Shown here: in pieces, positions 1-52,689 of the stretch | Numbering within the stretch: the stretch's first letter is position 1 | Layout of the letters: the number at the start of each line of letters is the position of its first letter | Program-made: the position numbers and the translations under genes | The notes under the pieces: model-generated | What the model saw: the letters and a program-made list of their open reading frames with translations, nothing else | What the model was told of the DNA's origin: nothing | Database searches by the model: none | Assembly: GCA_945869735.1 (NCBI GenBank) | Contig: CAMBPQ010000016.1 | Span: 1 to 52,689, forward strand | Reading direction: 5' to 3' | Source of the DNA: Planctomicrobium piriforme | GTDB taxonomy: Bacteria; Planctomycetota; Planctomycetia; Pirellulales; UBA1268 | DNA length: 52,689 nucleotides

Positions 1-72
1 GCGTGGGCAGCCCCGACCCGCCACTCAGGACCCTTTCGTGCGCCTGCCGTGCCGACCAGGATCGGACGAAAC

Positions 73-771
73 CTATTTCTTCTCGAAGAACTTCTTGAGT
101 GCTTCGGCGGCAGCGTCGCGGGAGGAGTCGGGGCCCGGCTTCTTATTGACCTGCGGCAAGACGCCCGGCTTCGAGTTGCCCGCCTTGAGGGCGTTGATCA
201 CGACCGAGCCCGTTGTCTTGTCGGACCCGATGACCGAACCACCGCCCAGGGCCTGGGTCGAGCCGATCCCTGAGACGAACGACCCTTCGAGGGTTGAGTC
301 GGGCGCGGCGGTCCCGCGGGTATCGGCGTGGATGTTGCTCGCATCGGTGTCGGCGGACGATTCGTCGGCAGTGTCACGCGACAACGATCGCGTGGTGTCG
401 GACGTGCCGGCTGCGTTTTCCTCGGGCATCAGCCACCGGGAAACATCGTCCTCGGAGCCAGATTTCGCGGGTGCAACCATCGCACACGACACCTTCAGTT
501 CGAGTGATCCGACGCGGATCATATCGCCGTCGGCCACCTTTATCCGTTCGGTGATCTTCGTGCCGTTCACAAACGTGCCGTTGCGGCTGCCCAGATCCTC
601 GACCCAGACCTCCGTGGGGCCGACGGTGACGGCACAGTGACGGCGGCTCACATCCTCGCTGAGGGGCCGCACGTCACACTGTTCAGCGCGGCCAATGAGC
701 AGCGTGTTGCGCTTGATGGCGATGCTTCGCCCAGCACTTTTACCCGAGGAAACGATCAGTTTGGCGATCAT
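73..771 (-). CDS. FHA-domain protein
   Basis: A 232-residue protein with an N-terminal forkhead-associated (FHA) fold at about residues 5-95. The signature elements are visible: a GRAEQCDV strand, the SRRHC phosphothreonine-binding loop and LGSRNGTFVNG. FHA domains bind phosphothreonine peptides, usually products of Ser/Thr kinases, which planctomycetes have in large numbers. The rest (about 100-232) is Ser/Thr/Asp-rich and looks disordered, ending in a basic, Lys-rich tail. There is no signal peptide or membrane segment, so it is probably a cytoplasmic adaptor. No kinase or phosphatase gene is adjacent, so the partner is unknown. It is transcribed in the same direction as the gcv operon upstream but separated from it by about 120 bp. 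Confidence 0.85.
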   Translation of the reverse strand: MIAKLIVSSGKSAGRSIAIKRNTLLIGRAEQCDVRPLSEDVSRRHCAVTVGPTEVWVEDLGSRNGTFVNGTKITERIKVADGDMIRVGSLELKVSCAMVAPAKSGSEDDVSRWLMPEENAAGTSDTTRSLSRDTADESSADTDASNIHADTRGTAAPDSTLEGSFVSGIGSTQALGGGSVIGSDKTTGSVVINALKAGNSKPGVLPQVNKKPGPDSSRDAAAEALKKFFEKK

Positions 772-893
772 GGCATGCCCGGTGAACGACGGCTCCGCGA
801 ACCACGAACCAGAACTGGATAGCGGTCACGGTAGAAGCCCATCAGCATGATATCAAGAGGCGATTGGCCCGGGCTGGCACGGCCGTGGTCGGG

Positions 894-1685
894 TCACCGG
901 CGCGCGGTCCAGTGCCGGTCACGGAACCGCTGGGCGTGGGCTTCGATCGCCAAATCACGGCCGTGGCACAAGGCTGCAGGCTGGTGGTCAATCACGGCCC
1001 CCAGCGCCCGAGCGATCGCGTTGAGCCAGGGTTCCGCAATCTGGCGGGGCTCCCACGCGTCATCGCGGCCGGCAAGCTCCGCCACCCCGGGGAGCCGCGC
1101 CGCCTCGCCCAGGTCACGGTTTGTCGACAGCAGCAGGCTGCCATGCTGGAGCACGGTCGTGCCGAGTCGCCGCTGCGCGCTGCCCATGATCTTCGGGTCG
1201 CCGGCCGCTGCGGGCTGGCCGGTCGGCGGTGCGACCAGATCGCCCACCGATCGCCTGGCGAAGCACAGAAAAGCATCCGCGGGGGGGTCGGTCGCGACGG
1301 CCTCGTGCAACCGGGCCGCGATGCCGACGTCGGTCAGAACAGCCGCCATGGCCGTATGCAGCGCGTCGTAGAGGGCCTGTGGCGTGCGGCCCCAAGGGTG
1401 GGCCTTCGGCACGGCAGCGGCGTAGGTGAGGTCGGTGCCATGGACAATGGCCCCGCCTCCACTCGGCCGGCGAACGAGTGGCAGGCCCGAGACTGCGACG
1501 CAGGCTCTGGCTGCCGCGAGCGGTTGGAAGGCGCCCAGCGATACCGACGGCATCGACCAGGAATAGATACGGATGACGAGGCCGCCGTGTCGTGCTGCCT
1601 CGTCGGCGAGCACCTCGTCGGCCGCCATGTTCGTGGGTCCGTCGGCGGCGTCATCCCACCAGACGGGCAGCACCGCCGCGGTCAC
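894..1685 (-). CDS. Lipoate-protein ligase A family protein
   Basis: A 263-residue protein of the BPL/LplA/LipB fold. The N-terminus carries the family pattern (NMAADEVL, then a YSW...SVSLG segment) and the RRPSGGGAIVHG lipoate-binding loop near residue 75. Family members attach lipoate or octanoate to lipoyl domains. The GTG start overlaps the gcvH stop by 4 nt (GTGA), so the two are translationally coupled, and GcvH is the probable substrate. Whether it acts as a ligase (LplA) or an octanoyl transferase (LipM/LipL-like) cannot be decided from sequence alone. Confidence 0.82.
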   Translation of the reverse strand: MTAAVLPVWWDDAADGPTNMAADEVLADEAARHGGLVIRIYSWSMPSVSLGAFQPLAAARACVAVSGLPLVRRPSGGGAIVHGTDLTYAAAVPKAHPWGRTPQALYDALHTAMAAVLTDVGIAARLHEAVATDPPADAFLCFARRSVGDLVAPPTGQPAAAGDPKIMGSAQRRLGTTVLQHGSLLLSTNRDLGEAARLPGVAELAGRDDAWEPRQIAEPWLNAIARALGAVIDHQPAALCHGRDLAIEAHAQRFRDRHWTARR

Positions 1686-2059
1686 GACTTGACGAGCGCC
1701 TCGTAGGCCGGACGGTCGAGAAGGTTCGCGAGTTCAGCAGGATCGTCGGGCTTGATGCGGACAATCCAGCCTGCGCCGTAGGGGTCCTTGCCCAGCGTCT
1801 CGAGCTGGTTCGGCAGCGCGGCGTTGACCTCGACGATCTCGCCCGACACCGGGGCGTACATGTCGCTCACCGCCTTGACGCTTTCGATCTCGCCGATCGA
1901 CTCGCCGGCCTTCACCTTCTTTCCGACCGCTGGCAGCTGCATAAAGACGAGGTCAGTGAGGGCCTCGACTGCATAGGCCGAGATGCCGACCGTGGCTCTG
2001 CCGTCGGCCTCCGGGCGGATCCATTCGTGCGTCTTCGCAAACTTCAGGTCGGCTGCCAT
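1682..2059 (-). CDS. gcvH: Glycine cleavage system H protein
   Basis: A 125-residue lipoyl carrier of the glycine cleavage system. It shuttles the aminomethyl group between the P, T and L proteins on a lipoyl arm. The modified lysine is K62 in the motif ESVKAVSD, and THEW near the N-terminus is typical of the family. The ATG at 2059 was chosen over upstream in-frame codons because it has an AGGAGA ribosome-binding site and gives the normal family length. It lies 46 bp after gcvT and overlaps the lipoate ligase gene by 4 nt. Confidence 0.95.
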   Translation of the reverse strand: MAADLKFAKTHEWIRPEADGRATVGISAYAVEALTDLVFMQLPAVGKKVKAGESIGEIESVKAVSDMYAPVSGEIVEVNAALPNQLETLGKDPYGAGWIVRIKPDDPAELANLLDRPAYEALVKS

Positions 2060-2105
2060 GGGAATCTCCTCGAGATGTCGGACGCCCGCAGGATAACGGA
2101 TGCGG

Positions 2106-3284
2106 TCAGGAGCGTGGGGTGAGACGGCGGTAAAAGGGCAGGGGGACGACCCGCGCCGGCTGGACGGCGTCCCGCACCAGCACATCGACGGCAGTGCCTG
2201 CTCCCGCCAGATGGCGAGCGACCAGCGCCATTGCCACGGCATGGCCAAGCACAGGCGCCAGGCTGCCGCTCGTGACCGTGCCCACGGTGGTGCCCGCCAC
2301 GACGACGGCGCTGCCCTCGCGGGCGGCACGCTTCGAGTCGAAGGCGAGGCCGACGCGAATCGTGGCCGCGGGGTCTGCCTTCATCCGGGCGAGTTTCTCG
2401 CGGCCCGGAAATAGCCGTGGCGTGCCGGAGGCGGCGTCGAGGTTCACCGCCAGGCCGAGGCCGATCGCAAACGGATCGCTGTCGGCGACCAGCTCGTGGC
2501 CGTAGAGCGGCATGCCGGCCTCAAGCCGGAGCGTGTCTCGGGCCCCGAGGCCGCAGGGCCGCAGCCCACGTGGGGAACCGGCGGCGTGGATCGCCTCCCA
2601 GACCGCCACGGCCGCATCTGCGGCGATGACGAGTTCGAGGCCGTCTTCGCCCGTGTATCCCGTGCGGCTGACGGCCGCGTCGTGGCCCGCGACCGTGGCC
2701 CGCGTGGCCCGGTAGTTGCCGAGCGAGCGGATGCGTGTGGCGTCATCGGAGTTGCAGAGTCCGCAAACGATGTCGACCGCGAGCGGGCCCTGCACGGCGA
2801 TCATCGCGGTCTGGAACGTGCGATCGTGGAGAGTGACGCCCTCGGGGGGCAGTTGTGAGACGAGCCACGCCACCACCCGGTCGCGGTTGCTGGCGTTGAC
2901 TACCATCGCCAGCCGGGGCGTGCCGTCGGGGGCGTCGGTCTCACGAGTCACCAGCGCGTCGTCGAGGATGGTCAGACTCGACGGCCCCGCGTCGCTCGTC
3001 ACGAGCGTGTAGCGGGCCCGGCCAACTTCGATGTCGGCCACGCGGCGTGTGAGCAGCGACTCAAGCCATGCGCAGGAGCCGGAGCCCTCGATGGCGAGCC
3101 TGCCCATGTGCGAGACGTCGAACAGGCCGGCCGCCTGCCGTGCAGCGAGGTGCTCGTCGACGATTGACGAATACTGCACGGGCATCCGCCAGCCGGCGAA
3201 GTCGACCATCCGGCCGCCGTGGGATTTGTGCCAGTGCACCAGCGGCGTGGAAAGCGGCGAAGATGACATGCTGCGGGAGTCCAT
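2106..3284 (-). CDS. gcvT: Aminomethyltransferase (glycine cleavage T protein)
   Basis: A 392-residue GcvT that transfers the methylene group from aminomethylated GcvH to tetrahydrofolate, releasing ammonia. The family pattern is clear: H-x3-GG-x-MVDFAGW, the FDVSHMG motif near residue 56, SRTGYTGEDGLE in the middle and a C-terminal GcvT_C barrel. The length matches the family. A second ATG five codons in (3269) is an alternative start; neither has a strong ribosome-binding site. It heads a gcvT-gcvH-ligase operon. The glycine decarboxylase subunits (gcvPA/gcvPB) that often follow are not present in the window. Confidence 0.95.
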   Translation of the reverse strand: MDSRSMSSSPLSTPLVHWHKSHGGRMVDFAGWRMPVQYSSIVDEHLAARQAAGLFDVSHMGRLAIEGSGSCAWLESLLTRRVADIEVGRARYTLVTSDAGPSSLTILDDALVTRETDAPDGTPRLAMVVNASNRDRVVAWLVSQLPPEGVTLHDRTFQTAMIAVQGPLAVDIVCGLCNSDDATRIRSLGNYRATRATVAGHDAAVSRTGYTGEDGLELVIAADAAVAVWEAIHAAGSPRGLRPCGLGARDTLRLEAGMPLYGHELVADSDPFAIGLGLAVNLDAASGTPRLFPGREKLARMKADPAATIRVGLAFDSKRAAREGSAVVVAGTTVGTVTSGSLAPVLGHAVAMALVARHLAGAGTAVDVLVRDAVQPARVVPLPFYRRLTPRS

Positions 3285-3349
3285 TCCTCGGGGCGGGCAG
3301 TGGCAGTGATTGTAGGAGACCGCGGTCGCGGTGCCAGATGCGCCGCTGC

Positions 3350-5455
3350 TCAGCGACGCGGTCGCTTGGAGCCGCGGCCGCCGCGCTTCGTGGGGGCTGG
3401 CCGGACTCGGCCTGAAGCCTGATGCCTTCCGCGGCCGGGCCGTTGCTCCCGCATGCCGGCCTTCGGCTTTCGGCCCGGGCCGACGAGCTGGAAGTTGAGC
3501 TCGCGGCGGTCGAGGTCGACCCGGGCCACCGCCACACGGACTCGGTCACCCAGCCGGAACGACTGTCCTGGCCGGCGACCGGAGAGCGTGTGGCTCGCGC
3601 GGTCGTAGCGGTAGGTGTCGTCGGGGAGCGTGTCGAGCGGCACGAGTCCTTCGGCAGGCAGCGCCAGCCCCTGCACGAAGAGTCCGAACGCCTCCACGCC
3701 CGTCACCACGGCGTCCATCTCCTCGCCCACCTTCGATTTCAAAAAGTTGAGCAGCTTCAGCTTGACCAACTCGCGCTCCGCGGACTCGGCCCGCCGTTCG
3801 AGGTCGGAGCATTCAGCGCCGAGATGCACGAGGCCGTCGGCGGGGGGGCGGCGGCCGTGGGCGATGGAATCGAGCGCCCGATGCACGGTGAGGTCGGGAT
3901 AGCGGCGGATGGGGGAGGTGAAGTGGCAGTAGCAGTCGCTCGCAAGCGCGTAGTGGCCGTCCTCCTGCGGGCCGTAGGCCGCGCGGGTGAGGCTTCGCAA
4001 CACGGCGTAGTGCACGGCGTGCTCCTCGGCCTTGCCCCGGGCCATGTCGAGCAGCCGCTGGAGCTCGAAGCGGCTTTCCAAAGAGTCGACTTCGAAACCC
4101 AGTTCGGAGACAAACTCGGTGAGTTGCCGGAGTTTCCGCGGGTCGGGGGCGGGGTGAATCCGCCGCAGAAAACCGGCCCCTGCGACGGCCAGGGCTGAGG
4201 CTACCGCCTCATTTGCCGCCAGCATGAATTCTTCGATGATCTGGTGGCTCTCGGTGTTTTCGACGACGTGGGCACCCGCCACGCGGCCGTCGCGGTCGAG
4301 GTCGATCTTCACCTCCGGCATCTCAAGCTGCAGGGATCCGCGGGCCATCCGGCGGGCACGGAGGATCCGGGCAAGATCCCGCATCCGGCCGAGCAGGCTA
4401 TGGACGTCGGGCGTCATCTCTACAGCGGTCGTGTCGGGATTCGCGAGGAAGACGTCGACCTCTTCATAGGTGAATCGCCGGCAGCTCTTGATCGCGGTCG
4501 ATTCGACCGCCGAGTGCACAGGGATGCCCTCCGGCGAGAACTCGATCCAGCAGGTCCGTGCGTAGCGGACCTTGCCGGGCTGCAGGCTCGCGAGATTGTT
4601 GGAGACGATCTCCGGGATCATCGGGATCACACGGTCGGGCAGATAGACGCTGGTGCCACGGTTGCGGGCCTCCTGGTCGAGCGGTGAGCCATCCCGCACG
4701 AAGTGCGAGACGTCGGCGATGTGCACGCCGAGAAGCCAGTGCCCCCGTTCGACACGCTCCAACGAGATCGCATCGTCGAAGTCGCGGGCATCGACCGGGT
4801 CGATCGTTACGATCACTCGGTCGGTGAGATCGCGTCGACCGGGGGGCACCGTCTCGTCGAAACGCTCGGCCTGCGTTCGGGCATCGTCGACCACCTCTTC
4901 GGGAAATGGTCCGGGAAGCGCGAACTCATGGATCACGGTCTGCGTATCGACGCCGACGTCACCCGCCTTGCCGAGCACCTCGACGATCACGCCTTCGCCG
5001 TCGCGGAGGTGCGTCGGGAATCGCACCATGTCGATGACGACCTTGTCGTTCGGATGCACGCCCTTCGCGCCCGGGTCGCCGACCGAGACGGGGCGGGCGA
5101 AGCCGGTGCCGTCGATCTGGACCCATCCCTGGTCGGCTGCTTCGAAATACGAGCCGACGAACCGTGTCGTCCGTCGCTTGACGATCTCGACGATCTCGCC
5201 GGCAGGGCCAGGCCGTCGGGCGTCCCGGGCCTTTGCGATCCGCACGCGGACGGTGTCACCCGACGCGGCATCGAGGGACGCGACCGCCGCGACATGGACG
5301 TCGTTGGAGCGGTCGCCCGCGGGGGCATCGAGCGGCCGCACGAATCCATAGCCCCCGGAAGCCCGACGGAAGACGCCGATTACGCCGTCATTCTGACCGC
5401 CACCGGACTGGGGTGGAGTTTGAGGGCGGTCGTGGCCATCGCGTTTCCGCGGCAT
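3350..5455 (-). CDS. rnr: Ribonuclease R (RNB family exoribonuclease)
   Basis: A 701-residue 3'-5' exoribonuclease that degrades structured RNA. In order: an N-terminal winged-helix/cold-shock region with a GYGFVRP RNA-binding strand, the RNB catalytic domain with the metal-binding DPVDARDFDDA motif near residues 215-228, the substrate-channel motif HFTSPIRRYPDL, an S1 domain (about 595-665) and a basic Arg/Gly-rich tail. The frame is open further upstream, but the ATG at 5455 starts the conserved N-terminus and has AGGA upstream; the extra 129 codons would translate repeat DNA. Transcribed toward gcvT, leaving a 65-bp gap. Confidence 0.95.
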   Translation of the reverse strand: MPRKRDGHDRPQTPPQSGGGQNDGVIGVFRRASGGYGFVRPLDAPAGDRSNDVHVAAVASLDAASGDTVRVRIAKARDARRPGPAGEIVEIVKRRTTRFVGSYFEAADQGWVQIDGTGFARPVSVGDPGAKGVHPNDKVVIDMVRFPTHLRDGEGVIVEVLGKAGDVGVDTQTVIHEFALPGPFPEEVVDDARTQAERFDETVPPGRRDLTDRVIVTIDPVDARDFDDAISLERVERGHWLLGVHIADVSHFVRDGSPLDQEARNRGTSVYLPDRVIPMIPEIVSNNLASLQPGKVRYARTCWIEFSPEGIPVHSAVESTAIKSCRRFTYEEVDVFLANPDTTAVEMTPDVHSLLGRMRDLARILRARRMARGSLQLEMPEVKIDLDRDGRVAGAHVVENTESHQIIEEFMLAANEAVASALAVAGAGFLRRIHPAPDPRKLRQLTEFVSELGFEVDSLESRFELQRLLDMARGKAEEHAVHYAVLRSLTRAAYGPQEDGHYALASDCYCHFTSPIRRYPDLTVHRALDSIAHGRRPPADGLVHLGAECSDLERRAESAERELVKLKLLNFLKSKVGEEMDAVVTGVEAFGLFVQGLALPAEGLVPLDTLPDDTYRYDRASHTLSGRRPGQSFRLGDRVRVAVARVDLDRRELNFQLVGPGRKPKAGMREQRPGRGRHQASGRVRPAPTKRGGRGSKRPRR

Positions 5456-5602
5456 GAAGGATCCTGCGAGCGACGGTCTGTGAGCCAGGCTGGGGTGCCA
5501 AGAGTCTACTCCCGGACGGCGCGGCATCCCAAACCGCGGTTCGTCGGGGGAGTTGACGGGTTCGGGGTCGCCCTTCCCGTGTGGCTTGGTGTTGCTTCTC
5601 GT
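5456..5602. other. Intergenic region upstream of rnr
   Basis: Non-coding stretch between the rnr start and the first long repeat copy. Only read-through frames with no recognisable protein were seen. It should contain the rnr promoter, but no convincing -35/-10 pair was found. Together with the two repeat copies it forms a gene-free gap of about 530 bp. Confidence 0.5.
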
Positions 5603-5800
5603 CGGGAAGCCCCAAGCGCGAGCGCGGGGTATACGGGTGGCATCGAGACGGTGCCGGATTGGTTCGCCGGGAGTGACATGCTCGGCGCCCGGGATTTTGC
5701 CACAGGATGCCCCGGCTGGCCGACTGGGCGTCGCTCGTGAGTCGCAAAGATTCCCGGCTTCTGCGCGTGCCACCCCCGGCTCCTCACGATCGGGAATCGG
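5603..5800 (-). repeat. Interspersed repeat family 1, long copy A
   Basis: A full-length member of a family also found at 5831, 9146, 12257 and 27001. On the plus strand it opens with GGAAGCCCC and a GC-rich hairpin (CCCC-AA-GCGC-GA-GCGC-GGGG), then GGCATCGAGACGG, GGTTCGCCGG, GATTTTGC, CTCGTGAGTCGCAAAGATTC and finally CTCCTCACGATCGG. Assigned to the minus strand because the hairpin arm reads GGGGCTTCC there, as in most copies. It forms a direct tandem with the next copy (period 228 bp). Confidence 0.85.
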
Positions 5801-5830
5801 GTGGGGCAACCTTGGGTGTTGCTTCTCGCC

Positions 5831-5938
5831 AGGAAGCCCCAAGCGCGAGCGCGGGGTATACGGGTGGCATCGAGACGGTGCCGGATTGGTTCGCCGGGAG
5901 TGACATGCTCGGCGCCGGGGATTTTGCTACAGGATGCG
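5831..5938 (-). repeat. Interspersed repeat family 1, truncated copy B
   Basis: Second copy in the same orientation, with nearly the same sequence as the first part of copy A, cut off just after the CAGGATGC block. The 15-20 bp before each copy (GTTGCTTCTCG) also match, so this is a partial tandem duplication rather than two independent insertions. Confidence 0.85.
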
Positions 5939-5988
5939 TGCCCTCAACCAGATGCGATATGCTCTCGGGATCCTCGGGAGACAGGCTC

Positions 5989-6522
5989 ATGGCACGGCAC
6001 GCGTGGAAGGCAATCATCGGACTATTGGCGGTGGTGATCGGGTTGCTCATGCTTGGCGGCCCTGCCCAGCAGCAACCGGCCAAGCCACCGCCGCCCCAGC
6101 AGGCCGAGCCCCCGAAGAGCCAGCCGCGAAAGACGGTCGGCAAGACGACGCAGACCGTGCTCGACCTCGCCGTTGCGGTCGCCCAGGGAGGAGTGCGCGT
6201 CGATAACGCATCCGAGCCCGAGGAGGGTGGCCTCGGGGCCTACGCGCAGGCCTACCGGCACAGCGTGGCGACGATCGGCGGACTCGCCGTGGAGCAAAAG
6301 ATGAAAATCCATCAGGCGATGCACGGCAAGGCTCCGGACACCTACGAGGAGTTCATGGAGACGATCATCGCTCCCGGCACGCCCGACGGGGTGTCGCTAC
6401 CGATGCTGCCCTTCTACCAGGAATACGCGTTTGATCCGGAGTCGAAGAAACTGGTCGTGGTGGAGTTTCCTGCCAAGAAGGAGCAGCGGCGGCAGGAGAC
6501 GACGGGCGCGTCGGGGTTGTAG
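5989..6522 (+). CDS. Hypothetical membrane-anchored protein, Pro-rich
   Basis: A 177-residue protein. An N-terminal hydrophobic segment (about residues 8-24) follows a short basic start, so it is a signal anchor or signal peptide. A Pro/Gln-rich linker (about 26-50) comes next, then a globular part of about 120 residues with no family I recognise and a charged tail. The ATG at 5989 has GGGAG about 8 nt upstream; longer frames run into repeat DNA. The gene converges on the YhaM-like gene with 8 bp between the stop codons. Its codon use fits its neighbours. No function is proposed. Confidence 0.7.
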   Translation: MARHAWKAIIGLLAVVIGLLMLGGPAQQQPAKPPPPQQAEPPKSQPRKTVGKTTQTVLDLAVAVAQGGVRVDNASEPEEGGLGAYAQAYRHSVATIGGLAVEQKMKIHQAMHGKAPDTYEEFMETIIAPGTPDGVSLPMLPFYQEYAFDPESKKLVVVEFPAKKEQRRQETTGASGL

Positions 6523-6530
6523 CCGGCGAT

Positions 6531-7496
6531 CTAGCTGCGGCCGCGGAAAAACTTGCGGCCCTGGCTCTGCTGATACTGCGTCCAGCCATCCTCGGCCGTG
6601 GCCTCGTTCTGGAGGAGCTGGATCGTGCCGGCCATCTTGGCATCGAGGTGGTCGAGGTGGTGGAGGGCCACGGCCTCGAGTGTCATTGGGAGTTTTGGCG
6701 AGCCAAACTCGTACTGCCCGTGGTGGCTGGCGATCATGTGCTTCACGCGGACGGCCGCCTCGGCGTCGAACCGCTGGCCGGTGCGGGCCTCGATGGCCCG
6801 GATCTTGGTGTCGACGATCTCGAGGCCAAGGAGCACGTGCCCGAGCAACTGGCCCACGTCGGTGTAGGAGAAGCCCTGCAGGCTCTCGAGCTCGACGGTC
6901 TTGCCGATGTCGTGCACGAGCACGCCCACGAGCAGGAGGTCGCGGTTGAGAGCGGGATAGAGGGGCGCCACGCGGTCGGCGAGCCGCAGCAGGTTGACCA
7001 CGTGGTCGAGGAGACCGCCGGCGTAGGCATGATGGTGCTTCACGCCGGCGGGGGTACGGCGGAAGGCCTCCATCAGCTCTCCGTCGGTGAGAATCTCATC
7101 GGCGAGCGACTTGAGCGGCAGAGCCTGGATCGTACCGAGGATCGTGGCCAGCTCGGCCTCGAGCTTCACGACGTCGTTCTTCGAGAGAACGAGAAACTCC
7201 GACTCGTCGACCGTCCGCGGGTCGGCCCGCTCGATCGCCGAGACGATGAGCTGGAGCGACCCGGAATAAAGCTGCGTGTGCCCCTCGACTCGAACATAGT
7301 CGCCGTCTTCGAAGGCCCCGTAGTCGTCGTCGGAGGCGTTCCAGAGGCGGCCTGTGATCGTGCCGCTCTTGTCGGCCAGTTCGACCTGAAGATAGAGCTG
7401 CCCGTTGCGATTGGGCCGCAGTTGCTTGTGCGTTGCGAGGAAGAGTTGGTCGACCTGGGCTTGCGGCGGCAGTTCGGTGATCAGACGGCGTGGCAT
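6531..7496 (-). CDS. YhaM-like 3'-5' exoribonuclease (OB-fold + HD domain)
   Basis: A 321-residue protein with an N-terminal OB-fold nucleic-acid-binding domain (about 20-100) followed by an HD phosphohydrolase domain. The metal ligands are visible: HHHAYAGGLLDH, VHDIGK, GHVLLG and SHHGQYEFGS. This layout matches YhaM/CBF1-type exoribonucleases, which trim single-stranded RNA or DNA. The ATG at 7496 was preferred over a GTG at 7532 because the conserved sequence begins there. It diverges from proS across a gap of about 107 bp. Specificity is inferred from the family only. Confidence 0.82.
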   Translation of the reverse strand: MPRRLITELPPQAQVDQLFLATHKQLRPNRNGQLYLQVELADKSGTITGRLWNASDDDYGAFEDGDYVRVEGHTQLYSGSLQLIVSAIERADPRTVDESEFLVLSKNDVVKLEAELATILGTIQALPLKSLADEILTDGELMEAFRRTPAGVKHHHAYAGGLLDHVVNLLRLADRVAPLYPALNRDLLLVGVLVHDIGKTVELESLQGFSYTDVGQLLGHVLLGLEIVDTKIRAIEARTGQRFDAEAAVRVKHMIASHHGQYEFGSPKLPMTLEAVALHHLDHLDAKMAGTIQLLQNEATAEDGWTQYQQSQGRKFFRGRS

Positions 7497-7542
7497 CACG
7501 CAAGAGTCTACGGGCTGTTTCCCAGGGTTCACAAGCAGCGAC

Positions 7543-7548
7543 TACAAT
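7543..7548 (+). promoter_or_regulatory. Possible -10 element of proS
   Basis: TACAAT lies 55 bp before the proS start in the proS/yhaM divergent gap. It resembles a sigma-70 -10 box, but no good -35 element sits at the right distance, so this is tentative. Confidence 0.3.
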
Positions 7549-7603
7549 CCCGGCCCCGATCATAAGGTCCCGTTCGTCAGCACGAGCACTCACGGAGCGA
7601 GCC

Positions 7604-9118
7604 ATGCCCGACCACGCCATCAGCCCTACCCGAGCCGAGGACTATCCCGAGTGGTATCAGCAGGTCGTCAAGGCGGCCGATCTCGCGGAGCAATCACCTG
7701 TTCGCGGCTGCATGGTGATCAAGCCCCACGGCTACGCCATCTGGGAGCGGATGCAGACGATCCTCGATCGGATGTTCAAGGCGACGGGCCATCAAAACGC
7801 CTACTTCCCCCTGTTCATCCCGCTCTCGTACCTCGAGCAGGAGGCGAAGCACGTCGAGGGCTTCGCGAAGGAGTGTGCGGTGGTCACGCATCACCGGCTG
7901 GAACTCGGGCCTGACGGCAAGCTGATCCCCACGGGAAAACTTGAGGAGCCGCTCGTGGTGCGGCCGACGAGTGAGACGATCATCGGCGCGATGTATGCCA
8001 AGTGGATTCAGTCGTGGCGGGATCTGCCGATGCTGATCAACCAGTGGGCCAATGTCGTCCGCTGGGAGATGCGGCCGCGGGTCTTCCTGCGAACGTCCGA
8101 GTTTCTCTGGCAGGAGGGGCACACGGCGCATGCCACGAGCGAGGAGGCCGTCGAGGAGACGCTCCGCATGCTCGATGTCTACGCCACGTTCGCCGAACGC
8201 GATCTCGCGATGCCGGTGGTGAAGGGTCCGAAGACCGCAGCCGAACGGTTTCCCGGAGCAGTCGATACCTACTCCATCGAGGCGATGATGCAGGACGGCA
8301 AGGCCCTCCAGGCGGGCACGTCCCACTTCCTCGGTCAGAACTTCGCCCGTGGCCAGAACATCAAGTTTGCGAGCACGAGCGGGGCGGAGGAGTTTTGCTG
8401 GACGACGTCGTGGGGCGTGTCAACGCGACTCGTCGGGGCCGTGATTATGACCCACTCTGACGACGACGGCCTCGTGCTGCCGCCGCGGATCGCCCCGCAC
8501 CAGATCGTGCTGCTGCCGATCCACCGCACCGACGAGGAGAAGGCGGCGGTCATGGAGGCCTGCCGGAAGCTCGAGGCGGAGTTGTCGGCGGCGACGTTCG
8601 GCGGCGAGCCGATCCGCGCAAAGATCGACGCCCGCGACATGCGGGGCGGCGACAAGGTCTGGCAGCACATCAAGCAGGGCGTGCCGGTGCGCGTGGAGAT
8701 CGGCCCCCGTGATCTAGCGGCCGGTGCCGGGAGCATGACGCGGCGCGATCGTGGACCGAAGGAGCGGGTGGCGGTGCCGCTCGCGGAGTTTGCCTCGCGG
8801 GCTCCGACGCTGCTCGAGGAGATCCAGCAGGGGCTCTTCGAGCGGGCGAAGGCCTTCCGCGCCGAGCGGACGGTCCGGCTCGATTCAGCCGCGGATGTAC
8901 ACGTGTTCTTCGGGGCAGGGGAGGGGCCTGGCGAGGGCTCGGCTCGGGGCGGCTTCGCCCACGTACACGTCGCCGATGACCCGGCGGTGGCGGCCGCCTT
9001 CGACCCGCTGAAGGTGACCGTGCGGTGTGTGCCGATGGAGGGTAACGACGAACCGGGCACGTGCGTGGTGACCGGCAAGCCGGTGCCGCGAAGAAGCGTG
9101 CTGGCGCGGTCGTATTAG
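7604..9118 (+). CDS. proS: Prolyl-tRNA synthetase (archaeal/eukaryotic-like, type 3)
   Basis: A 504-residue class II synthetase that charges tRNA-Pro. Motif 2 is around VRWEMRPRVFLRTSEFLWQEG, TSE in RPTSETIIG is the proline-pocket signature, and the anticodon-binding domain follows near residue 300. There is no YbaK-type editing insertion of the kind found in the long bacterial form. The length and the C-terminal extension ending in Tyr mark the archaeal/eukaryotic-like (ProS3) class. The ATG at 7604 has GGAG upstream and begins the conserved N-terminus. Confidence 0.95.
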   Translation: MPDHAISPTRAEDYPEWYQQVVKAADLAEQSPVRGCMVIKPHGYAIWERMQTILDRMFKATGHQNAYFPLFIPLSYLEQEAKHVEGFAKECAVVTHHRLELGPDGKLIPTGKLEEPLVVRPTSETIIGAMYAKWIQSWRDLPMLINQWANVVRWEMRPRVFLRTSEFLWQEGHTAHATSEEAVEETLRMLDVYATFAERDLAMPVVKGPKTAAERFPGAVDTYSIEAMMQDGKALQAGTSHFLGQNFARGQNIKFASTSGAEEFCWTTSWGVSTRLVGAVIMTHSDDDGLVLPPRIAPHQIVLLPIHRTDEEKAAVMEACRKLEAELSAATFGGEPIRAKIDARDMRGGDKVWQHIKQGVPVRVEIGPRDLAAGAGSMTRRDRGPKERVAVPLAEFASRAPTLLEEIQQGLFERAKAFRAERTVRLDSAADVHVFFGAGEGPGEGSARGGFAHVHVADDPAVAAAFDPLKVTVRCVPMEGNDEPGTCVVTGKPVPRRSVLARSY

Positions 9119-9145
9119 CGCGCATGCCGATGACGTGAGGCGCGA
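9119..9145. other. Start of the proS-DUF1573 intergenic gap
   Basis: Short stretch between the proS stop and the repeat block. The whole gap (9119-9463, 345 bp) is dominated by repeat family 1; nothing else was recognised apart from the last 70 bp, which must hold the start region of the DUF1573 gene. Confidence 0.4.
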
Positions 9146-9394
9146 CGACCGCCTCGAGGCCGCCCGCATCCCCCGCGCTTGCGCTTGGGGCTTCTTGGGG
9201 AGCGGCATGGCTCACGGATGATCGAAACGCTTTCCGATCGTGAGGAGCCGGGGGTGGCACGCGCAGACGCCGGGGAATGTTTGCGACTCACGAGCGACGC
9301 CCCGTCGGCCAAACCGGCATCCTGTAGCAAAATCCCCCGGCGGCGAGCATGCCACCGCCGGCGAACCATTCCGGCACCGTCTCGAGGCCGGCCC
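9146..9394 (+). repeat. Interspersed repeat family 1, copy C (two partial units)
   Basis: Plus-oriented copy just after proS. A short remnant (about 9146-9196) carries the hairpin CCCCGCGCTTGCGCTTGGGG followed by CTTCTTG. A nearly full unit without its own hairpin follows (about 9215-9394), with GGATGATCGAAACG, CGATCGTGAGGAGCC, TTTGCGACTCACGAGCG and GCAAAATCCCCC. The order (hairpin of one unit, about 20-bp spacer, body of the next) mirrors the tandem at 5603-5938, so this block looks like a decayed tandem of two units. Confidence 0.82.
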
Positions 9395-9463
9395 GGTAGA
9401 CTGTCGCGACGGTGGCTTCGGGTGGCCGTCCGGTTCGATGTCGCGAGCAGGACTGGTGCTGTC

Positions 9464-10657
9464 ATGGCGATGAACGGTCTCGGTGCATGGCGGGTCGCTG
9501 CGGCGGCGCTGGTGGCTGGAACCGCCGTCGGCGGGGCAGGGGCCATGCTCAAGCATGCGACACCATGGCGTGTGGGCGATGTACGCGTGGTCGACGGGGA
9601 TGCGACCGGTCCTGCGCCGCGGGCCGAAACCCTGGAGACGCGGCACGAGTTTGGCACCGTCGGCGTCGGCGCCACCGGCTCCCACGAGTTCACAGTGCGG
9701 AACATCGGCGCCGCGCCGCTCACGCTTAGCCGTGGCGCCACGAGCTGCACCTGCACGGTCAGCGATTTCGAGACTGCCGAGGGAGGCTCTCCCGATGCCC
9801 GCAAGGTGGTGCCGCCTGGCGCAAGCACAAGAATCAAGGTGCAGTGGCGGGGCAAGGGTGACGGCGGCCCCTTCCGCCAGCAGGCCACAATCCTCACCGA
9901 TGACCCTCGCCGTCCGGAACTCGTGTTCGTCGTCGATGGAATGGTCGTGCCGACCTGGAAGGCATTGCCCGACGCGGTCTTTCTCCCCCGGGTCTCGGCA
10001 TCGACCGGCGACAGGGGGACGGCCGACATCTTCACCTACGGGACGTCGGCACCGAGTGTCACAGAGGTGGTTCTTGACGAGCCCCAAGTTGCCCATCTTT
10101 TCTCGCTCTCCACGGAGCCGCTCGATCCGGCCACGATCGCGGCGGAACAGGGGGCGACCGGCGGATTCCGGCTCGTGGTCGACGCAAAGCCCGGATTGCC
10201 GCTGGGGCCGCTGAAGCGGCTGGTTCGGGTGGTGTTTCAGACGCCGGACGAGGTGACGGCCGAAATTCCCCTCGCGGGAATGGTCGGGGGTGACCTTGTC
10301 ATGGCGGGCCCGGGATGGGATTCCTCTCGGCAAGCGCTCCTACTGGGAACGGTCTCCGGCAAGGCGGGCCTACGCACGAGGGTGTTTCTCACGGCCAAGG
10401 GTCCGCATCGCAAGAGCGTGCGGCCGACGGTCCGGGAGGTGGTTCCCGATTCGCTTCAGGTGACGGTCGGCGAAGGTCGGCCGATCGGCGCCGGGGGCGT
10501 CGTGCGGATACCAGTGGATATAGTTATTCCGGCGGGCAGCCGGGCAGCCAACCACCTCTGCTCCCAGCAGGGGCCGGCGGGCAGGATTGTGTTGGATACC
10601 GGCCACCCCGAGTCGCCGGAGTTTACGATCCCGGTTTGCGTCGCCGTCGGGCCCTGA
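9464..10657 (+). CDS. Secreted DUF1573-domain protein
   Basis: A 397-residue protein with an N-terminal hydrophobic segment (about 9-29), then an Ig-like DUF1573 domain. The hallmark is a stretch reading HEFGTVGVGATGSHEFTVRN followed by ATSCTCTVSDF, which contains the conserved Cys pair. The C-terminal half appears to hold further beta-sandwich domains. DUF1573 proteins are abundant and extracytoplasmic in planctomycetes, with unknown role. It lies 14 bp before the tetrahaem protein gene, so the two are probably co-transcribed and act in the same compartment. The ATG at 9464 was chosen because the upstream frame runs through repeat DNA. Confidence 0.82.
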   Translation: MAMNGLGAWRVAAAALVAGTAVGGAGAMLKHATPWRVGDVRVVDGDATGPAPRAETLETRHEFGTVGVGATGSHEFTVRNIGAAPLTLSRGATSCTCTVSDFETAEGGSPDARKVVPPGASTRIKVQWRGKGDGGPFRQQATILTDDPRRPELVFVVDGMVVPTWKALPDAVFLPRVSASTGDRGTADIFTYGTSAPSVTEVVLDEPQVAHLFSLSTEPLDPATIAAEQGATGGFRLVVDAKPGLPLGPLKRLVRVVFQTPDEVTAEIPLAGMVGGDLVMAGPGWDSSRQALLLGTVSGKAGLRTRVFLTAKGPHRKSVRPTVREVVPDSLQVTVGEGRPIGAGGVVRIPVDIVIPAGSRAANHLCSQQGPAGRIVLDTGHPESPEFTIPVCVAVGP

Positions 10658-10671
10658 ACACGAACCCACCC

Positions 10672-12240
10672 ATGAATCACGAGATCCTCCGCCGGTCGCT
10701 TCCGGCCACGTGCGTTGCAGCCGCGCTGACACTGGCCTGCCTCGCCGCCGCCCCCGACCGTGGCGTTGATGTCGCTGACGCGGTCGTGGAGACCTTTCGC
10801 CAGCGCAACGGGACGATCTTCAAGGACTGGCCCATGCCTCAGGCGGTGGTCGTGGTCACCGGCGAACTCGACGGCTACATCGAGCCCTGCGGCTGCACCG
10901 GCAAGGAGAACCAAAAGGGTGGCCTGAGTCGCCGCCAAAACTTCCTCCGCGCCCTGTCGGCCGCAGGCTGGCCATTCGCGGCGGTGGACGTCGGCAACCA
11001 GGTGAAGCGTTTTGGCCGTCAGACGGAGGCGAAGTTTCAGTCCATCGTCGATGGTCTGCGGGCCATGCAGTATGCGGCCGTGGGCTTCGGCCCGGGCGAC
11101 CTGCGGTTGCCGGCCGAGGAACTCGTCGCCGGCGTGGCGGCCGTGGGCGATCAGCCGACGCCGTTTTTAAGCGCGAACGTGGGCTTGCTCGGCCTCGATG
11201 CCAACATCACGCCAAAGTTTCGTGTTGTCGAGATCGGCGGCCTGAAGATCGGGATCACGAGCGTGCTCGGCGACAAGGAAATCGAGCGCATAAAAAACTC
11301 CGACGTCGAGTTTGTCCCGGCTGTCGAGGCTCTCGCCAAGGTCGCACCCGAACTGGTCAAGGCGGGCTGCGACCACCAGATTCTGCTCTCGTTTTCGTCA
11401 CCCGAGGAAACAAAGTCGCTGGCTGCAAAGTATCCGCAGTTCGACGTCGTGGTGACGGCGGGCGGTGCGGATGAACCGCCGCTCGAGCTTCCCTCGCTGC
11501 CCGGGGGAGCGAAGTTCGTGGAACTCGGCCACAAGGGGATGTTCGCGGTCGTGATTGGATTTTTCTCAGGCAAGGCGTCGCCGGTCCGCGGTCAGCGGGT
11601 GCCGCTCGACGCTCGGTGGGGCGAATCGAAGGACATGATCGACCTGCTCGGGACGTACCAGCAGAAACTCGAGACGCTCGGGCTGGAGGGACTCGGCCTC
11701 GTGCCGATCCGTCATCCCTCGGGCCGACGGTTCGCCGGCAGTGAGGCCTGCGCCGAGTGCCATCAGCATGCCTACGACATTTGGAAGGACACACCGCACG
11801 CGACCGCGCTGACGACGCTTGAGGAGCAGCGGCCCCGGCGCGACGGCGATCCGGAGTGCCTGTCGTGCCACGTCGTGGGCTGGGCGCCGCAACGGTTTGA
11901 GCCCTTCGAGGGAGGCTTCGCCGGCATGAGGACGACGCCGCAACTCTCTCACCAAGGCTGCGAGAATTGCCACGGTCCGGCCGCCGCCCATACCGCCGTC
12001 GAGCGGGGCGATGTCCGCGCCAGCGTGGCCGAGCGGGACCGGCTGCGTCGGGAGCTCGTGCTCACGCTCGCCACCCCCGAGGGGAAGCAGAAGGCGGTCA
12101 ACAACTGCCTGGAGTGCCACGACCTCGACAACAGCCCGCAGTTCGACTTCGACGACTATTGGCCGCAGGTCGAGCACAACGACCCGGAGCAGGGCGACGC
12201 CACGAAGGCGGCGGAACCTGTCGCCGTTGCGACACCGTAG
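10672..12240 (+). CDS. Secreted metallophosphatase-like / tetrahaem cytochrome c554-like protein
   Basis: A 522-residue exported protein with a signal peptide (about 1-26, ending AAA). Residues about 55-340 resemble the N-terminal metallophosphoesterase domain of 5'-nucleotidase/SoxB-type enzymes (EPCGCTGKENQKGGLSRR, DVGNQ, FGPGDLRL), but the usual Asp-x-His metal ligands are not evident, since TGELDGY occupies that place. Residues about 355-490 form a c554-like haem domain with four CXXCH sites at C360, C396, C430 and C479. It probably carries electrons in the periplasm; the substrate is unknown. The tail is acidic. It lies 14 bp after the DUF1573 gene. Confidence 0.78.
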   Translation: MNHEILRRSLPATCVAAALTLACLAAAPDRGVDVADAVVETFRQRNGTIFKDWPMPQAVVVVTGELDGYIEPCGCTGKENQKGGLSRRQNFLRALSAAGWPFAAVDVGNQVKRFGRQTEAKFQSIVDGLRAMQYAAVGFGPGDLRLPAEELVAGVAAVGDQPTPFLSANVGLLGLDANITPKFRVVEIGGLKIGITSVLGDKEIERIKNSDVEFVPAVEALAKVAPELVKAGCDHQILLSFSSPEETKSLAAKYPQFDVVVTAGGADEPPLELPSLPGGAKFVELGHKGMFAVVIGFFSGKASPVRGQRVPLDARWGESKDMIDLLGTYQQKLETLGLEGLGLVPIRHPSGRRFAGSEACAECHQHAYDIWKDTPHATALTTLEEQRPRRDGDPECLSCHVVGWAPQRFEPFEGGFAGMRTTPQLSHQGCENCHGPAAAHTAVERGDVRASVAERDRLRRELVLTLATPEGKQKAVNNCLECHDLDNSPQFDFDDYWPQVEHNDPEQGDATKAAEPVAVATP

Positions 12241-12256
12241 CGGGCCGAGGCGAGGG

Positions 12257-12465
12257 CGTCTTCCCCGCGCTCGCGCTTGGGGCTTCCTGAAACGGAGGCG
12301 TTGCCGTCCGGATGATCGAAACGATTCCTGATCGTGAGGAGCAGGGGGTGGCACCCGCAGACGCCGGGGAATCTTTGCGACTCACGAGCAACGCCCCGAC
12401 GGCCAAGCGAGCATCCTGGAGCAAAATCCCCCGGCGCCGAGCAGGTCACCGCCGGCGAACCAGCG
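12257..12465 (+). repeat. Interspersed repeat family 1, copy D
   Basis: Begins 17 bp after the stop of the tetrahaem gene and in its orientation. The hairpin CCCCGCGCTCGCGCTTGGGG plus CTTCCTGA (12257-12290) is followed after a spacer by a nearly complete body (12308-12465) with GGATGATCGAAACG, TTTGCGACTCACGAGC and GGAGCAAAATCCCCC. It fills most of the 284-bp gap to yebC, whose stop faces it. Confidence 0.85.
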
Positions 12466-12524
12466 CGGTATCAACTCAACGGCAGCCGTACGGCTCCCGC
12501 CGTTGCGCTTCCTGGCGGAAAGCG

Positions 12525-13274
12525 CTACCCTAACTGGGCCATGGCCTCGTCGGGAATGTTGAAGTTGGCCGACACGCTCTGGACGTCGTCGTGGTCGTCG
12601 AGCCGCTCTACGAGATCAAGTACCCTGCGGGCCGTGTCGACATCCTCGACGTCGACCGTGTTGGTCGGGATGCGAACGATCTCATTCGTTTCGACCGTGA
12701 GGCCGGCCTTGTTCAGCGCGTCGACGACCACGGCCATCGTCGACGGTTCGCAGGTCACCTCCCAGCGGTCGCCCGCGAGTTTGACGTCGTCGGCGCCCGC
12801 TTCGATTGCGACACCCATGAGTTTGTCCTCATCGCAGGCAGCCTGTGGTAGCCGGACGAGGCCCTTTCGCTCGAAAAGGTAGGCCACGCAGCCCGTGCCG
12901 CCGAGTTTGCCCCCAGCGAGTTCGAAGATTTTGCGGATCTCGGGGGCGGTGCGGTTCTTGTTGTCGGTAAGGATCTCGCACAGCACCGCCACGCCGCCCA
13001 TGCCGTAGCCCTCGTAGAGCGACTCCTCGAGGTCGCCCCCCTTGAACTCGCCGATGCCGGTCTTGATCGCTCGTTGGATGTTGTCCTTGGGCATGCTCAC
13101 GGCCTTCGCCGCGTCGATCGCGTACCGGAGCCGAAGGTTGGCGTCGGGATCGGCGCCGCCGTGCTTGGCAGCCACGATGATCGCCTTAGCAAGCTTGCTC
13201 CAAAGCTTGCCCCGCTTGGCGTCGATCAGCGACTTCTTACGGGAGATGTTTGCCCAGTGGGAATGTCCTGCCAC
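12525..13274 (-). CDS. YebC/PmpR family protein
   Basis: A 249-residue member of the YebC/TACO1 family, recognised by the invariant N-terminus MAGHSHWANI with KRGKLWSKLAK, then the YEGYGMGGVA and NKNRTAPEIR motifs. Annotated in many genomes as a transcriptional regulator; recent work on the family links it to translation of difficult, proline-rich stretches. Length is normal. It sits alone, after the nusA-infB-rbfA group on the same strand, with a 28-bp tandem repeat upstream of its start. Confidence 0.94.
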   Translation of the reverse strand: MAGHSHWANISRKKSLIDAKRGKLWSKLAKAIIVAAKHGGADPDANLRLRYAIDAAKAVSMPKDNIQRAIKTGIGEFKGGDLEESLYEGYGMGGVAVLCEILTDNKNRTAPEIRKIFELAGGKLGGTGCVAYLFERKGLVRLPQAACDEDKLMGVAIEAGADDVKLAGDRWEVTCEPSTMAVVVDALNKAGLTVETNEIVRIPTNTVDVEDVDTARRVLDLVERLDDHDDVQSVSANFNIPDEAMAQLG

Positions 13275-13313
13275 TCGTGATCCTCCGCTGAAACTCGTGT
13301 AACCAGCGATCCT

Positions 13314-13397
13314 TCTCGAGGCGGCGGCCCGACTTATCTAATCTCGAGGCTACGGCCCGACTTGTCTAATCTCGAGGCTGGGGCCCGACTGGTTCAA
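13314..13397. repeat. 28-bp tandem repeat, three copies
   Basis: Three back-to-back 28-bp units at 13314-13341, 13342-13369 and 13370-13397. The unit reads TCTCGAGG then GGCCCGACTTGTCTAA with a variable middle; the third is the most diverged. It occupies the gap upstream of yebC and downstream of the EndoIII-fold gene. No spacers separate the units, so it is not a CRISPR array. Confidence 0.9.
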
Positions 13398-13419
13398 GAG
13401 GACCGGCCGTGGGCCTCGG

Positions 13420-14703
13420 CTACCTCGGCTTCCGTTTGCTGAGTTGGGACGAATGGTGGTCGCCCTTCGTTTCTGGTCGTTTGTCGGTCGCGGGCTTCGA
13501 CGGCTTGGCCGACTCAGGTGGCTTCTTCGCAGCCGGCTTCTCGGACTCGGGGGCAGGAGCCATGTGCGGCTTGATCGTCAACGGTTTGCCGACGTTGGGC
13601 TTCACCACGAACGGCTTCGGTCCGGGTTTGCCGTCGGCCGTCTTCTTGGGGCCTGAGCCAGCCGGCGGCATCGGCGTCTTGCCGGCGGGACGCGCGGCCG
13701 CTTGGGGGCCGGCGGGCCTGTGTTCCTCGGCAGCCAGTCTGGCGGCCTCGGCGGCCCGCAGGCCTTCCTTGCCTGCCGGGGGCGGCGGCGGAACCGGCGC
13801 GGGGAGCGGTTCACCCCGTTTGGGCATCCGGTCCTTGAGAGCCGATGGATTCACCGCTTGCACGATCTTCTTCACGGTCGCCCCGTGGAGATTGGTGAGC
13901 ACGTCGATGCCGAACTGGTGAAGTTGGGTGCTGAACTCGATCCCGGCCTTCTTGCCGATCAGTCGCTCGAGGCCGGCCACCTTTCCGGAATCATATTCCT
14001 GCCGTGTGATCATCCCGCAGACATAAAGGGCCCCGAGTGCACCTTTGTCGAGCGGGATCGCGTGGCCACCCAGTGCTGTTGTGGTGATGTATTGCACGAC
14101 GAAAGGCGGAATGCCGTGGATGTGCTCGAGGGTCTTGAGGCCATGGGCGAGCGAGTGCTTCTTCGCATGCTCGAGCGAGAAGTTGTAGGTCGACTCAAAC
14201 ACGCCCTGCAGCACGCGGCGCAGCGAGAGGGCGGCGTGGGCCGGGTCGGGCAGGTCGTGGAGCATCTCCGCCAGTTCGGCGACGGTGGTCACCCGAATCT
14301 CGTTGAGATCGAACGATGCTTCGATCAGCCGTGAGAAGGCTTTTTCAGCGACATCGGCCGGAGCGTTCTCGAGGCAGCAGGCGATCAGCACCTGGTCGAG
14401 GAGCGGCCGGCTCGTGTTCGGGGTGAACGGCTTGTAGTGGGCCTTAAGCGCCTTGGCAAGTTTGGGGACGAGTTGCCCGCGTGGCGGAATCTTTTCCACC
14501 ACCGGCTTCGGGGCGGGCTTCGGCGCGACTGGGGCAGGTTTGGGAACCGGCTTGCCAGTCGCCGCTTTGGAAGCGGGATTGCCAGTCGCCGCTTTGGAAG
14601 CGGGATTGCCAGTCGCCGCTTTGGAAGCGGGATTGGGTGAGGGTTTCTTCGGGTTTCCGGCCGGCTTCTTGCCGCCGGACGATGGTCGCTTCGGTGCGGT
14701 CAT
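13420..14703 (-). CDS. Helix-hairpin-helix (endonuclease III-fold) protein with low-complexity tails
   Basis: A 427-residue protein. The N-terminal tail (1-75) is Lys/Pro/Ala-rich and contains three identical copies of NPASKAATG (24-50). The core (about 80-285) resembles the HhH-GPD/endonuclease III fold: LLDQVLIACCLENAP, a helix-hairpin-helix around residues 193-210 and IPLD (216-219) where EndoIII has its catalytic Asp. The catalytic Lys of EndoIII (in GVGRKTA) is replaced (HGIPPFVV), and no four-Cys iron-sulfur cluster loop is present. The C-terminal 140 residues are Pro/Lys-rich. The start ATG overlaps the rbfA stop (ATGA), placing it in the nusA-infB-rbfA operon. Probably a nucleic-acid-binding, non-glycosylase role. 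Confidence 0.72.
   Translation of the reverse strand: MTAPKRPSSGGKKPAGNPKKPSPNPASKAATGNPASKAATGNPASKAATGKPVPKPAPVAPKPAPKPVVEKIPPRGQLVPKLAKALKAHYKPFTPNTSRPLLDQVLIACCLENAPADVAEKAFSRLIEASFDLNEIRVTTVAELAEMLHDLPDPAHAALSLRRVLQGVFESTYNFSLEHAKKHSLAHGLKTLEHIHGIPPFVVQYITTTALGGHAIPLDKGALGALYVCGMITRQEYDSGKVAGLERLIGKKAGIEFSTQLHQFGIDVLTNLHGATVKKIVQAVNPSALKDRMPKRGEPLPAPVPPPPPAGKEGLRAAEAARLAAEEHRPAGPQAAARPAGKTPMPPAGSGPKKTADGKPGPKPFVVKPNVGKPLTIKPHMAPAPESEKPAAKKPPESAKPSKPATDKRPETKGDHHSSQLSKRKPR
14554..14634 (-). repeat. 27-bp in-frame tandem repeat, three copies
   Basis: Three 27-bp units inside the EndoIII-fold gene encode NPASKAATG three times. The copies are almost identical at nucleotide level (GCCAGTCGCCGCTTTGGAAG on the plus strand), so this expansion is recent and the copy number could vary between strains. 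Confidence 0.92.
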
Positions 14704-15107
14704 GCGTCGTCCTGTGGGTGCTCCCCGGAATGATCGTCTGGCTGATGGTGGTCGGTCGCCGTCGCTGTCGGCAGTACTTCACTGAGCATGCGGGCGATCT
14801 CGATCGACTTCTTGACGCCGCCGTCCAACTCGAACCGCAGTCGCGGCGTGTATCGTGTCTCGATCCGGTCGGCAATCTTCGACTGGAGAAATCCCGCCGA
14901 GCGGCCCAATCCCTGGAGGGCCAGTTTTTCTCGGGCCGGACCGCCCATGATCGAGACGTGCACAGTGGCAGACCGCATGTCGGGGGCCATTTCCACCCCC
15001 GTGACGGTCACGTCGCGGACCCGCGGGTCGCGCACCTCGGTGAGGATGGCCATGCTGACCACCTCCCGAACCGCCTCGGCAGCCTTCAGGAGTCGTCGAG
15101 TGCTCAC
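14700..15107 (-). CDS. rbfA: Ribosome-binding factor A
   Basis: A 135-residue KH-like 30S maturation factor. The family pattern is plain: RRLLKAAEAVREVVSMAI, LTEVRDPRV, VTVTGVEMAPDM and a later LRFELD strand. A GTG start at 15107 overlaps the infB stop by 4 nt (GTGA) and gives the usual N-terminus; the longer open frame would overlap infB. The stop overlaps the next start by 4 nt, so translation of infB, rbfA and the EndoIII-fold gene is coupled. Confidence 0.92.
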   Translation of the reverse strand: MSTRRLLKAAEAVREVVSMAILTEVRDPRVRDVTVTGVEMAPDMRSATVHVSIMGGPAREKLALQGLGRSAGFLQSKIADRIETRYTPRLRFELDGGVKKSIEIARMLSEVLPTATATDHHQPDDHSGEHPQDDA

Positions 15108-17743
15108 GAGAGCGTCCGCGCGAATTCCTCGACGCGATAGCACTCGAAGATGTCGCCCTCCTTCACGTCGTTGAATCCTGCCAGTTTGATGCCGCACTCA
15201 AGGCCGTCACGGACCTCGCGGGCGTCGTCTTTCTCTCGCCTAAGCGTCTCGATGCCGTAGTCGCCAATCACGCGGCTGTCGCGGATCACCCGCAGGCGAC
15301 CGTTACGGGCGATGATGCCGCCAATCACGCGGCAACCAGCGATCATACCGAGGCGGCTGATGGAGAACGTCCGCTGCACGACCGCGCGGCCGAGATCGGT
15401 CTCCCGCTTCTCGGGGGTGAGCAGGCCTTCGAGGGCCTGCTTCAGATCGTCGGTCACCTGGTAGATGATCTCGTAGCGGCGAACCTGCACGCCCTTGTCT
15501 TCGGCAAGTGATCGGGCCCGCTCGTCGGGCACCACGTTAAAACCGATGATCACGGCGTCGGAGGCGTCGGCAAGCTGCACGTCGGCTTCGGTGATGCCAC
15601 CGACCGTCGCCTGCAGCACACGGACCTTCACCTCCGGATGATCCAACTTCTGCAGTTCCTTGAGGATTGCCTCGATCGAACCGCGGACGTCCGCCCGCAG
15701 GATGAGGTTGAGCGTCGGGGCCTTTTCGGTGCTGAGGCGGTCGGCCAGATTCTCAAGCGTGACGTGGACGGGGGCACCAGACAGGTTGGATTGGCGGCGA
15801 ATGTCGTTTCGCTTGACGGCCACTTCTCGAGCCATCGCGATCGATTCCACCTCCTGAAACCGGTCGCCTGCCCCTGGCGGCACGTCGAGACCGGTGACGA
15901 ACACGGGCCGCGCCGGGCCGGCTTCGGTCACCTTTCGGCGGGTGAGCGTGTCGAACATCGACTTCACGTTGCCGCTCGCCTCCCCGCAGACCAGCGGATC
16001 GCCGATGTTGAGCGTGCCCTTCTGCACGAGCAGGCACGCCACGACCCCGCGGCCCTCGTGGATGGAGGCGTCGAGGCAGACGCCGGCTGCGGTGCGATCG
16101 GGGTTGGCCCGCAGATCGTGAAGCTCGGCGATCGTGAGGAGCGTGTCGAGCAGCGTGTCGACACCTTCGCCGGTGAGGGCGCTGGTCTTCACGACCTCAG
16201 TCTCGCCGCCCCATTCAGTGGGTAGGAGATCAGCCGCCGCCAGTTGCTGATAGACCCGCTGCACGTCGGCACCCGGGAGATCGATCTTATTGATGCAGGC
16301 GACGATCGGCACACCAGCTGCCTTGGCGTGGCTGATCGCCTCCTCGGTCTGCGGCATCACGCCGTCGTCGGCGGCCACCACGATCACGGCGCAGTCGGTG
16401 ACATTGGCTCCGCGGGCACGCATCTGAGTGAAGGCCTCGTGGCCCGGCGTGTCGACGAAGGTGATCGACTTGTCGTTGCGGTTGACCGTGTAGGCACGGA
16501 TGTGCTGCGTGATGCCACCGCTTTCACGGGCCGCGACGTCGATCCCGAGAATCTTGTCGAGCAGCGACGTCTTGCCGTGGTCGACGTGGCCGAGGAACGT
16601 GACCACCGGCGCCCGCGGCAGTTTGTCCGTCGGATCCTCGTCGAGGGCGTCGAATCCGGAGAGCAGTTCCTTTTCGAGGTCCTCCGCCGTCTTGATGTCG
16701 AGTTGCACTCCAAACTCAGAGGCGAGCAACTCGACCGTATCGCGGTCGAGCACCGTGGCCATGCTCGGCATCGATTCCGTGCTGAAGGTCAGCAACTTCT
16801 TGAGCACGTCGCTGGCCGACAGCCCGATCGCTTCGGAGAAGGCTCGCACGTTGCACGGCACCTGAATGACCGCGTTGGTCTTCCGCGGGGCGGCCGTCGA
16901 GACCCCGGAGCCCTTCCGAGGCCGCGAGCCGCGACGACGACGACTGCCGTAGTCGTCGTCGCCTATGCCCCGTCCGTCGGTTCGCTTGCGGTTCAACTGC
17001 CGGATCGCGCGGCCGCCGGGCGTTTCGTCAGCAACGCTGCCCGTCTTGGAGGGGGTGCGACGCGGCCTCATTCCCGGCTGCATCGGCGGGGGCACTGCTA
17101 CCGGTCCGCCGCTCGTTGCACCGCGGAGCAGACCGCCCGTGCGGACCCGCTGGGCGTCGGCCGCCCGCTGCTGCTCGTGCTTTCGCATGTGATCGGCGAG
17201 CGGCTTCGCGCCGCCGGCCTTCGCACTGCGGATCGCATCGAGCGGGAGTTTGACGTCGGGCTTCTGCGCGGCGGGTTCCTGAGAGGCCGCCCGAGGAGAG
17301 ATCGACGCCCGACCCGCGGACGGCATCGGGGCAAACTTGAACGCAGGCCGCGGCACCGGCTTCGAACCGTCACCACCCGGCCGCACCATGGGCCGCGGCT
17401 TCGCTTCGGTAACCGTCGGCTTGGGGGCCGGCATCTCCGGCGGCTTGCCCTTGCCGCTCACGCCGGCGGGGGCGATGTAGTCTTCGCGTTTGAGCGTTTC
17501 CGGGGCAGCAACGGGCTTCGCCACCGGCGGTGCTGTAGGCTTCGGGGGTGCAACTGGGGGGGCCGGTCGATCAGGCGGCCGTGACTTGTTGGCGATGAAC
17601 TCCCTGAGCTTCCCGACCTCTTCGTCGGTCATGCTCGCCAGCGCCGATCCCTTATCTTGGATACCGGCGCGGGTGCACAGATCGACCAGCTCCTTGCTGT
17701 CGAGCTTCAGTTCTTTCGCCAGCGTATAGATTCGGACAGCCAC
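15104..17743 (-). CDS. infB: Translation initiation factor IF-2
   Basis: An 879-residue GTPase that delivers initiator tRNA to the 30S subunit. Order: an IF2_N domain (about 1-55, starting [12 protein letters not shown]), a long Pro/Lys/Ala/Arg-rich linker (about 55-290), a second IF2_N-like domain (about 295-350), the G domain with GHVDHGKTS near 383-391, DTPGHEAF near 430 and NKID near 484, then the beta-barrel and C-terminal domains ending in [12 protein letters not shown]...ECGIKLAGF. It lies 57 bp after nusA and overlaps rbfA. Confidence 0.97.
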
Positions 17744-17800
17744 TCGGACCTCTCTCGAAACGCCTCTCGCCGAACTCCGTCATACAACCGATTCCAGCCA

Positions 17801-19120
17801 TCACGGCTCTGGGGAGACGTGCGGGGCGGATTCGGGCGCGACCTCTGCCACGCCCGCTTCCTCAGCCACAGTCTCACCGGCAACGAGCGCCTCGGCGGCA
17901 TCGGCGTCGGCCGTGGCCTTCGCGACCCGGTCCGACTCTCGCTGCTTCCGCCGATCGTCCGCCGCGGCAGCCTCGGCCATGCTGGCCCGTTGTTCCGCTT
18001 CTAAAACAATCGCGTCCACGGCTTCCGCGGTCAAGCCGCCCATTTCCATGAGATCATCGGGCTCGATCACCGAGAGGTCGTCGTAGGAGAGGAAACCCTC
18101 GCCCACAAGCCGCTCCGCCACCGATTCATCGAGGCCTTCGATCGACGAGAATCCCGCAATCGCCCGCTCGATCTGCTGATCGAGCTCCTCACGGGTCATA
18201 ATCTCAATGTCCCAGCCGCAGAGTTTGCTCGCCAGACGCACGTTTTGTCCGCGGCGGCCGATCGCCAGCGAGAGCTGATCTTCCCTGACCAGCACGATGC
18301 CGCGGCCGAGCATCTGGCAGAGGATCACCTCGTCGACCTCCGCGGGCTGCAGCGCGTTGGGCACGAGCACCTGAAGATCGTCGTTCCAGCGGACGATGTC
18401 GATTCGCTCGCCCCCGAGTTCCTCGACGATGTTTTTGATACGGTTGCCGCGAACGCCGACGCAGGCGCCGACGCAGTCGATGCGACTGTCGGAGCTGATC
18501 ACGGCCACCTTGCTGCGGTAGCCAGGCTCGCGGGAGATTGCCCGGATCTCGATCACACCGTCCGCGATTTCTGGAATCTCCTGCTCGAAGAGTCGCTGCA
18601 CAAGCTGGGGCCGAATCCGGGAGAGGATGATCTTTACTCGGCTCCCCACCTTGCGGACTTCGAAGATGGTGGCGCGGATCCGTTCGTTGGGATGATATGA
18701 CTCGCCCGGGATCTGCTCACTGCGCGGCAGGATCGCCTCCTGACTTCCCAGGGTGACGGTTGCCGTGGCGCCCTCGAATCGCGCAACGACTCCCGACACC
18801 ATCTGGCCGACCTGCTCTTCAAACTCGTCGTGAATCGCGTCCCGCTCGGCCTCGCGGATCTTCTGGATGATCACCTGCTTGGCCGTCTGGGCGCCGATGC
18901 GGCCTGAGAGTTCGGCGGTATCGAGCGGTTGGCCATCGTGCGTGCCGCTGACCGTGCCGTCGGCGCGGTCGATGGAGATCGTGACTTGGGAGGTCTCGCC
19001 GTACTGCCGCGTGAGGGCCGTGACCAAAGCCGCTTCGATAGCCTGGAACACAATCTCCTTGTCGATATTCTTGTCGCGATGGATCGCGTCGACGATGCGG
19101 AGGATTTCTTCGGGCTTCAT
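17801..19120 (-). CDS. nusA: Transcription termination/antitermination factor NusA
   Basis: A 439-residue RNA polymerase-associated factor. The NusA N-terminal domain (about 1-125) is followed by an S1 domain, then two KH domains with [21 protein letters not shown] and a second loop reading [16 protein letters not shown] helix-hairpin-helix segment ([13 protein letters not shown]) and an acidic Ala/Glu/Val-rich tail end the protein. It heads the nusA-infB-rbfA operon. The gene usually found upstream in this operon, rimP, is absent here; the 218-bp gap before it holds only the presumed promoter. Confidence 0.96.
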
Positions 19121-19338
19121 GGGGTTCTCGGATGCCGACCGTGGGATGGCGCAGCCGGCACGGCCGACGCCATATCACGACATGGGCGCCGAAACACCCG
19201 CACATGGACCCATGCGGCGGGTATTTGGAAAGCGAATCCGCGAACCAGCAGCCATCCTCACGAGGAAAGCAACCGGTGGAAGGTAAGCCGTCTGGGAGAG
19301 ACTGTCAAGAAGCGGCCGCCGCCGGCGTCCCCCTTGGA
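19121..19338. other. Gap upstream of nusA
   Basis: 218 bp between the nusA start and the stop of the ketosynthase-like gene on the same strand. Read for rimP and for tRNA genes; neither is present. It presumably holds the promoter of nusA-infB-rbfA, but no clear consensus box was found. Confidence 0.4.
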
Positions 19339-20664
19339 TCAGGCCGAGGCCGGCCATGAACGGACCACGAGTGAGCCCGCCTGGCCCTGGGGTGTGATCG
19401 ACGTCGAGACAAACACGTCGCCCGCGGGGTCGCCCCGGCGGGCTGGGCGGATCGCGCACTCCTCGTCGGCGGTCTCGTGGTTCAAGAGCGGGAAGAGTTC
19501 GCCCTGTCGCATGGCAAGAATGCTTCCTACGCATTCAACGAGGCCGCTGCCGCCGCCGAGGTTTCCGAAGTGGCTCTTCGCGGCAACGGTGGGAATCCTG
19601 CCGGCAGCATCGCCGAGCACGTCGTGCAACGCCCCGGCCTCGTCGCGGTCGCCGGTGACCGTGCTCGCCCCGTGGGCGTGCACGTGGCCAATACCGTCGG
19701 TCGCCACTGCGGCCATCTCGAGCGCCCGCCGCAACGCGTGGCCGACGGCCTGCCGACGCCTGCCGACCGTTGCGAGGCTGGTCGAGCACCTCGCGGCGTG
19801 GCCGATGATCTCTCCGTAGATTCGCGCACCGCGGGCCTGCGCGTGCGAGAGTTCCTCGAGGATCAGCACGGCCGAGCCTTCGCCGAGCACCATGCCGCGG
19901 CGGTGCTTATCGAACGGTCTGCTCCACGTCGTCGGGTCGCCGCCGCCGGTGGCGACCTGCTCGCTCTGCAACGCATGGACCGTCTTCATCGGGTGCACCC
20001 GGGTGCCGGTGGAACCGGCCACCATGATGTCGGCCGCCCCACGTTGAATCGTGACCACGGCTTCGCCCACGGCGAGGTGGCCGCTCGCCTCGCGGAGCGT
20101 GAGCGAGTTGCTAGGCCCGCGGAGGTCGTTGTAGATCGCGATGTGGCTGGCTGGCATGTTCGGCAAATACTTGAGCAACCACAGCGGCGTAAGCTGCGGC
20201 ATGCCATCGCTCGCCCAGAGTTTGAAGTCGAAAAGCCCGTCGGCACCGCGGCACTTGGCGACGCTTGCGGTGAAGTCCTCGGGCAGTGTCAGCATGTAGT
20301 CGGAGCCGAAAACGCAGCCGAAGCGTTCGGGAGCATGGTGGGCTGTTGCATTGCCGCAGTCGTAGAGCGCCCGCTGGGCGGCGGCCACGGCCATCTGACT
20401 CTCACGACACATCACTTTGCAGCCCTTGCGGATCGCCTTCTTTCGCTCGCCGTCGAGCGGGCCAAAGTTATCGATTTCACCGGTGAATCCGCGGGCTTCG
20501 GCGGCGTGGTGCAGCGGGATGCCAGCCGTTGGAAACGCGTCGAGCGGCCCGACGCCGCTCGTTCCTTCGACGAGCCCCTTCCAGAGGTCGTCGAGCGTCA
20601 GCCCTAGCGGGCTGACGACACCCATTCCCGTGATCACTACCCGACGCCCGGTCGATCCGCTCAT
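19339..20664 (-). CDS. Beta-ketoacyl synthase homologue lacking the active-site Cys
   Basis: A 441-residue thiolase-fold protein of the FabF family; it starts RRVVITGMGVVSPLG like FabF. Aligning GPSNSLTLREASG with the FabF nucleophile loop (GPSxxxxTAC) puts Glu192 where the catalytic Cys should be. The first catalytic His survives (H331 in HAHGAS) and Lys363 is kept, but the second His is Asn368 (KSHFGN in place of KSQLGH). It cannot perform normal condensation. Possible roles, by analogy, are a chain-length-factor-like partner or a KSQ-like decarboxylase. It lies downstream of the fab operon on the same strand. The ATG at 20664 starts the conserved fold. Confidence 0.8.
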   Translation of the reverse strand: MSGSTGRRVVITGMGVVSPLGLTLDDLWKGLVEGTSGVGPLDAFPTAGIPLHHAAEARGFTGEIDNFGPLDGERKKAIRKGCKVMCRESQMAVAAAQRALYDCGNATAHHAPERFGCVFGSDYMLTLPEDFTASVAKCRGADGLFDFKLWASDGMPQLTPLWLLKYLPNMPASHIAIYNDLRGPSNSLTLREASGHLAVGEAVVTIQRGAADIMVAGSTGTRVHPMKTVHALQSEQVATGGGDPTTWSRPFDKHRRGMVLGEGSAVLILEELSHAQARGARIYGEIIGHAARCSTSLATVGRRRQAVGHALRRALEMAAVATDGIGHVHAHGASTVTGDRDEAGALHDVLGDAAGRIPTVAAKSHFGNLGGGSGLVECVGSILAMRQGELFPLLNHETADEECAIRPARRGDPAGDVFVSTSITPQGQAGSLVVRSWPASA

Positions 20665-20734
20665 GCACGCATCCTGTTCGTTGCTGGCCGGCCGCAGTCG
20701 GTTCGCGGGTAGGCCATGGCCACGGTGTGGTTGG

Positions 20735-21712
20735 TCACGGTCCGCCACCGAGCCTGGGCTCAATGACGATCACCACGTCGCACCGTTTTACATCCGACAG
20801 CAGTGCTACCGGCATCACATTTTGCGCGGGCACCGGCCAAGGCACCAACCCGATTCCAATGACGAGGGTCTGGTTGGCTGGCCAGCGAAACCGCTCTCCC
20901 ACGCGGACGGCCGCGACCTGGGGCACCTCCACCTGCACCCGCTGCTGGTTGACGGGCGAGGCGAGCGATACCGCCGCCATCCGCTCGATCTGGTCGATCC
21001 GGCAGCGGACCACGGCCTCGATGGCGGTCTTGTCGCTGGAAATCAGCGGGTGGACGTCGATCGCCAGGCCCTCGTCGCAGGCCGACGACTGTGTCTGCCA
21101 GCCCGGCCAGACATCGGGCCGCGGAGCGACGTCCTGAACGTAGGCCTGCTTACGGCCGCCGGAAAGCGTCGCCGGTAGGCCGTTGGCGGCCAGCACCGGG
21201 CCCGTGGGCAGTTCGTGGCAATCAGACCGCGATCGCAGCCGTGCCAGCACGGTGGCCGCCGTTTCGCGCTGCGCGAACCAAGCCTGCACGCCGGGCGTCG
21301 CCACGGGAATGGCCGTCAGCGCGGGGCGGGCCTCGGTTCGCCACGCCGGGCTGTCGAGGCCCAGCACGCGGACGGTGAAGCGATGCGGTGTGTCGGCCTC
21401 GTCGACGAACCGGGCCACGACATCCTCGACCTTCGCCTGCATCTCGGGCGTGTGGAAGCACGAGACTTGCACCGCGTCGGCCGACAGCGATGCGGGGGTC
21501 GCCCCATGCCATGCGGGATAGCCGGTCTCCTGCAGGATCCAGTCGACGACGTAACGCTGGCTTCCCTCGCCGGCCTGCGTCACGAATGGCCCGATCGCGT
21601 ACGTCTTCCAGACCTGCCCACCGCCGGCGGGAATCTGCGCTGGTGCCGCGCGTGCCGACGCAAGCATGGCGACGCAAGCCAACACGACGGGATAAATCGA
21701 TGACCACAGCAT
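20735..21712 (-). CDS. Secreted secretin-like (GspD C-terminal type) protein
   Basis: A 325-residue exported protein with a signal peptide (about 1-28, ending AAPAQ). The C-terminal third (about residues 210-320) resembles the secretin beta-domain of type II/III secretion outer-membrane proteins in its strand pattern (AIEAVVRCRIDQIE, RVQVEVPQVAAV, NQTLVIGIGLV), but the protein is too short to be a complete secretin and has no clear N-domain series. Planctomycetes carry several such stand-alone proteins. The ATG at 21712 has GAGG upstream; a GTG 18 codons earlier is less likely. It sits between the ketosynthase homologue and fabF on the same strand, separated from fabF by repeat DNA. Confidence 0.6.
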   Translation of the reverse strand: MLWSSIYPVVLACVAMLASARAAPAQIPAGGGQVWKTYAIGPFVTQAGEGSQRYVVDWILQETGYPAWHGATPASLSADAVQVSCFHTPEMQAKVEDVVARFVDEADTPHRFTVRVLGLDSPAWRTEARPALTAIPVATPGVQAWFAQRETAATVLARLRSRSDCHELPTGPVLAANGLPATLSGGRKQAYVQDVAPRPDVWPGWQTQSSACDEGLAIDVHPLISSDKTAIEAVVRCRIDQIERMAAVSLASPVNQQRVQVEVPQVAAVRVGERFRWPANQTLVIGIGLVPWPVPAQNVMPVALLSDVKRCDVVIVIEPRLGGGP

Positions 21713-21837
21713 GACCGGGAGCCTCGCGGGAAGGCGGGGACTGTAGGAAGACTGCGGCGCACGCACAAGGCGGAAGGGGACCGAAGTTGGCCGAGAGCAG
21801 CGCCCGCGGCGGTGTGGAGCGGGAGGAGGTGGGTGGC

Positions 21838-21870
21838 GTCTTCCCCGCGCTGGCGCCCGGGGCTTCTTCC
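21838..21870 (+). repeat. Family 1 short hairpin copy G
   Basis: Hairpin-only member: TTCCCCGCGC, TGGCGCC and GGGGCTTCTTCC. It lies between two minus-strand genes but reads on the plus strand, so it is one of the exceptions to the usual orientation. Confidence 0.65.
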
Positions 21871-21915
21871 TGGCGGGAGTTACAGAGGCGGGAACTCCAG
21901 TGGCGGGAGTTCCAG
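21871..21915. repeat. 15-bp tandem repeat, three copies
   Basis: Three adjacent 15-bp units (TGGCGGGAGTTACAG, AGGCGGGAACTCCAG, TGGCGGGAGTTCCAG) directly after hairpin copy G and just downstream of the fabF stop. Confidence 0.75.
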
Positions 21916-21944
21916 TGAACCGATCCCGAGGCTCCGCACCCGCG

Positions 21945-23183
21945 TCAGATGCGGGCGATCACGAGCGACGCGTTGTGGCCGCCGAAACCGAAGGAGTTGC
22001 TCATGGCAACATCGACCTGCGCCTGCCGCGCGGTCTTGGGCGTGTAGTCGAGGTCGCAATCTGGGTCGGGGGTGTCGAGGTTGATCGTCGGGGTGATCAC
22101 GCCCCGAGAGACGGTCAGGCTGCAGACCACGAGTTCGATGCCGCCGCTGGCGCCCAGCGTGTGGCCGAGTTGGCTCTTGGTGCTCGAGATCGCGAGCCGC
22201 TTCGCATGGTCGCCGAAGACCCGCTTCATGGCCCGCGTCTCGGCCTTGTCGCCTAGCGGCGTGCTGGTCCCATGGGCGTTGATATATTGCATCGAATCCG
22301 GGTTCATGCCGGCGTCGGCCAAGGCCATCTCCATCGCCCGGCCGGCTCCCCGCCCCTCGTCATCGGGCTGGGTGATGTGGCCCGCGTCGCCGCTGGCGCC
22401 GTAGCCCTTGAGCTCAGCGTAGATCCGAGCCCCCCGCTTTTTCGCGTGTTCAAGCTCCTCAATCACGACGACACCCGCGCCCTCAGCCAGCACGAAGCCG
22501 TCACGGCCGGCGTCGAACGGACGGCTCGCCTGCTGCGGAGCGTCGCCGCGAAATGACAGGGCCCGCATGTTTTGGAAGCCGGCCAGACCGATGGGCGTGA
22601 GCGCGGCCTCGCTGCCGCCCGTCACCATCACGTCGGCGTCGCCGTATTGGATGGCCCGCAGGGCGCTACCGATCGAGTTGGCCGCGCTGGCACAGGCCGT
22701 GGCGACTGCGAAGTTGGGGCCACGGATGCCATAGAGGCTGGAAACGTGGCCGCTGGCCGAGTTCACCATCAACTTCGGAATCGTAAACGGCGAGACCTTG
22801 TCGACGCCCTTATGGAGCAGCCGCTCCTCCTGGACCTCGAACTCCCAGAGCCCGCCGATGCCGGAGCCGATCACAACGCCACAGCGGTAGGGGTCTTCCG
22901 CGGAGAAGTCGAGCCCCGAGTCGGAGACCGCGTCCTTCGCGGAGGCGAGGGCAAACTGCGTGAAGCGATCGAGCCGCTTCAGTTCCTTGAGGGTGGCAAT
23001 GTCTTCGTTCTCGGGCTCCCAGTGCACCTGGCCGCCGAACTGCACCCGGTATCCGGACACGTCGAACAGCGAAATCGGTCCCACACCGCTGTCGCCGCGC
23101 ACGACCCGGTCCCAGAACACTTCGACATTCCGGCCCAGGGAGGTCACGACTCCCAAACCGGTCACCACGGCCCTTCGCTTCAT
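21945..23183 (-). CDS. fabF: Beta-ketoacyl-ACP synthase II
   Basis: A 412-residue condensing enzyme of fatty-acid elongation. All catalytic residues are present: C164 in ATACASA, H304 in NAHGTST and H341 in KSQLGHTLGASG. The ATG at 23183 (MKRRAVVTGLG) has GGAG six bases upstream; an ATG five codons earlier is possible. It follows acpP by 37 bp in the rpmF-fabD-fabG-acpP-fabF group. It is the complete counterpart of the degenerate homologue 1.3 kb downstream. Confidence 0.97.
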   Translation of the reverse strand: MKRRAVVTGLGVVTSLGRNVEVFWDRVVRGDSGVGPISLFDVSGYRVQFGGQVHWEPENEDIATLKELKRLDRFTQFALASAKDAVSDSGLDFSAEDPYRCGVVIGSGIGGLWEFEVQEERLLHKGVDKVSPFTIPKLMVNSASGHVSSLYGIRGPNFAVATACASAANSIGSALRAIQYGDADVMVTGGSEAALTPIGLAGFQNMRALSFRGDAPQQASRPFDAGRDGFVLAEGAGVVVIEELEHAKKRGARIYAELKGYGASGDAGHITQPDDEGRGAGRAMEMALADAGMNPDSMQYINAHGTSTPLGDKAETRAMKRVFGDHAKRLAISSTKSQLGHTLGASGGIELVVCSLTVSRGVITPTINLDTPDPDCDLDYTPKTARQAQVDVAMSNSFGFGGHNASLVIARI

Positions 23184-23220
23184 CGATCGCTCCGCCATCC
23201 CTGCTTCGCGAACCCTCGGA

Positions 23221-23457
23221 TTATGACTGGTGCTTCTCGATGAACTCGACCGCCTGACCCACGGTCTGGATCTTCTCGGCAGCGTCGTCGGGAATGTTGA
23301 TCTCGAACTCTTCTTCGAGTTCCATCACCAACTCGACGGTATCGAGCGAGTCAGCCCCCAGGTCCTTGATGAACGATGTTTCGGCGGTGATTTGATCCTT
23401 GCTCACACCAAGTTGGGAAGCCACGATGTCAATCACTCGATCTTGGACTGAAGCCAC
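23221..23457 (-). CDS. acpP: Acyl carrier protein
   Basis: A 78-residue, acidic acyl carrier protein. The phosphopantetheine attachment site is S37 in [11 protein letters not shown]. The GTG at 23457 has a strong AGGAGG upstream and yields the standard N-terminus; the longer open frame gives a non-homologous extension. It sits between fabG and fabF, as in many bacteria. Confidence 0.96.
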
Positions 23458-23666
23458 CTTATGAATCCTCCTGAGGCCCCTCTGCGACCCGACCGTTGCA
23501 AGGGCGGCGTGCGGGGCAGGGCGTTCTAACGATCTTGGAGGCAGCCCTCCGAGGCTGCGCACCTTACCTGGGTTATGGTCGAAGATATACCCGCTGCCGG
23601 CCAGACGTGTCCAGACCGGGAAAACATCCCGGAAACCAAGTGATTCATGTGCCGCGGGAACAGTCA

Positions 23667-23703
23667 GCATCAGGAAGCCCCACGGCGTGAGCCGTGGGGG
23701 CCG
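23667..23703 (-). terminator. Family 1 short hairpin copy H, after fabG
   Basis: A perfect 9-bp stem (CCCCACGGC / GCCGTGGGG, 23678-23686 and 23691-23699) with a 4-nt loop, starting 4 bases after the fabG stop. On the minus strand it reads CCCCACGGC, loop, GCCGTGGGGCTTCCTGATG. It has no T-run. It could terminate or attenuate transcription before acpP, or protect the 3' end of the upstream mRNA. The rest of the 243-bp fabG-acpP gap holds only the acpP ribosome-binding site. Confidence 0.65.
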
Positions 23704-24486
23704 TTATCCGATCATGCCGCCGTCGACCACGAGCGTCTGGGCGGTGATGTAGCCCGACGAGGGGGCGGCCAAGAACAGCACCGCCTCCGCGATCTCCCAG
23801 GCTTCGCCCAGCCGCTTGGCCGGCACCCGCTTCTTGACCTCGTCGAGAAGCGCGGGGCCGAGGGCTGCGGTCATGTCGCTGGCGATGAAACCGGGGGCCA
23901 CGGCATTGACCGTGATCTTCCGACCCGCGAGTTCCTTGGCGACGGTCTTCGTGAGGCCCACCAGCCCGGCCTTCGAGGCGGAGTAGTTGGCTTGTCCGGG
24001 ATTGCCGATCAGGCCCGAGACGCTGGCCACGTTGATGATCCGGCCGTACCGCTGCTGCATCATCGGCCGGCTGGCGGCCCGCATGAAGAGGAAGGGGCCG
24101 CGGAGATTTGTGTCGAGAACGGTGTCCCACTCCTCGTCGCTCATTCTCGGGAGGAGCGTGTCGCGGGTGACGCCGGCGTTGTTGACGAGGATGTCGAGGC
24201 GGCCATATTTTTCCACCACCAGATCGATGACCCGCTGGGCCTCCTCGGTTTTCGAGACGTCGCAGGGAACTTCCTCGACCTTCCCGCCGGCCGCGCGGAT
24301 GCTGGCCGCGACCTGGGCAAGCTTGTCGGCGGAGCGGGCGGCGATGGCGACCGTCGCGCCCGCGGCCGCGAGCGTCTCCGCGATCGCGCGGCCAAGGCCC
24401 TGCGAGGCGCCCGTGACGAGGGCCACCTGTTCGCTCAAGTCCACCTTCAACTGCTTGCGAACCGCCTGCGTCGTCTCGTCAGCCAT
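23704..24486 (-). CDS. fabG: 3-oxoacyl-ACP reductase
   Basis: A 260-residue short-chain dehydrogenase that reduces 3-ketoacyl-ACP with NADPH. The Rossmann loop TGASQGLG, NNAG, and the catalytic triad S155-Y168-K172 (YSASK) are present, and the protein ends in VDGGMIG as in FabG. It carries an extra N-terminal stretch of about 15 residues. The ATG at 24486 has GGAGG nine bases upstream; an ATG two codons earlier is also possible. Part of the fab operon. Confidence 0.95.
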   Translation of the reverse strand: MADETTQAVRKQLKVDLSEQVALVTGASQGLGRAIAETLAAAGATVAIAARSADKLAQVAASIRAAGGKVEEVPCDVSKTEEAQRVIDLVVEKYGRLDILVNNAGVTRDTLLPRMSDEEWDTVLDTNLRGPFLFMRAASRPMMQQRYGRIINVASVSGLIGNPGQANYSASKAGLVGLTKTVAKELAGRKITVNAVAPGFIASDMTAALGPALLDEVKKRVPAKRLGEAWEIAEAVLFLAAPSSGYITAQTLVVDGGMIG

Positions 24487-24545
24487 GGTCATCTGCCTCC
24501 GGAAAAGTCGGTGAATGCGAGTCGGTGAAGGTCAGTCGGTGAAGG

Positions 24546-25520
24546 TCAGTCGAAGACACCGGAGCATGCCACGCTTCGGTCGATCCGCTTCATGAGGCCG
24601 CGAAGTACGCGTCCGGGACCAACTTCCCAGATCGACCGCGTACCCGTGGAAAGGATGTATGCCATGGAGGCGTTCCACTCGACAACACCGACCACCTGCC
24701 GCGCCAGGAGGGCCCGGATCTCGTCGGGATCGGTGTGGGGTCGGGCGTCGACGTTGCTGACGACGGGAATCCGCGGTGGGTGGAAGGCCACGTCCGCCAG
24801 CGCCGCCGTCAGCCGCTCCACGGCGGGCTGCATCAGGGAGGTGTGAAACGCCCCTGCAACTTCGAGGGGCACGCACTTCATCGCCCCGGCGGCCACCGCC
24901 GCGGCGTCGAGTCGGTGACAGGCCACGGCGGAACCCGAGACGACGATATTGCCGGGGCAGAGAACATTGGCCACCTCCAGCACGTCGCTAGCGCGGCATT
25001 CCTCGCACAGGGCCGTGAGCTTCTCACGGTCGACGCCGAGCACCGCCAGCATGGTGCCAGGACGCTGCTCGGCGCATTCCTGCATGGCGCGGCCGCGGAT
25101 GTCGACGAGCCGCACGGCGTCGTCGAAGTCGAGGACGCCGGCGAAGACAAGCGCCGTGTATTCGCCGAGCGAGAGGCCAGCTGTGACCGTCGCGGCGTCG
25201 AGCGGATGGCCGTCGCGGGAGCGGAGCAGTTCGAGGGCAGCAAGACTCGCGACGAGGATCGCCGGCTGGCTCACGGCCGTCGTGTTGAGCCGGTCGGCGG
25301 GGCCGCTGCGGCACACAGCAAGCAGGTCGTAGCCAAGGATCGCGGAGGCCCGGGCAAAGAGGTCGGCGGCCTGGGGATGAGTCTCTACCCAGTCGCCGGC
25401 CATACCGACGGCCTGAGCGCCCTGCCCGGGAAAGAGAATCGCCGGTGCGGCTGCATCACCCGGCGTCGAATCCGGCTTCAAATCCGGAGCGGACGCGTTG
25501 CCCACGTGACTCGCCCCCAC
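24546..25520 (-). CDS. fabD: Malonyl-CoA:ACP transacylase
   Basis: A 324-residue acyltransferase that loads malonate onto ACP. FPGQGAQ near the N-terminus, the nucleophile S117 in GLSLGEYTAL and the catalytic His in AGAFHTSLM are visible. The start is uncertain: a GTG at 25520 lies 4 bp after rpmF and another at 25505 is equally usable; the conserved fold begins at about residue 27. The distance to rpmF indicates coupling. The usual plsX and fabH, which often lie between rpmF and fabD, are missing. Confidence 0.93.
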   Translation of the reverse strand: MGASHVGNASAPDLKPDSTPGDAAAPAILFPGQGAQAVGMAGDWVETHPQAADLFARASAILGYDLLAVCRSGPADRLNTTAVSQPAILVASLAALELLRSRDGHPLDAATVTAGLSLGEYTALVFAGVLDFDDAVRLVDIRGRAMQECAEQRPGTMLAVLGVDREKLTALCEECRASDVLEVANVLCPGNIVVSGSAVACHRLDAAAVAAGAMKCVPLEVAGAFHTSLMQPAVERLTAALADVAFHPPRIPVVSNVDARPHTDPDEIRALLARQVVGVVEWNASMAYILSTGTRSIWEVGPGRVLRGLMKRIDRSVACSGVFD

Positions 25521-25524
25521 AGGG

Positions 25525-25707
25525 TCAGGCTTCGTCTGTCTTGACGACGATCTTGCCCATGTACGTGCCACAGACGCCGCACACGCGGTGGGTCGGCACC
25601 GCTTTGCCGCACGTGGAGCAGAACGTCAACTGCCGAGGCGTGAGGAAGTCGTGCGCCCGGCGGGACCGGGTCTTCTGATTGGATTGACGTCGCTTGGGAA
25701 CGGCCAT
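25525..25707 (-). CDS. rpmF: 50S ribosomal protein L32
   Basis: A 60-residue protein beginning MAVPKRRQSNQ with the zinc-type CSTCGKAVPTHRVCGVCG pair of CxxC motifs, so it is the Cys-containing (C+) form of L32. AGGTGA lies just upstream of the ATG. It heads the fab operon, in line with the common rpmF-fab arrangement. Confidence 0.96.
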   Translation of the reverse strand: MAVPKRRQSNQKTRSRRAHDFLTPRQLTFCSTCGKAVPTHRVCGVCGTYMGKIVVKTDEA

Positions 25708-25727
25708 GAGTCACCTGAAACGTGGTC

Positions 25728-25761
25728 TGGGAAGCCCCAGAGCGTAGCCGGGGGGTGGGGA
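25728..25761 (-). repeat. Family 1-like hairpin copy J
   Basis: GGAAGCCCCAGAGCGTAGCC followed by GGGGGGTGGGG, in the gap upstream of rpmF. It shares the GAAGCCCC start of the family but the stem is imperfect; a weak member. Confidence 0.45.
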
Positions 25762-25839
25762 TGTGGTCAATCCGCCGCAGAAAATAGCCGCGTGAGAGCC
25801 GTACCGCTCACGTGGTGATGCTTTCTGCGGGTGCTTCAG

Positions 25840-25870
25840 GAAGCCCCACGGCGTCAGCCGTGGGGGCCGC
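25840..25870 (-). terminator. Family 1 short hairpin copy I, after ruvB
   Basis: Begins 6 bases after the ruvB stop. The 9-bp stem (25844-25852 / 25857-25865) is the same as in copy H, with loop GTCA. Minus-strand reading ends GCCGTGGGGCTTCCTGAAG. It looks like the 3' end of the ruvB transcript. Confidence 0.65.
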
Positions 25871-25871
25871 T

Positions 25872-26891
25872 TCAAAACAGCTTGCCCGGCCCGACCTTCG
25901 GCGAAGTGCCGAGGTGGTTTTCGCCCTTGGGGGTGATGCGGCGGCCCCGGGGCGTGCGGATCACCAGTTCGCATCGCAGCAAGAAGGGCTCGACGTCGTC
26001 CTCGAGTGTGTCAGACGCGGTGCTCATCGTGTGGGCAATCGCCTCGATGCCCACTGGGCCACCGGCAAACACCCGCTGGATCGTCTCGAGATACCGCCGG
26101 TCGAAGCCATCGAGCCCGAGTTCGTCGATCCCCTGCATCTCCAGGGCCGTCCGGGCAATGCCCACGTCCACGAGCCCCTCGGCCCGGCTCGTGGAAAAAT
26201 CGCGGATCCACCGCAGTCGGTTGTTGGCCAGCCGGGGCGTGCCGCGGCTGCGATGAGCGATTTCGTTGGCGGTTTCGTCATCCATCGGCATCGAGAGCTT
26301 CCCGGACGAGCGGTGGACGATGGCGGCGAGTTCGGCGGGGGAGTAGTAGTCGAGGTGCTCGCGGATCACGAACCGGTCGCGGAGCGGGGCGGAGATCAGG
26401 CCGGCCCGCGTCGTGGCCCCCACGAGCGTGAATGGCCGCAGCGGCATATTGATGGTGCGGGCGGCCACGCCGTCGCCGAGCGTGATGTCGATCCGGAAAT
26501 CCTCCATCGCCGGATAAAGAAACTCCTCGACCGCGATCGGCATTCGGTGGATCTCATCGATGAACAGCACGGAGCCCTCGGAGCAGTTCGTGAGATATGG
26601 CAGCAGGTCTTTCGGGGCTGAGAGGGCCGCGCCGCTGGCGATCTGGATCGTGGTGCCAAGCTCCCGGGGAATACAGGTGGCGAACGTGGTCTTACCGAGG
26701 CCGGGAGGTCCGTCGAGAAGGATGTGACCGAGCGGCTCGCCCCGCTTCCGGGACGCGTCGATCGCGATTGAGAGCCGCTCATGAACAGCCCGCTGCCCGA
26801 TCATCTCCTCCATCCGCTGCGGCCGCAGCGCGCGGTCTTCCGGCGGAGCCTCCTCAGGGGCCTGGATGCTGGGCTGGCGAAATGATTCCAT
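25872..26891 (-). CDS. ruvB: Holliday junction branch migration helicase RuvB
   Basis: A 339-residue AAA+ motor. Walker A is GPPGLGKTT (61-69), Walker B FIDEIHR (110-116), the arginine finger region is APLRDRF, and a C-terminal winged-helix follows. Length is normal. The ATG at 26891 gives the usual N-terminus; no strong ribosome-binding site was seen. It follows ruvA with a 341-bp gap filled by repeat copy E, so it may have its own promoter. Confidence 0.96.
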   Translation of the reverse strand: MESFRQPSIQAPEEAPPEDRALRPQRMEEMIGQRAVHERLSIAIDASRKRGEPLGHILLDGPPGLGKTTFATCIPRELGTTIQIASGAALSAPKDLLPYLTNCSEGSVLFIDEIHRMPIAVEEFLYPAMEDFRIDITLGDGVAARTINMPLRPFTLVGATTRAGLISAPLRDRFVIREHLDYYSPAELAAIVHRSSGKLSMPMDDETANEIAHRSRGTPRLANNRLRWIRDFSTSRAEGLVDVGIARTALEMQGIDELGLDGFDRRYLETIQRVFAGGPVGIEAIAHTMSTASDTLEDDVEPFLLRCELVIRTPRGRRITPKGENHLGTSPKVGPGKLF

Positions 26892-27000
26892 GCTGTTCAC
26901 CGGTTCACATCGTAGACGATTCGAAGAGAACGGTGGGAGGCCGCCGCGGTTCGGCCTTGATCTGCGAACAAGTTCCCCGATCGGGAGCGTGTGCCGCTCT

Positions 27001-27218
27001 TCAGGAAGCCCCAAGCGCGAGCGCGGGGAATGCGGGTGGCATTGAGACGATGCCGGAATGGTTCGCCGGCGGTGACATGCTCGCCCCCGGGGGATTTTGC
27101 TCCAGGATGCCCGCTTGGCCGACGGGGCGGTGCTCGTGAGTCGCAAAGATTCCCCGGCGTCTGCGCGTGCCTCCGACCGGCTCCTCACGATCGGAGATCG
27201 TTTCGATTATCCGTGCGG
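27001..27218 (-). repeat. Interspersed repeat family 1, long copy E
   Basis: The most complete single unit. Plus strand: GGAAGCCCC hairpin at 27003, then GGCATTGAGACG, GGTTCGCCGGCGGTGACATG, GGGGGATTTTGCTCCAGG, GTGAGTCGCAAAGATTCCCC, CTCCTCACGATCGGAGATCG and TTTCGATTATCCGTGCGG. An internal stem (CCGGCGG...CGCCGGG type) can form in the middle. It begins 15 bp after the ruvA stop and reads in ruvA orientation, hairpin last. The flanking 26892-27000 holds only the presumed ruvB promoter. Confidence 0.88.
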
Positions 27219-27232
27219 CTTGCCGTCCGTCA

Positions 27233-27871
27233 TTAACGCGGCCGCTGGATCTGGCGGTAGATCGACTCGAGGGCTTCTTGGACGTCCTTGGGCTTCTTCT
27301 TCTCGGCGCGGAGGGTGTCGACCAGCCTCCGCGCGTCGGAATCGGAGTGGCCGAGCGAGCGGAGCACTTCGAAGGTTTCACCGAACACGTCGCCACTGCC
27401 GGTGGCCGCTTCGCCGGGGGCCTCACGGGCAATCAGCAGCGCAAACTTCGGCATCCGCCGGCGGAGCTTGGCAATCATCCGCTCGGCCGTGGCCGCGCCG
27501 ATGCCCGGCAGCGTTGAAAGGGCCTTGGCGTCCTGCTCGTCGATCGCGGTGGCGATTTCACCGACAGGGCGGATGATCGCGCGGAGGGCCTTGCGGACGC
27601 CCACGCCGTCGACCTCACAGATGAGATCGAAAAACTCTCGCTCGACCTCGGTCAGAAAGCCCACGATCCTGGGTACGAGATTGCCACGGCCCGGCGTGCC
27701 CTCCAGAAACTCCATCGTGTGGAGCGTGACGCTCTGGCCAATCTTTGTCTGCAGGCTGCGGCGAACGAGCTCGGTGACGAGCACCTCGTGCACCATCGGG
27801 CCGACGGCCAGTTCGATGCAGTTGCCCGTGTGATTGATGCTTTCGAGGGTGCCGGAGATCTTCGTGATCAT
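27233..27871 (-). CDS. ruvA: Holliday junction DNA helicase subunit RuvA
   Basis: A 212-residue protein: an OB-fold (MITKISGTLESI...), two helix-hairpin-helix motifs (VDGVGVRKAL and LPGIGAATAERMIAKL) and a C-terminal RuvB-binding three-helix domain (EVLRSLGHSDSDARRLV). It binds four-way junctions and recruits RuvB. It follows ruvC by 16 bp. Confidence 0.95.
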   Translation of the reverse strand: MITKISGTLESINHTGNCIELAVGPMVHEVLVTELVRRSLQTKIGQSVTLHTMEFLEGTPGRGNLVPRIVGFLTEVEREFFDLICEVDGVGVRKALRAIIRPVGEIATAIDEQDAKALSTLPGIGAATAERMIAKLRRRMPKFALLIAREAPGEAATGSGDVFGETFEVLRSLGHSDSDARRLVDTLRAEKKKPKDVQEALESIYRQIQRPR

Positions 27872-27887
27872 GCGATGCGGTCAGCCG

Positions 27888-28469
27888 TCAGGCGCGGCTA
27901 CTCCTGATTCGGACGACGCCCGTGCCAAAGAACAGCGGCCGCAGGCGCAGGTGGTAGTCGGTAAGGGCCACGGCCAGCGCGTCGGCCGCATCGGCTGGCT
28001 CCGGCTTCGCGGCCAGTCCAAGCTCCCGCTGCACGGCCGACTGCACCTGCTCCTTGCCAGCGTGGCCGCTTCCCGTGAGCGTGCTCTTCACACGGTTGGG
28101 CAGATAGTGGTGCACGGCGAGTCCGGCCTGCACGCCGGCGAGGCAGATCACGCCCCGGGCATGGCCGAGGAGGATCGCCGTCTTGGGGAACTTGACGTTG
28201 GAAAAGACCTGCTCGATCGCCATGGCGGTCGGCTTGCAGGCCTCGATCACCTCGCGGATGCCGGAGTGGATCGTGAGCAGCCGTTCCTCGAGCGTTTCGC
28301 CCTTGGATTTCACGGTGCCGGCCTCGATCAGCCGCACGGTGCCGCCGTGGCATTCGAGCACGCCGTATCCGGTGACGTTGAGCCCGGGGTCGAACCCAAC
28401 CACGCGTTCGACGCCCTGGGGCGGAGGCGAGGCGGAGCCACTGTGCGGCGCGAGTCGGGAGGAACTCAT
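27888..28469 (-). CDS. ruvC: Crossover junction endodeoxyribonuclease RuvC
   Basis: A 193-residue resolvase of RNase H fold. The acidic catalytic residues are D27 (GFDPGL), E86 (AIEQVF) and D160/D163 (ADAADALAVA). The first 20 residues form a Ser/Pro-rich extension before the conserved fold; a shorter start is possible. It is first in the ruvC-ruvA(-ruvB) group. Confidence 0.94.
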   Translation of the reverse strand: MSSSRLAPHSGSASPPPQGVERVVGFDPGLNVTGYGVLECHGGTVRLIEAGTVKSKGETLEERLLTIHSGIREVIEACKPTAMAIEQVFSNVKFPKTAILLGHARGVICLAGVQAGLAVHHYLPNRVKSTLTGSGHAGKEQVQSAVQRELGLAAKPEPADAADALAVALTDYHLRLRPLFFGTGVVRIRSSRA

Positions 28470-28497
28470 GGGGGGAGCCTAGCGGCCCCGAGGCCAG

Positions 28498-28530
28498 ACC
28501 AGGAAGCCCAATCGCGGGGGCGATGGGGAC
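28498..28530 (-). terminator. Family 1-like short hairpin copy K
   Basis: GGAAGCCCAATCGC, loop GGGG, GCGATGGGG; the ATCGC/GCGAT stem plus flanking C/G runs form a hairpin. It lies about 19 bp after the Uma2 stop, oriented like that gene (minus reading ends GGGCTTCCTGG). Confidence 0.5.
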
Positions 28531-28548
28531 GGCTTCACCGGTGACGGC

Positions 28549-29022
28549 TCACCACACGTCGGCGAGCCGGACAGTGAAGGTGTCGAGGATCGAAAGGCGG
28601 ATCTCGTCGCCTGGGGGCCGCTGCTCGTAGCGGCCGTCCGCGAGCACGAACTGGCACAGCGTGTGGTTATCGGGGTCGGCAATCCAATACTCGGCCACGC
28701 CGTTGATCTTCGTGGGCGCGATCATCTGCATTCGCGGGAAGAGCACGACCACGAGATCGGGCTGAACGATGTCGTGATCGGTGATTTGGACATCGACCGA
28801 GGCGTCGTAGACGATGCCTTTGCCAGTCAGTTCGATTCGCGTGTGGAGCTGGCACTGGAGCCGCCCGGAGACGGTTTGGTGATACGTGGACGGGGCCGGG
28901 TTGACGGAGTGGTCTCCATCGATGACCTGATGCCGCCGGCCATCGTCGGGAAAGCAGCAATACCCCTCGTATCCAAACTTTGCGCGATCCCCGTGCTTGG
29001 CGGGTGGGGCAGGGGACGCCAA
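28549..29022 (-). pseudogene. Uma2/DUF820-family gene with an internal deletion
   Basis: A 157-residue frame. FPDDGRRHQVIDGD, NPAPSTYHQTVSGRLQ and VQPDLVVVL are typical of Uma2 (DUF820) proteins, a PD-(D/E)xK nuclease fold abundant in cyanobacteria and planctomycetes. The family usually continues with a GAPDLVVEVLSP strand and a Lys-containing helix before GVAEYWI. Here MQMIAPTKI jumps directly to NGVAEYWIADPD at about residues 100-107, so some 35 residues including the E and K catalytic positions are missing. The frame is intact and the ends are well conserved. It is probably a recently inactivated gene, though an altered protein may still be made. Confidence 0.7.
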
Positions 29023-29087
29023 CGGAGCGTCGGGAGAAGCCTCGGAGCGACCTCAGAGCGACGGGCAGAACCAGCGCACGAGGGTGG

Positions 29088-29128
29088 AAAAATACACCCC
29101 GCTGGGCTCAAACCGGCAAGCTTCGGAG
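29088..29128 (-). repeat. Degenerate copy of the tRNA-Arg 3' end
   Basis: About 40 bp repeating the 3' half of the tRNA-Arg gene 124 bp away (AATACACCCCGCTGGGCTC then AACC, GCAA and CTTCGG), with three mismatches, including the T-stem. It includes the T-rich tail beyond the discriminator base. The rest of the tRNA is missing, so it is a relic of a second tRNA gene or an attachment-site-like duplication. Confidence 0.75.
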
Positions 29129-29217
29129 GATCTTCAAGCAAACCCTCGGCATCCTGCCTCGGATTGCTTGGCCGGCCTCCGCCGGCTTACCAGTCCGCCG
29201 TCCGGGCGGCCAAAAAA

Positions 29218-29291
<74 letters not shown>

Positions 29292-29455
29292 ATCCTTGTG
29301 CACTCTACCCCACGCGGTCGCGAACACCAAGGTTCAAAAAACCGCTCGGGGCTGCCTTTTTGTTGATCAATGTTCCGGGCAGCCCCGACCCACGCAAACG
29401 CCAGGGGATCGTGTGGGGTCGGATCACCCGCACCATCGTGTCGCAGGATCGCGAT

Positions 29456-32155
29456 TTAGGAGGCCATCACGAGGAACCCGTCTTTGTCCACGCCGAAGGC
29501 CTCTCCCAACGTTGCCGCCCCAGGCTGGCCCTTCCCGGGCCGGACGGTCGCCGTGGCGGCGATGACGAGTGTGCCCTCGGCGGCGTCGGAAATGCCCTGA
29601 GAGGTGAGCGACGGCAGGCCGAGCGGACCGCGCATCGCCGCCCGCGGCCAGACCACCACGCCGTTGACCACGCGGCCGACCGTGTCGGGCTTCGCGGTCG
29701 TCTCGTGGTCCCACTCGATCCGCGCCGACGGCGTGTTCATCGCCACAAGGCCGCCCACCTCCGGCGGCGCGTAGGCCACGACCGGTTCGATGCCGCAGGC
29801 GTCCTTGAAGCGGTCAATCGCCTCGCGGGCCCGTGGCAGATCGCCCGCCGAGGCAATCGGCAACACGACGGCGGTGAGATGCAGCGCGAGACCCTTGGCC
29901 GAGGAAGGGTCCGCGGCGAGCGTCAGCACCTGCTCGATCCGCGCCAGCCAGATCGTGGCTTGCGCTCGGGCAAGCGACGCCACGATCGCGGCGGCCGGCG
30001 TCACCGCGTCGAGCACGGTGGCCCTGATGCCGAGCAACCGGCCCGCGTGCAGGCCGAGCGAGTCGTGGAGCGGATCGCCAGCGGCAAGCGACGCGACGAG
30101 CCGATCGGTCCGCTGGACGATGCAGCAGCCGTCAAAGGCCTCGGCAGTCGCGGCAAACGGATCGAGCCGGCGGGCCACGGCCGAGGCGGTAAGTTCCTGG
30201 AGCGCGAGCCGAGCCTCGTTGGGGTGCGTGCCCACGGGAAGCGGCGTGCCAAACGTGAGCGTGATCGACCGCCGCCAGAACCGCGGCCGTTTTGAGAAGT
30301 ATCGGCCTTCCGAGAACGAGAGCAGGCTGCCCCACAGGCCGTCGATCGAGAGCGGCAGGATCGGGGCATCCACCTTTTCGAGCAGCCATTCGAGGCCGCG
30401 CTTGAAGCCCAGCAACTGGCCCGTCCGCGAGATGCCTCCTTCGCAGAAGATGCCGATCACGTCGCCGTCGGCGAGGCCCGCCTGGATCGTCTTGAGCGCC
30501 GTGCCGATCGACTTGGGCCGCGGGTCGAAGAGGATGAACCGCCACTGATCGGCGAGCATCCGCATGAACTTTCCCTGGATGTTGGGACCGTAGACCACCA
30601 TCCGGATCGGCCGCGGACAGGTGAGTGGCAGTAGAAAACCGTCGAGCCACGAGAGGTGGTTGGCGACCACGACCATTGGCCCCGTCTCGGGCACGTTGGC
30701 TTCGTTGACCACGCGAAACCGCCAGCCGGCATTCACGATCGTCCCGATGACCATCCGGAGCGTCGCCCGCGGCGCGCAATAGACCGCGGCCACCGTGGCC
30801 GCCAGCGAGCAGAAGCCGAAGAGCGCGAAGAGTCCGCGGGCCGACACGAGCGGCTGGGCCGACTCGCCGCTGCCGAGCGGCGTCCGCAGGCCACCGTAGA
30901 CGAGCGAGGCTGCGAACATGCCGGCAAACACGAGGAGGTTCACCGAAGCCAGGATTGACCCGCGCCGGGCCGGCGGACTCTGCTCCTGGAGGTAGGCCTC
31001 GAGCGGCACGTCGAACATGCCGGCGCCGATCCCGAGCACCGCCAGCCAAAACGCCGGCAACGCGAGCCGCCACCCAGAGCCTTGGACGACTTCGGCGGCG
31101 AAGATCTCAGTTCGCGACATCGCCAGCGCGAAGCAACCGACCGCCATCACGATCCCGCCGAGTGGCACGAACCCGAGATCGACTCTCGAGCCGTCCTCGA
31201 TGCCCCGCGTGGAGAGTTTTCCGGCAATCATGCTGCCGAGGCCGATGCCGCCCACGAGGGCCACGAGCAGCGGCACGATCTGTCCCTGCGATTTCGCCCC
31301 CGACTCGAAGGCAAACTGGTCGACGTTGAGTTGGGCGATCGCCGCGAGTGCCCAAAAAAAGACGATGCCGGCGGCGGTGGCGAGCAGTTTGGTCGAGCCG
31401 AAGAGTTCGGCGAGGTCGCGGTACGTGGTGGCCAACGCATTGACCGGGGCGGGGGTGTCGGGGGCGGCGGCGGGTGTGCGCTTCAATCGCAGCGACGCCA
31501 GCCAGCCGGCGACGGCCACGCCGACGAGCGCCACCGCGGCCGGAATCGCATGGTCAGAGGGCGTGGCGGCGGCCACATCGGACGACAGCGGCGTGACGTC
31601 AGCGAGCCAGTTGCCGCCGGCCATCCCCGCCAGCGTGGCGGCAAGCGTGACCAGCGCGAAGATGCCGTTGGCGTTGGAGAGACTCGCCAGGGGTACCGTT
31701 TCCGGAATCGCGCCCAGGATGCTTGGGGCCATCAGGGCGGCCTGAACCCCGATCACTGTCACCGTGCCGAGCAGAAGCCAGAGCCCCAACGGTAGCCCGA
31801 GCCATGCGGTCCCCGTCCCCGCGCCCCAGCCCACGACGATGGCCGCGGCGGCGGCGATCAGGATCTCGGCGAACTTCGCCCACACGATCACGGAGCGCTT
31901 CGGGAACCGGTCGGCGAGCCAGCCCGCCAGCCAGGCCAGCACCACGAACGGCAGCACGAAGCCGGCGGTGCCGATCGTGAGCACCAGCGCCGTGCCCGCG
32001 GTGCCGGCCGCCCGCTTGCCGAGGCCAATCACGAGCCAGCGGAGGAGGTTGTCGTTGAGGACGGTGAGCACCCGCAGCGCGAGCAGCGGCACGAAGCCGC
32101 CCGCGCCCGAGCTGGCTGCGGCTCGCGAGGGATCGGAAGTCGGTGGGAGGTCCAA
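29456..32155 (-). CDS. MFS transporter-PlsC acyltransferase fusion (LplT-Aas-like)
   Basis: An 899-residue inner-membrane protein. Residues about 20-430 form an LplT-like MFS domain of about 12 helices (NDNLLRWLV, DRFPKR). Residues about 445-640 are a PlsC/LPLAT domain with the H-x4-D motif NHLSWLD (near residue 500) and a later EGGISRTG in place of the usual EGTRS. The remaining 260 residues carry a shrunken remnant resembling the end of an acyl-ACP synthetase (AMP-binding) domain (TTAKPDTVGRVVNGVVVWPR), but the ATP-binding P-loop was not seen. Known Aas/LplT fusions import and reacylate lysophospholipids; here the activation step must come from elsewhere if it works that way. Confidence 0.8.
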   Translation of the reverse strand: MDLPPTSDPSRAAASSGAGGFVPLLALRVLTVLNDNLLRWLVIGLGKRAAGTAGTALVLTIGTAGFVLPFVVLAWLAGWLADRFPKRSVIVWAKFAEILIAAAAAIVVGWGAGTGTAWLGLPLGLWLLLGTVTVIGVQAALMAPSILGAIPETVPLASLSNANGIFALVTLAATLAGMAGGNWLADVTPLSSDVAAATPSDHAIPAAVALVGVAVAGWLASLRLKRTPAAAPDTPAPVNALATTYRDLAELFGSTKLLATAAGIVFFWALAAIAQLNVDQFAFESGAKSQGQIVPLLVALVGGIGLGSMIAGKLSTRGIEDGSRVDLGFVPLGGIVMAVGCFALAMSRTEIFAAEVVQGSGWRLALPAFWLAVLGIGAGMFDVPLEAYLQEQSPPARRGSILASVNLLVFAGMFAASLVYGGLRTPLGSGESAQPLVSARGLFALFGFCSLAATVAAVYCAPRATLRMVIGTIVNAGWRFRVVNEANVPETGPMVVVANHLSWLDGFLLPLTCPRPIRMVVYGPNIQGKFMRMLADQWRFILFDPRPKSIGTALKTIQAGLADGDVIGIFCEGGISRTGQLLGFKRGLEWLLEKVDAPILPLSIDGLWGSLLSFSEGRYFSKRPRFWRRSITLTFGTPLPVGTHPNEARLALQELTASAVARRLDPFAATAEAFDGCCIVQRTDRLVASLAAGDPLHDSLGLHAGRLLGIRATVLDAVTPAAAIVASLARAQATIWLARIEQVLTLAADPSSAKGLALHLTAVVLPIASAGDLPRAREAIDRFKDACGIEPVVAYAPPEVGGLVAMNTPSARIEWDHETTAKPDTVGRVVNGVVVWPRAAMRGPLGLPSLTSQGISDAAEGTLVIAATATVRPGKGQPGAATLGEAFGVDKDGFLVMAS

Positions 32156-32240
32156 AGTGTCGCCTTCAGCGTGCGGTGGAGAGGCTTACCAAACGGCCTG
32201 GTTTGCATCCCCGAATCGGGTCCGGCTTGCCCAGGTTCAC

Positions 32241-32264
32241 CCGTCAAATGTCAGAGTTTGACGG
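32241..32264. promoter_or_regulatory. Inverted repeat, possible operator
   Basis: A perfect 8-bp inverted repeat CCGTCAAA-TGTCAGAG-TTTGACGG in the 235-bp divergent gap between the MFS-PlsC gene and the YAP-rich gene. It suits a dimeric repressor site or a small stem; no regulator gene is adjacent. Confidence 0.35.
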
Positions 32265-32390
32265 CAGTTTGCAAGCCCATCCCCGTCGAACGTATCCTCA
32301 ATAAGCCGCGTAAGGGACGAAGTGATCGCCTCGGGACGGGTTCTCCGTCGCCGTCGCCCTCCGCTGGCCCACTGAAAGGATGAGTTGACC

Positions 32391-32972
32391 ATGTCGCTGC
32401 GTCGTCTTTCCCCGTCGGTCGTCGTGCGCGGGTGCGGCCGCATGAAGGCCATGAAGATCACGACGGTCATGATCTTCATGACCCTCACTTCGGCCGCTCA
32501 TGCCCAGGTCGTCTACTACGGAGCGATGCGGCCGGTGATCGCGGCTCCCGTCGTTGCCTCGCCAGTGTACGCGGCTCCGGTGTATGCAGCTCCGTACGTT
32601 GCCAACTACACGCCCGCCGGCAACTACGCTGCGGTCACGGCCTTCTCGCCGCCCGTCTACTCCCAGCCCGCGGCCATCGCCGTGACCTCCAACTTCGCGC
32701 CGGCCTACAGCGCCGGTTACGCGCCCGCTTACGGCGTTCCCTACGCGCCGGCCTACACCGCAGGCTATGCCCCCGTCATGGCGGCTGCTCCGGTCGCGGT
32801 CACGTCGTACTACGCCCCCACGGCGATGACCGCCTACTCACCGGTCACAGGGGTCGTCGCCACGCCCGTCACTGCCTATTACGCACCCGCCGCCGTCGCG
32901 GTGCCGCTCTACCGCCGTGGCCTGTTCGGCGGACTGCGGCCGGTCCGTTCGGCTTACTACATCCCGTACTAA
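32391..32972 (+). CDS. Secreted Tyr/Ala/Pro-rich (YAP-repeat) protein
   Basis: A 193-residue exported protein. A signal peptide ends SAAHAQ near residue 39 of the long form; a shorter start at 32442 or 32451 (MKAMKITTVM...) gives a more typical signal length. The mature part is low-complexity, built from irregular repeats of AAP-V/Y-YA and APAYSAGYAP type, with an Arg-containing end (LYRRGLFGGLRPVRSAYYIPY-like). No enzymatic motifs. Similar Tyr/Ala/Pro-rich secreted proteins occur in planctomycetes and may be cell-surface or wall components; that role is inference. AAGGA precedes the ATG at 32391. Confidence 0.65.
   Translation: MSLRRLSPSVVVRGCGRMKAMKITTVMIFMTLTSAAHAQVVYYGAMRPVIAAPVVASPVYAAPVYAAPYVANYTPAGNYAAVTAFSPPVYSQPAAIAVTSNFAPAYSAGYAPAYGVPYAPAYTAGYAPVMAAAPVAVTSYYAPTAMTAYSPVTGVVATPVTAYYAPAAVAVPLYRRGLFGGLRPVRSAYYIPY
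32450..32480. repeat. 11-bp inverted repeat at the signal-peptide codons
   Basis: CATGAAGATCA, nine bases, then TGATCTTCATG: a perfect 11-bp inverted repeat within the N-terminal codons of the YAP-rich gene. The mRNA could fold over the alternative start codons at 32442 and 32451. Confidence 0.85.
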
Positions 32973-33014
32973 AGCGCATCTGCTTGCGTGAGAGCGGCGA
33001 GATGACGCCCTGGA

Positions 33015-33119
33015 TGAGGGAGGGAAGGGGGTCGGCGAACGCTCGAGGAGCGCCTGAGCCGCCGCGGCGAGAGAGCGACGAGACTTTTGCCGCCCCGGAG
33101 CCGCTGTTCCACGTAAGTC
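33015..33119 (+). repeat. Interspersed repeat family 2, copy 1
   Basis: About 105 bp, 42 bp after the YAP-rich gene stop and in its orientation. It matches copy 2 at 47206-47312. Two blocks are identical: a 25-bp block (33027-33051, core TCGGCGAACGCTCGAGGAG) and a 17-bp block (33080-33096, GAGACTTTTGCCGCCCC). A TTCCACGTAAGTC end is also shared. The part between the blocks differs. The rest of the 336-bp gap (32973-33308) holds the carotenoid promoter. Confidence 0.85.
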
Positions 33120-33220
33120 GAATGCGTTCTCAACCCGCGATACGGGCCTGCGGAGCGAATCCCGCGGCGAATCGGCGGTAGCTCGGGCGGCCCGCACCGC
33201 TCGCAAATGCCTGCGGTTTC

Positions 33221-33248
33221 TTGACCCCTCGCGCTCGCCCTCTATGAT
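33221..33248 (+). promoter_or_regulatory. Sigma-70-type promoter of the carotenoid cluster
   Basis: TTGACC (33221-33226), 16-bp spacer, TATGAT (33243-33248), about 60 bp before the first desaturase gene. This is the best -35/-10 match in the window and is correctly oriented for the downstream four-gene group. Confidence 0.65.
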
Positions 33249-33308
33249 ACGACTCGAATCGACTCGGCAGGGACGTCCGTTCCGGCCCAGCGTGGAAAAA
33301 GGGCCAGG

Positions 33309-34865
33309 ATGTCGCGGACGGTCAACATCATCGGAGCCGGGCCAGGTGGATTGGCGACGGCCATGCTGCTGGCTCAGGCCGGAGTGCGGGTGCGGGTGCT
33401 CGAGCGGCTTCCTGTTCCCGGCGGCCGGACCAGCACGATCTCCACTCCCGAGGGCTTCAAGTTCGATCTGGGACCCACGTTCTTTCTCTATCCGCGGGTG
33501 CTCGACGAGATCTTCGCAAGCTGCGGCCGCGACCTCCGGCAGGAGGTTGAGATGGTCCGGCTCGACCCGCAATACCGCCTGATCTTCGGGTCTGGAGGCG
33601 AAATCTTCGCCACGCCGAACGTGGCCCGGATGGAGGCGGAGGTGTCACGGCTTTCGCCAGCCGACCGTGGCTCCTTCACGCGATTCATGGAGAGCACGCG
33701 GGCGAAGTTCGAGCGGTTCGCACCGTTTCTCGAGCAGCCGTTCCAGAGTTGGCGGGATCTCGCCAAACCCGACCTGCTCAAGCTCATGCCGATGCTCAAG
33801 CCGTGGCGGAGTCTCGACAGAGAGCTCGGCACCTTCTTCTCCGACGAGCGGATTCGGCTGGCATTCACGTTTCAGTCAAAGTATCTGGGCATGTCGCCGT
33901 TCAAATGTCCGAGCCTGTTCTCGATCCTCTCCTTCCTCGAATACGAGCACGGCGTCTTCCACCCAATCGGCGGCTGCGGCGCCGTCTCGACCGCGATGGC
34001 GAGGATCGCCACCGACATGGGCGTCGACATCCGCTACGAGGAACCGGTCGAGTCGCTCGAGTTCGCGGGCAAGCGGATCACGGCGTTGAAGACGTCACGG
34101 GGCACGTACGAGGCCGATGCCACGGTGGTCAACGCCGACTTCGCCCGGACGATGACGCGGCTCGTGCCCGACCGCATCCGCCGCAACTGGAACGATCGGA
34201 AGATTGCCTCGCGGCGGTTTTCGTGCTCGACGTTCATGCTCTACCTCGGCATCGAGGGCTGCTATGACGACGTCGCCCACCACAACATCTATCTCTCTGA
34301 AGACTACCGCAACAATCTCGCCGACATCGAGCATCGGCATCGGCTCAGCCGCGACCCGTCGATGTACGTCCAAAATGCCTGCGTGACCGATCCCACGCTC
34401 GCACCCCGCGGGATGAGCACGCTGTATCTGCTCATCCCGGTCACCCATCGGCACCCCAACGTCGACTGGCGGCGGGAGGCGGCGGGCTACCGCGAGGTAG
34501 CGCTCGACCAGATGGAGCGGATCGGGATCCGCGGCGTCCGCGACCGCATTCGCTACGAGAAGATGCTCACGCCCGACGACTGGCAGGACGACTACGAGAT
34601 TTACAGGGGCGCGACCTTCAACCTAGCGCACGACCTCGGCCAAATGCTGCACATGCGGCCGCACAACCGGTTCGAGGATGTCGACGGGATGTACCTCGTG
34701 GGGGGCGGCACGCACCCAGGGAGCGGCTTGCCTGTGATCTATTCCTCGGCGCGGATCACCTCCAGGCTGCTGCTCGGGGATTTGGGGCTCGACGGCTTGG
34801 CCGCGCGTCCGGGCCGGTCGAAGAAGGGCTCCGGCGGAGTGAAGGAGAAGGCGGGCGCCTTCTGA
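33309..34865 (+). CDS. Phytoene/squalene desaturase-family FAD enzyme (crtN-like)
   Basis: A 518-residue CrtI/CrtN-family flavoprotein. The N-terminal FAD-binding GAGPGGLATAMLLAQ is followed by GGRTSTI and a substrate domain; the C-terminus has the family motif DGMYLVGGGTHPGSGLPV. A 4,4'-diapophytoene or dehydrosqualene desaturase-type reaction is likely, given the neighbours: a second paralogue, a PlsC-like acyltransferase and a CrtQ-like glycosyltransferase, the set known from C30 (staphyloxanthin-like) carotenoid pathways. First gene after the promoter at 33221. Which of the two paralogues is CrtN and which CrtP is not certain. Confidence 0.75.
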   Translation: MSRTVNIIGAGPGGLATAMLLAQAGVRVRVLERLPVPGGRTSTISTPEGFKFDLGPTFFLYPRVLDEIFASCGRDLRQEVEMVRLDPQYRLIFGSGGEIFATPNVARMEAEVSRLSPADRGSFTRFMESTRAKFERFAPFLEQPFQSWRDLAKPDLLKLMPMLKPWRSLDRELGTFFSDERIRLAFTFQSKYLGMSPFKCPSLFSILSFLEYEHGVFHPIGGCGAVSTAMARIATDMGVDIRYEEPVESLEFAGKRITALKTSRGTYEADATVVNADFARTMTRLVPDRIRRNWNDRKIASRRFSCSTFMLYLGIEGCYDDVAHHNIYLSEDYRNNLADIEHRHRLSRDPSMYVQNACVTDPTLAPRGMSTLYLLIPVTHRHPNVDWRREAAGYREVALDQMERIGIRGVRDRIRYEKMLTPDDWQDDYEIYRGATFNLAHDLGQMLHMRPHNRFEDVDGMYLVGGGTHPGSGLPVIYSSARITSRLLLGDLGLDGLAARPGRSKKGSGGVKEKAGAF

Positions 34866-34891
34866 CGAAGCCGCGCCGAGGATTTCACCTT

Positions 34892-36448
34892 ATGACCAAG
34901 CACACGACGAACAACGACCGAGTGGTGGTGATCGGGGCCGGCCTCGGCGGCCTCGCGGCGGCCTGCACGCTCGCGGCCCGCGGCTACGCCGTCACGCTCT
35001 GCGACAAGAATCCGTGGGTGGGTGGGAAGGCCGCCGTGCTCAGCGAGGGCGGCTTCCGCTTCGACATGGGGCCCACGATCCTGACGATCCCCCGAGTGCT
35101 CAAGCGGATCTACGCCGAGGCGGGCCGCGACATGGAGCAGTATCTGGATCTGGTGCCGCTTGATCCGCAGTGGCGAAGCTTCTTCGAAGACGGCACCACG
35201 CTCGATCTCTTCGCCGACGTCGGGAAGATGCGGGCGACGCTCGACGACTATGCTCCCGGCTCGGGTTCCGGCGACGGCTACGCGCGGTTCATGGACCTCG
35301 CCCAGCGGCTCCACCGTCTCTCCAATGAGTTCTTCTTCTGGCGCAGCGTCGGCGGCATGAAGGACATGATTAACGTTCGCAAGAGCCTGTCTGTCTCTTT
35401 CATCAAGGAGCTGATCGGCATGCGACCGGGGCACAGCGTCGCCGGCACGGTGCGGTCATACGTGCCCGACGAGCGGGCAGCGCAGATGCTCGACCACTTC
35501 ACGCAGTACGTGGGCAGCGCTCCCGACGAGTCGCCCGCCGTGCTCTGCAGCATCGCCCACATGCAGTCGAACGACGGCGTCTGGTATCCGCGGGGTGGCA
35601 CGGGGGCGGTGCCGCGGGCCCTCGCCAGCCTGGCCGTCGACCTCGGCGTGGAAATTCGCACCAACACTCCCATCCGCCGGATCATCGTCGAGGGGGGCCG
35701 CGTCCGCGGCGTCGAGACGGCGGCTGGCGAGACGATTACCGCCGGTGTGGTCGTGAGCAACTCCGACAGCGTGCGGACCCACCGCGAACTCGTCGATGGG
35801 CAGCCACAGCGGAAGTTTCTCGGCCGCCGTAAGTACGAGCCGGCCTGCTCGGGAGTAGTGCTCTACCTCGGCCTTGACAGACGGTATGAGCAACTCATCC
35901 ACCACAACTTCGTGTTCTCGCAGGACCCGCACGAGGAGTTTGAGACGATCTACCGCCGCGGTGAACCGGCCCCTGATCCCACCTGCTACGTCTGCGCTCC
36001 GGCCGTCACCGAGCCGGAGGTGGCGATCCCCGGAGGCGAGGCGCTCTACGTGCTCGTCCACACGCCCTACCTACGGCCGCACCACGACTGGAAGAAGATG
36101 TTTCCGGAGTATCGCAACACGATCATCCGGAAACTGGAGCGGACGGCCGGCCTGAAGGATCTCGAGCGGCACATCGTGATGGAGCGGGCGCTGACGCCCC
36201 AGGACATCAACGACCGCTATCACGTGCTCGACGGGGCGATCTACGGCCTCGCGAGCCATGGCAAGTATCTTGGTGCCTTCAAGCCGGCGAATCGGTCGCC
36301 CGACATCGACGGGCTCTATCTCGCCGGTGGCTCCGCTCATCCCGGGCCCGGGATGCCCATGGTGTTGATGTCGGGCTGGATCGCGGCCGACTGCGTTGAC
36401 CAAGACAAGCTCGTCGCGCAGACGGGGCCCGCTGTGTGCGCTGTCTGA
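34892..36448 (+). CDS. Second phytoene desaturase-family FAD enzyme (crtP/crtN-like)
   Basis: A 518-residue paralogue 26 bp downstream. VVIGAGLGGLAAACTLAARG is its FAD loop, GGKAAVL and FDMGPTILT follow, and the end reads DGLYLAGGSAHPGPGMPMVL. In C30 carotenoid pathways the second enzyme of this family (CrtP) oxidises the terminal methyl group; this gene may have that role or share desaturation. No squalene or dehydrosqualene synthase (hpnCDE/crtM) is in the window, so the precursor must come from elsewhere. Confidence 0.75.
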   Translation: MTKHTTNNDRVVVIGAGLGGLAAACTLAARGYAVTLCDKNPWVGGKAAVLSEGGFRFDMGPTILTIPRVLKRIYAEAGRDMEQYLDLVPLDPQWRSFFEDGTTLDLFADVGKMRATLDDYAPGSGSGDGYARFMDLAQRLHRLSNEFFFWRSVGGMKDMINVRKSLSVSFIKELIGMRPGHSVAGTVRSYVPDERAAQMLDHFTQYVGSAPDESPAVLCSIAHMQSNDGVWYPRGGTGAVPRALASLAVDLGVEIRTNTPIRRIIVEGGRVRGVETAAGETITAGVVVSNSDSVRTHRELVDGQPQRKFLGRRKYEPACSGVVLYLGLDRRYEQLIHHNFVFSQDPHEEFETIYRRGEPAPDPTCYVCAPAVTEPEVAIPGGEALYVLVHTPYLRPHHDWKKMFPEYRNTIIRKLERTAGLKDLERHIVMERALTPQDINDRYHVLDGAIYGLASHGKYLGAFKPANRSPDIDGLYLAGGSAHPGPGMPMVLMSGWIAADCVDQDKLVAQTGPAVCAV

Positions 36449-36490
36449 CCGCCGGCTCCGAGAAGCCCGCAGCGGGACGGGGTGGGGGAC

Positions 36491-36523
36491 ATATTCCCCG
36501 CGCTTGCGATTGGGGCTTCCTGA
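36491..36523 (+). terminator. Family 1 short hairpin copy F
   Basis: TTCCCCGCGCTTGCG, ATT, GGGGCTTCCTGA: the hairpin end of family 1 alone, about 43 bp after the second desaturase stop and in its orientation. It lies inside the carotenoid group and may partly separate the desaturases from the acyltransferase. Confidence 0.65.
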
Positions 36524-36565
36524 CACGGCGGGATGGTATTGCCCGCGTGCAGTAGGATTCCTGGC

Positions 36566-37411
36566 ATGAGCACCACCAGCCGGCATCATGATGCGGGAAG
36601 AAAAGAGGATGAACTCCCGCCGTTCTCGCGGTGGTTGTATGACTGGTTCATGTGGTATGTGCAGCGTTACTTCCGCCGCAGCTTTCATGCGGTTCGACTG
36701 CTGAAAGGGATCGCAGCCGTCGCAGACCGCCCGGAGATAGCCGGCGAGCCCGTGATCTTCTATTCCAACCATCCGAGTTGGTGGGATCCGCTCACGTTTC
36801 TGTTCGTCGGCCAGTCGCTCTTTCCCGACCGGATGGTCTACGGACCGATTGACGCCGCGGCACTTGGGAAATACAGGTTTCTGGAACGGATCGGATTTAT
36901 CGGGATCGATCCCCATGCGTGGCGTGGCGCCGCGCGGTTTTTGCGGATGCTCCGCGCGGCAGGGAAGCGGACCGACGTCATCTACTGGATCACGGCGCAG
37001 GGCGAGTTCACCGATCCTCGAGAGCGACCAGTACACCTGCGGCCGGGCGTCGGTCACGGTGTCGCTGCGGCGACAGAGGGCGTGATCGTGCCGCTTGCCG
37101 TCGAGTATCCGTTTTGGAATGAGCGATTACCCGAGGTGGTCGTAGCCTTCGGCCCAGCGCTACGGATCGCAGATGCAGCCGAACGATCGGCCGACGAATG
37201 GAACATGCTCCTGGCCCGAGAACTCGAAGCGGTGCAGGACAGGCTGGCTGCAGGGGCCCAGAGCCGCGATCCCGCACGGTTCACGACGCTGCTCACCGGC
37301 CGTGTGGGCGTGGGGTTTTTCTACGACGCGTTTCGCCGCCTGAAAGCCTGGTTGCGGGGTGAGCGGTTCGACGCATCGCACGACGACCACGGCACGGGAG
37401 CGGTTGCATGA
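36566..37411 (+). CDS. PlsC-type acyltransferase (crtO-like)
   Basis: A 281-residue 1-acylglycerol-3-phosphate acyltransferase-family protein. The H-x4-D catalytic motif is NHPSWWD (H69-D74), followed by a substrate-binding region (WITAQGEFTDPRERP) in place of the usual EGTR. In the C30 carotenoid context it may esterify the glycosyl group, as CrtO does for staphyloxanthin. AGGA precedes the ATG at 36566; an upstream in-frame start is less likely. Its stop overlaps the next start (ATGA). Confidence 0.75.
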   Translation: MSTTSRHHDAGRKEDELPPFSRWLYDWFMWYVQRYFRRSFHAVRLLKGIAAVADRPEIAGEPVIFYSNHPSWWDPLTFLFVGQSLFPDRMVYGPIDAAALGKYRFLERIGFIGIDPHAWRGAARFLRMLRAAGKRTDVIYWITAQGEFTDPRERPVHLRPGVGHGVAAATEGVIVPLAVEYPFWNERLPEVVVAFGPALRIADAAERSADEWNMLLARELEAVQDRLAAGAQSRDPARFTTLLTGRVGVGFFYDAFRRLKAWLRGERFDASHDDHGTGAVA

Positions 37412-38565
37412 GCTCGGGCTGGATCGGGCTGCTCGCCATCGTGGGGCTCGCGCTCGCAGCCTTGCCCGCGGGTCTGACGATCGCGAACCTCCGCGCGTTT
37501 CTGCCAGCGCCGCCACTCCCGCCGCAGGGCGACCGCGTGCCGGAGGTGTCGGTGCTCGTGCCGGCACGCAACGAGGCCGCCGCGATCGGCCGGCTCTGCC
37601 GCGACGTGCTTGCCAGTGAAGGCGTCGATCTCGAACTCGTAATCCTCGACGACGACAGCCGCGACGCCACGGCGGAGATCGTCATGGGCATCGCGGCAGT
37701 CGACCCGCGGGTTCGCCTCATCCACGGCAGAGCCCTGCCGTCCGGCTGGTGCGGCAAGCAGCACGCGTGCTGGCAGCTCGCCCAAGCCGCGCGGCACGAC
37801 GCCTGGGTCTTCCTCGATGTCGATGTCTCGCCGTCACCCGCCGCGATCGCCCGGGCAGTGGCGTTTCTTGAGGCGTCGGGGGGGGCACTCGTGAGCGGAT
37901 TTCCTCGGCAGGTTACGACCTCGTTTCTCGACTGGCTGCTCCTGCCGCTCATCCACTTCATCCTGCTCGGCTTCCTGCCGCTCGCGCGGAGCCGGCAGGA
38001 CAATACCCCCGGCATGGCGGCTGGCTGCGGCCAGTTCTTCGTGACGCGGCGGAGCGGCTACGAAAGGGCAGGGGGCCACAAGGCGATCCGAGCCTCACTC
38101 CACGATGGCGTGAAACTGCCGCGGGCCTATCGTCGCGCCGGCCTCCGCACCGACATCTTTGATGCCACCGATGTCGCCTCGTGCCGGATGTACGAACGAA
38201 CCGCGGATGTGTGGCGCGGCCTGTCGAAAAACGCGACCGAGGGCATCGGCAGTCCGGCCACGATCGTGCCGTTCACGATCCTGCTCGCAGGCGGCCAGAT
38301 TCTCCCCGTCGCGCTCGTGGCATGGGGCCTCGCCACCGGCTGGCACGGCTGGCCGCGCTGGGCGATCCCCATCGCGGTCGCGGCGGCAGTGCTGGCCTAC
38401 GTGCCCCGGTTTCTCGAAGCGGCGCGGTTCCAGCAGAGCGTCACCAGCGCAGTCGCCCATCCGTGTGGGGTCGCGGTGTTCCTCGGGATCCAGTGGATCG
38501 CGCTGGCCAGAAAAGTCTTCGGGATCAAGACGAGTTGGCGGGGCCGCAGTCTCCCGGCCCAGTGA
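37408..38565 (+). CDS. Glycosyltransferase family 2, membrane-bound (crtQ-like)
   Basis: A 385-residue GT-A glycosyltransferase. An N-terminal membrane segment (about 6-28) precedes the sugar-nucleotide motif (SVLVPARNEAAAI, LDDDSRD) and the metal-binding LDVDV near residue 137; further hydrophobic helices lie at about 180-195 and 290-345. It resembles CrtQ-type enzymes that glucosylate C30 carotenoid acids. It is coupled to the acyltransferase by a 4-nt overlap, as expected if the two modify the same product. Confidence 0.75.
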   Translation: MSSGWIGLLAIVGLALAALPAGLTIANLRAFLPAPPLPPQGDRVPEVSVLVPARNEAAAIGRLCRDVLASEGVDLELVILDDDSRDATAEIVMGIAAVDPRVRLIHGRALPSGWCGKQHACWQLAQAARHDAWVFLDVDVSPSPAAIARAVAFLEASGGALVSGFPRQVTTSFLDWLLLPLIHFILLGFLPLARSRQDNTPGMAAGCGQFFVTRRSGYERAGGHKAIRASLHDGVKLPRAYRRAGLRTDIFDATDVASCRMYERTADVWRGLSKNATEGIGSPATIVPFTILLAGGQILPVALVAWGLATGWHGWPRWAIPIAVAAAVLAYVPRFLEAARFQQSVTSAVAHPCGVAVFLGIQWIALARKVFGIKTSWRGRSLPAQ

Positions 38566-38743
38566 TCGCGGCGAGCCCGCGAACCACCTTCGGAGGCTCC
38601 CGCATGATCCGCAGGCGGGATTGCTCCTGCCGGGTCGCAGACGTTCGCTTTGGGTGTCCAGCCAAATCTTTTCGGCACGGCGGTTGCTGGGCAGGTGAAT
38701 CGGCGTCTTGCGTGGGTCGGGGTTGCCGGTGCCCCGTCGCGGG

Positions 38744-38914
38744 CTACCGTCGTGATGTGATGAAGGCCTCGAGTTCTTTGAGGCTGGCAAGGCCGATGAA
38801 CTCGTACCAGACCATCTGCTCCATCGCCCGGTCGGGGAGCGTGCGGTGCCGCGATTTCGAGCCCAGGTCGAAGATCACCACCGACTCACGACAGTGACCC
38901 CAGGGACACGGGGT
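38744..38914 (-). pseudogene. Possible C-terminal gene remnant
   Basis: A 56-codon open stretch, opened by an in-frame stop and ending in a stop at 38744. It contains VVIFDLGSKSRHRTLPDRAM and the C-terminus EFIGLASLKELEAFITSRR, which look like real protein rather than random frame. No plausible ATG lies before the conserved-looking part. Family not recognised; it may be the end of a broken gene or a small protein starting at GTG. Confidence 0.3.
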
Positions 38915-39016
38915 TCACGCCGGACTGAAGAGTGCCATCAGGATCAGTTCGCAGGAGTGATCCATGAACAGCCGGCGATTGCTAGCTCTGTCGCGAGCGT
39001 TCACCAGCAGGGTGCT

Positions 39017-39154
39017 GGGAGGGTTGCCCGTGCCCTCGAGCGGGCTGTGGAAGCAAGCGCAGCAAGGATTGCGAAGCGCCGCTTCCACCGCAGTGAGCGG
39101 CGGCCTGGAGGGCCGACGCGAACGTCCGACGAGAGGGCACGGGCAACCCCTCCG
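39017..39154. repeat. MITE-like element with 17-bp inverted ends
   Basis: GGGTTGCCCGTGCCCTC (39022-39038) and its exact reverse complement (39133-39149) bracket about 95 bp; imperfect pairing extends the ends to about 22 bp. A diverged third copy of the arm lies at about 38718-38740 (GGGTTGCCGGTGCCCCG... type). No transposase is nearby. Confidence 0.6.
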
Positions 39155-39217
39155 ACTGTCGCTTGCGAACCTTGGCAAGCCGTGCTGACCCATGGAAGCC
39201 GGCGATATCATTCCGGA

Positions 39218-40399
39218 TCAGGAGGGGCGAAGCCGCGCGAGAGTCATCAGGTCGCGGGACCGGGTCACCCGAAGAAGTGCCTCGTCGGCCGTATCAGCCA
39301 GCGCCGTGAGGTGGCCCATCTTGCGACCGGGACGCGGCTCGCTCTTTCCATAGAGATGCAGGCTCACCCCTGGCACGCCGAGGGCTGCGGCCCAATCGGG
39401 CTCGCCTTTCGCCCAGACATCGCCAAGCACGTTGGCCATCGCGGCAGGGAGCCGTTGCCGCGTCGATCCGAGCGGGAGGCCACAGACGGCGCGAACCTGC
39501 TGCTCGAACTGCGAGGTGTCGCAGGCCTCGATCGTGAGGTGGCCGGAGTTGTGCGTTCGGGGCGCGATCTCGTTGACGAGCACAGCCCCGTCCTTCGTCA
39601 CGAAGAACTCGACGCAGGCGACGCCCACCACGCCGAGGACCGCGAGGATTTTCCCGGCGACGTCGGTCGCCGCGGACAGCGTTGGCTGCGAGAGGCCGGC
39701 CGGCGCGATTGACACGTCGAGGATGTGGTCCGCGTGGGCATTCCGCGATGGCGCGAAGGTGGCAATATTGCCATCGAGCCCACGGGCCGAGACCACCGAG
39801 ATCTCGCAGTCAAAATCGATCCAGCCCTCGAGGACCAGTTCTCGAGGACCGTCCGCCCCGGCGCCGAGCGTGGCCCAGGCGGTGTCGATGTCTTCCGTTC
39901 GCGTGAGCTTCATCTGTCCCTTGCCGTCGTAACCGAAGGCGGCCGTCTTGAGAACGGCGGGTAGGCCGAGATCGGCCACGGCCGCATGCAGTTGTTCGCG
40001 TGAGCGGACGAGGCGGTGTGGCGCACAGGCGAAGCCGTGCTGCGTGAGGAAGGCCTTCTCGCGGGCCCGGTCCTGCGTGGTGAACAAGACGTCCGGTGAG
40101 GGCCGGACCGGCACCACCGCAGCGAGCGATCGACCGGCCTCCGCCGGGATGTTCTCAAACTCGAAGGTCACCACGTCGAGGCCCGCGGCCGCCCGCGTCA
40201 GGAACGCCGTGTCGCCGTAGTCACCCACGTGGAGCCGGTCGCAGTGCCGTGCTGCCGGGCAGTCGGCGATATCGGAGATCGCCTCGACGCGGTAGCCCAT
40301 GCGGCGGGCCGCCATCGCAAACATCGCGCCGAGTTGGCCACCGCCGAGGATGCCGAGCGTGCCGCCGGGGAGGATCGGAGTGGGGTCAGCCGCGGCCAC
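39218..40399 (-). CDS. purK: N5-carboxyaminoimidazole ribonucleotide synthase
   Basis: A 393-residue ATP-grasp enzyme that carboxylates AIR in purine synthesis. GILGGGQLGAMFAMAARRMGY at the N-terminus, VLKTAAFGYDGKGQ in the ATP-grasp loop, the GWIDFDCEISVV segment and EIAPRTHNSGH are diagnostic. It follows purE with 3 bp between them. Confidence 0.96.
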   Translation of the reverse strand: MAAADPTPILPGGTLGILGGGQLGAMFAMAARRMGYRVEAISDIADCPAARHCDRLHVGDYGDTAFLTRAAAGLDVVTFEFENIPAEAGRSLAAVVPVRPSPDVLFTTQDRAREKAFLTQHGFACAPHRLVRSREQLHAAVADLGLPAVLKTAAFGYDGKGQMKLTRTEDIDTAWATLGAGADGPRELVLEGWIDFDCEISVVSARGLDGNIATFAPSRNAHADHILDVSIAPAGLSQPTLSAATDVAGKILAVLGVVGVACVEFFVTKDGAVLVNEIAPRTHNSGHLTIEACDTSQFEQQVRAVCGLPLGSTRQRLPAAMANVLGDVWAKGEPDWAAALGVPGVSLHLYGKSEPRPGRKMGHLTALADTADEALLRVTRSRDLMTLARLRPS

Positions 40400-40402
40400 G
40401 CG

Positions 40403-40936
40403 TCACCGTTCGGAGGCCCGCTCGGACCAGGCTGCCGACTCGCCGTTCATGTCCTCGTGCAGCACCCGCTCGGTCTGTTCCGTTCGGTAGGCGATGAGTT
40501 TCTCACGGAGGCCCGCGTCGTCGATCGCGAGGATCGCGACGGCGAGGAGCGCGGCGTTGGTCGCCCCCGCGGGGCCGATCGCGAGCGTGCCGACCGGAAT
40601 TCCGGCTGGCATCTGCACGATCGAGAGCAGTGAGTCGACGCCGCGGAGCATCGATGACTCCACCGGCACGCCGAGAACGGGAAGGTGTGTCTGGGCCGCG
40701 AGCATGCCCGGGAGGTGGGCCGCGCCACCGGCCCCGGCGATGATCACCTTCAGGCCACGGGACGCGGCCGACCTGGCGTATTCGGCGAGCTTTTCGGGCG
40801 TGCGGTGGGCAGACACGATGTCGCACGAGTGGGGCACGCCCAACTGCTCAAGGATCGTCGCGGCCCGCTGCAGCGTCGGCCAGTCGGACCGGCTGCCCAT
40901 CGCGATGCCGATGACAGGGGAGCCGGAGAGGGCCAT
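40403..40936 (-). CDS. purE: N5-carboxyaminoimidazole ribonucleotide mutase (class I PurE)
   Basis: A 177-residue mutase that converts the PurK product to [26 protein letters not shown] and [14 protein letters not shown] are the family signatures. With the adjacent purK it is the bacterial PurE class I pair. The gap to purK is 3 bp. It diverges from sua5 across 101 bp. Confidence 0.96.
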
Positions 40937-41037
40937 GAAGAGGAGTCCTCGCGAGAAGACACCGGGGTGGCCTCGTGCCGCCGCGGTGGGAAGCCATCAT
41001 CTTGCTCTGGAGCGTGGGGCGTTGCAAGGTAGGCTGC

Positions 41038-42087
41038 ATGGGCCGCCCGCTCCCCGACATCCTCCGCATCGAATGGCCCGCGACCGCGCCGGAGCCGCCG
41101 CCTCTCACCGAGGAGGCGCTCGACCGCGGCGTCGCGGTCCTCCGCAGAGGCGGGCTTCTCGCGATCCCGACCGAGACGGTCTACGGTCTGGCCGCCGACG
41201 CGCTCGATGAGGAGGCGGTGGCGGGCATTTTTCGCGCGAAGGGCCGCCCAGCCTCGAATCCGCTCATCGTCCATGTGGCCGATGAGGCGATGGCCCTGTC
41301 GCTCGCGGCCAACTGGCCCGCGGCGGCGGCGGCGATCGCGGCGCGGCTCTGGCCTGGGCCGGTCACCGTGATCGTGCCGCGGAGTTCGCGCGTGCCCGAC
41401 ATCGTCACCGCGGGCGGGTCGACCGTGGCGCTGCGATGCCCCGCTCACCCGCTCACCCGTCGGCTGATCGCCAAGGCCGGCACGCCACTGGCCGCGCCGA
41501 GCGCGAATCGCTCGGAAGCGCTTTCGCCGACAACGGCGCACCACGTCCTCGAGAGCCTTGGCAACCGAATCGACCTGATCCTCGACGGCGGGCCATGCCT
41601 CCGTGGGATCGAGTCGACCGTTATCGACTGCACCGTCGTGCCGCCGCGGATCCTGCGGCCGGGTCCGGTGTCTCACGCTGATCTCGAGGAAGCCGTGGGC
41701 GGTCCCGTTGCCTGGCCGGCCGCCACTCCGTCGGCGGTCACCGCCCCAGCGCGATCCCCCGGTCAGCAGGTCCGCCACTATGCCCCAAAGACCCCGCTCG
41801 AGACGCCGGCCGACCCTGCAGGCCGGGTCGAGGAGCTCATCGCGGCCGGCACCCGCGTCGGCTGGCTCACGACGCGGACCGACGACAGCGTCGTCCGCGG
41901 GCTGGCGACGTCACGCGATCTGGTGATCGTGCCGATGCCCGCCGACCCCGAGGCCTTCGCTGCCCGCCTCTATGCGACGCTGCACGCGCTCGACCAGCGG
42001 GGGCTCGATCGGATCGTCGTCGATCCGCCGCCCGATGACGAGGCATGGCGGGCGGTCAAAGACCGCCTCGTCCGAGCGGCGTCGTGA
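41038..42087 (+). CDS. Threonylcarbamoyl-AMP synthase (full-length Sua5)
   Basis: A 349-residue Sua5-type enzyme that makes threonylcarbamoyl-AMP for the t6A37 modification of tRNA. The YrdC domain (about 20-215) carries IPTETVYGLAADA, KGRPASNPLIVH and SANRS; a Sua5 C-terminal domain follows (SPGQQVRHYAPKTPL), so this is the long form, not the short TsaC. The ATG at 41038 was preferred; upstream codons are not conserved. Confidence 0.93.
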   Translation: MGRPLPDILRIEWPATAPEPPPLTEEALDRGVAVLRRGGLLAIPTETVYGLAADALDEEAVAGIFRAKGRPASNPLIVHVADEAMALSLAANWPAAAAAIAARLWPGPVTVIVPRSSRVPDIVTAGGSTVALRCPAHPLTRRLIAKAGTPLAAPSANRSEALSPTTAHHVLESLGNRIDLILDGGPCLRGIESTVIDCTVVPPRILRPGPVSHADLEEAVGGPVAWPAATPSAVTAPARSPGQQVRHYAPKTPLETPADPAGRVEELIAAGTRVGWLTTRTDDSVVRGLATSRDLVIVPMPADPEAFAARLYATLHALDQRGLDRIVVDPPPDDEAWRAVKDRLVRAAS

Positions 42088-42120
42088 TCGCCGTGAATCC
42101 CGGCTCTGGCGGTCGATGCC

Positions 42121-43035
42121 TCACGCCGCAGCCGGGGCGAGGATTTCCTTGAGCGCCACGGCAATGTCGGGATATTGAAAAATGAAGCCCGTGTCGAGTG
42201 CCACTTTTGGGATCACCCGCTGCGAAGCAAACAGCACCTTGGCGAACTCGCCGAACAGAATCCGGAGGCCGATGTAGGGAGCCGGCATGAAGGCGGGCCG
42301 GTGCAACTGCCTGCCCAGCGCCTTGGTGAACTCGCTGTTGCGCACCGGGTGGGGCGACACAGCATTCATCGGGCCATGGATCGACTGAGTGTCGGCCGCA
42401 TGCACGTAAAGCCGGGCGATGTCGGCGACGTGCACCCACGGCATCCATTGCCTGCCGCTGCCGAGTGGGCCGCCGGCGCCGAGTTGGAAGGGGGTGAGCA
42501 TCTTGGCGAGGGCCCCGCCTCCCGAGCCGAGGACGATTCCAGTCCGGGCCGTGACGACGCGAACACCCACGCCTTCAGCGGCCATGGCCTCCTTCTCCCA
42601 GTCGATGCAGACGTGGGCGAGAAAGTCATCGGCCGGCGAAGCCGTCTCGGTGAGTTCCTCATCGCCCCGGTCGCCGTAATAGCCGACGGCCGATGCCGAC
42701 ACGAGCACTGCGGGCTTCGTGTGGGCCTGAACGATGCCCTGCACGAGGTGCCTCGTGCCGACGACACGACTGTCGCGGATTCTGGCTTTCTGAGCCGCCG
42801 TCCACCGTCCCTCAGCAACAGATTCGCCAGCGAGATGAAAGACGGCGTCGATCCCTTCGAAGGCCTCCTGGGGTGGCGGCCCCTCGAGCGGATCCCAGCG
42901 GACGATCCGGCCGGCAAGGTGGCCGATCGACTGCCGGGCGCGGTCGGGATTCCGGGAGACGATGGTCGGTCGGTCGAGCATCCGCAACAGCCGCGGTCCG
43001 ACGAACCCCGTGCCACCGGTGACCAAGGCCCTCAT
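42121..43035 (-). CDS. TIGR01777/YfcH family NAD-dependent epimerase-like protein
   Basis: A 304-residue extended SDR. The N-terminus VTGGTGFVGPRLL, the active-site region SASAVGYYGDRGDE and the DUF1731-type C-terminal part (HRPAFMPAPYIGLRILFGE) place it in the TIGR01777 (YfcH) family; the substrate is unknown. The ATG at 43035 has GAGGAGG six bases upstream, which decides it over a much longer frame. Confidence 0.88.
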   Translation of the reverse strand: MRALVTGGTGFVGPRLLRMLDRPTIVSRNPDRARQSIGHLAGRIVRWDPLEGPPPQEAFEGIDAVFHLAGESVAEGRWTAAQKARIRDSRVVGTRHLVQGIVQAHTKPAVLVSASAVGYYGDRGDEELTETASPADDFLAHVCIDWEKEAMAAEGVGVRVVTARTGIVLGSGGGALAKMLTPFQLGAGGPLGSGRQWMPWVHVADIARLYVHAADTQSIHGPMNAVSPHPVRNSEFTKALGRQLHRPAFMPAPYIGLRILFGEFAKVLFASQRVIPKVALDTGFIFQYPDIAVALKEILAPAAA

Positions 43036-43158
43036 GTCGATCCTCCTCGCCCTTGTTTGCCGCGGGGGCGGAAGGCCCTGCGGGCCCGCCTGTACCAAAC
43101 CGCGCGGGAAGTATAGACAAGAGTTTGTGTTTCGGCGCCCGGAGTAGCATTCCCTCCC

Positions 43159-44418
43159 TTGTTCCAACCCTTCCTCCCGCCTCGCGGCAGCCGGCGTCGC
43201 GATCTGCTCGTCTCGACGATCGACGCGATGGCCTTCAGTGTCATGGTCGGTTGCGGTGAGACGTATCTGCCGGCGTTCGCGCTGGCCCTCGGGATGGGGC
43301 CGATCGCCTCGGGGATGGTGGCGAGCGTGCCGATTCTCGCCGGTGCGGTGATCCAGTTGGCCGCGCCTCTGGCCGTGGCCCGCGTGGGCAGCAACCGCCG
43401 CTGGGTGATCGCGTGCACCACGGTGCAGGCAGCCTGCTTCGTGCCGTTTGTGTGGTGGGCGGTGCGGGGCCACGCGGAACTCTGGCAGATCCTGGTGGCG
43501 GCCGCCGCCTACTGGTCGGCCGGCATGGCCTCCGCTCCGGCGTGGACTGCCTGGATGGCAACGCTGGTTCCCGATCAGATCCGCACGCCCTACTTCGCGC
43601 AGCGGAACCGGCTCGGACAACTCGGCGTGTTCCTGGGCTTTGTGGTGGGAGGTCTCGTGCTGCAGTGGGGCGAGCAGCGGTCTGCCCTGCTCCCTGCCTT
43701 CGCGGTGCTGTTTGCCATCGCGGGCGCTTTTCGCCTGGGCTCGACCGCCTGCCTCTGGTCCTGCCGCGAGCCGCCCCGGCAGGACCCGGCGGATGATCAT
43801 CGCGGTACCGAACAACCGCTGGCGTCGCGGGTGGCTACCGCCCTTCGCAGCATGGCGGAGCGGCCCTCGGGTTCGCTGGTCGCCTACCTCTGCTGCTTCG
43901 TCTTCGGAGCCCAGTTCGCCGCTCCCTACTTCACACCCTTCATGCTTCGGCAACTGGGCTTTTCATACCACGCGTTCATGCTCGTGTTCGCCACGAGTTT
44001 TCTCACCAAGGCCTTGCTGCTCCCCGCGATCGGAAGGCTCGCCTCCCGGATCGGTTCACTCTCACTTCTTTGGGTGGCGAGCCTGGCCATCGGGCCTTTG
44101 GCGCTGCTCTGGCTGCCGTCGGGGAACGTCGCCTATCTGTCGGTCGTGCAGGTCGTGGCGGGGGCCTGTTGGGCGGCCTACGAACTCGCCGTGATGCTGC
44201 TCTTCTTCGAGATGCTCAGCGAGCGCGAGCGGGCCGGCGTGGTCACGGTCTACAACCTCGGGATCGCTGTGGCGACGGTGGCCGGGGCTGCGTGCGGCGG
44301 CCTGCTGTTGCGAGCGCTCGGCGAAACCTGGGAGGCGTATGCCTGCCTCTTTGTCGTTTCGAGCCTCGCGAGGCTCGCGGCGATCCCGCTGCTCCGCCGC
44401 GTGCGGGCGAGCTTGTGA
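43159..44418 (+). CDS. Major facilitator superfamily transporter
   Basis: A 419-residue inner-membrane protein with about 12 hydrophobic segments and a central cytoplasmic loop near residues 200-225 (Asp/Pro/Arg-rich). The substrate cannot be told. The start is probably TTG at 43159, since the only nearby ATG lies inside the first helix region; this makes the first residues uncertain. Its stop abuts the convergent secreted-protein gene with no spacing. Confidence 0.82.
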   Translation: MFQPFLPPRGSRRRDLLVSTIDAMAFSVMVGCGETYLPAFALALGMGPIASGMVASVPILAGAVIQLAAPLAVARVGSNRRWVIACTTVQAACFVPFVWWAVRGHAELWQILVAAAAYWSAGMASAPAWTAWMATLVPDQIRTPYFAQRNRLGQLGVFLGFVVGGLVLQWGEQRSALLPAFAVLFAIAGAFRLGSTACLWSCREPPRQDPADDHRGTEQPLASRVATALRSMAERPSGSLVAYLCCFVFGAQFAAPYFTPFMLRQLGFSYHAFMLVFATSFLTKALLLPAIGRLASRIGSLSLLWVASLAIGPLALLWLPSGNVAYLSVVQVVAGACWAAYELAVMLLFFEMLSERERAGVVTVYNLGIAVATVAGAACGGLLLRALGETWEAYACLFVVSSLARLAAIPLLRRVRASL

Positions 44419-45078
44419 TCAGCCCGCCGGCATCGAGGCTTCGTGGGCGAGGCTGTCGAGAAAGGTGCGGGCCTTCCCGTAATCGCCGGCGGCATATTGC
44501 TTGACGCGCGTTTTGAGCGCATCGACGAACTTTGAAACGGTCGTCTGGATGGCCTGATAGTCGGAATACTGAATGCTGCCACCGGAAGCCGCGCGGTGGG
44601 CGAAGAGCGTGTCGAGGTCCTCGCGGTAGGGCGTGAAGACCTTGTCGGTGAGAATCAGCGGGTATGCGATGTGGCCGGTGACGGGGTCGAGTTGTGTTGA
44701 GCCGAGGCGGGGCGGGGCAGCCATCTTGGCCATCCGGATCGCTTGTTCTTGGGTCACCCGCGGACCGGCCTCGTCAGCCCGCCGGTCCTTGTTCTCTTTC
44801 CGCATCTCGAAGTAGGTCTCGGTCCAACGAAGGCGGTTTTGGATCTCGAGCGTCTTGGCGTCTTCCCAGTTCTTCGCAGCTTCGGAGTTTTGCATGTTCT
44901 CGTAGCCCTTCGCCCGCATCATCTCCGACATGCCGTAGGCGGCACCTTGGCCCGCCGTAGAGGCGTAGCCGCCGCGGTTGAAGCCCATGCCCCATTGGGC
45001 CGAGGCCCCGACGGCCAAGAGACCGCAGGCAAGCGCGGGGATGGAGAGCCGAACAAGATGCCAGGAGCGGAGAAGCAT
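44419..45078 (-). CDS. Hypothetical secreted protein
   Basis: A 219-residue exported protein. A signal peptide (about 1-27, ending GASAQ) precedes a Gly-rich start (WGMGFNRGGYAST) and a helical, charged region (about 55-110: WEDAKTLEIQNRL, EMRKENKDRRADE) that could form coiled coil. The rest is helical with no family I recognise. It is a type of secreted protein often seen in planctomycetes. The ATG at 45078 starts the signal peptide. The 200-bp divergent gap to the HEAT-repeat gene holds no clear promoter motif. Confidence 0.68.
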   Translation of the reverse strand: MLLRSWHLVRLSIPALACGLLAVGASAQWGMGFNRGGYASTAGQGAAYGMSEMMRAKGYENMQNSEAAKNWEDAKTLEIQNRLRWTETYFEMRKENKDRRADEAGPRVTQEQAIRMAKMAAPPRLGSTQLDPVTGHIAYPLILTDKVFTPYREDLDTLFAHRAASGGSIQYSDYQAIQTTVSKFVDALKTRVKQYAAGDYGKARTFLDSLAHEASMPAG

Positions 45079-45278
45079 GGGCGGCCTCGAAGGACTTTGG
45101 TTTGGGCAACGCATTCCGGATGACAAGGAAAACTCATCGTGCCGAAAAACCGCCCACTAGTATACTCGGTAGCCTCGGAGCGGGCGACGGCGATTTGACC
45201 GACTCGTGAAGGCCGAATGCTCCGTCCGAATGGCAGACTTTCGTTTTTAAGAAAAGTGGTTCTGGGAGGAGCACGCAG

Positions 45279-47195
45279 ATGATCCGGCAGCCGCATTCTA
45301 TGACCATGGCCTTGATGATGGCCGCCAGTTTTCTGATTGCTGCACCCGGTTGCAGCGGCAGGCAGGCTCCGCCAAAGCCGGTGCCGGTGCCGGTCGCCGC
45401 CGCTCCCGCGGCAGCAGAGTCAACCGAATCACCCGCCGTGGTTTCCGGGCCCGCGGCCGCGGCGACGATCCAGGATCTGATCGAGCGCTTGGCGGCGACG
45501 ACCGACAGTAGGTCGCGGGTTTTGGTGATCGATGAAATCGGCGCGGTGGGGCAAAATGCGAAGCCCGCGCTCGCGGCGCTTCTGGGCGTGCTGGCCGACG
45601 AGGAACCGCGGGTCCGCTGGCACGCAGTTCGGGCGATCGGCCTGATCGGCGAAGATGCCCGTTCTGCGATTCCCGCAATCCTCAAACTTCTCAAGGATCA
45701 GGATCCGATCGTGGTGACGCAGGCCGCAGCCGCCATCGCCCTGATCCGCGAGGATGATGGCCGCGATCCGATCCCCGCGGCCGATGCCGCCCTCTACGCA
45801 TTAGCCATCGATCCCCTGGCCAACACGCTGGTGCATCCCGACGCCCGTGCCCGCCGCGCGGCGCTGCGAAGCCTCCGCCGGTTGAGCACATCGCTCGAAG
45901 ACATGGCACCGATCGTGTCAAAGCAACTGGCCGACGCCGACCACTCCGTCGTGCTCGCCGCACTGCAGACACTCGCCGACATGGACGATGACGCCGTGCC
46001 GTTTCTGATCGAGGCGCTCAAAGACCCCAAGTCGCGGTATTGGGCCGAGGTAGCGATCACGGAAGTCGGCCCGAGGGCCGCCGCCGCGACCGAGGAACTG
46101 GCCAAGGTCGTCGGCGAGGCCGGCAACGAGGAACGGCTTCAGGCGATCCTCGCGCTGGCTGCCATCGGTGAAAAAGCGTCGGCTGCCGCGCCGGAGATCG
46201 CCAAGGTGCTCGCGTCCGACGACGAATCGTCGCGGTTGGCGGCGGCGTTTGCGTTGGGCCGGATCAAGGCCGCAGGGTGCGATGAATGCCTCACGAAGGC
46301 CGCAGGCTCGGACGATCGCTTTCTCGCGGCAACGGCCGCCTGGGCGCGGGCGCGGATTCATCCCGACGATGCGTCGCTGGTGAAAGAAGCGATCGATCGC
46401 CTGACCAAGGGGCTGACGGACGCCGACCCTGATGTGCGGTCCGGCTGTGTCTCGGGCCTCTCGGATCTCGCAGACAACTTCGACGATTCAGCCCGCCAGC
46501 GACTGGCCGACACTTTCGTGGGCCTCTTGTCAGACGCGGATCCGGACGTGGGGAGGGCCGCGGGGGGGGCGCTGATTCGGCTTGGATCCGCGGCGGTTGG
46601 GGCGTTGCAGTCGAAGATGAACGATCCCGCTATCCGGCTCAACATCATGGAGATCCTCGCGGCCGTGGGTCCGGCTGCGAAGCCGGCGCTCGCCGAACTG
46701 GTGAAGGGCCTAGCCGAGTCCGATCCGCAGGTTCGTGGAGACGCGGCCGTGGCCATCGGGGCTATCGGGGCCGAGGCGACTGCCGCGGTGCCCGAACTGC
46801 AAAAACTGGTGGCGGACGAAACGGTGGCCGCGGGGGTGCGGTATGCCGCGGCCTATGCCCTCGGCAGCATTGGCCCGTCGGCCTTGGCGGCTGAGCCGGT
46901 GCTCCGCGAACTGACGCAGTCAAAGGACGAAATGATGGCGACCGTGGCTGTCTGGGCCACGCTGAAGATCAAGCCGGACGACAAGTCGTTGTTCGCAGCC
47001 GCCGTGCCCTTGCTGCGGCGGGCCCTGCGTGGCGACAGAGAGAACGTCAGGCTCGAGGCGGCCGTGGCGCTCGGCGATATTGGCTCTCCCGCGGCCTCGG
47101 CGGTCCCGCTGCTCGAGCTTGTCGCCGAAGAAGATCCCGCGAAGCCCGTGCGGGCGGCGGCCGCGGCAGCGCTCGCGAAGATCAAGGAACGATAG
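45279..47195 (+). CDS. HEAT-repeat lipoprotein
   Basis: A 638-residue protein. The signal sequence ends in a lipobox-like AAPGC (Cys about 25), followed by a Pro/Ala linker, so it is probably lipid-anchored in the periplasm. From about residue 65 it consists of HEAT/PBS-lyase-type repeats of about 37 residues (for example DEEPRVRWHAVRAIGLIGEDA, and many similar AAxALGxIG segments). It is likely a protein-binding scaffold. Planctomycetes have many HEAT-repeat proteins; the partner is unknown. Confidence 0.82.
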   Translation: MIRQPHSMTMALMMAASFLIAAPGCSGRQAPPKPVPVPVAAAPAAAESTESPAVVSGPAAAATIQDLIERLAATTDSRSRVLVIDEIGAVGQNAKPALAALLGVLADEEPRVRWHAVRAIGLIGEDARSAIPAILKLLKDQDPIVVTQAAAAIALIREDDGRDPIPAADAALYALAIDPLANTLVHPDARARRAALRSLRRLSTSLEDMAPIVSKQLADADHSVVLAALQTLADMDDDAVPFLIEALKDPKSRYWAEVAITEVGPRAAAATEELAKVVGEAGNEERLQAILALAAIGEKASAAAPEIAKVLASDDESSRLAAAFALGRIKAAGCDECLTKAAGSDDRFLAATAAWARARIHPDDASLVKEAIDRLTKGLTDADPDVRSGCVSGLSDLADNFDDSARQRLADTFVGLLSDADPDVGRAAGGALIRLGSAAVGALQSKMNDPAIRLNIMEILAAVGPAAKPALAELVKGLAESDPQVRGDAAVAIGAIGAEATAAVPELQKLVADETVAAGVRYAAAYALGSIGPSALAAEPVLRELTQSKDEMMATVAVWATLKIKPDDKSLFAAAVPLLRRALRGDRENVRLEAAVALGDIGSPAASAVPLLELVAEEDPAKPVRAAAAAALAKIKER

Positions 47196-47205
47196 AGCTT
47201 TCGGG

Positions 47206-47312
47206 TCAGACGTACGTGAATCGCTGGTTCGGGGGCGGCAAAAGTCTCATCGCCGGGGCGAGGATACGCCCAAGGCTCCTCGAGCGTTCGCCGACCCCCT
47301 CGCCTCCCTCAC
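47206..47312 (-). repeat. Interspersed repeat family 2, copy 2
   Basis: Reverse-oriented partner of the element at 33015. Matching blocks are 47275-47299 (25 bp) and 47232-47248 (17 bp), with an ACGTACGTC-type end near 47208-47217. It lies about 57 bp after the stop of the methyltransferase-like gene, in that gene's orientation, as copy 1 does after the YAP-rich gene. Confidence 0.85.
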
Positions 47313-47368
47313 TCGGTTCGCCAGCTCGTCGCTTCATACGCCAGACCCGCTCGAGTCTTCGGATAGCT

Positions 47369-47908
47369 TCAGCCGGCCCGCTGCAGCACCGTCCGCGCGG
47401 CCAGTTCATCGATCTTCGCCTTCGGCAGCGTGGTCCAGATCTGTTGGGCCGATTCCACGAACACAGTCGACTGCGCGGTGGTGAGTCGCTGGAGGAAGAA
47501 CCACGATCGCGACAGGTGCCGGTCATCGTTGATGGCCGAGATCACCACCATGTCGAACACACCGAGGTGGTTGCAGACCCGCGCCAGCGCTGAATCGATG
47601 TTGCCGGGCACGAGTTGCACCCGGGCCTTCGCGTGGAGCCGTTGGTGTGCCTGCTTCAGCGAGACTCCCGGCGTGTCGGTTGGCTGGCGGCCTTCGAAGC
47701 GGTCGAGCCCGACGTAGTGAATGTCGGCCGTGGCGAGTGATGCGGCGGCGGCTTCCAGCAGCCGCTCCGTGCGGCCAAGCGTGCCCAACCCGAGTTCGAG
47801 GATTCGCCGTGGGGGCGACGTGAGCGCGTGGCGAAGGAGGACCCGCTCGCCCGCCGGCTTCGAGAATCTGGTGAGCCAGAGTTTCCGCAGCATCCCCATC
47901 TGAGCCAT
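47369..47908 (-). CDS. SAM-dependent methyltransferase-like protein
   Basis: A 179-residue class I methyltransferase-like protein. Motif I is [12 protein letters not shown] (about residue 35-46), followed by the [11 protein letters not shown] acidic strand, a LVPGNID segment and [11 protein letters not shown]. The target is unknown; a shorter fold without a clear substrate domain makes it hard to place. The ATG at 47908 ([11 protein letters not shown]) is preferred over an upstream ATG at 47962. The 263-bp gap upstream (47909-48171) is shared with the divergent leuC and holds no further gene. Confidence 0.6.
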
Positions 47909-48171
47909 GGCAATCCTCGCCCTACGATGACACGGAGGGCCTCCCACGACCGACCGCATCATGGGGGATCGGCCGGGCGACTCAGCCGGCTAAAGTGACC
48001 GCCCCGAAAGCGGCACACTTTGCCGGAGCGGCATTCCATGAACAACGGGAACCGGTCGCCGACGGGCTTGCTGCGCCGCCGTTCTATGAGGGGTCGCGGC
48101 ATCGGCCCTCGCGTTTGGTACATTTCAACCTGCGGTCGTCTTGTTTTTTCCTCACCGGCCCATCTCCTACC

Positions 48172-49581
48172 ATGCCCTCAGCACCCCGCACGCTGCTCGA
48201 CAAGATCTGGGACGACCACGTCGTCTGTACGCCCCCCGGCGAACTGCCCCTGCTCTACATCGACCGTCACCTCGTGCACGAGGTGACGAGTCCTCAGGCC
48301 TTCGAGGGGCTGCGGCTCGCCGGTCGCCGGCTGCGCCGGCCCGAGGCCACGTTTGCTACCCCCGATCACAACGTGCCGACGACCGACCGTCGGCTGCCCA
48401 TCGCCGATCCGATTTCGAAGCAACAGATCGACACGCTGCGGGCCAACTGCCGGGAGTTCGGCGTCCGCCTCTTCGATCTCGACGACGTGGATCAGGGCAT
48501 CGTCCACGTGATCGGTCCCGAGTTGGGGATCACGCAACCCGGCATGACGATCGTCTGCGGCGACAGCCACACGGCCACGCACGGGGCGATGGGCGCCCTC
48601 GCCTTCGGCATCGGCACGAGCGAGGTGGAGCACGTGCTCGCCACACAGACACTCCGCCAAGCGAAGCCGAAATCGCTCGAGGTGCGCGTCGAAGGCAGCC
48701 TGCCGGCGGGAGTGACCGCGAAAGACATCGTGCTCTATCTCATCGGCCGGCTCTCCACCGAGGGTGGCGTAGGGCACGTCATCGAATACACGGGCGAGTG
48801 CATCCGCAGCCTGGGGATGGAGCAGCGGATGACCGTCTGCAACATGTCGATCGAGGCCGGGGCCCGCGCTGGCATGATCGCCCCCGACGCCGTCACATTC
48901 GACTACCTCCGCGGTCGCGATCACGCCCCGAAGGATTACGATGCCGCGGTCGCCCACTGGGAGAAACTCCCGAGCGATCCGGGCGCAGTCTACGATCGCG
49001 TGGAAATCTTCAGGGCAGCCGACGTCGTTCCGCAGGTGACCTGGGGCACGAATCCGGCCCAGGTTACCGGCATCGACGCGGCGGTCCCTGATCCTGCCGC
49101 GTTCGCCGATCCCAACGATCGTTCGAGTGCCGCCCGGGCGCTCGACTACATGGGGCTCTCGGGGGGTACGAGAATCGTCGATATCCCGCTCGATCGCGTG
49201 TTTATCGGCTCGTGCACCAACAGTCGCATCGAGGATCTGCGGGCTGCCGCCAGCGTGCTCCGGGGCTACCGCGTGGCGCCGTCGGTGCGGGCGATGGTGG
49301 TGCCGGGCAGTGGCCGGGTGAAGCGACAGGCGGAACAGGAGGGGCTCGACCGCATATTTCGCGAGGCTGGCTTCGATTGGCGCGAGGCGGGCTGCAGCAT
49401 GTGTCTGGGGATGAACCCCGACACGCTTGCCCCGCAGGAGCGGTGCGCGTCGACGAGCAACCGCAACTTCGAGGGCCGTCAGGGCAAGGGGGGCCGCACG
49501 CACCTCGTCTCGCCGGCCATGGCCGCCGCCGCCGCGGTCACGGGGCACTTCGTCGACGTCCGCGAATGGCACTATAAGTAG
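48172..49581 (+). CDS. leuC: 3-isopropylmalate dehydratase large subunit
   Basis: A 469-residue aconitase-family subunit that isomerises isopropylmalate in leucine synthesis. The [4Fe-4S] ligands are in FIGSCTNSR and [26 protein letters not shown] and [10 protein letters not shown] are also typical. The ATG at 48172 gives the normal N-terminus. It is first in leuC-leuD with a 15-bp gap. A long open frame on the opposite strand is only a shadow. Confidence 0.97.
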
Positions 49582-49596
49582 GAGATTCCAAGCGCC

Positions 49597-50214
49597 ATGC
49601 AGTCGTTCACCACCCATACCGGCATCGTCGCCGCGATCAACCGGGCCAATGTCGACACTGACCAGATCATCCCCAAGCAGTTCCTCAAGCGGATCGAGCG
49701 GACCGGCTTCGGTCAGTTTCTGTTCTTCGACTGGCGTTTTCTGCCAGACGGCTCGTTGAATCCCGACTTTGAGCTCAATCAGCCGCCGGCTGCTGGGGCG
49801 AGCATCCTGCTGGCCCGCCGCAACTTCGGCTGTGGCTCCAGCCGTGAGCACGCGCCCTGGTCGCTGGCCGATTACGGCTTCCGTGCCGTGGTCGCCCCGA
49901 CGTTCGCCGACATCTTCTTCAACAACTGCGTCCAGAACGGGATCGTGCCGATCCGTCTCGACGAGTCTGACGTCGATGAACTCTTTCGACGCGCCGGCGC
50001 TGCCGCTGCAAAGGGGGGGCAGTATCACCTCCATGTCGATCTGAAGGCATGCACCGTCTCCGATGACGCGGGCTTTCAGCGATCGTTTGCGGTCGATCCG
50101 TTTCGCCGCCAGTGCCTCCTCGAGGGGCTCGACGACATCGCTCTCTCCCTGCGCCACACCGACGAGATCGCTGTCTGGGAGACGGCCCACGGTCTTCCCG
50201 CCGCGGCGCACTGA
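49597..50214 (+). CDS. leuD: 3-isopropylmalate dehydratase small subunit
   Basis: A 205-residue partner of Leu[28 protein letters not shown] and [13 protein letters not shown] are the family signatures. Its stop overlaps the start of the next gene (TGATG). Confidence 0.97.
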
Positions 50215-51266
50215 TGGCGATGGCTGCTGCCGCCGCTTTGACCGTGCCGGCGAGGACGCTGGCCTGGAGTATGGCCTTTGCAGCCTGCGGCACGCTGGTC
50301 GCATGCCTGACTCTGGTGAGGGCGGATGAGCTGGTCTCGGCGACCGAAGAGGTCAGGATCACGACGATCGTCGATGACGTGCCTGGTGCAGGAGCGCTCA
50401 CCGTGTCCCCGAATGGGCAGACGGTCTATTGCCTCGACGAGGTCCGCCGGGCCGTGTTCGCGTTCGATCCGTTCGCTCCGGGTCGCCGTCGTGACGTGGT
50501 CGCGGCCGCCGCGGAGGGGCAGCCGGTACCCGTCGCAATTGGCTGCCTGCCGGGCGATCTGCTGGCCATCGTCGGCCGGTCGGGAGACGACTGGACGCTG
50601 CAGACGTTTCGCATCCGCCCGGGCGAGGTCGCAGACCCAGCGGCTCCTCTCCAATCCATCCGGCTGGGGACCGCGGCGACCGCCTCGCCGGTGGTCAAAC
50701 TGGTGGTGAGCCACATGCGTGACTGGCTGGCCGTGGTTGGGTTGCCCGAGCCGCTGGCCCCCGTTCTAAGAATCGTGTTTGCCGGCGTGGGGATGCGGCC
50801 GCTCGCCAATGACAGCTGGCCCGGGGTCGCGGCCGACCGCCGGCCAGCCGCTACGGCCGTCAGCCCCGCGGACGAGTTGGTGCTGCTGGAACAGCCGCGG
50901 GATGCGGTGACGGCGGCCACGGTGGCCTTCCACGGCGTGACGGGAGTTGAGTTGTTGCGGCTCGATACGGGTCTTCCCCAGGTTCGTGATGCCGCCTTCG
51001 GCCGCGGCGACGGCGCGCTGTGGGTGCTTGCCGGTGACGCCGCTTCGGCATCGCGTCCCGAGGGACTGTGGCGACTCCACGCCGTCATGCGAGACGGCCA
51101 GCAGGCGGTGAATCCCGCGCATGTTGCCCGGCTGATTGCACCACGGTCGATCGCCGCCGTATCGGAACGGTCGGTGGTGGTGACGCTCGCCGGCTCGATC
51201 GTGCGGATCGACCCGGTGGCCGGACGGGGGCGGACGAGGACCGACGAGAAACAGGACACTCCATGA
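50214..51266 (+). CDS. Hypothetical secreted protein, possibly beta-propeller
   Basis: A 350-residue protein with a hydrophobic N-terminal segment (about 15-38) acting as signal peptide or anchor. The segment ALTVSPNGQTVYCLDEVRR resembles YVTN/SMP-30-type propeller blades, and the chain is rich in short beta strands, so a propeller fold is plausible but not proven. No catalytic motifs. It is coupled to leuD (TGATG overlap) and to the next gene (ATGA overlap), so it is co-translated with leucine genes, although nothing in it suggests a role in that pathway. Confidence 0.65.
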   Translation: MAMAAAAALTVPARTLAWSMAFAACGTLVACLTLVRADELVSATEEVRITTIVDDVPGAGALTVSPNGQTVYCLDEVRRAVFAFDPFAPGRRRDVVAAAAEGQPVPVAIGCLPGDLLAIVGRSGDDWTLQTFRIRPGEVADPAAPLQSIRLGTAATASPVVKLVVSHMRDWLAVVGLPEPLAPVLRIVFAGVGMRPLANDSWPGVAADRRPAATAVSPADELVLLEQPRDAVTAATVAFHGVTGVELLRLDTGLPQVRDAAFGRGDGALWVLAGDAASASRPEGLWRLHAVMRDGQQAVNPAHVARLIAPRSIAAVSERSVVVTLAGSIVRIDPVAGRGRTRTDEKQDTP

Positions 51267-51595
51267 GCACAACGCGTCGCGAGAAGATCGAGGCCATGCT
51301 GAAGGACGACCCGCAGGATGTGTTTCTGCGGTACAGCCTGGCGCTCGAGATGGAGTCGGCCGGCGAATGGGAGGCCGGGCTCGAGATTCTCGAGGATCTG
51401 GCCCGCAGTGGGCCGCCGTACGTGCCCGCCTTCCACATGGCAGCCCAACACCTGATCAAGCGGGAGCGGATCGACGACGCCCGCCGTGCGCTGCGGGAGG
51501 GCATCGAGGCGGCGCGGCAGCAGGGCCACACGCATGCCGCCGGGGAGATGGCGGAACTCCTGATGAGCCTCGGGGTGATCGGCGAGGAGCCGTGA
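51263..51595 (+). CDS. Small TPR-like protein
   Basis: A 110-residue helical protein. DPQDVFLRYSLALEMESAGE and the following AGLEILEDLARSGPPYVPAFHMAAQ are TPR-like, and the second half repeats the pattern. It is likely a protein-protein adaptor. The ATG overlaps the upstream stop (ATGA). It converges on bioB with 9 bp between stops. Confidence 0.75.
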   Translation: MSTTRREKIEAMLKDDPQDVFLRYSLALEMESAGEWEAGLEILEDLARSGPPYVPAFHMAAQHLIKRERIDDARRALREGIEAARQQGHTHAAGEMAELLMSLGVIGEEP

Positions 51596-51604
51596 CGGGC
51601 CCGA

Positions 51605-52645
51605 TCAGGCCATCGTGGGGAGCGGCTCTGCTGATTCGGCGCCGCGGGTGATCACGAAGCCCATTTCCTCGATCATCTTGTAGTCGGCCTCGGGAAGTTG
51701 CCCCTTGGTGGTGAGGTAGTCGCCCACGAACATCGAGTTGGCGGCGTAGAGGCCCAGCGGCTGCAGGCTGCCGAGGTGGATCTCGCGGCCGCCAGCGATG
51801 CGAATCTCCGCCGTCGGATTAACGAGTCGCAGCATGACAAGTCCGCGGAGGCAGTCGCGGGGATTGATCCGGTTGACATGCTCCAGCGGGGTGCCGTCGA
51901 TCGCGTTCAAGAAGTTGAGTGGGATCGACTCGACCCCGAGGGCCCGCAGTTCCAACGCCATGTCGACGAGGTCGTCGTGGGTCTCACCCATGCCCATGAT
52001 GCCGCCGCTGCAGAGTTCCAAGCCGGCGGAGCGGCAGGCCGCGAGCGTGGCCACGCGGTCGGCGTAGGTGTGGGTCGTGCAGACCTCGCCGTAATGCCGT
52101 TCGCTCGTGTTGAGGTTGTGATTGACCTTGTCGACGCCCGCCGCCGCGAGCTGCTTGGCCTGCTCGGGTGTGAGCAGCCCCAGGCAGGCGCAGATGTTGA
52201 GGCTGTATTGCTGCTTGATCTGCGGCGTGATCTGGCAGACGAAATCGATTTCCCGCTGGGTGGGGCCTCGGGCTGAGATCACGATGCAAAAGGTCTTCGA
52301 CTGCTGCTCGGCCGCCAGCTTCGCGGCCTCGAGGAGTCTGGGAGCGGAGAGGAGGTTGTACCGCGGGATCTCGGCCTCCGAGACCTTCGACTGGGAGCAA
52401 TAGCCGCAGTCCTCCGGGCAGAGGCCGCTCTTGGCGTTCATCAGGAAGAAGAGCTGGACGCTGTTGCCGAAGTGCCGGTGACGCACCCGCCAGGCAGCCG
52501 CAAGGATATCGAGCAACTCCGCGTCAGAGGATTCGAGGATGCCGCGGGCCTCGACGCGGTCGATCGTGCCACCCGCAAGCACGCGGTCGGCGAGGGCCTG
52601 CCAGCGGCCAGGGGCGGTGTCGCGGGGAGCCTCGGCGAGGGACAT
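51605..52645 (-). CDS. bioB: Biotin synthase
   Basis: A 346-residue radical-SAM enzyme that inserts sulfur into dethiobiotin. The [4Fe-4S] motif Cx3Cx2C is C76-C80-C83 in GLCPEDCGYCSQS; the further family features YNHNLNTS-like (here VNHNLNTSERHY) and GGIMGMGE are present. Length is normal. AGGAA precedes the ATG at 52645. No other biotin genes are adjacent. Only 44 bp of non-coding sequence remain beyond its start. Confidence 0.97.
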   Translation of the reverse strand: MSLAEAPRDTAPGRWQALADRVLAGGTIDRVEARGILESSDAELLDILAAAWRVRHRHFGNSVQLFFLMNAKSGLCPEDCGYCSQSKVSEAEIPRYNLLSAPRLLEAAKLAAEQQSKTFCIVISARGPTQREIDFVCQITPQIKQQYSLNICACLGLLTPEQAKQLAAAGVDKVNHNLNTSERHYGEVCTTHTYADRVATLAACRSAGLELCSGGIMGMGETHDDLVDMALELRALGVESIPLNFLNAIDGTPLEHVNRINPRDCLRGLVMLRLVNPTAEIRIAGGREIHLGSLQPLGLYAANSMFVGDYLTTKGQLPEADYKMIEEMGFVITRGAESAEPLPTMA

Positions 52646-52689
52646 GCGGTGATTCCTGGAGAACAGATGTCGGGGCGGCGTCGGGCCGC

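Follow-up and report, generated by a model that had tools for sequence, protein, structure and literature searches.

A candidate periplasmic redox module in Planctomicrobium piriforme: a DUF1573 protein paired with a nucleotidase-fold protein bearing a cysteine pair and four haem motifs

What might a protein do that joins a disabled nucleotidase-like domain to a haem-motif tail, and what is its relation to the DUF1573 protein encoded beside it? The question is raised by two genes on the forward strand of contig CAMBPQ010000016.1, of which we analyzed a stretch of 52,689 nucleotides (the window). As the original prediction had it, the genes lie 14 bp apart; both are on the + strand. The first (9464..10657) encodes P0001, a protein of 397 amino acids with a Pfam DUF1573 score of 51.8 bits (gathering score of 26.1). 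The second (10672..12240) encodes P0002, 522 amino acids long, which combines a dead 5'-nucleotidase fold, a CxC pair, and a c554-like tail with four haem motifs. The profile search that had been suggested as a check found Cytochrome_C554 in P0002 (51.4 bits; gathering score of 20.8) and listed neither Metallophos nor any 5'-nucleotidase Pfam family at an E value of ≤1. Both proteins look exported, judging from N-terminal hydrophobic stretches predicted to be helices (residues 12 to 25 in P0002). In a plasmid collection searched with tblastn, no P0002 match was found.

The predicted model of P0002 has the fold of a 5'-nucleotidase catalytic domain, at residues about 54 to 340 (10831..11691, +). 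VIA, with rows mostly covering residues 54 to 410, gave a Z score of about 28 (28.7 to 2z1a, with an rmsd of 2.8 over 279 aligned residues; 26.9 to UshA, 1ush; 27.0 to SoxB, 2wdc). P0002 shares this fold with the UshA and CD73 catalytic domains (Z of 27 to 29) but differs from them in all eight tested ligand positions and in having no listed Pfam nucleotidase domain. Three ordinary nucleotidases aligned with it retain 7, 8, and 8 of the eight positions, which we take to be metal-binding there; P0002 retains none, having E65, D67, N109, P141, G142, F241, G264, and D267 instead. This agrees with the earlier description of a nucleotidase-like domain lacking its Asp-x-His metal pair. Homologues with all metal ligands, named beforehand as the finding that would speak against the prediction, were absent from the 144 aligned sequences (the window's and 143 relatives; best, five ligands), and because of this an ordinary nucleotidase fusion is refuted for the sampled set. 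C73 and C75 are retained among the aligned relatives while the metal ligands decay.

These two cysteines form the unusual pair that had been singled out in an EPCGC motif, C73-G-C75 (10888..10896, +; codons TGC GGC TGC), a candidate redox centre. They and all four CXXCH motifs are invariant in P0002 and 46 homologues, down to 25% identity, in an alignment that used 46 of the 64 listed relatives, a degree of conservation that exceeds chance. C75 is exchangeable with selenocysteine (Sec): of 80 loci from many phyla that were found by pattern, 75 have an in-frame TGA as its codon. At nine loci of the window's phylum a TGA copy lies in tandem beside a Cys copy, Sec being one copy in 9/9. In the families of these tandem loci, SelB scored above cut-off in 14 of 15 genomes, and tRNA-Sec reached 62.9 to 69.7 bits in all 12 genomes tested. 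The 51 nucleotides from the TGA fold slightly more stably than the matching stretch of Cys homologues (mean z of -0.82 in 75 Sec genes versus -0.19 in 61 Cys genes; Mann-Whitney P = 0.0003). EPCGC represents the cysteine version of NF041198, the "UshA-like (seleno)protein," and we infer a redox role for the CxC pair. P0002 was also considered as a selenoprotein itself and rejected, since its codons are TGC and both Sec markers fall below cut-off in the window's genome, which is 95% complete (SelB, best 165.1 versus 242.25 bits; tRNA-Sec, best Sec-like match 44.7, under 47).

The c554-like domain with four CXXCH sites was located as predicted. The motifs are CAECH (C360 to H364; 11749..11763, +), CLSCH (C396 to H400; 11857..11871, +), CENCH (C430 to H434; 11959..11973, +), and CLECH (C479 to H483; 12106..12120, +). 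Three histidines, likewise invariant in P0002 and the 46 homologues, are candidate distal ligands: H376 (11797..11799, +), H440 (11989..11991, +), and H502 (12175..12177, +). The Sec rows of the alignment come from 59 of the 75 loci, those with a long enough reading; there the H376 position has 53 His, 5 gaps, and 1 Gln, the H440 position has 50 His, 6 gaps, and 3 others, and the H502 position has 28 His, 14 Cys, 14 gaps, and 3 others. Cys takes the H502 position in sister groups, namely, in 9/9 tandem Sec, 9/9 tandem Cys, and 4/4 NF sequences. From its CXXCH motifs and conserved His residues, the predicted tail may be expected to carry haem. Four CXXCH motifs follow the TGA in the same frame in 49 of the 75 Sec genes; ten have none before the stop, and for seven of these (L164, L180, L191, L202, L203, L214, and L215) there is none in the next 1.5 kb either; the tail is thus separable from the CxC/CxU part. 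The closest named cytochrome is Nitrosomonas cytochrome c554 (1bvb; phmmer E value of 1e-7), to which the tail aligns at haem motifs 1 to 3 and at one His. Unlike c554, the c554-like part of P0002 is the C-terminal portion of a larger protein, and the score against the equivalog for cytochrome c554 of nitrifiers, NF043010, is 35.6 versus 400 bits.

P0001 was modeled (AF2 pLDDT of 91.8, pTM of 0.75) as an N-terminal hydrophobic helix (residues 8 to 31) followed by three beta-sandwich, Ig-like domains; its Foldseek matches are chains of the ciliary central apparatus and other proteins of the Ig type. It has a CxC of its own, C95-T-C97 (9746..9754, +). The motif is present in 29 of 35 order-level DUF1573 partners and missing from five full-length ones; a separate alignment of the partners included 43 of the 50 listed. 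DUF1573 Sec forms elsewhere have UGC at this position (L258, L259, and L260).

Conserved synteny, the other check that had been proposed, bore out the pairing in the window's order. DUF1573 was recognized directly upstream of the P0002-type gene in 35 of 41 order-level loci, these 41 being the window's own locus, those of all 23 genomes of the order that lie outside its family, and those of 17 of 36 genus and family relatives. For two of the six others (L002 and L025) the missed partner was found by tblastn in the same genomes, one contig (L035) ends 0.55 kb upstream, and at L038, L048, and L056 no DUF1573 partner was recognized. In two distant genomes of the window's phylum (L139 and L140), DUF1573 is fused to the P0002-like protein. 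Almost every near-complete genome sampled from the class (243 of 248) encodes a P0002 homologue. DUF1573 as an obligatory partner across the whole family was rejected, given its near-absence at Sec genes and the changing neighbours. In family f82 just 2 of 12 genomes have the two genes adjacent, the 9 tandem loci and the 4 NF loci have no DUF1573 alongside, and it was recognized near only 1 of 75 Sec genes (L215), by a model from the window's order on loci cut at 8 kb, so that some may have been missed; of nine genomes from which Sec loci came, six gave no DUF1573 match. By eye, Sec genes adjoin varying genes, several of them housekeeping. A tree, midpoint rooted because the ordinary nucleotidases failed to form a single group, places the window and its order in one clade (support of 1.0), also when L121 to L129 are included (1.0); support is 0.758, and one further sequence comes in, once L110 to L113, L118 to L120, and L133 are added. 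Elsewhere in the tree the Sec and Cys forms are intermingled.

The locus had been proposed as an uncharacterized periplasmic redox module, perhaps for sulfur or nitrogen compounds. The redox module is well supported, by the invariant CxC, the Cys/Sec exchange at C75, the haem motifs, the pairing, and the two fusions. As to its novelty, we found no biochemistry, phenotype, or function of the pair or family, and no report of the pairing, in the open-licence literature. However, NF041198 and OS_HP2/DUF1573 are already named families with selenoprotein members in the tables of PMC2398784, PMC9312934, and PMC13188914, which give no function for NF041198; the operon section of PMC13188914 has no mention of the pairing, and its entry for OS_HP2/DUF1573 Sec forms reads UGC. 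The sulfur or nitrogen role found no direct support, there being no gene for such compounds among the few neighbours identified. P0002 belongs to or near NF041198 (UshA_like_PCGU, CxU), sharing the dead nucleotidase part, PCG[C/U] followed by GG, and a C-terminal part with four haem motifs over 519 model positions, although its score is under the cut-off of 275 (176.8 bits; E value of 6.5e-52). Also below are L043 (201.9), L124 (218), L112 (259.2), and the fusions L139 (240.6) and L140 (242); L115 passes (276.7), and the Sec relative L196 reaches 600 bits. P0002 differs from the Sec members in its Cys and its DUF1573 pairing. P0001 resembles NF041425 (OS_HP2; Pfam DUF1573, PF07610) in its Ig-like domain with CxC; it differs in having three such domains and an N-terminal helix, and it scores 51 bits against a cut-off of 100.

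What we tentatively favour, at somewhat less than even confidence, is that P0002 is a periplasmic thiol/disulfide-to-haem oxidoreductase with a DUF1573 partner. The two-metal hydrolytic centre would have been lost and the cleft region reused to hold a redox-active C73/C75 pair, the equivalent of which in Sec relatives would be a selenenylsulfide. The tetrahaem tail would exchange electrons with this pair, in either direction, and couple it with the pool of respiratory c-type cytochromes. P0001 would be anchored by its N-terminal helix, and its CxC would sit on an Ig-like domain; in the window's phylum DUF1573 would be a docking partner, and in most species a thiol-exchange partner. The fold prediction, ligand loss, invariant CxC, Cys/TGA swap, haem motifs, pairing, and fusions are computed; nearness of the CxC to a haem, the direction of electron flow, and exchange with DUF1573 are what we infer from them. 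Our confidence was lowered slightly because haemless Sec genes show the tail to be separable. The absence of DUF1573 beside nearly all Sec genes and at the tandem and NF loci, its rare adjacency in f82, and the five partners without CxC are points against this explanation.

If this is true, periplasmic thiol chemistry would gain a route linked to haem, and two selenoprotein families that those tables list by name and motif only would have their first functional hypothesis. The gene is near-universal among the sampled genomes of its class and has Sec counterparts in many phyla, and we found no published function for it. The exchange of Cys for Sec at one residue, the decay of the metal site, and the two fusions indicate which residues to mutate and which partner to test. 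A wider scheme, which we consider unlikely, is a two-component periplasmic relay of an Ig-like CxC/UxC carrier and a dead-nucleotidase CxC/CxU tetrahaem oxidoreductase, linking protein or small-molecule thiols directly to the cytochrome pool with Cys or Sec at both sites. Its mechanism would differ from those of DsbA/DsbB and CcdA; stand-alone Sec versions would carry it beyond the phylum, and it would resemble SoxYZ-SoxB with electron transfer replacing hydrolysis. SoxB, whose fold is that of a nucleotidase, acts on a cysteine of its partner, the Ig-fold carrier SoxYZ. P0002 shares the fold (Z of about 27) but differs from SoxB in that its hydrolytic metal site is gone and no Sox gene is among the neighbours identified; SoxB is not listed among its NCBIfam matches at an E value of ≤1 (TIGR04486; cut-off of 550 bits), and the relatives tested score at most 60.3 bits.

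A small-molecule redox enzyme is possible, though on the unlikely side. Here CxC/CxU would be the catalytic nucleophile toward peroxide, NO, or an S, N, or Se oxyanion, possibly together with a haem lacking a conserved distal ligand, the tail would only feed electrons, and DUF1573 would only dock. Sec is usually catalytic, and it occurs at the pair, also in haemless forms. With four haem motifs and three conserved candidates for a distal ligand, the tail recalls cytochrome c554, which has one five-coordinate haem, and most of the Sec contexts seen lack DUF1573. However, no metabolic gene for such a substrate is among the neighbours identified, neighbours differ between families while the gene stays, and a gene present in nearly the whole class is more in keeping with a general role than with a niche substrate.

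Quite doubtful is a soft-metal site, or a thiolate or selenolate haem ligand, in a protein for metal sensing, storage, or reduction. Other families have CxC pairs that bind soft metals, and possible metal binding instead of cycling is a point against the oxidoreductase reading; thiolate ligation of haem is plausible in the family because the H502 position is His or Cys, and the tandem Sec loci follow genes for a sigma-70-type factor and a zf-HC2 protein, a stress-response layout. Yet a mere ligand leaves the strict conservation of both C73 and C75 unexplained, and no metal transporter or sensor is among the neighbours identified. Service in exopolysaccharide assembly, with the haem part secondary, is very improbable. 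Among the 23 order-level loci outside the window's family, same-strand upstream genes include DUF4416 (12), Glycos_transf_4 (9), and Wzy_C (10), identities taken from one locus, L043, and homologues of the latter two lie upstream in 8 of the 10 loci L121 to L130; these genes are, however, absent from this position in f1, the family of the window, and they do not adjoin the pair in L110 to L113 and L118 to L120, where GalT-, glycogen-synthase-, and GlgC/GlgB-like genes are seen by eye. An ordinary nucleotidase fused to a cytochrome is scarcely credible despite the clear common fold, with no ligand of eight in the window's P0002 and at best five in any aligned sequence.

P0001, a DUF1573 protein (positions 9464 to 10657; 51.8 bits), and P0002, a Cytochrome_C554-matching protein (10672 to 12240; 51.4 bits), are both encoded on the plus strand with a gap of 14 bp, the spacing given in the original prediction. 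Below the cutoffs, P0001 also matches the OS_HP2 (seleno)protein family and P0002 the NF041198 UshA-like (seleno)protein family (176.8 versus 275 bits). These two selenoprotein families and their CxU/UxC motifs are already published (PMC2398784, PMC9312934, and PMC13188914). AlphaFold2 gave confident models of P0002 (pLDDT, 90.3; pTM, 0.88) and P0001 (pLDDT, 91.8; pTM, 0.75). The P0002 model resembles 5'-nucleotidases (Z up to 28.7) and SoxB (Z of about 27), mostly over residues 54 to 410. P0001 is predicted to form three beta-sandwich domains preceded by an N-terminal helix, and its closest structural likenesses include chains of the ciliary central apparatus as well as other proteins of Ig type.

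The phylum is taken to be Planctomycetota, as the window's genome has 12 PSCyt2 (PF07583) matches above the cutoff and 14 control genomes have none. We aligned P0002 with 143 CxC/CxU or haem-bearing relatives and three ordinary nucleotidases of the phylum (n = 147). At eight metal-ligand positions the ordinary nucleotidases hold 7, 8, and 8 ligands and P0002 holds none. The 41 order-level sequences retain 0, 1, 2, or 3 (22, 14, 4, and 1 sequences), and the 59 Sec forms, in which an in-frame TGA replaces the second Cys codon of CxC, retain 0 to 5 (10, 23, 8, 7, 10, and 1). An ordinary nucleotidase fusion, whose homologues would keep every ligand, had been named as the refuting case; none of the 144 sequences has all eight. 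C73 and C75 (Cys or Sec; EPCGC in P0002) are present in all 144 except L136, which begins at a contig end; in the 59 Sec sequences this follows from the search pattern, while the 41 order-level sequences were gathered by homology searches that did not use the motif, with no locus excluded for lacking it.

In an alignment of P0002 with 46 homologues, four CXXCH motifs, H376, H440, and H502 are invariant. The position equivalent to H502 is His in 28 of the 59 Sec forms, Cys in 14, a gap in 14, and another residue in 3, and it is Cys in all 18 tandem copies described below and all four sequences tied to NF041198. Judged from these sequences, this His/Cys exchange across sister groups is probably that of an axial haem ligand. 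With three conserved ligand candidates for four haems, one haem is possibly open. Cytochrome c554 leaves one haem open, and the P0002 tail may do likewise.

P0002 is single copy in its genome, with homologues in 59 of 60 relatives and, at E ≤ 1e-40, in 243 of the 248 class-level genomes that are at least 95% complete. Of the five genomes without a hit, G028 carries a fragment that corresponds to residues 409 to 518. A DUF1573 gene lies immediately upstream at 35 of 41 order-level loci, with two more found by tblastn, and CxC occurs in 29 of these 35 partners, one of the other six being cut by a contig end. Pairing was also found at 7/7 loci elsewhere in the phylum (L110 to L113 and L118 to L120), at 8/9 of L121 to L129, and at L130 (same order), L137, and L133 (order reversed). 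By coordinates, adjacency holds in 9/10 genomes of family f22, 1/1 of f83, 2/12 of f82, and 0/1 of f84, counts in which the model may miss divergent partners. Two loci encode DUF1573-P0002-like fusions (L139, 1,048 aa; L140, 1,017 aa). Other neighbors differ between families: the pair is flanked here by prolyl-tRNA-synthetase-like and opposite-strand YebC-like open reading frames (ORFs; both named by eye), and among 23 order-level loci outside the window's family, genes of the DUF4416 (12 loci), Glycos_transf_4 (9), and Wzy_C (10) types lie upstream, identities taken from one locus, L043. The best-kept other neighbor reaches 24 of 41 loci, below the pair, suggesting that P0001 and P0002 by themselves make up the unit.

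In a genome collection, the pattern E-P-C-G-TGA-5 residues-G-G found at least 117 stretches, and 80 listed loci (L141 to L220) were analyzed. The TGA is in frame with a P0002 profile match in 75; L148, L149, L157, L163, and L170, without such a match in the TGA frame, were rejected as chance hits. Judged by record titles, the sources include Deltaproteobacteria, Krumholzibacteria, Eisenbacteria, Neomarinimicrobiota, Acidobacteria, Armatimonadetes, and Calditrichaeota. The frame continues to four CXXCH motifs in 49 of the 75, another 14 end with the locus edge, 2 stop after one or two motifs, and 10 reach a stop without any. Among these 10, L190 has four CXXCH in a different frame, the stops of L195 and L209 fall close to the locus end, and L164, L180, L191, L202, L203, L214, and L215 are seemingly haemless. 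Compared with Cys homologues, the RNA 3' of the TGA shows modestly greater stability (z < -1 in 33/75 versus 17/61; P = 0.0003).

Nine loci from the phylum of the window (L101 to L109), which were not selected through this pattern, carry tandem CGU and CGC copies, both with four haem motifs. These tandems follow genes for a sigma-70-type factor and a zf-HC2 protein, and L104 additionally has a TraT-like gene. SelB was above the cutoff in 14/15 genomes of the tandem-locus families, and so was tRNA-Sec in 12/12 tested. SelB was above the cutoff in 0/20 genomes searched of the window's family, its own included. It occurs in 10/22 other genomes of the order, yet every aligned order-level sequence has Cys.

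The dead hydrolase fold, the invariant CxC replaceable by CxU, and the tetrahaem wire of most members examined lead us to favor, tentatively, a thiol/disulfide (or selenenylsulfide) center trading electrons with the cytochrome pool. The C73/C75 pair, presumably a selenenylsulfide in CxU forms, would pass electrons to or from that pool via the tetrahaem tail. DUF1573, given its own CxC and the two fusions, is likely the partner of P0002 in this phylum, where it would act in the exchange. The weak points of this electron-exchange reading are the partner missing beside nearly all Sec genes, the haemless Sec genes, and a putative CxC-haem nearness. DUF1573 was missing from most Sec contexts examined and was found beside the UshA-like genes at none of the nine tandem or four NF041198-linked loci. 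The haemless forms slightly lowered our confidence in electron exchange and raised by a small step each of two alternatives, that CxC/CxU is catalytic in a small-molecule redox enzyme or is a metal or haem-ligand site.

The window's genome has two DUF1573 matches, P0001 and L264 (G000:C4:9656-9946), the latter with SCGCT. In the tandem-bearing genomes G190 and G175, DUF1573 occurs as UGC forms on contigs different from those of the UshA-like genes; in G190, a UGC (Sec) DUF1573 gene adjoins a CGC one (L258, about 7237 to 9600, reverse-strand reading), an arrangement that mirrors the UshA-like Sec/Cys tandem of the same genome. Of the seemingly haemless Sec genes, L215 (Armatimonadetes) is the one near which DUF1573 was recognized, at a distance of about 2.2 kb on the upstream side. 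A further subfamily of the phylum (L114 to L117), nearer NF041198 (L115 above the cutoff at 276.7 bits), has EPCGC or EPCAC and four haem motifs; a DUF1573 neighbor was looked for at these loci and none was found. An intergenic repeat some 220 bp long recurs at dispersed sites (9170 to 9410, 12263 to 12462, and, in reverse, 5639 to 5937 and 26992 to 27225) and stands on both sides of the P0001-P0002 pair, with about 40 long copies of 80 to 95% identity among the matches listed (the best 40 of 371 first-look candidates). Adjoining 518-aa ORFs (33309 to 34865 and 34892 to 36448; 31% identity over 481 aa) begin with a dinucleotide-binding motif and are phytoene-desaturase-like by eye.

Follow-up and report, generated by a model that had tools for sequence, protein, structure and literature searches.

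This locus raises the question of what a ketosynthase (KS) homologue with glutamate in place of its active-site cysteine does at the end of a fatty-acid operon. The gene, here called Glu-KS (19339-20664, minus strand), lies in a window of 52,689 nucleotides, the whole stretch of DNA analysed, from a planctomycetotal genome of 3.17 Mb. Along the minus strand, the gene order is ruvC-ruvA-ruvB, fabD, fabG, acp, fabF, HypX, Glu-KS, nusA, infB, rbfA. The fab operon encodes a FabD-type malonyl transferase (24546-25571) and a FabG-type ketoreductase (23704-24492), both assigned by sequence and synteny, an acyl carrier protein (ACP; 23221-23466, its start being approximate within the ORF 23221-23670; Pfam PF00550, E 1.5e-15) and a canonical FabF with the Cys/His/Lys/His set (21945-23198; NCBIfam fabF 594.6 bits, cut-off 493.75), all on the minus strand. 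This ACP is the only one beside Glu-KS. The HypX gene (20735-21766, minus strand; 343 aa) separates fabF from Glu-KS, and nusA-infB-rbfA follow downstream on the same strand. HypX has a signal-peptide-like N-terminus and a weak similarity to MshL (secretin-type), matched no Pfam family, and its homologues (32-59% identity) adjoin Glu-KS in many Pirellulales. Elsewhere in the window, 29456-32155 (minus strand) encodes an 899-aa protein combining MFS and acyltransferase domains in a single chain, which resembles lysophospholipid systems of the LplT-Aas type, and 10315-12240 (plus strand) a protein of 641 aa that contains multihaem domains of the cytochrome c554/c7 type.

Translation from the ATG at 20664 down to 19339 gives a protein of 441 aa. 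BLASTP aligns it with the FabF of the window over 436 columns at 31% identity (E 2e-54) and places E192 at the nucleophile Cys, H331 at the first His, K363 at the Lys and N368 at the second His, exactly as the preliminary description had read these four sites. Both the N- and C-terminal ketoacyl-synt families of Pfam exceed their cut-offs, and the score against NCBIfam fabF (TIGR03150), 265.8 bits, is below the curated 493.75. The AF2 model (pLDDT 92.9, pTM 0.92) shows a complete KASII fold, superimposing on Thermus FabF (1j3n) with Z 58.0 and rmsd 1.7 over 402 residues. Glu-KS shares its fold with canonical FabF (KASII) but has lost the nucleophile, the second His and the gating loop NSFGFGG, whose commonest replacement in the Glu-KS clade ends in VTPQGQA.

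Outside Pirellulales and Planctomycetales, in other orders and classes of the phylum, the genes of Glu-KS relatives, which we refer to as beta', are usually followed immediately by the gene of a KS that has Cys, alpha', commonly within a DH-ACP-DH-beta'-alpha' cluster. The tandem was found in all 38 further genomes of other orders, with beta' always before alpha', and ACP and DH genes stand just upstream of the pair in 37 of them. Some pairs of families f72 and f78 have no adjoining ACP/DH, and the two genes are apart in family f28. The genes flanking these clusters are mostly housekeeping-looking and differ between genomes; genes for GH3-family acyl-adenylating enzymes occur near two of them (L141, 11662-13380; L144, 3412-5310). 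Two dehydratase-like genes are found in the clusters, in some cases together with a FabG, and the genes examined included no enoyl reductase. By analogy with highly reducing type II polyketide synthases (PKS), an unsaturated product would fit this gene content, which we regard as only a lead.

In the IQ-TREE phylogeny, alpha' and beta' each form one clade (support 100/97) and are sisters of each other (97/98). The catalytic C/H/K/H set is intact in every alpha' read. The first beta' branch, composed of L159, L160 and L168 (joined by L118 in the larger tree), has kept both Cys-His-Lys-His and NSFGFGG and stands in tandem with alpha', while all remaining beta' read have no Cys, the branch leading to them being supported at 100/99. 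Since the deepest beta' branch retains Cys, one old loss of this residue inside a tandem KS pair would be the simplest history, on a tree whose method infers no root.

Planctomycetales-like and Pirellulales genomes have one beta' copy within or close to the fab/nusA region and a second one at a different place, and their alpha' stays with its own ACP and DH. The best reading is that in this lineage the Glu-KS gene moved beside the fab operon and alpha' stayed with the ACP. In the host genome, the alpha' gene occupies 8805-10094 (minus strand) of contig C6, where it is accompanied by a longer ACP and by two dehydratase-like genes, one resembling FabZ and the other FabA/FabZ. Glu-KS is not adjacent to it and has FabF one gene away. 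A second beta' paralogue with the pattern Asp/His/Lys/His is present on contig C88 (about 3919-5184 of G000:C88; 1474-2739 of L002). This Asp-type gene follows an LptB-like ABC ATPase gene of the same strand at a distance of ~0.7 kb, and the end of the contig carries a fragment of another Asp-type copy.

The two sister proteins also occur together across genomes. Within the family of the host, alpha' is present in 69 of 72 genomes (34/34 of those of high quality), as a rule in single copy, and Glu-KS at >=60% identity in 66 of the 72; it was likewise found in most of the 146 genomes sampled from the order, and many of its nearest named records are Pirellulales. Four metagenome-assembled genome records titled Candidatus Kuenenia stuttgartiensis (L216, L217, L219, L221) encode a Glu-KS 72-78% identical to this one, and their species names look misassigned. 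In a sample of 196 genomes from across the phylum, alpha' and beta' occur jointly in 33 and are both missing from 161; beta' is alone in the fragmented G352 and alpha' alone in G445, so that the two are together in 33 of the 35 genomes having either. Here alpha' was called at >=417 bits against <=~389 for other KSs, a bit-score split chosen after seeing the lists. The 33 genomes belong to the class of the window and to families f28, f38, f54, f67, f72, f78, f84 and f88. Since they are related and co-occurrence tracks phylogeny, they are not independent and no p-value is given.

Since the nucleophile was lost in a tandem pair, the full fold is kept and the protein follows its sister through genomes, the simplest reading is a subunit resembling a chain-length factor (CLF). 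Glu-KS would then be the non-condensing member of a heterodimer, most likely with the alpha' KS of contig C6, a reading to which we give a probability of about 0.6. Its relatives travel with an intact second copy, so that Glu-KS is probably no broken gene but the silent member of a two-part enzyme. In such an alpha'-beta' heterodimer, the Cys-bearing partner would carry out condensation and the beta' subunit would shape the acyl tunnel or the docking of the ACP. Glu192 would take the place of the lost nucleophile and might pair with Lys363, which is conserved; a salt bridge between the two is a guess.

A structural model of a related pair is compatible with this arrangement. The beta'-alpha' pair of L141, which is a relative's pair and not the host's, was read through as one chain of 877 residues, a fusion that forces proximity of both KSs, and AF2 returned a pTM of 0.91, pLDDT dropping under 50 in the linker and a single short loop only. 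The two genes are in frame, the single TGA between them being read as Gly; the alignment, which took in only in-frame adjacent pairs, comprised only 11 sequences (the L141 pair and ten similar ones), and of the five models two scored poorly (mean pLDDT 61-63). Such a pTM would not be expected if the two domains had an undefined mutual placement. The model does not favour a heterodimer over homodimers, and a similar result would be expected for KS homodimers. It counts against the main reading that in the host genome Glu-KS is not beside alpha', that at least two beta' proteins (the Glu and the Asp type), either of which may pair with alpha', are present for one alpha', and that His331 and Lys363, dispensable in a purely structural subunit, are mostly retained in the clade.

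The preliminary description had proposed a heterodimer partner of FabF. The tandem KS-KS ancestry upholds a partner in kind, and the evidence favours alpha' rather than FabF as its identity. It is nevertheless conceivable, though we consider it improbable, that after its relocation Glu-KS became the CLF-like partner of the fab-operon FabF, with the Asp-type paralogue remaining alongside alpha'. Indeed, fabF lies just upstream in 10 of 10 regions from the family of the host and in L133, L134, L137 and L139, no gene separates it from Glu-KS in L054 and L055, and a separate Asp-type beta' is at hand in the same genome. On the other hand, fabF is near Glu-KS in only 14 of the 23 regions read and missing there in the other 9, whereas alpha' accompanies beta' in the 33 of 35 genomes counted above. 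Furthermore, nearly every genome searched has FabF-type KSs, whereas beta' tracks alpha', which is also its sister clade. FabF as the sole ancestral partner was set aside on account of the patchy adjacency.

The conservation of the four sites bears on the readings that give Glu-KS a chemistry of its own. The preliminary description had asked whether homologues share the unusual residues, and they do: among 80 named orthologues, Glu and Asn are invariant (80/80 each), Lys is found in 78 and His in 68. In the wider Glu-KS clade of 101 sequences, the Cys site is E in 99 and D in 2, Lys363 is kept in 100, Asn368 in 94 and His331 in 80; the other 21, part of the host's own family included, have F, Y, Q, R, D or N at the His331 position. 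Across the phylum, 168 of 170 beta' sequences have an acid at this position, the two exceptions being S and N. In 37 tandem beta' sequences, all of them acidic, E and D exchange. Glu is retained despite the loss of other catalytic residues, as in forms reading E/F/R/N, E/F/A/N and E/S/K/N. Since the carboxylate outlasts the other catalytic residues, the site seems selected for an acid and not for a decarboxylase set.

These data weigh on the idea, also raised at the outset, that Glu-KS supplies starter units as a KSQ-like malonyl-ACP decarboxylase making acetyl-ACP, with His331 and Asn368 stabilising the enolate, compare the Cys-His-Asn set of the FabH type. KSQ domains have lost Cys and retain decarboxylation, which offers a precedent, and their usual residue at this site is Gln. 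KSQ loading domains and malonyl decarboxylases resemble Glu-KS in the replaced Cys and the often kept first His; the gene follows fabD-fabG-acp-fabF, and His and Asn are the commonest residues at positions 331 and 368. Glu-KS nevertheless differs from KSQ in having Glu rather than Gln and Asn for the second His, and one-fifth of its clade has lost the first His. No clade member (0/101) combines both FabF-type His, the gating loop is gone, and the acid is better conserved than the residues that decarboxylation would require, some tandem forms losing most of them. We therefore disfavour this function and judge it unlikely.

The same strict carboxylate, together with the retention of Lys363, would also suit a catalyst with a different chemistry, in which the acid acts as a general base or nucleophile on acyl-ACP in hydrolysis or transfer. 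We hold this to be highly doubtful: besides Lys363 there is no second conserved catalytic residue, His331 being variable, and a tandem with a Cys-KS usually marks a KS-CLF pair. Finally, a functionless, decaying pseudo-enzyme, which the loss of nucleophile, one His and gating loop might suggest, is scarcely credible against an intact frame, a Glu strict in the clade and dN/dS of 0.07-0.15 between Glu-KS and four relatives, indicative of purifying selection. Recent decay, which the preliminary description would have read from Cys in close relatives, is ruled out by the conservation of Glu and by dN/dS, and Cys was found only in the deepest branch, whose family f38 members share 36-38% identity with Glu-KS.

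Beyond this locus, a second acyl-chain synthase is indicated in nearly all examined members of a well-studied planctomycete class, and the beta'-alpha' history is a natural experiment on the origin of KS-CLF heterodimers. A bolder proposal, which we advance tentatively and think rather improbable as a whole, is that the acidic beta' form a KSbeta clade which evolved independently of the actinobacterial CLFs and contributes one half to a second type II synthase, fatty-acid or polyketide-like (DH-ACP-DH-beta'-alpha'), belonging to the core metabolism of whole orders of Planctomycetota, and that their conserved carboxylate serves in catalysis or gating in a way novel among ketosynthases.

Classical CLFs of type II PKS have Gln at the Cys site. 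Like beta', the CLFs of the actinorhodin (1tqy) and ishigamide (6kxd-6kxf) systems have a full KS fold without the nucleophile and stand beside a Cys-KS and an ACP, while beta' differs from the classical CLF in having Glu or Asp instead of Gln. The gene order differs as well, since KSalpha precedes the CLF in the three actinobacterial clusters read and beta' precedes alpha' in planctomycetes. The KS-CLF pairs came from three actinobacterial plasmids, two being annotated as chain-length factor and one assigned by position; these CLFs fall apart from the acidic beta' in the free tree, and a forced single clade is not rejected (p-AU 0.33). Planctomycetes have been listed among the phyla with CLF-like hits (PMC10132072). 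Our literature search, which covered malonyl-ACP decarboxylases as well as type II PKS of planctomycetes, found nothing specific beyond this paper, PMC2649909 and PMC4790861.

Another parallel is provided by the anammox bacterium Kuenenia, whose non-canonical FabFs are encoded beside canonical ones, once with FabZ and ACP (PMC4790861). As in beta'-alpha', a Cys-KS adjoins a KS that lacks the catalytic residues in the ladderane-cluster pairs kuste3605/3606 and kuste2804/2805, the first pair being the one with FabZ and ACP; these pairs differ in their Val or Phe/Asn/Lys/Glu pattern and in having the Cys-KS gene first. The anammox proteins are separate from beta' in the free tree, and here too a forced single clade is not rejected (p-AU 0.11). 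The PDB entries 9s5h and 9s5i each contain two KS sequences, one with Val/Asn/Lys/Glu at the four positions, and its residues Val, Asn, Tyr, Gly, Lys and Glu match those tabulated for kuste3606 (PMC2649909), so that the entries probably represent kuste3605/3606. They were found by sequence, 9s5h being absent among the Foldseek and VIA matches listed, and our literature search found no paper on either entry.

The substitution itself is not new, since Table 2 of Rattray et al. 2009 (PMC2649909) lists both Glu and Asp in Rhodopirellula baltica: Glu/His/Lys/Asn in NP_866153 (RB4527) and Asp/His/Ile/His in NP_865682 (RB3714), which grouped with the non-canonical Kuenenia FabFs. By this table, R. 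baltica resembles the host in combining a Glu-type KS with an Asp-type paralogue in one genome. As far as its tabulated comparison goes, that ladderane paper deals with two proteins of one species, without analysis of operon, tandem, co-occurrence or wider conservation. The breadth of beta', its single origin, its tandem ancestry and its co-occurrence with alpha' appear to be new, and the single-species oddity of 2009 becomes a traceable event, in which one copy of a tandem KS pair lost its nucleophile and Cys-bearing survivors are still extant.
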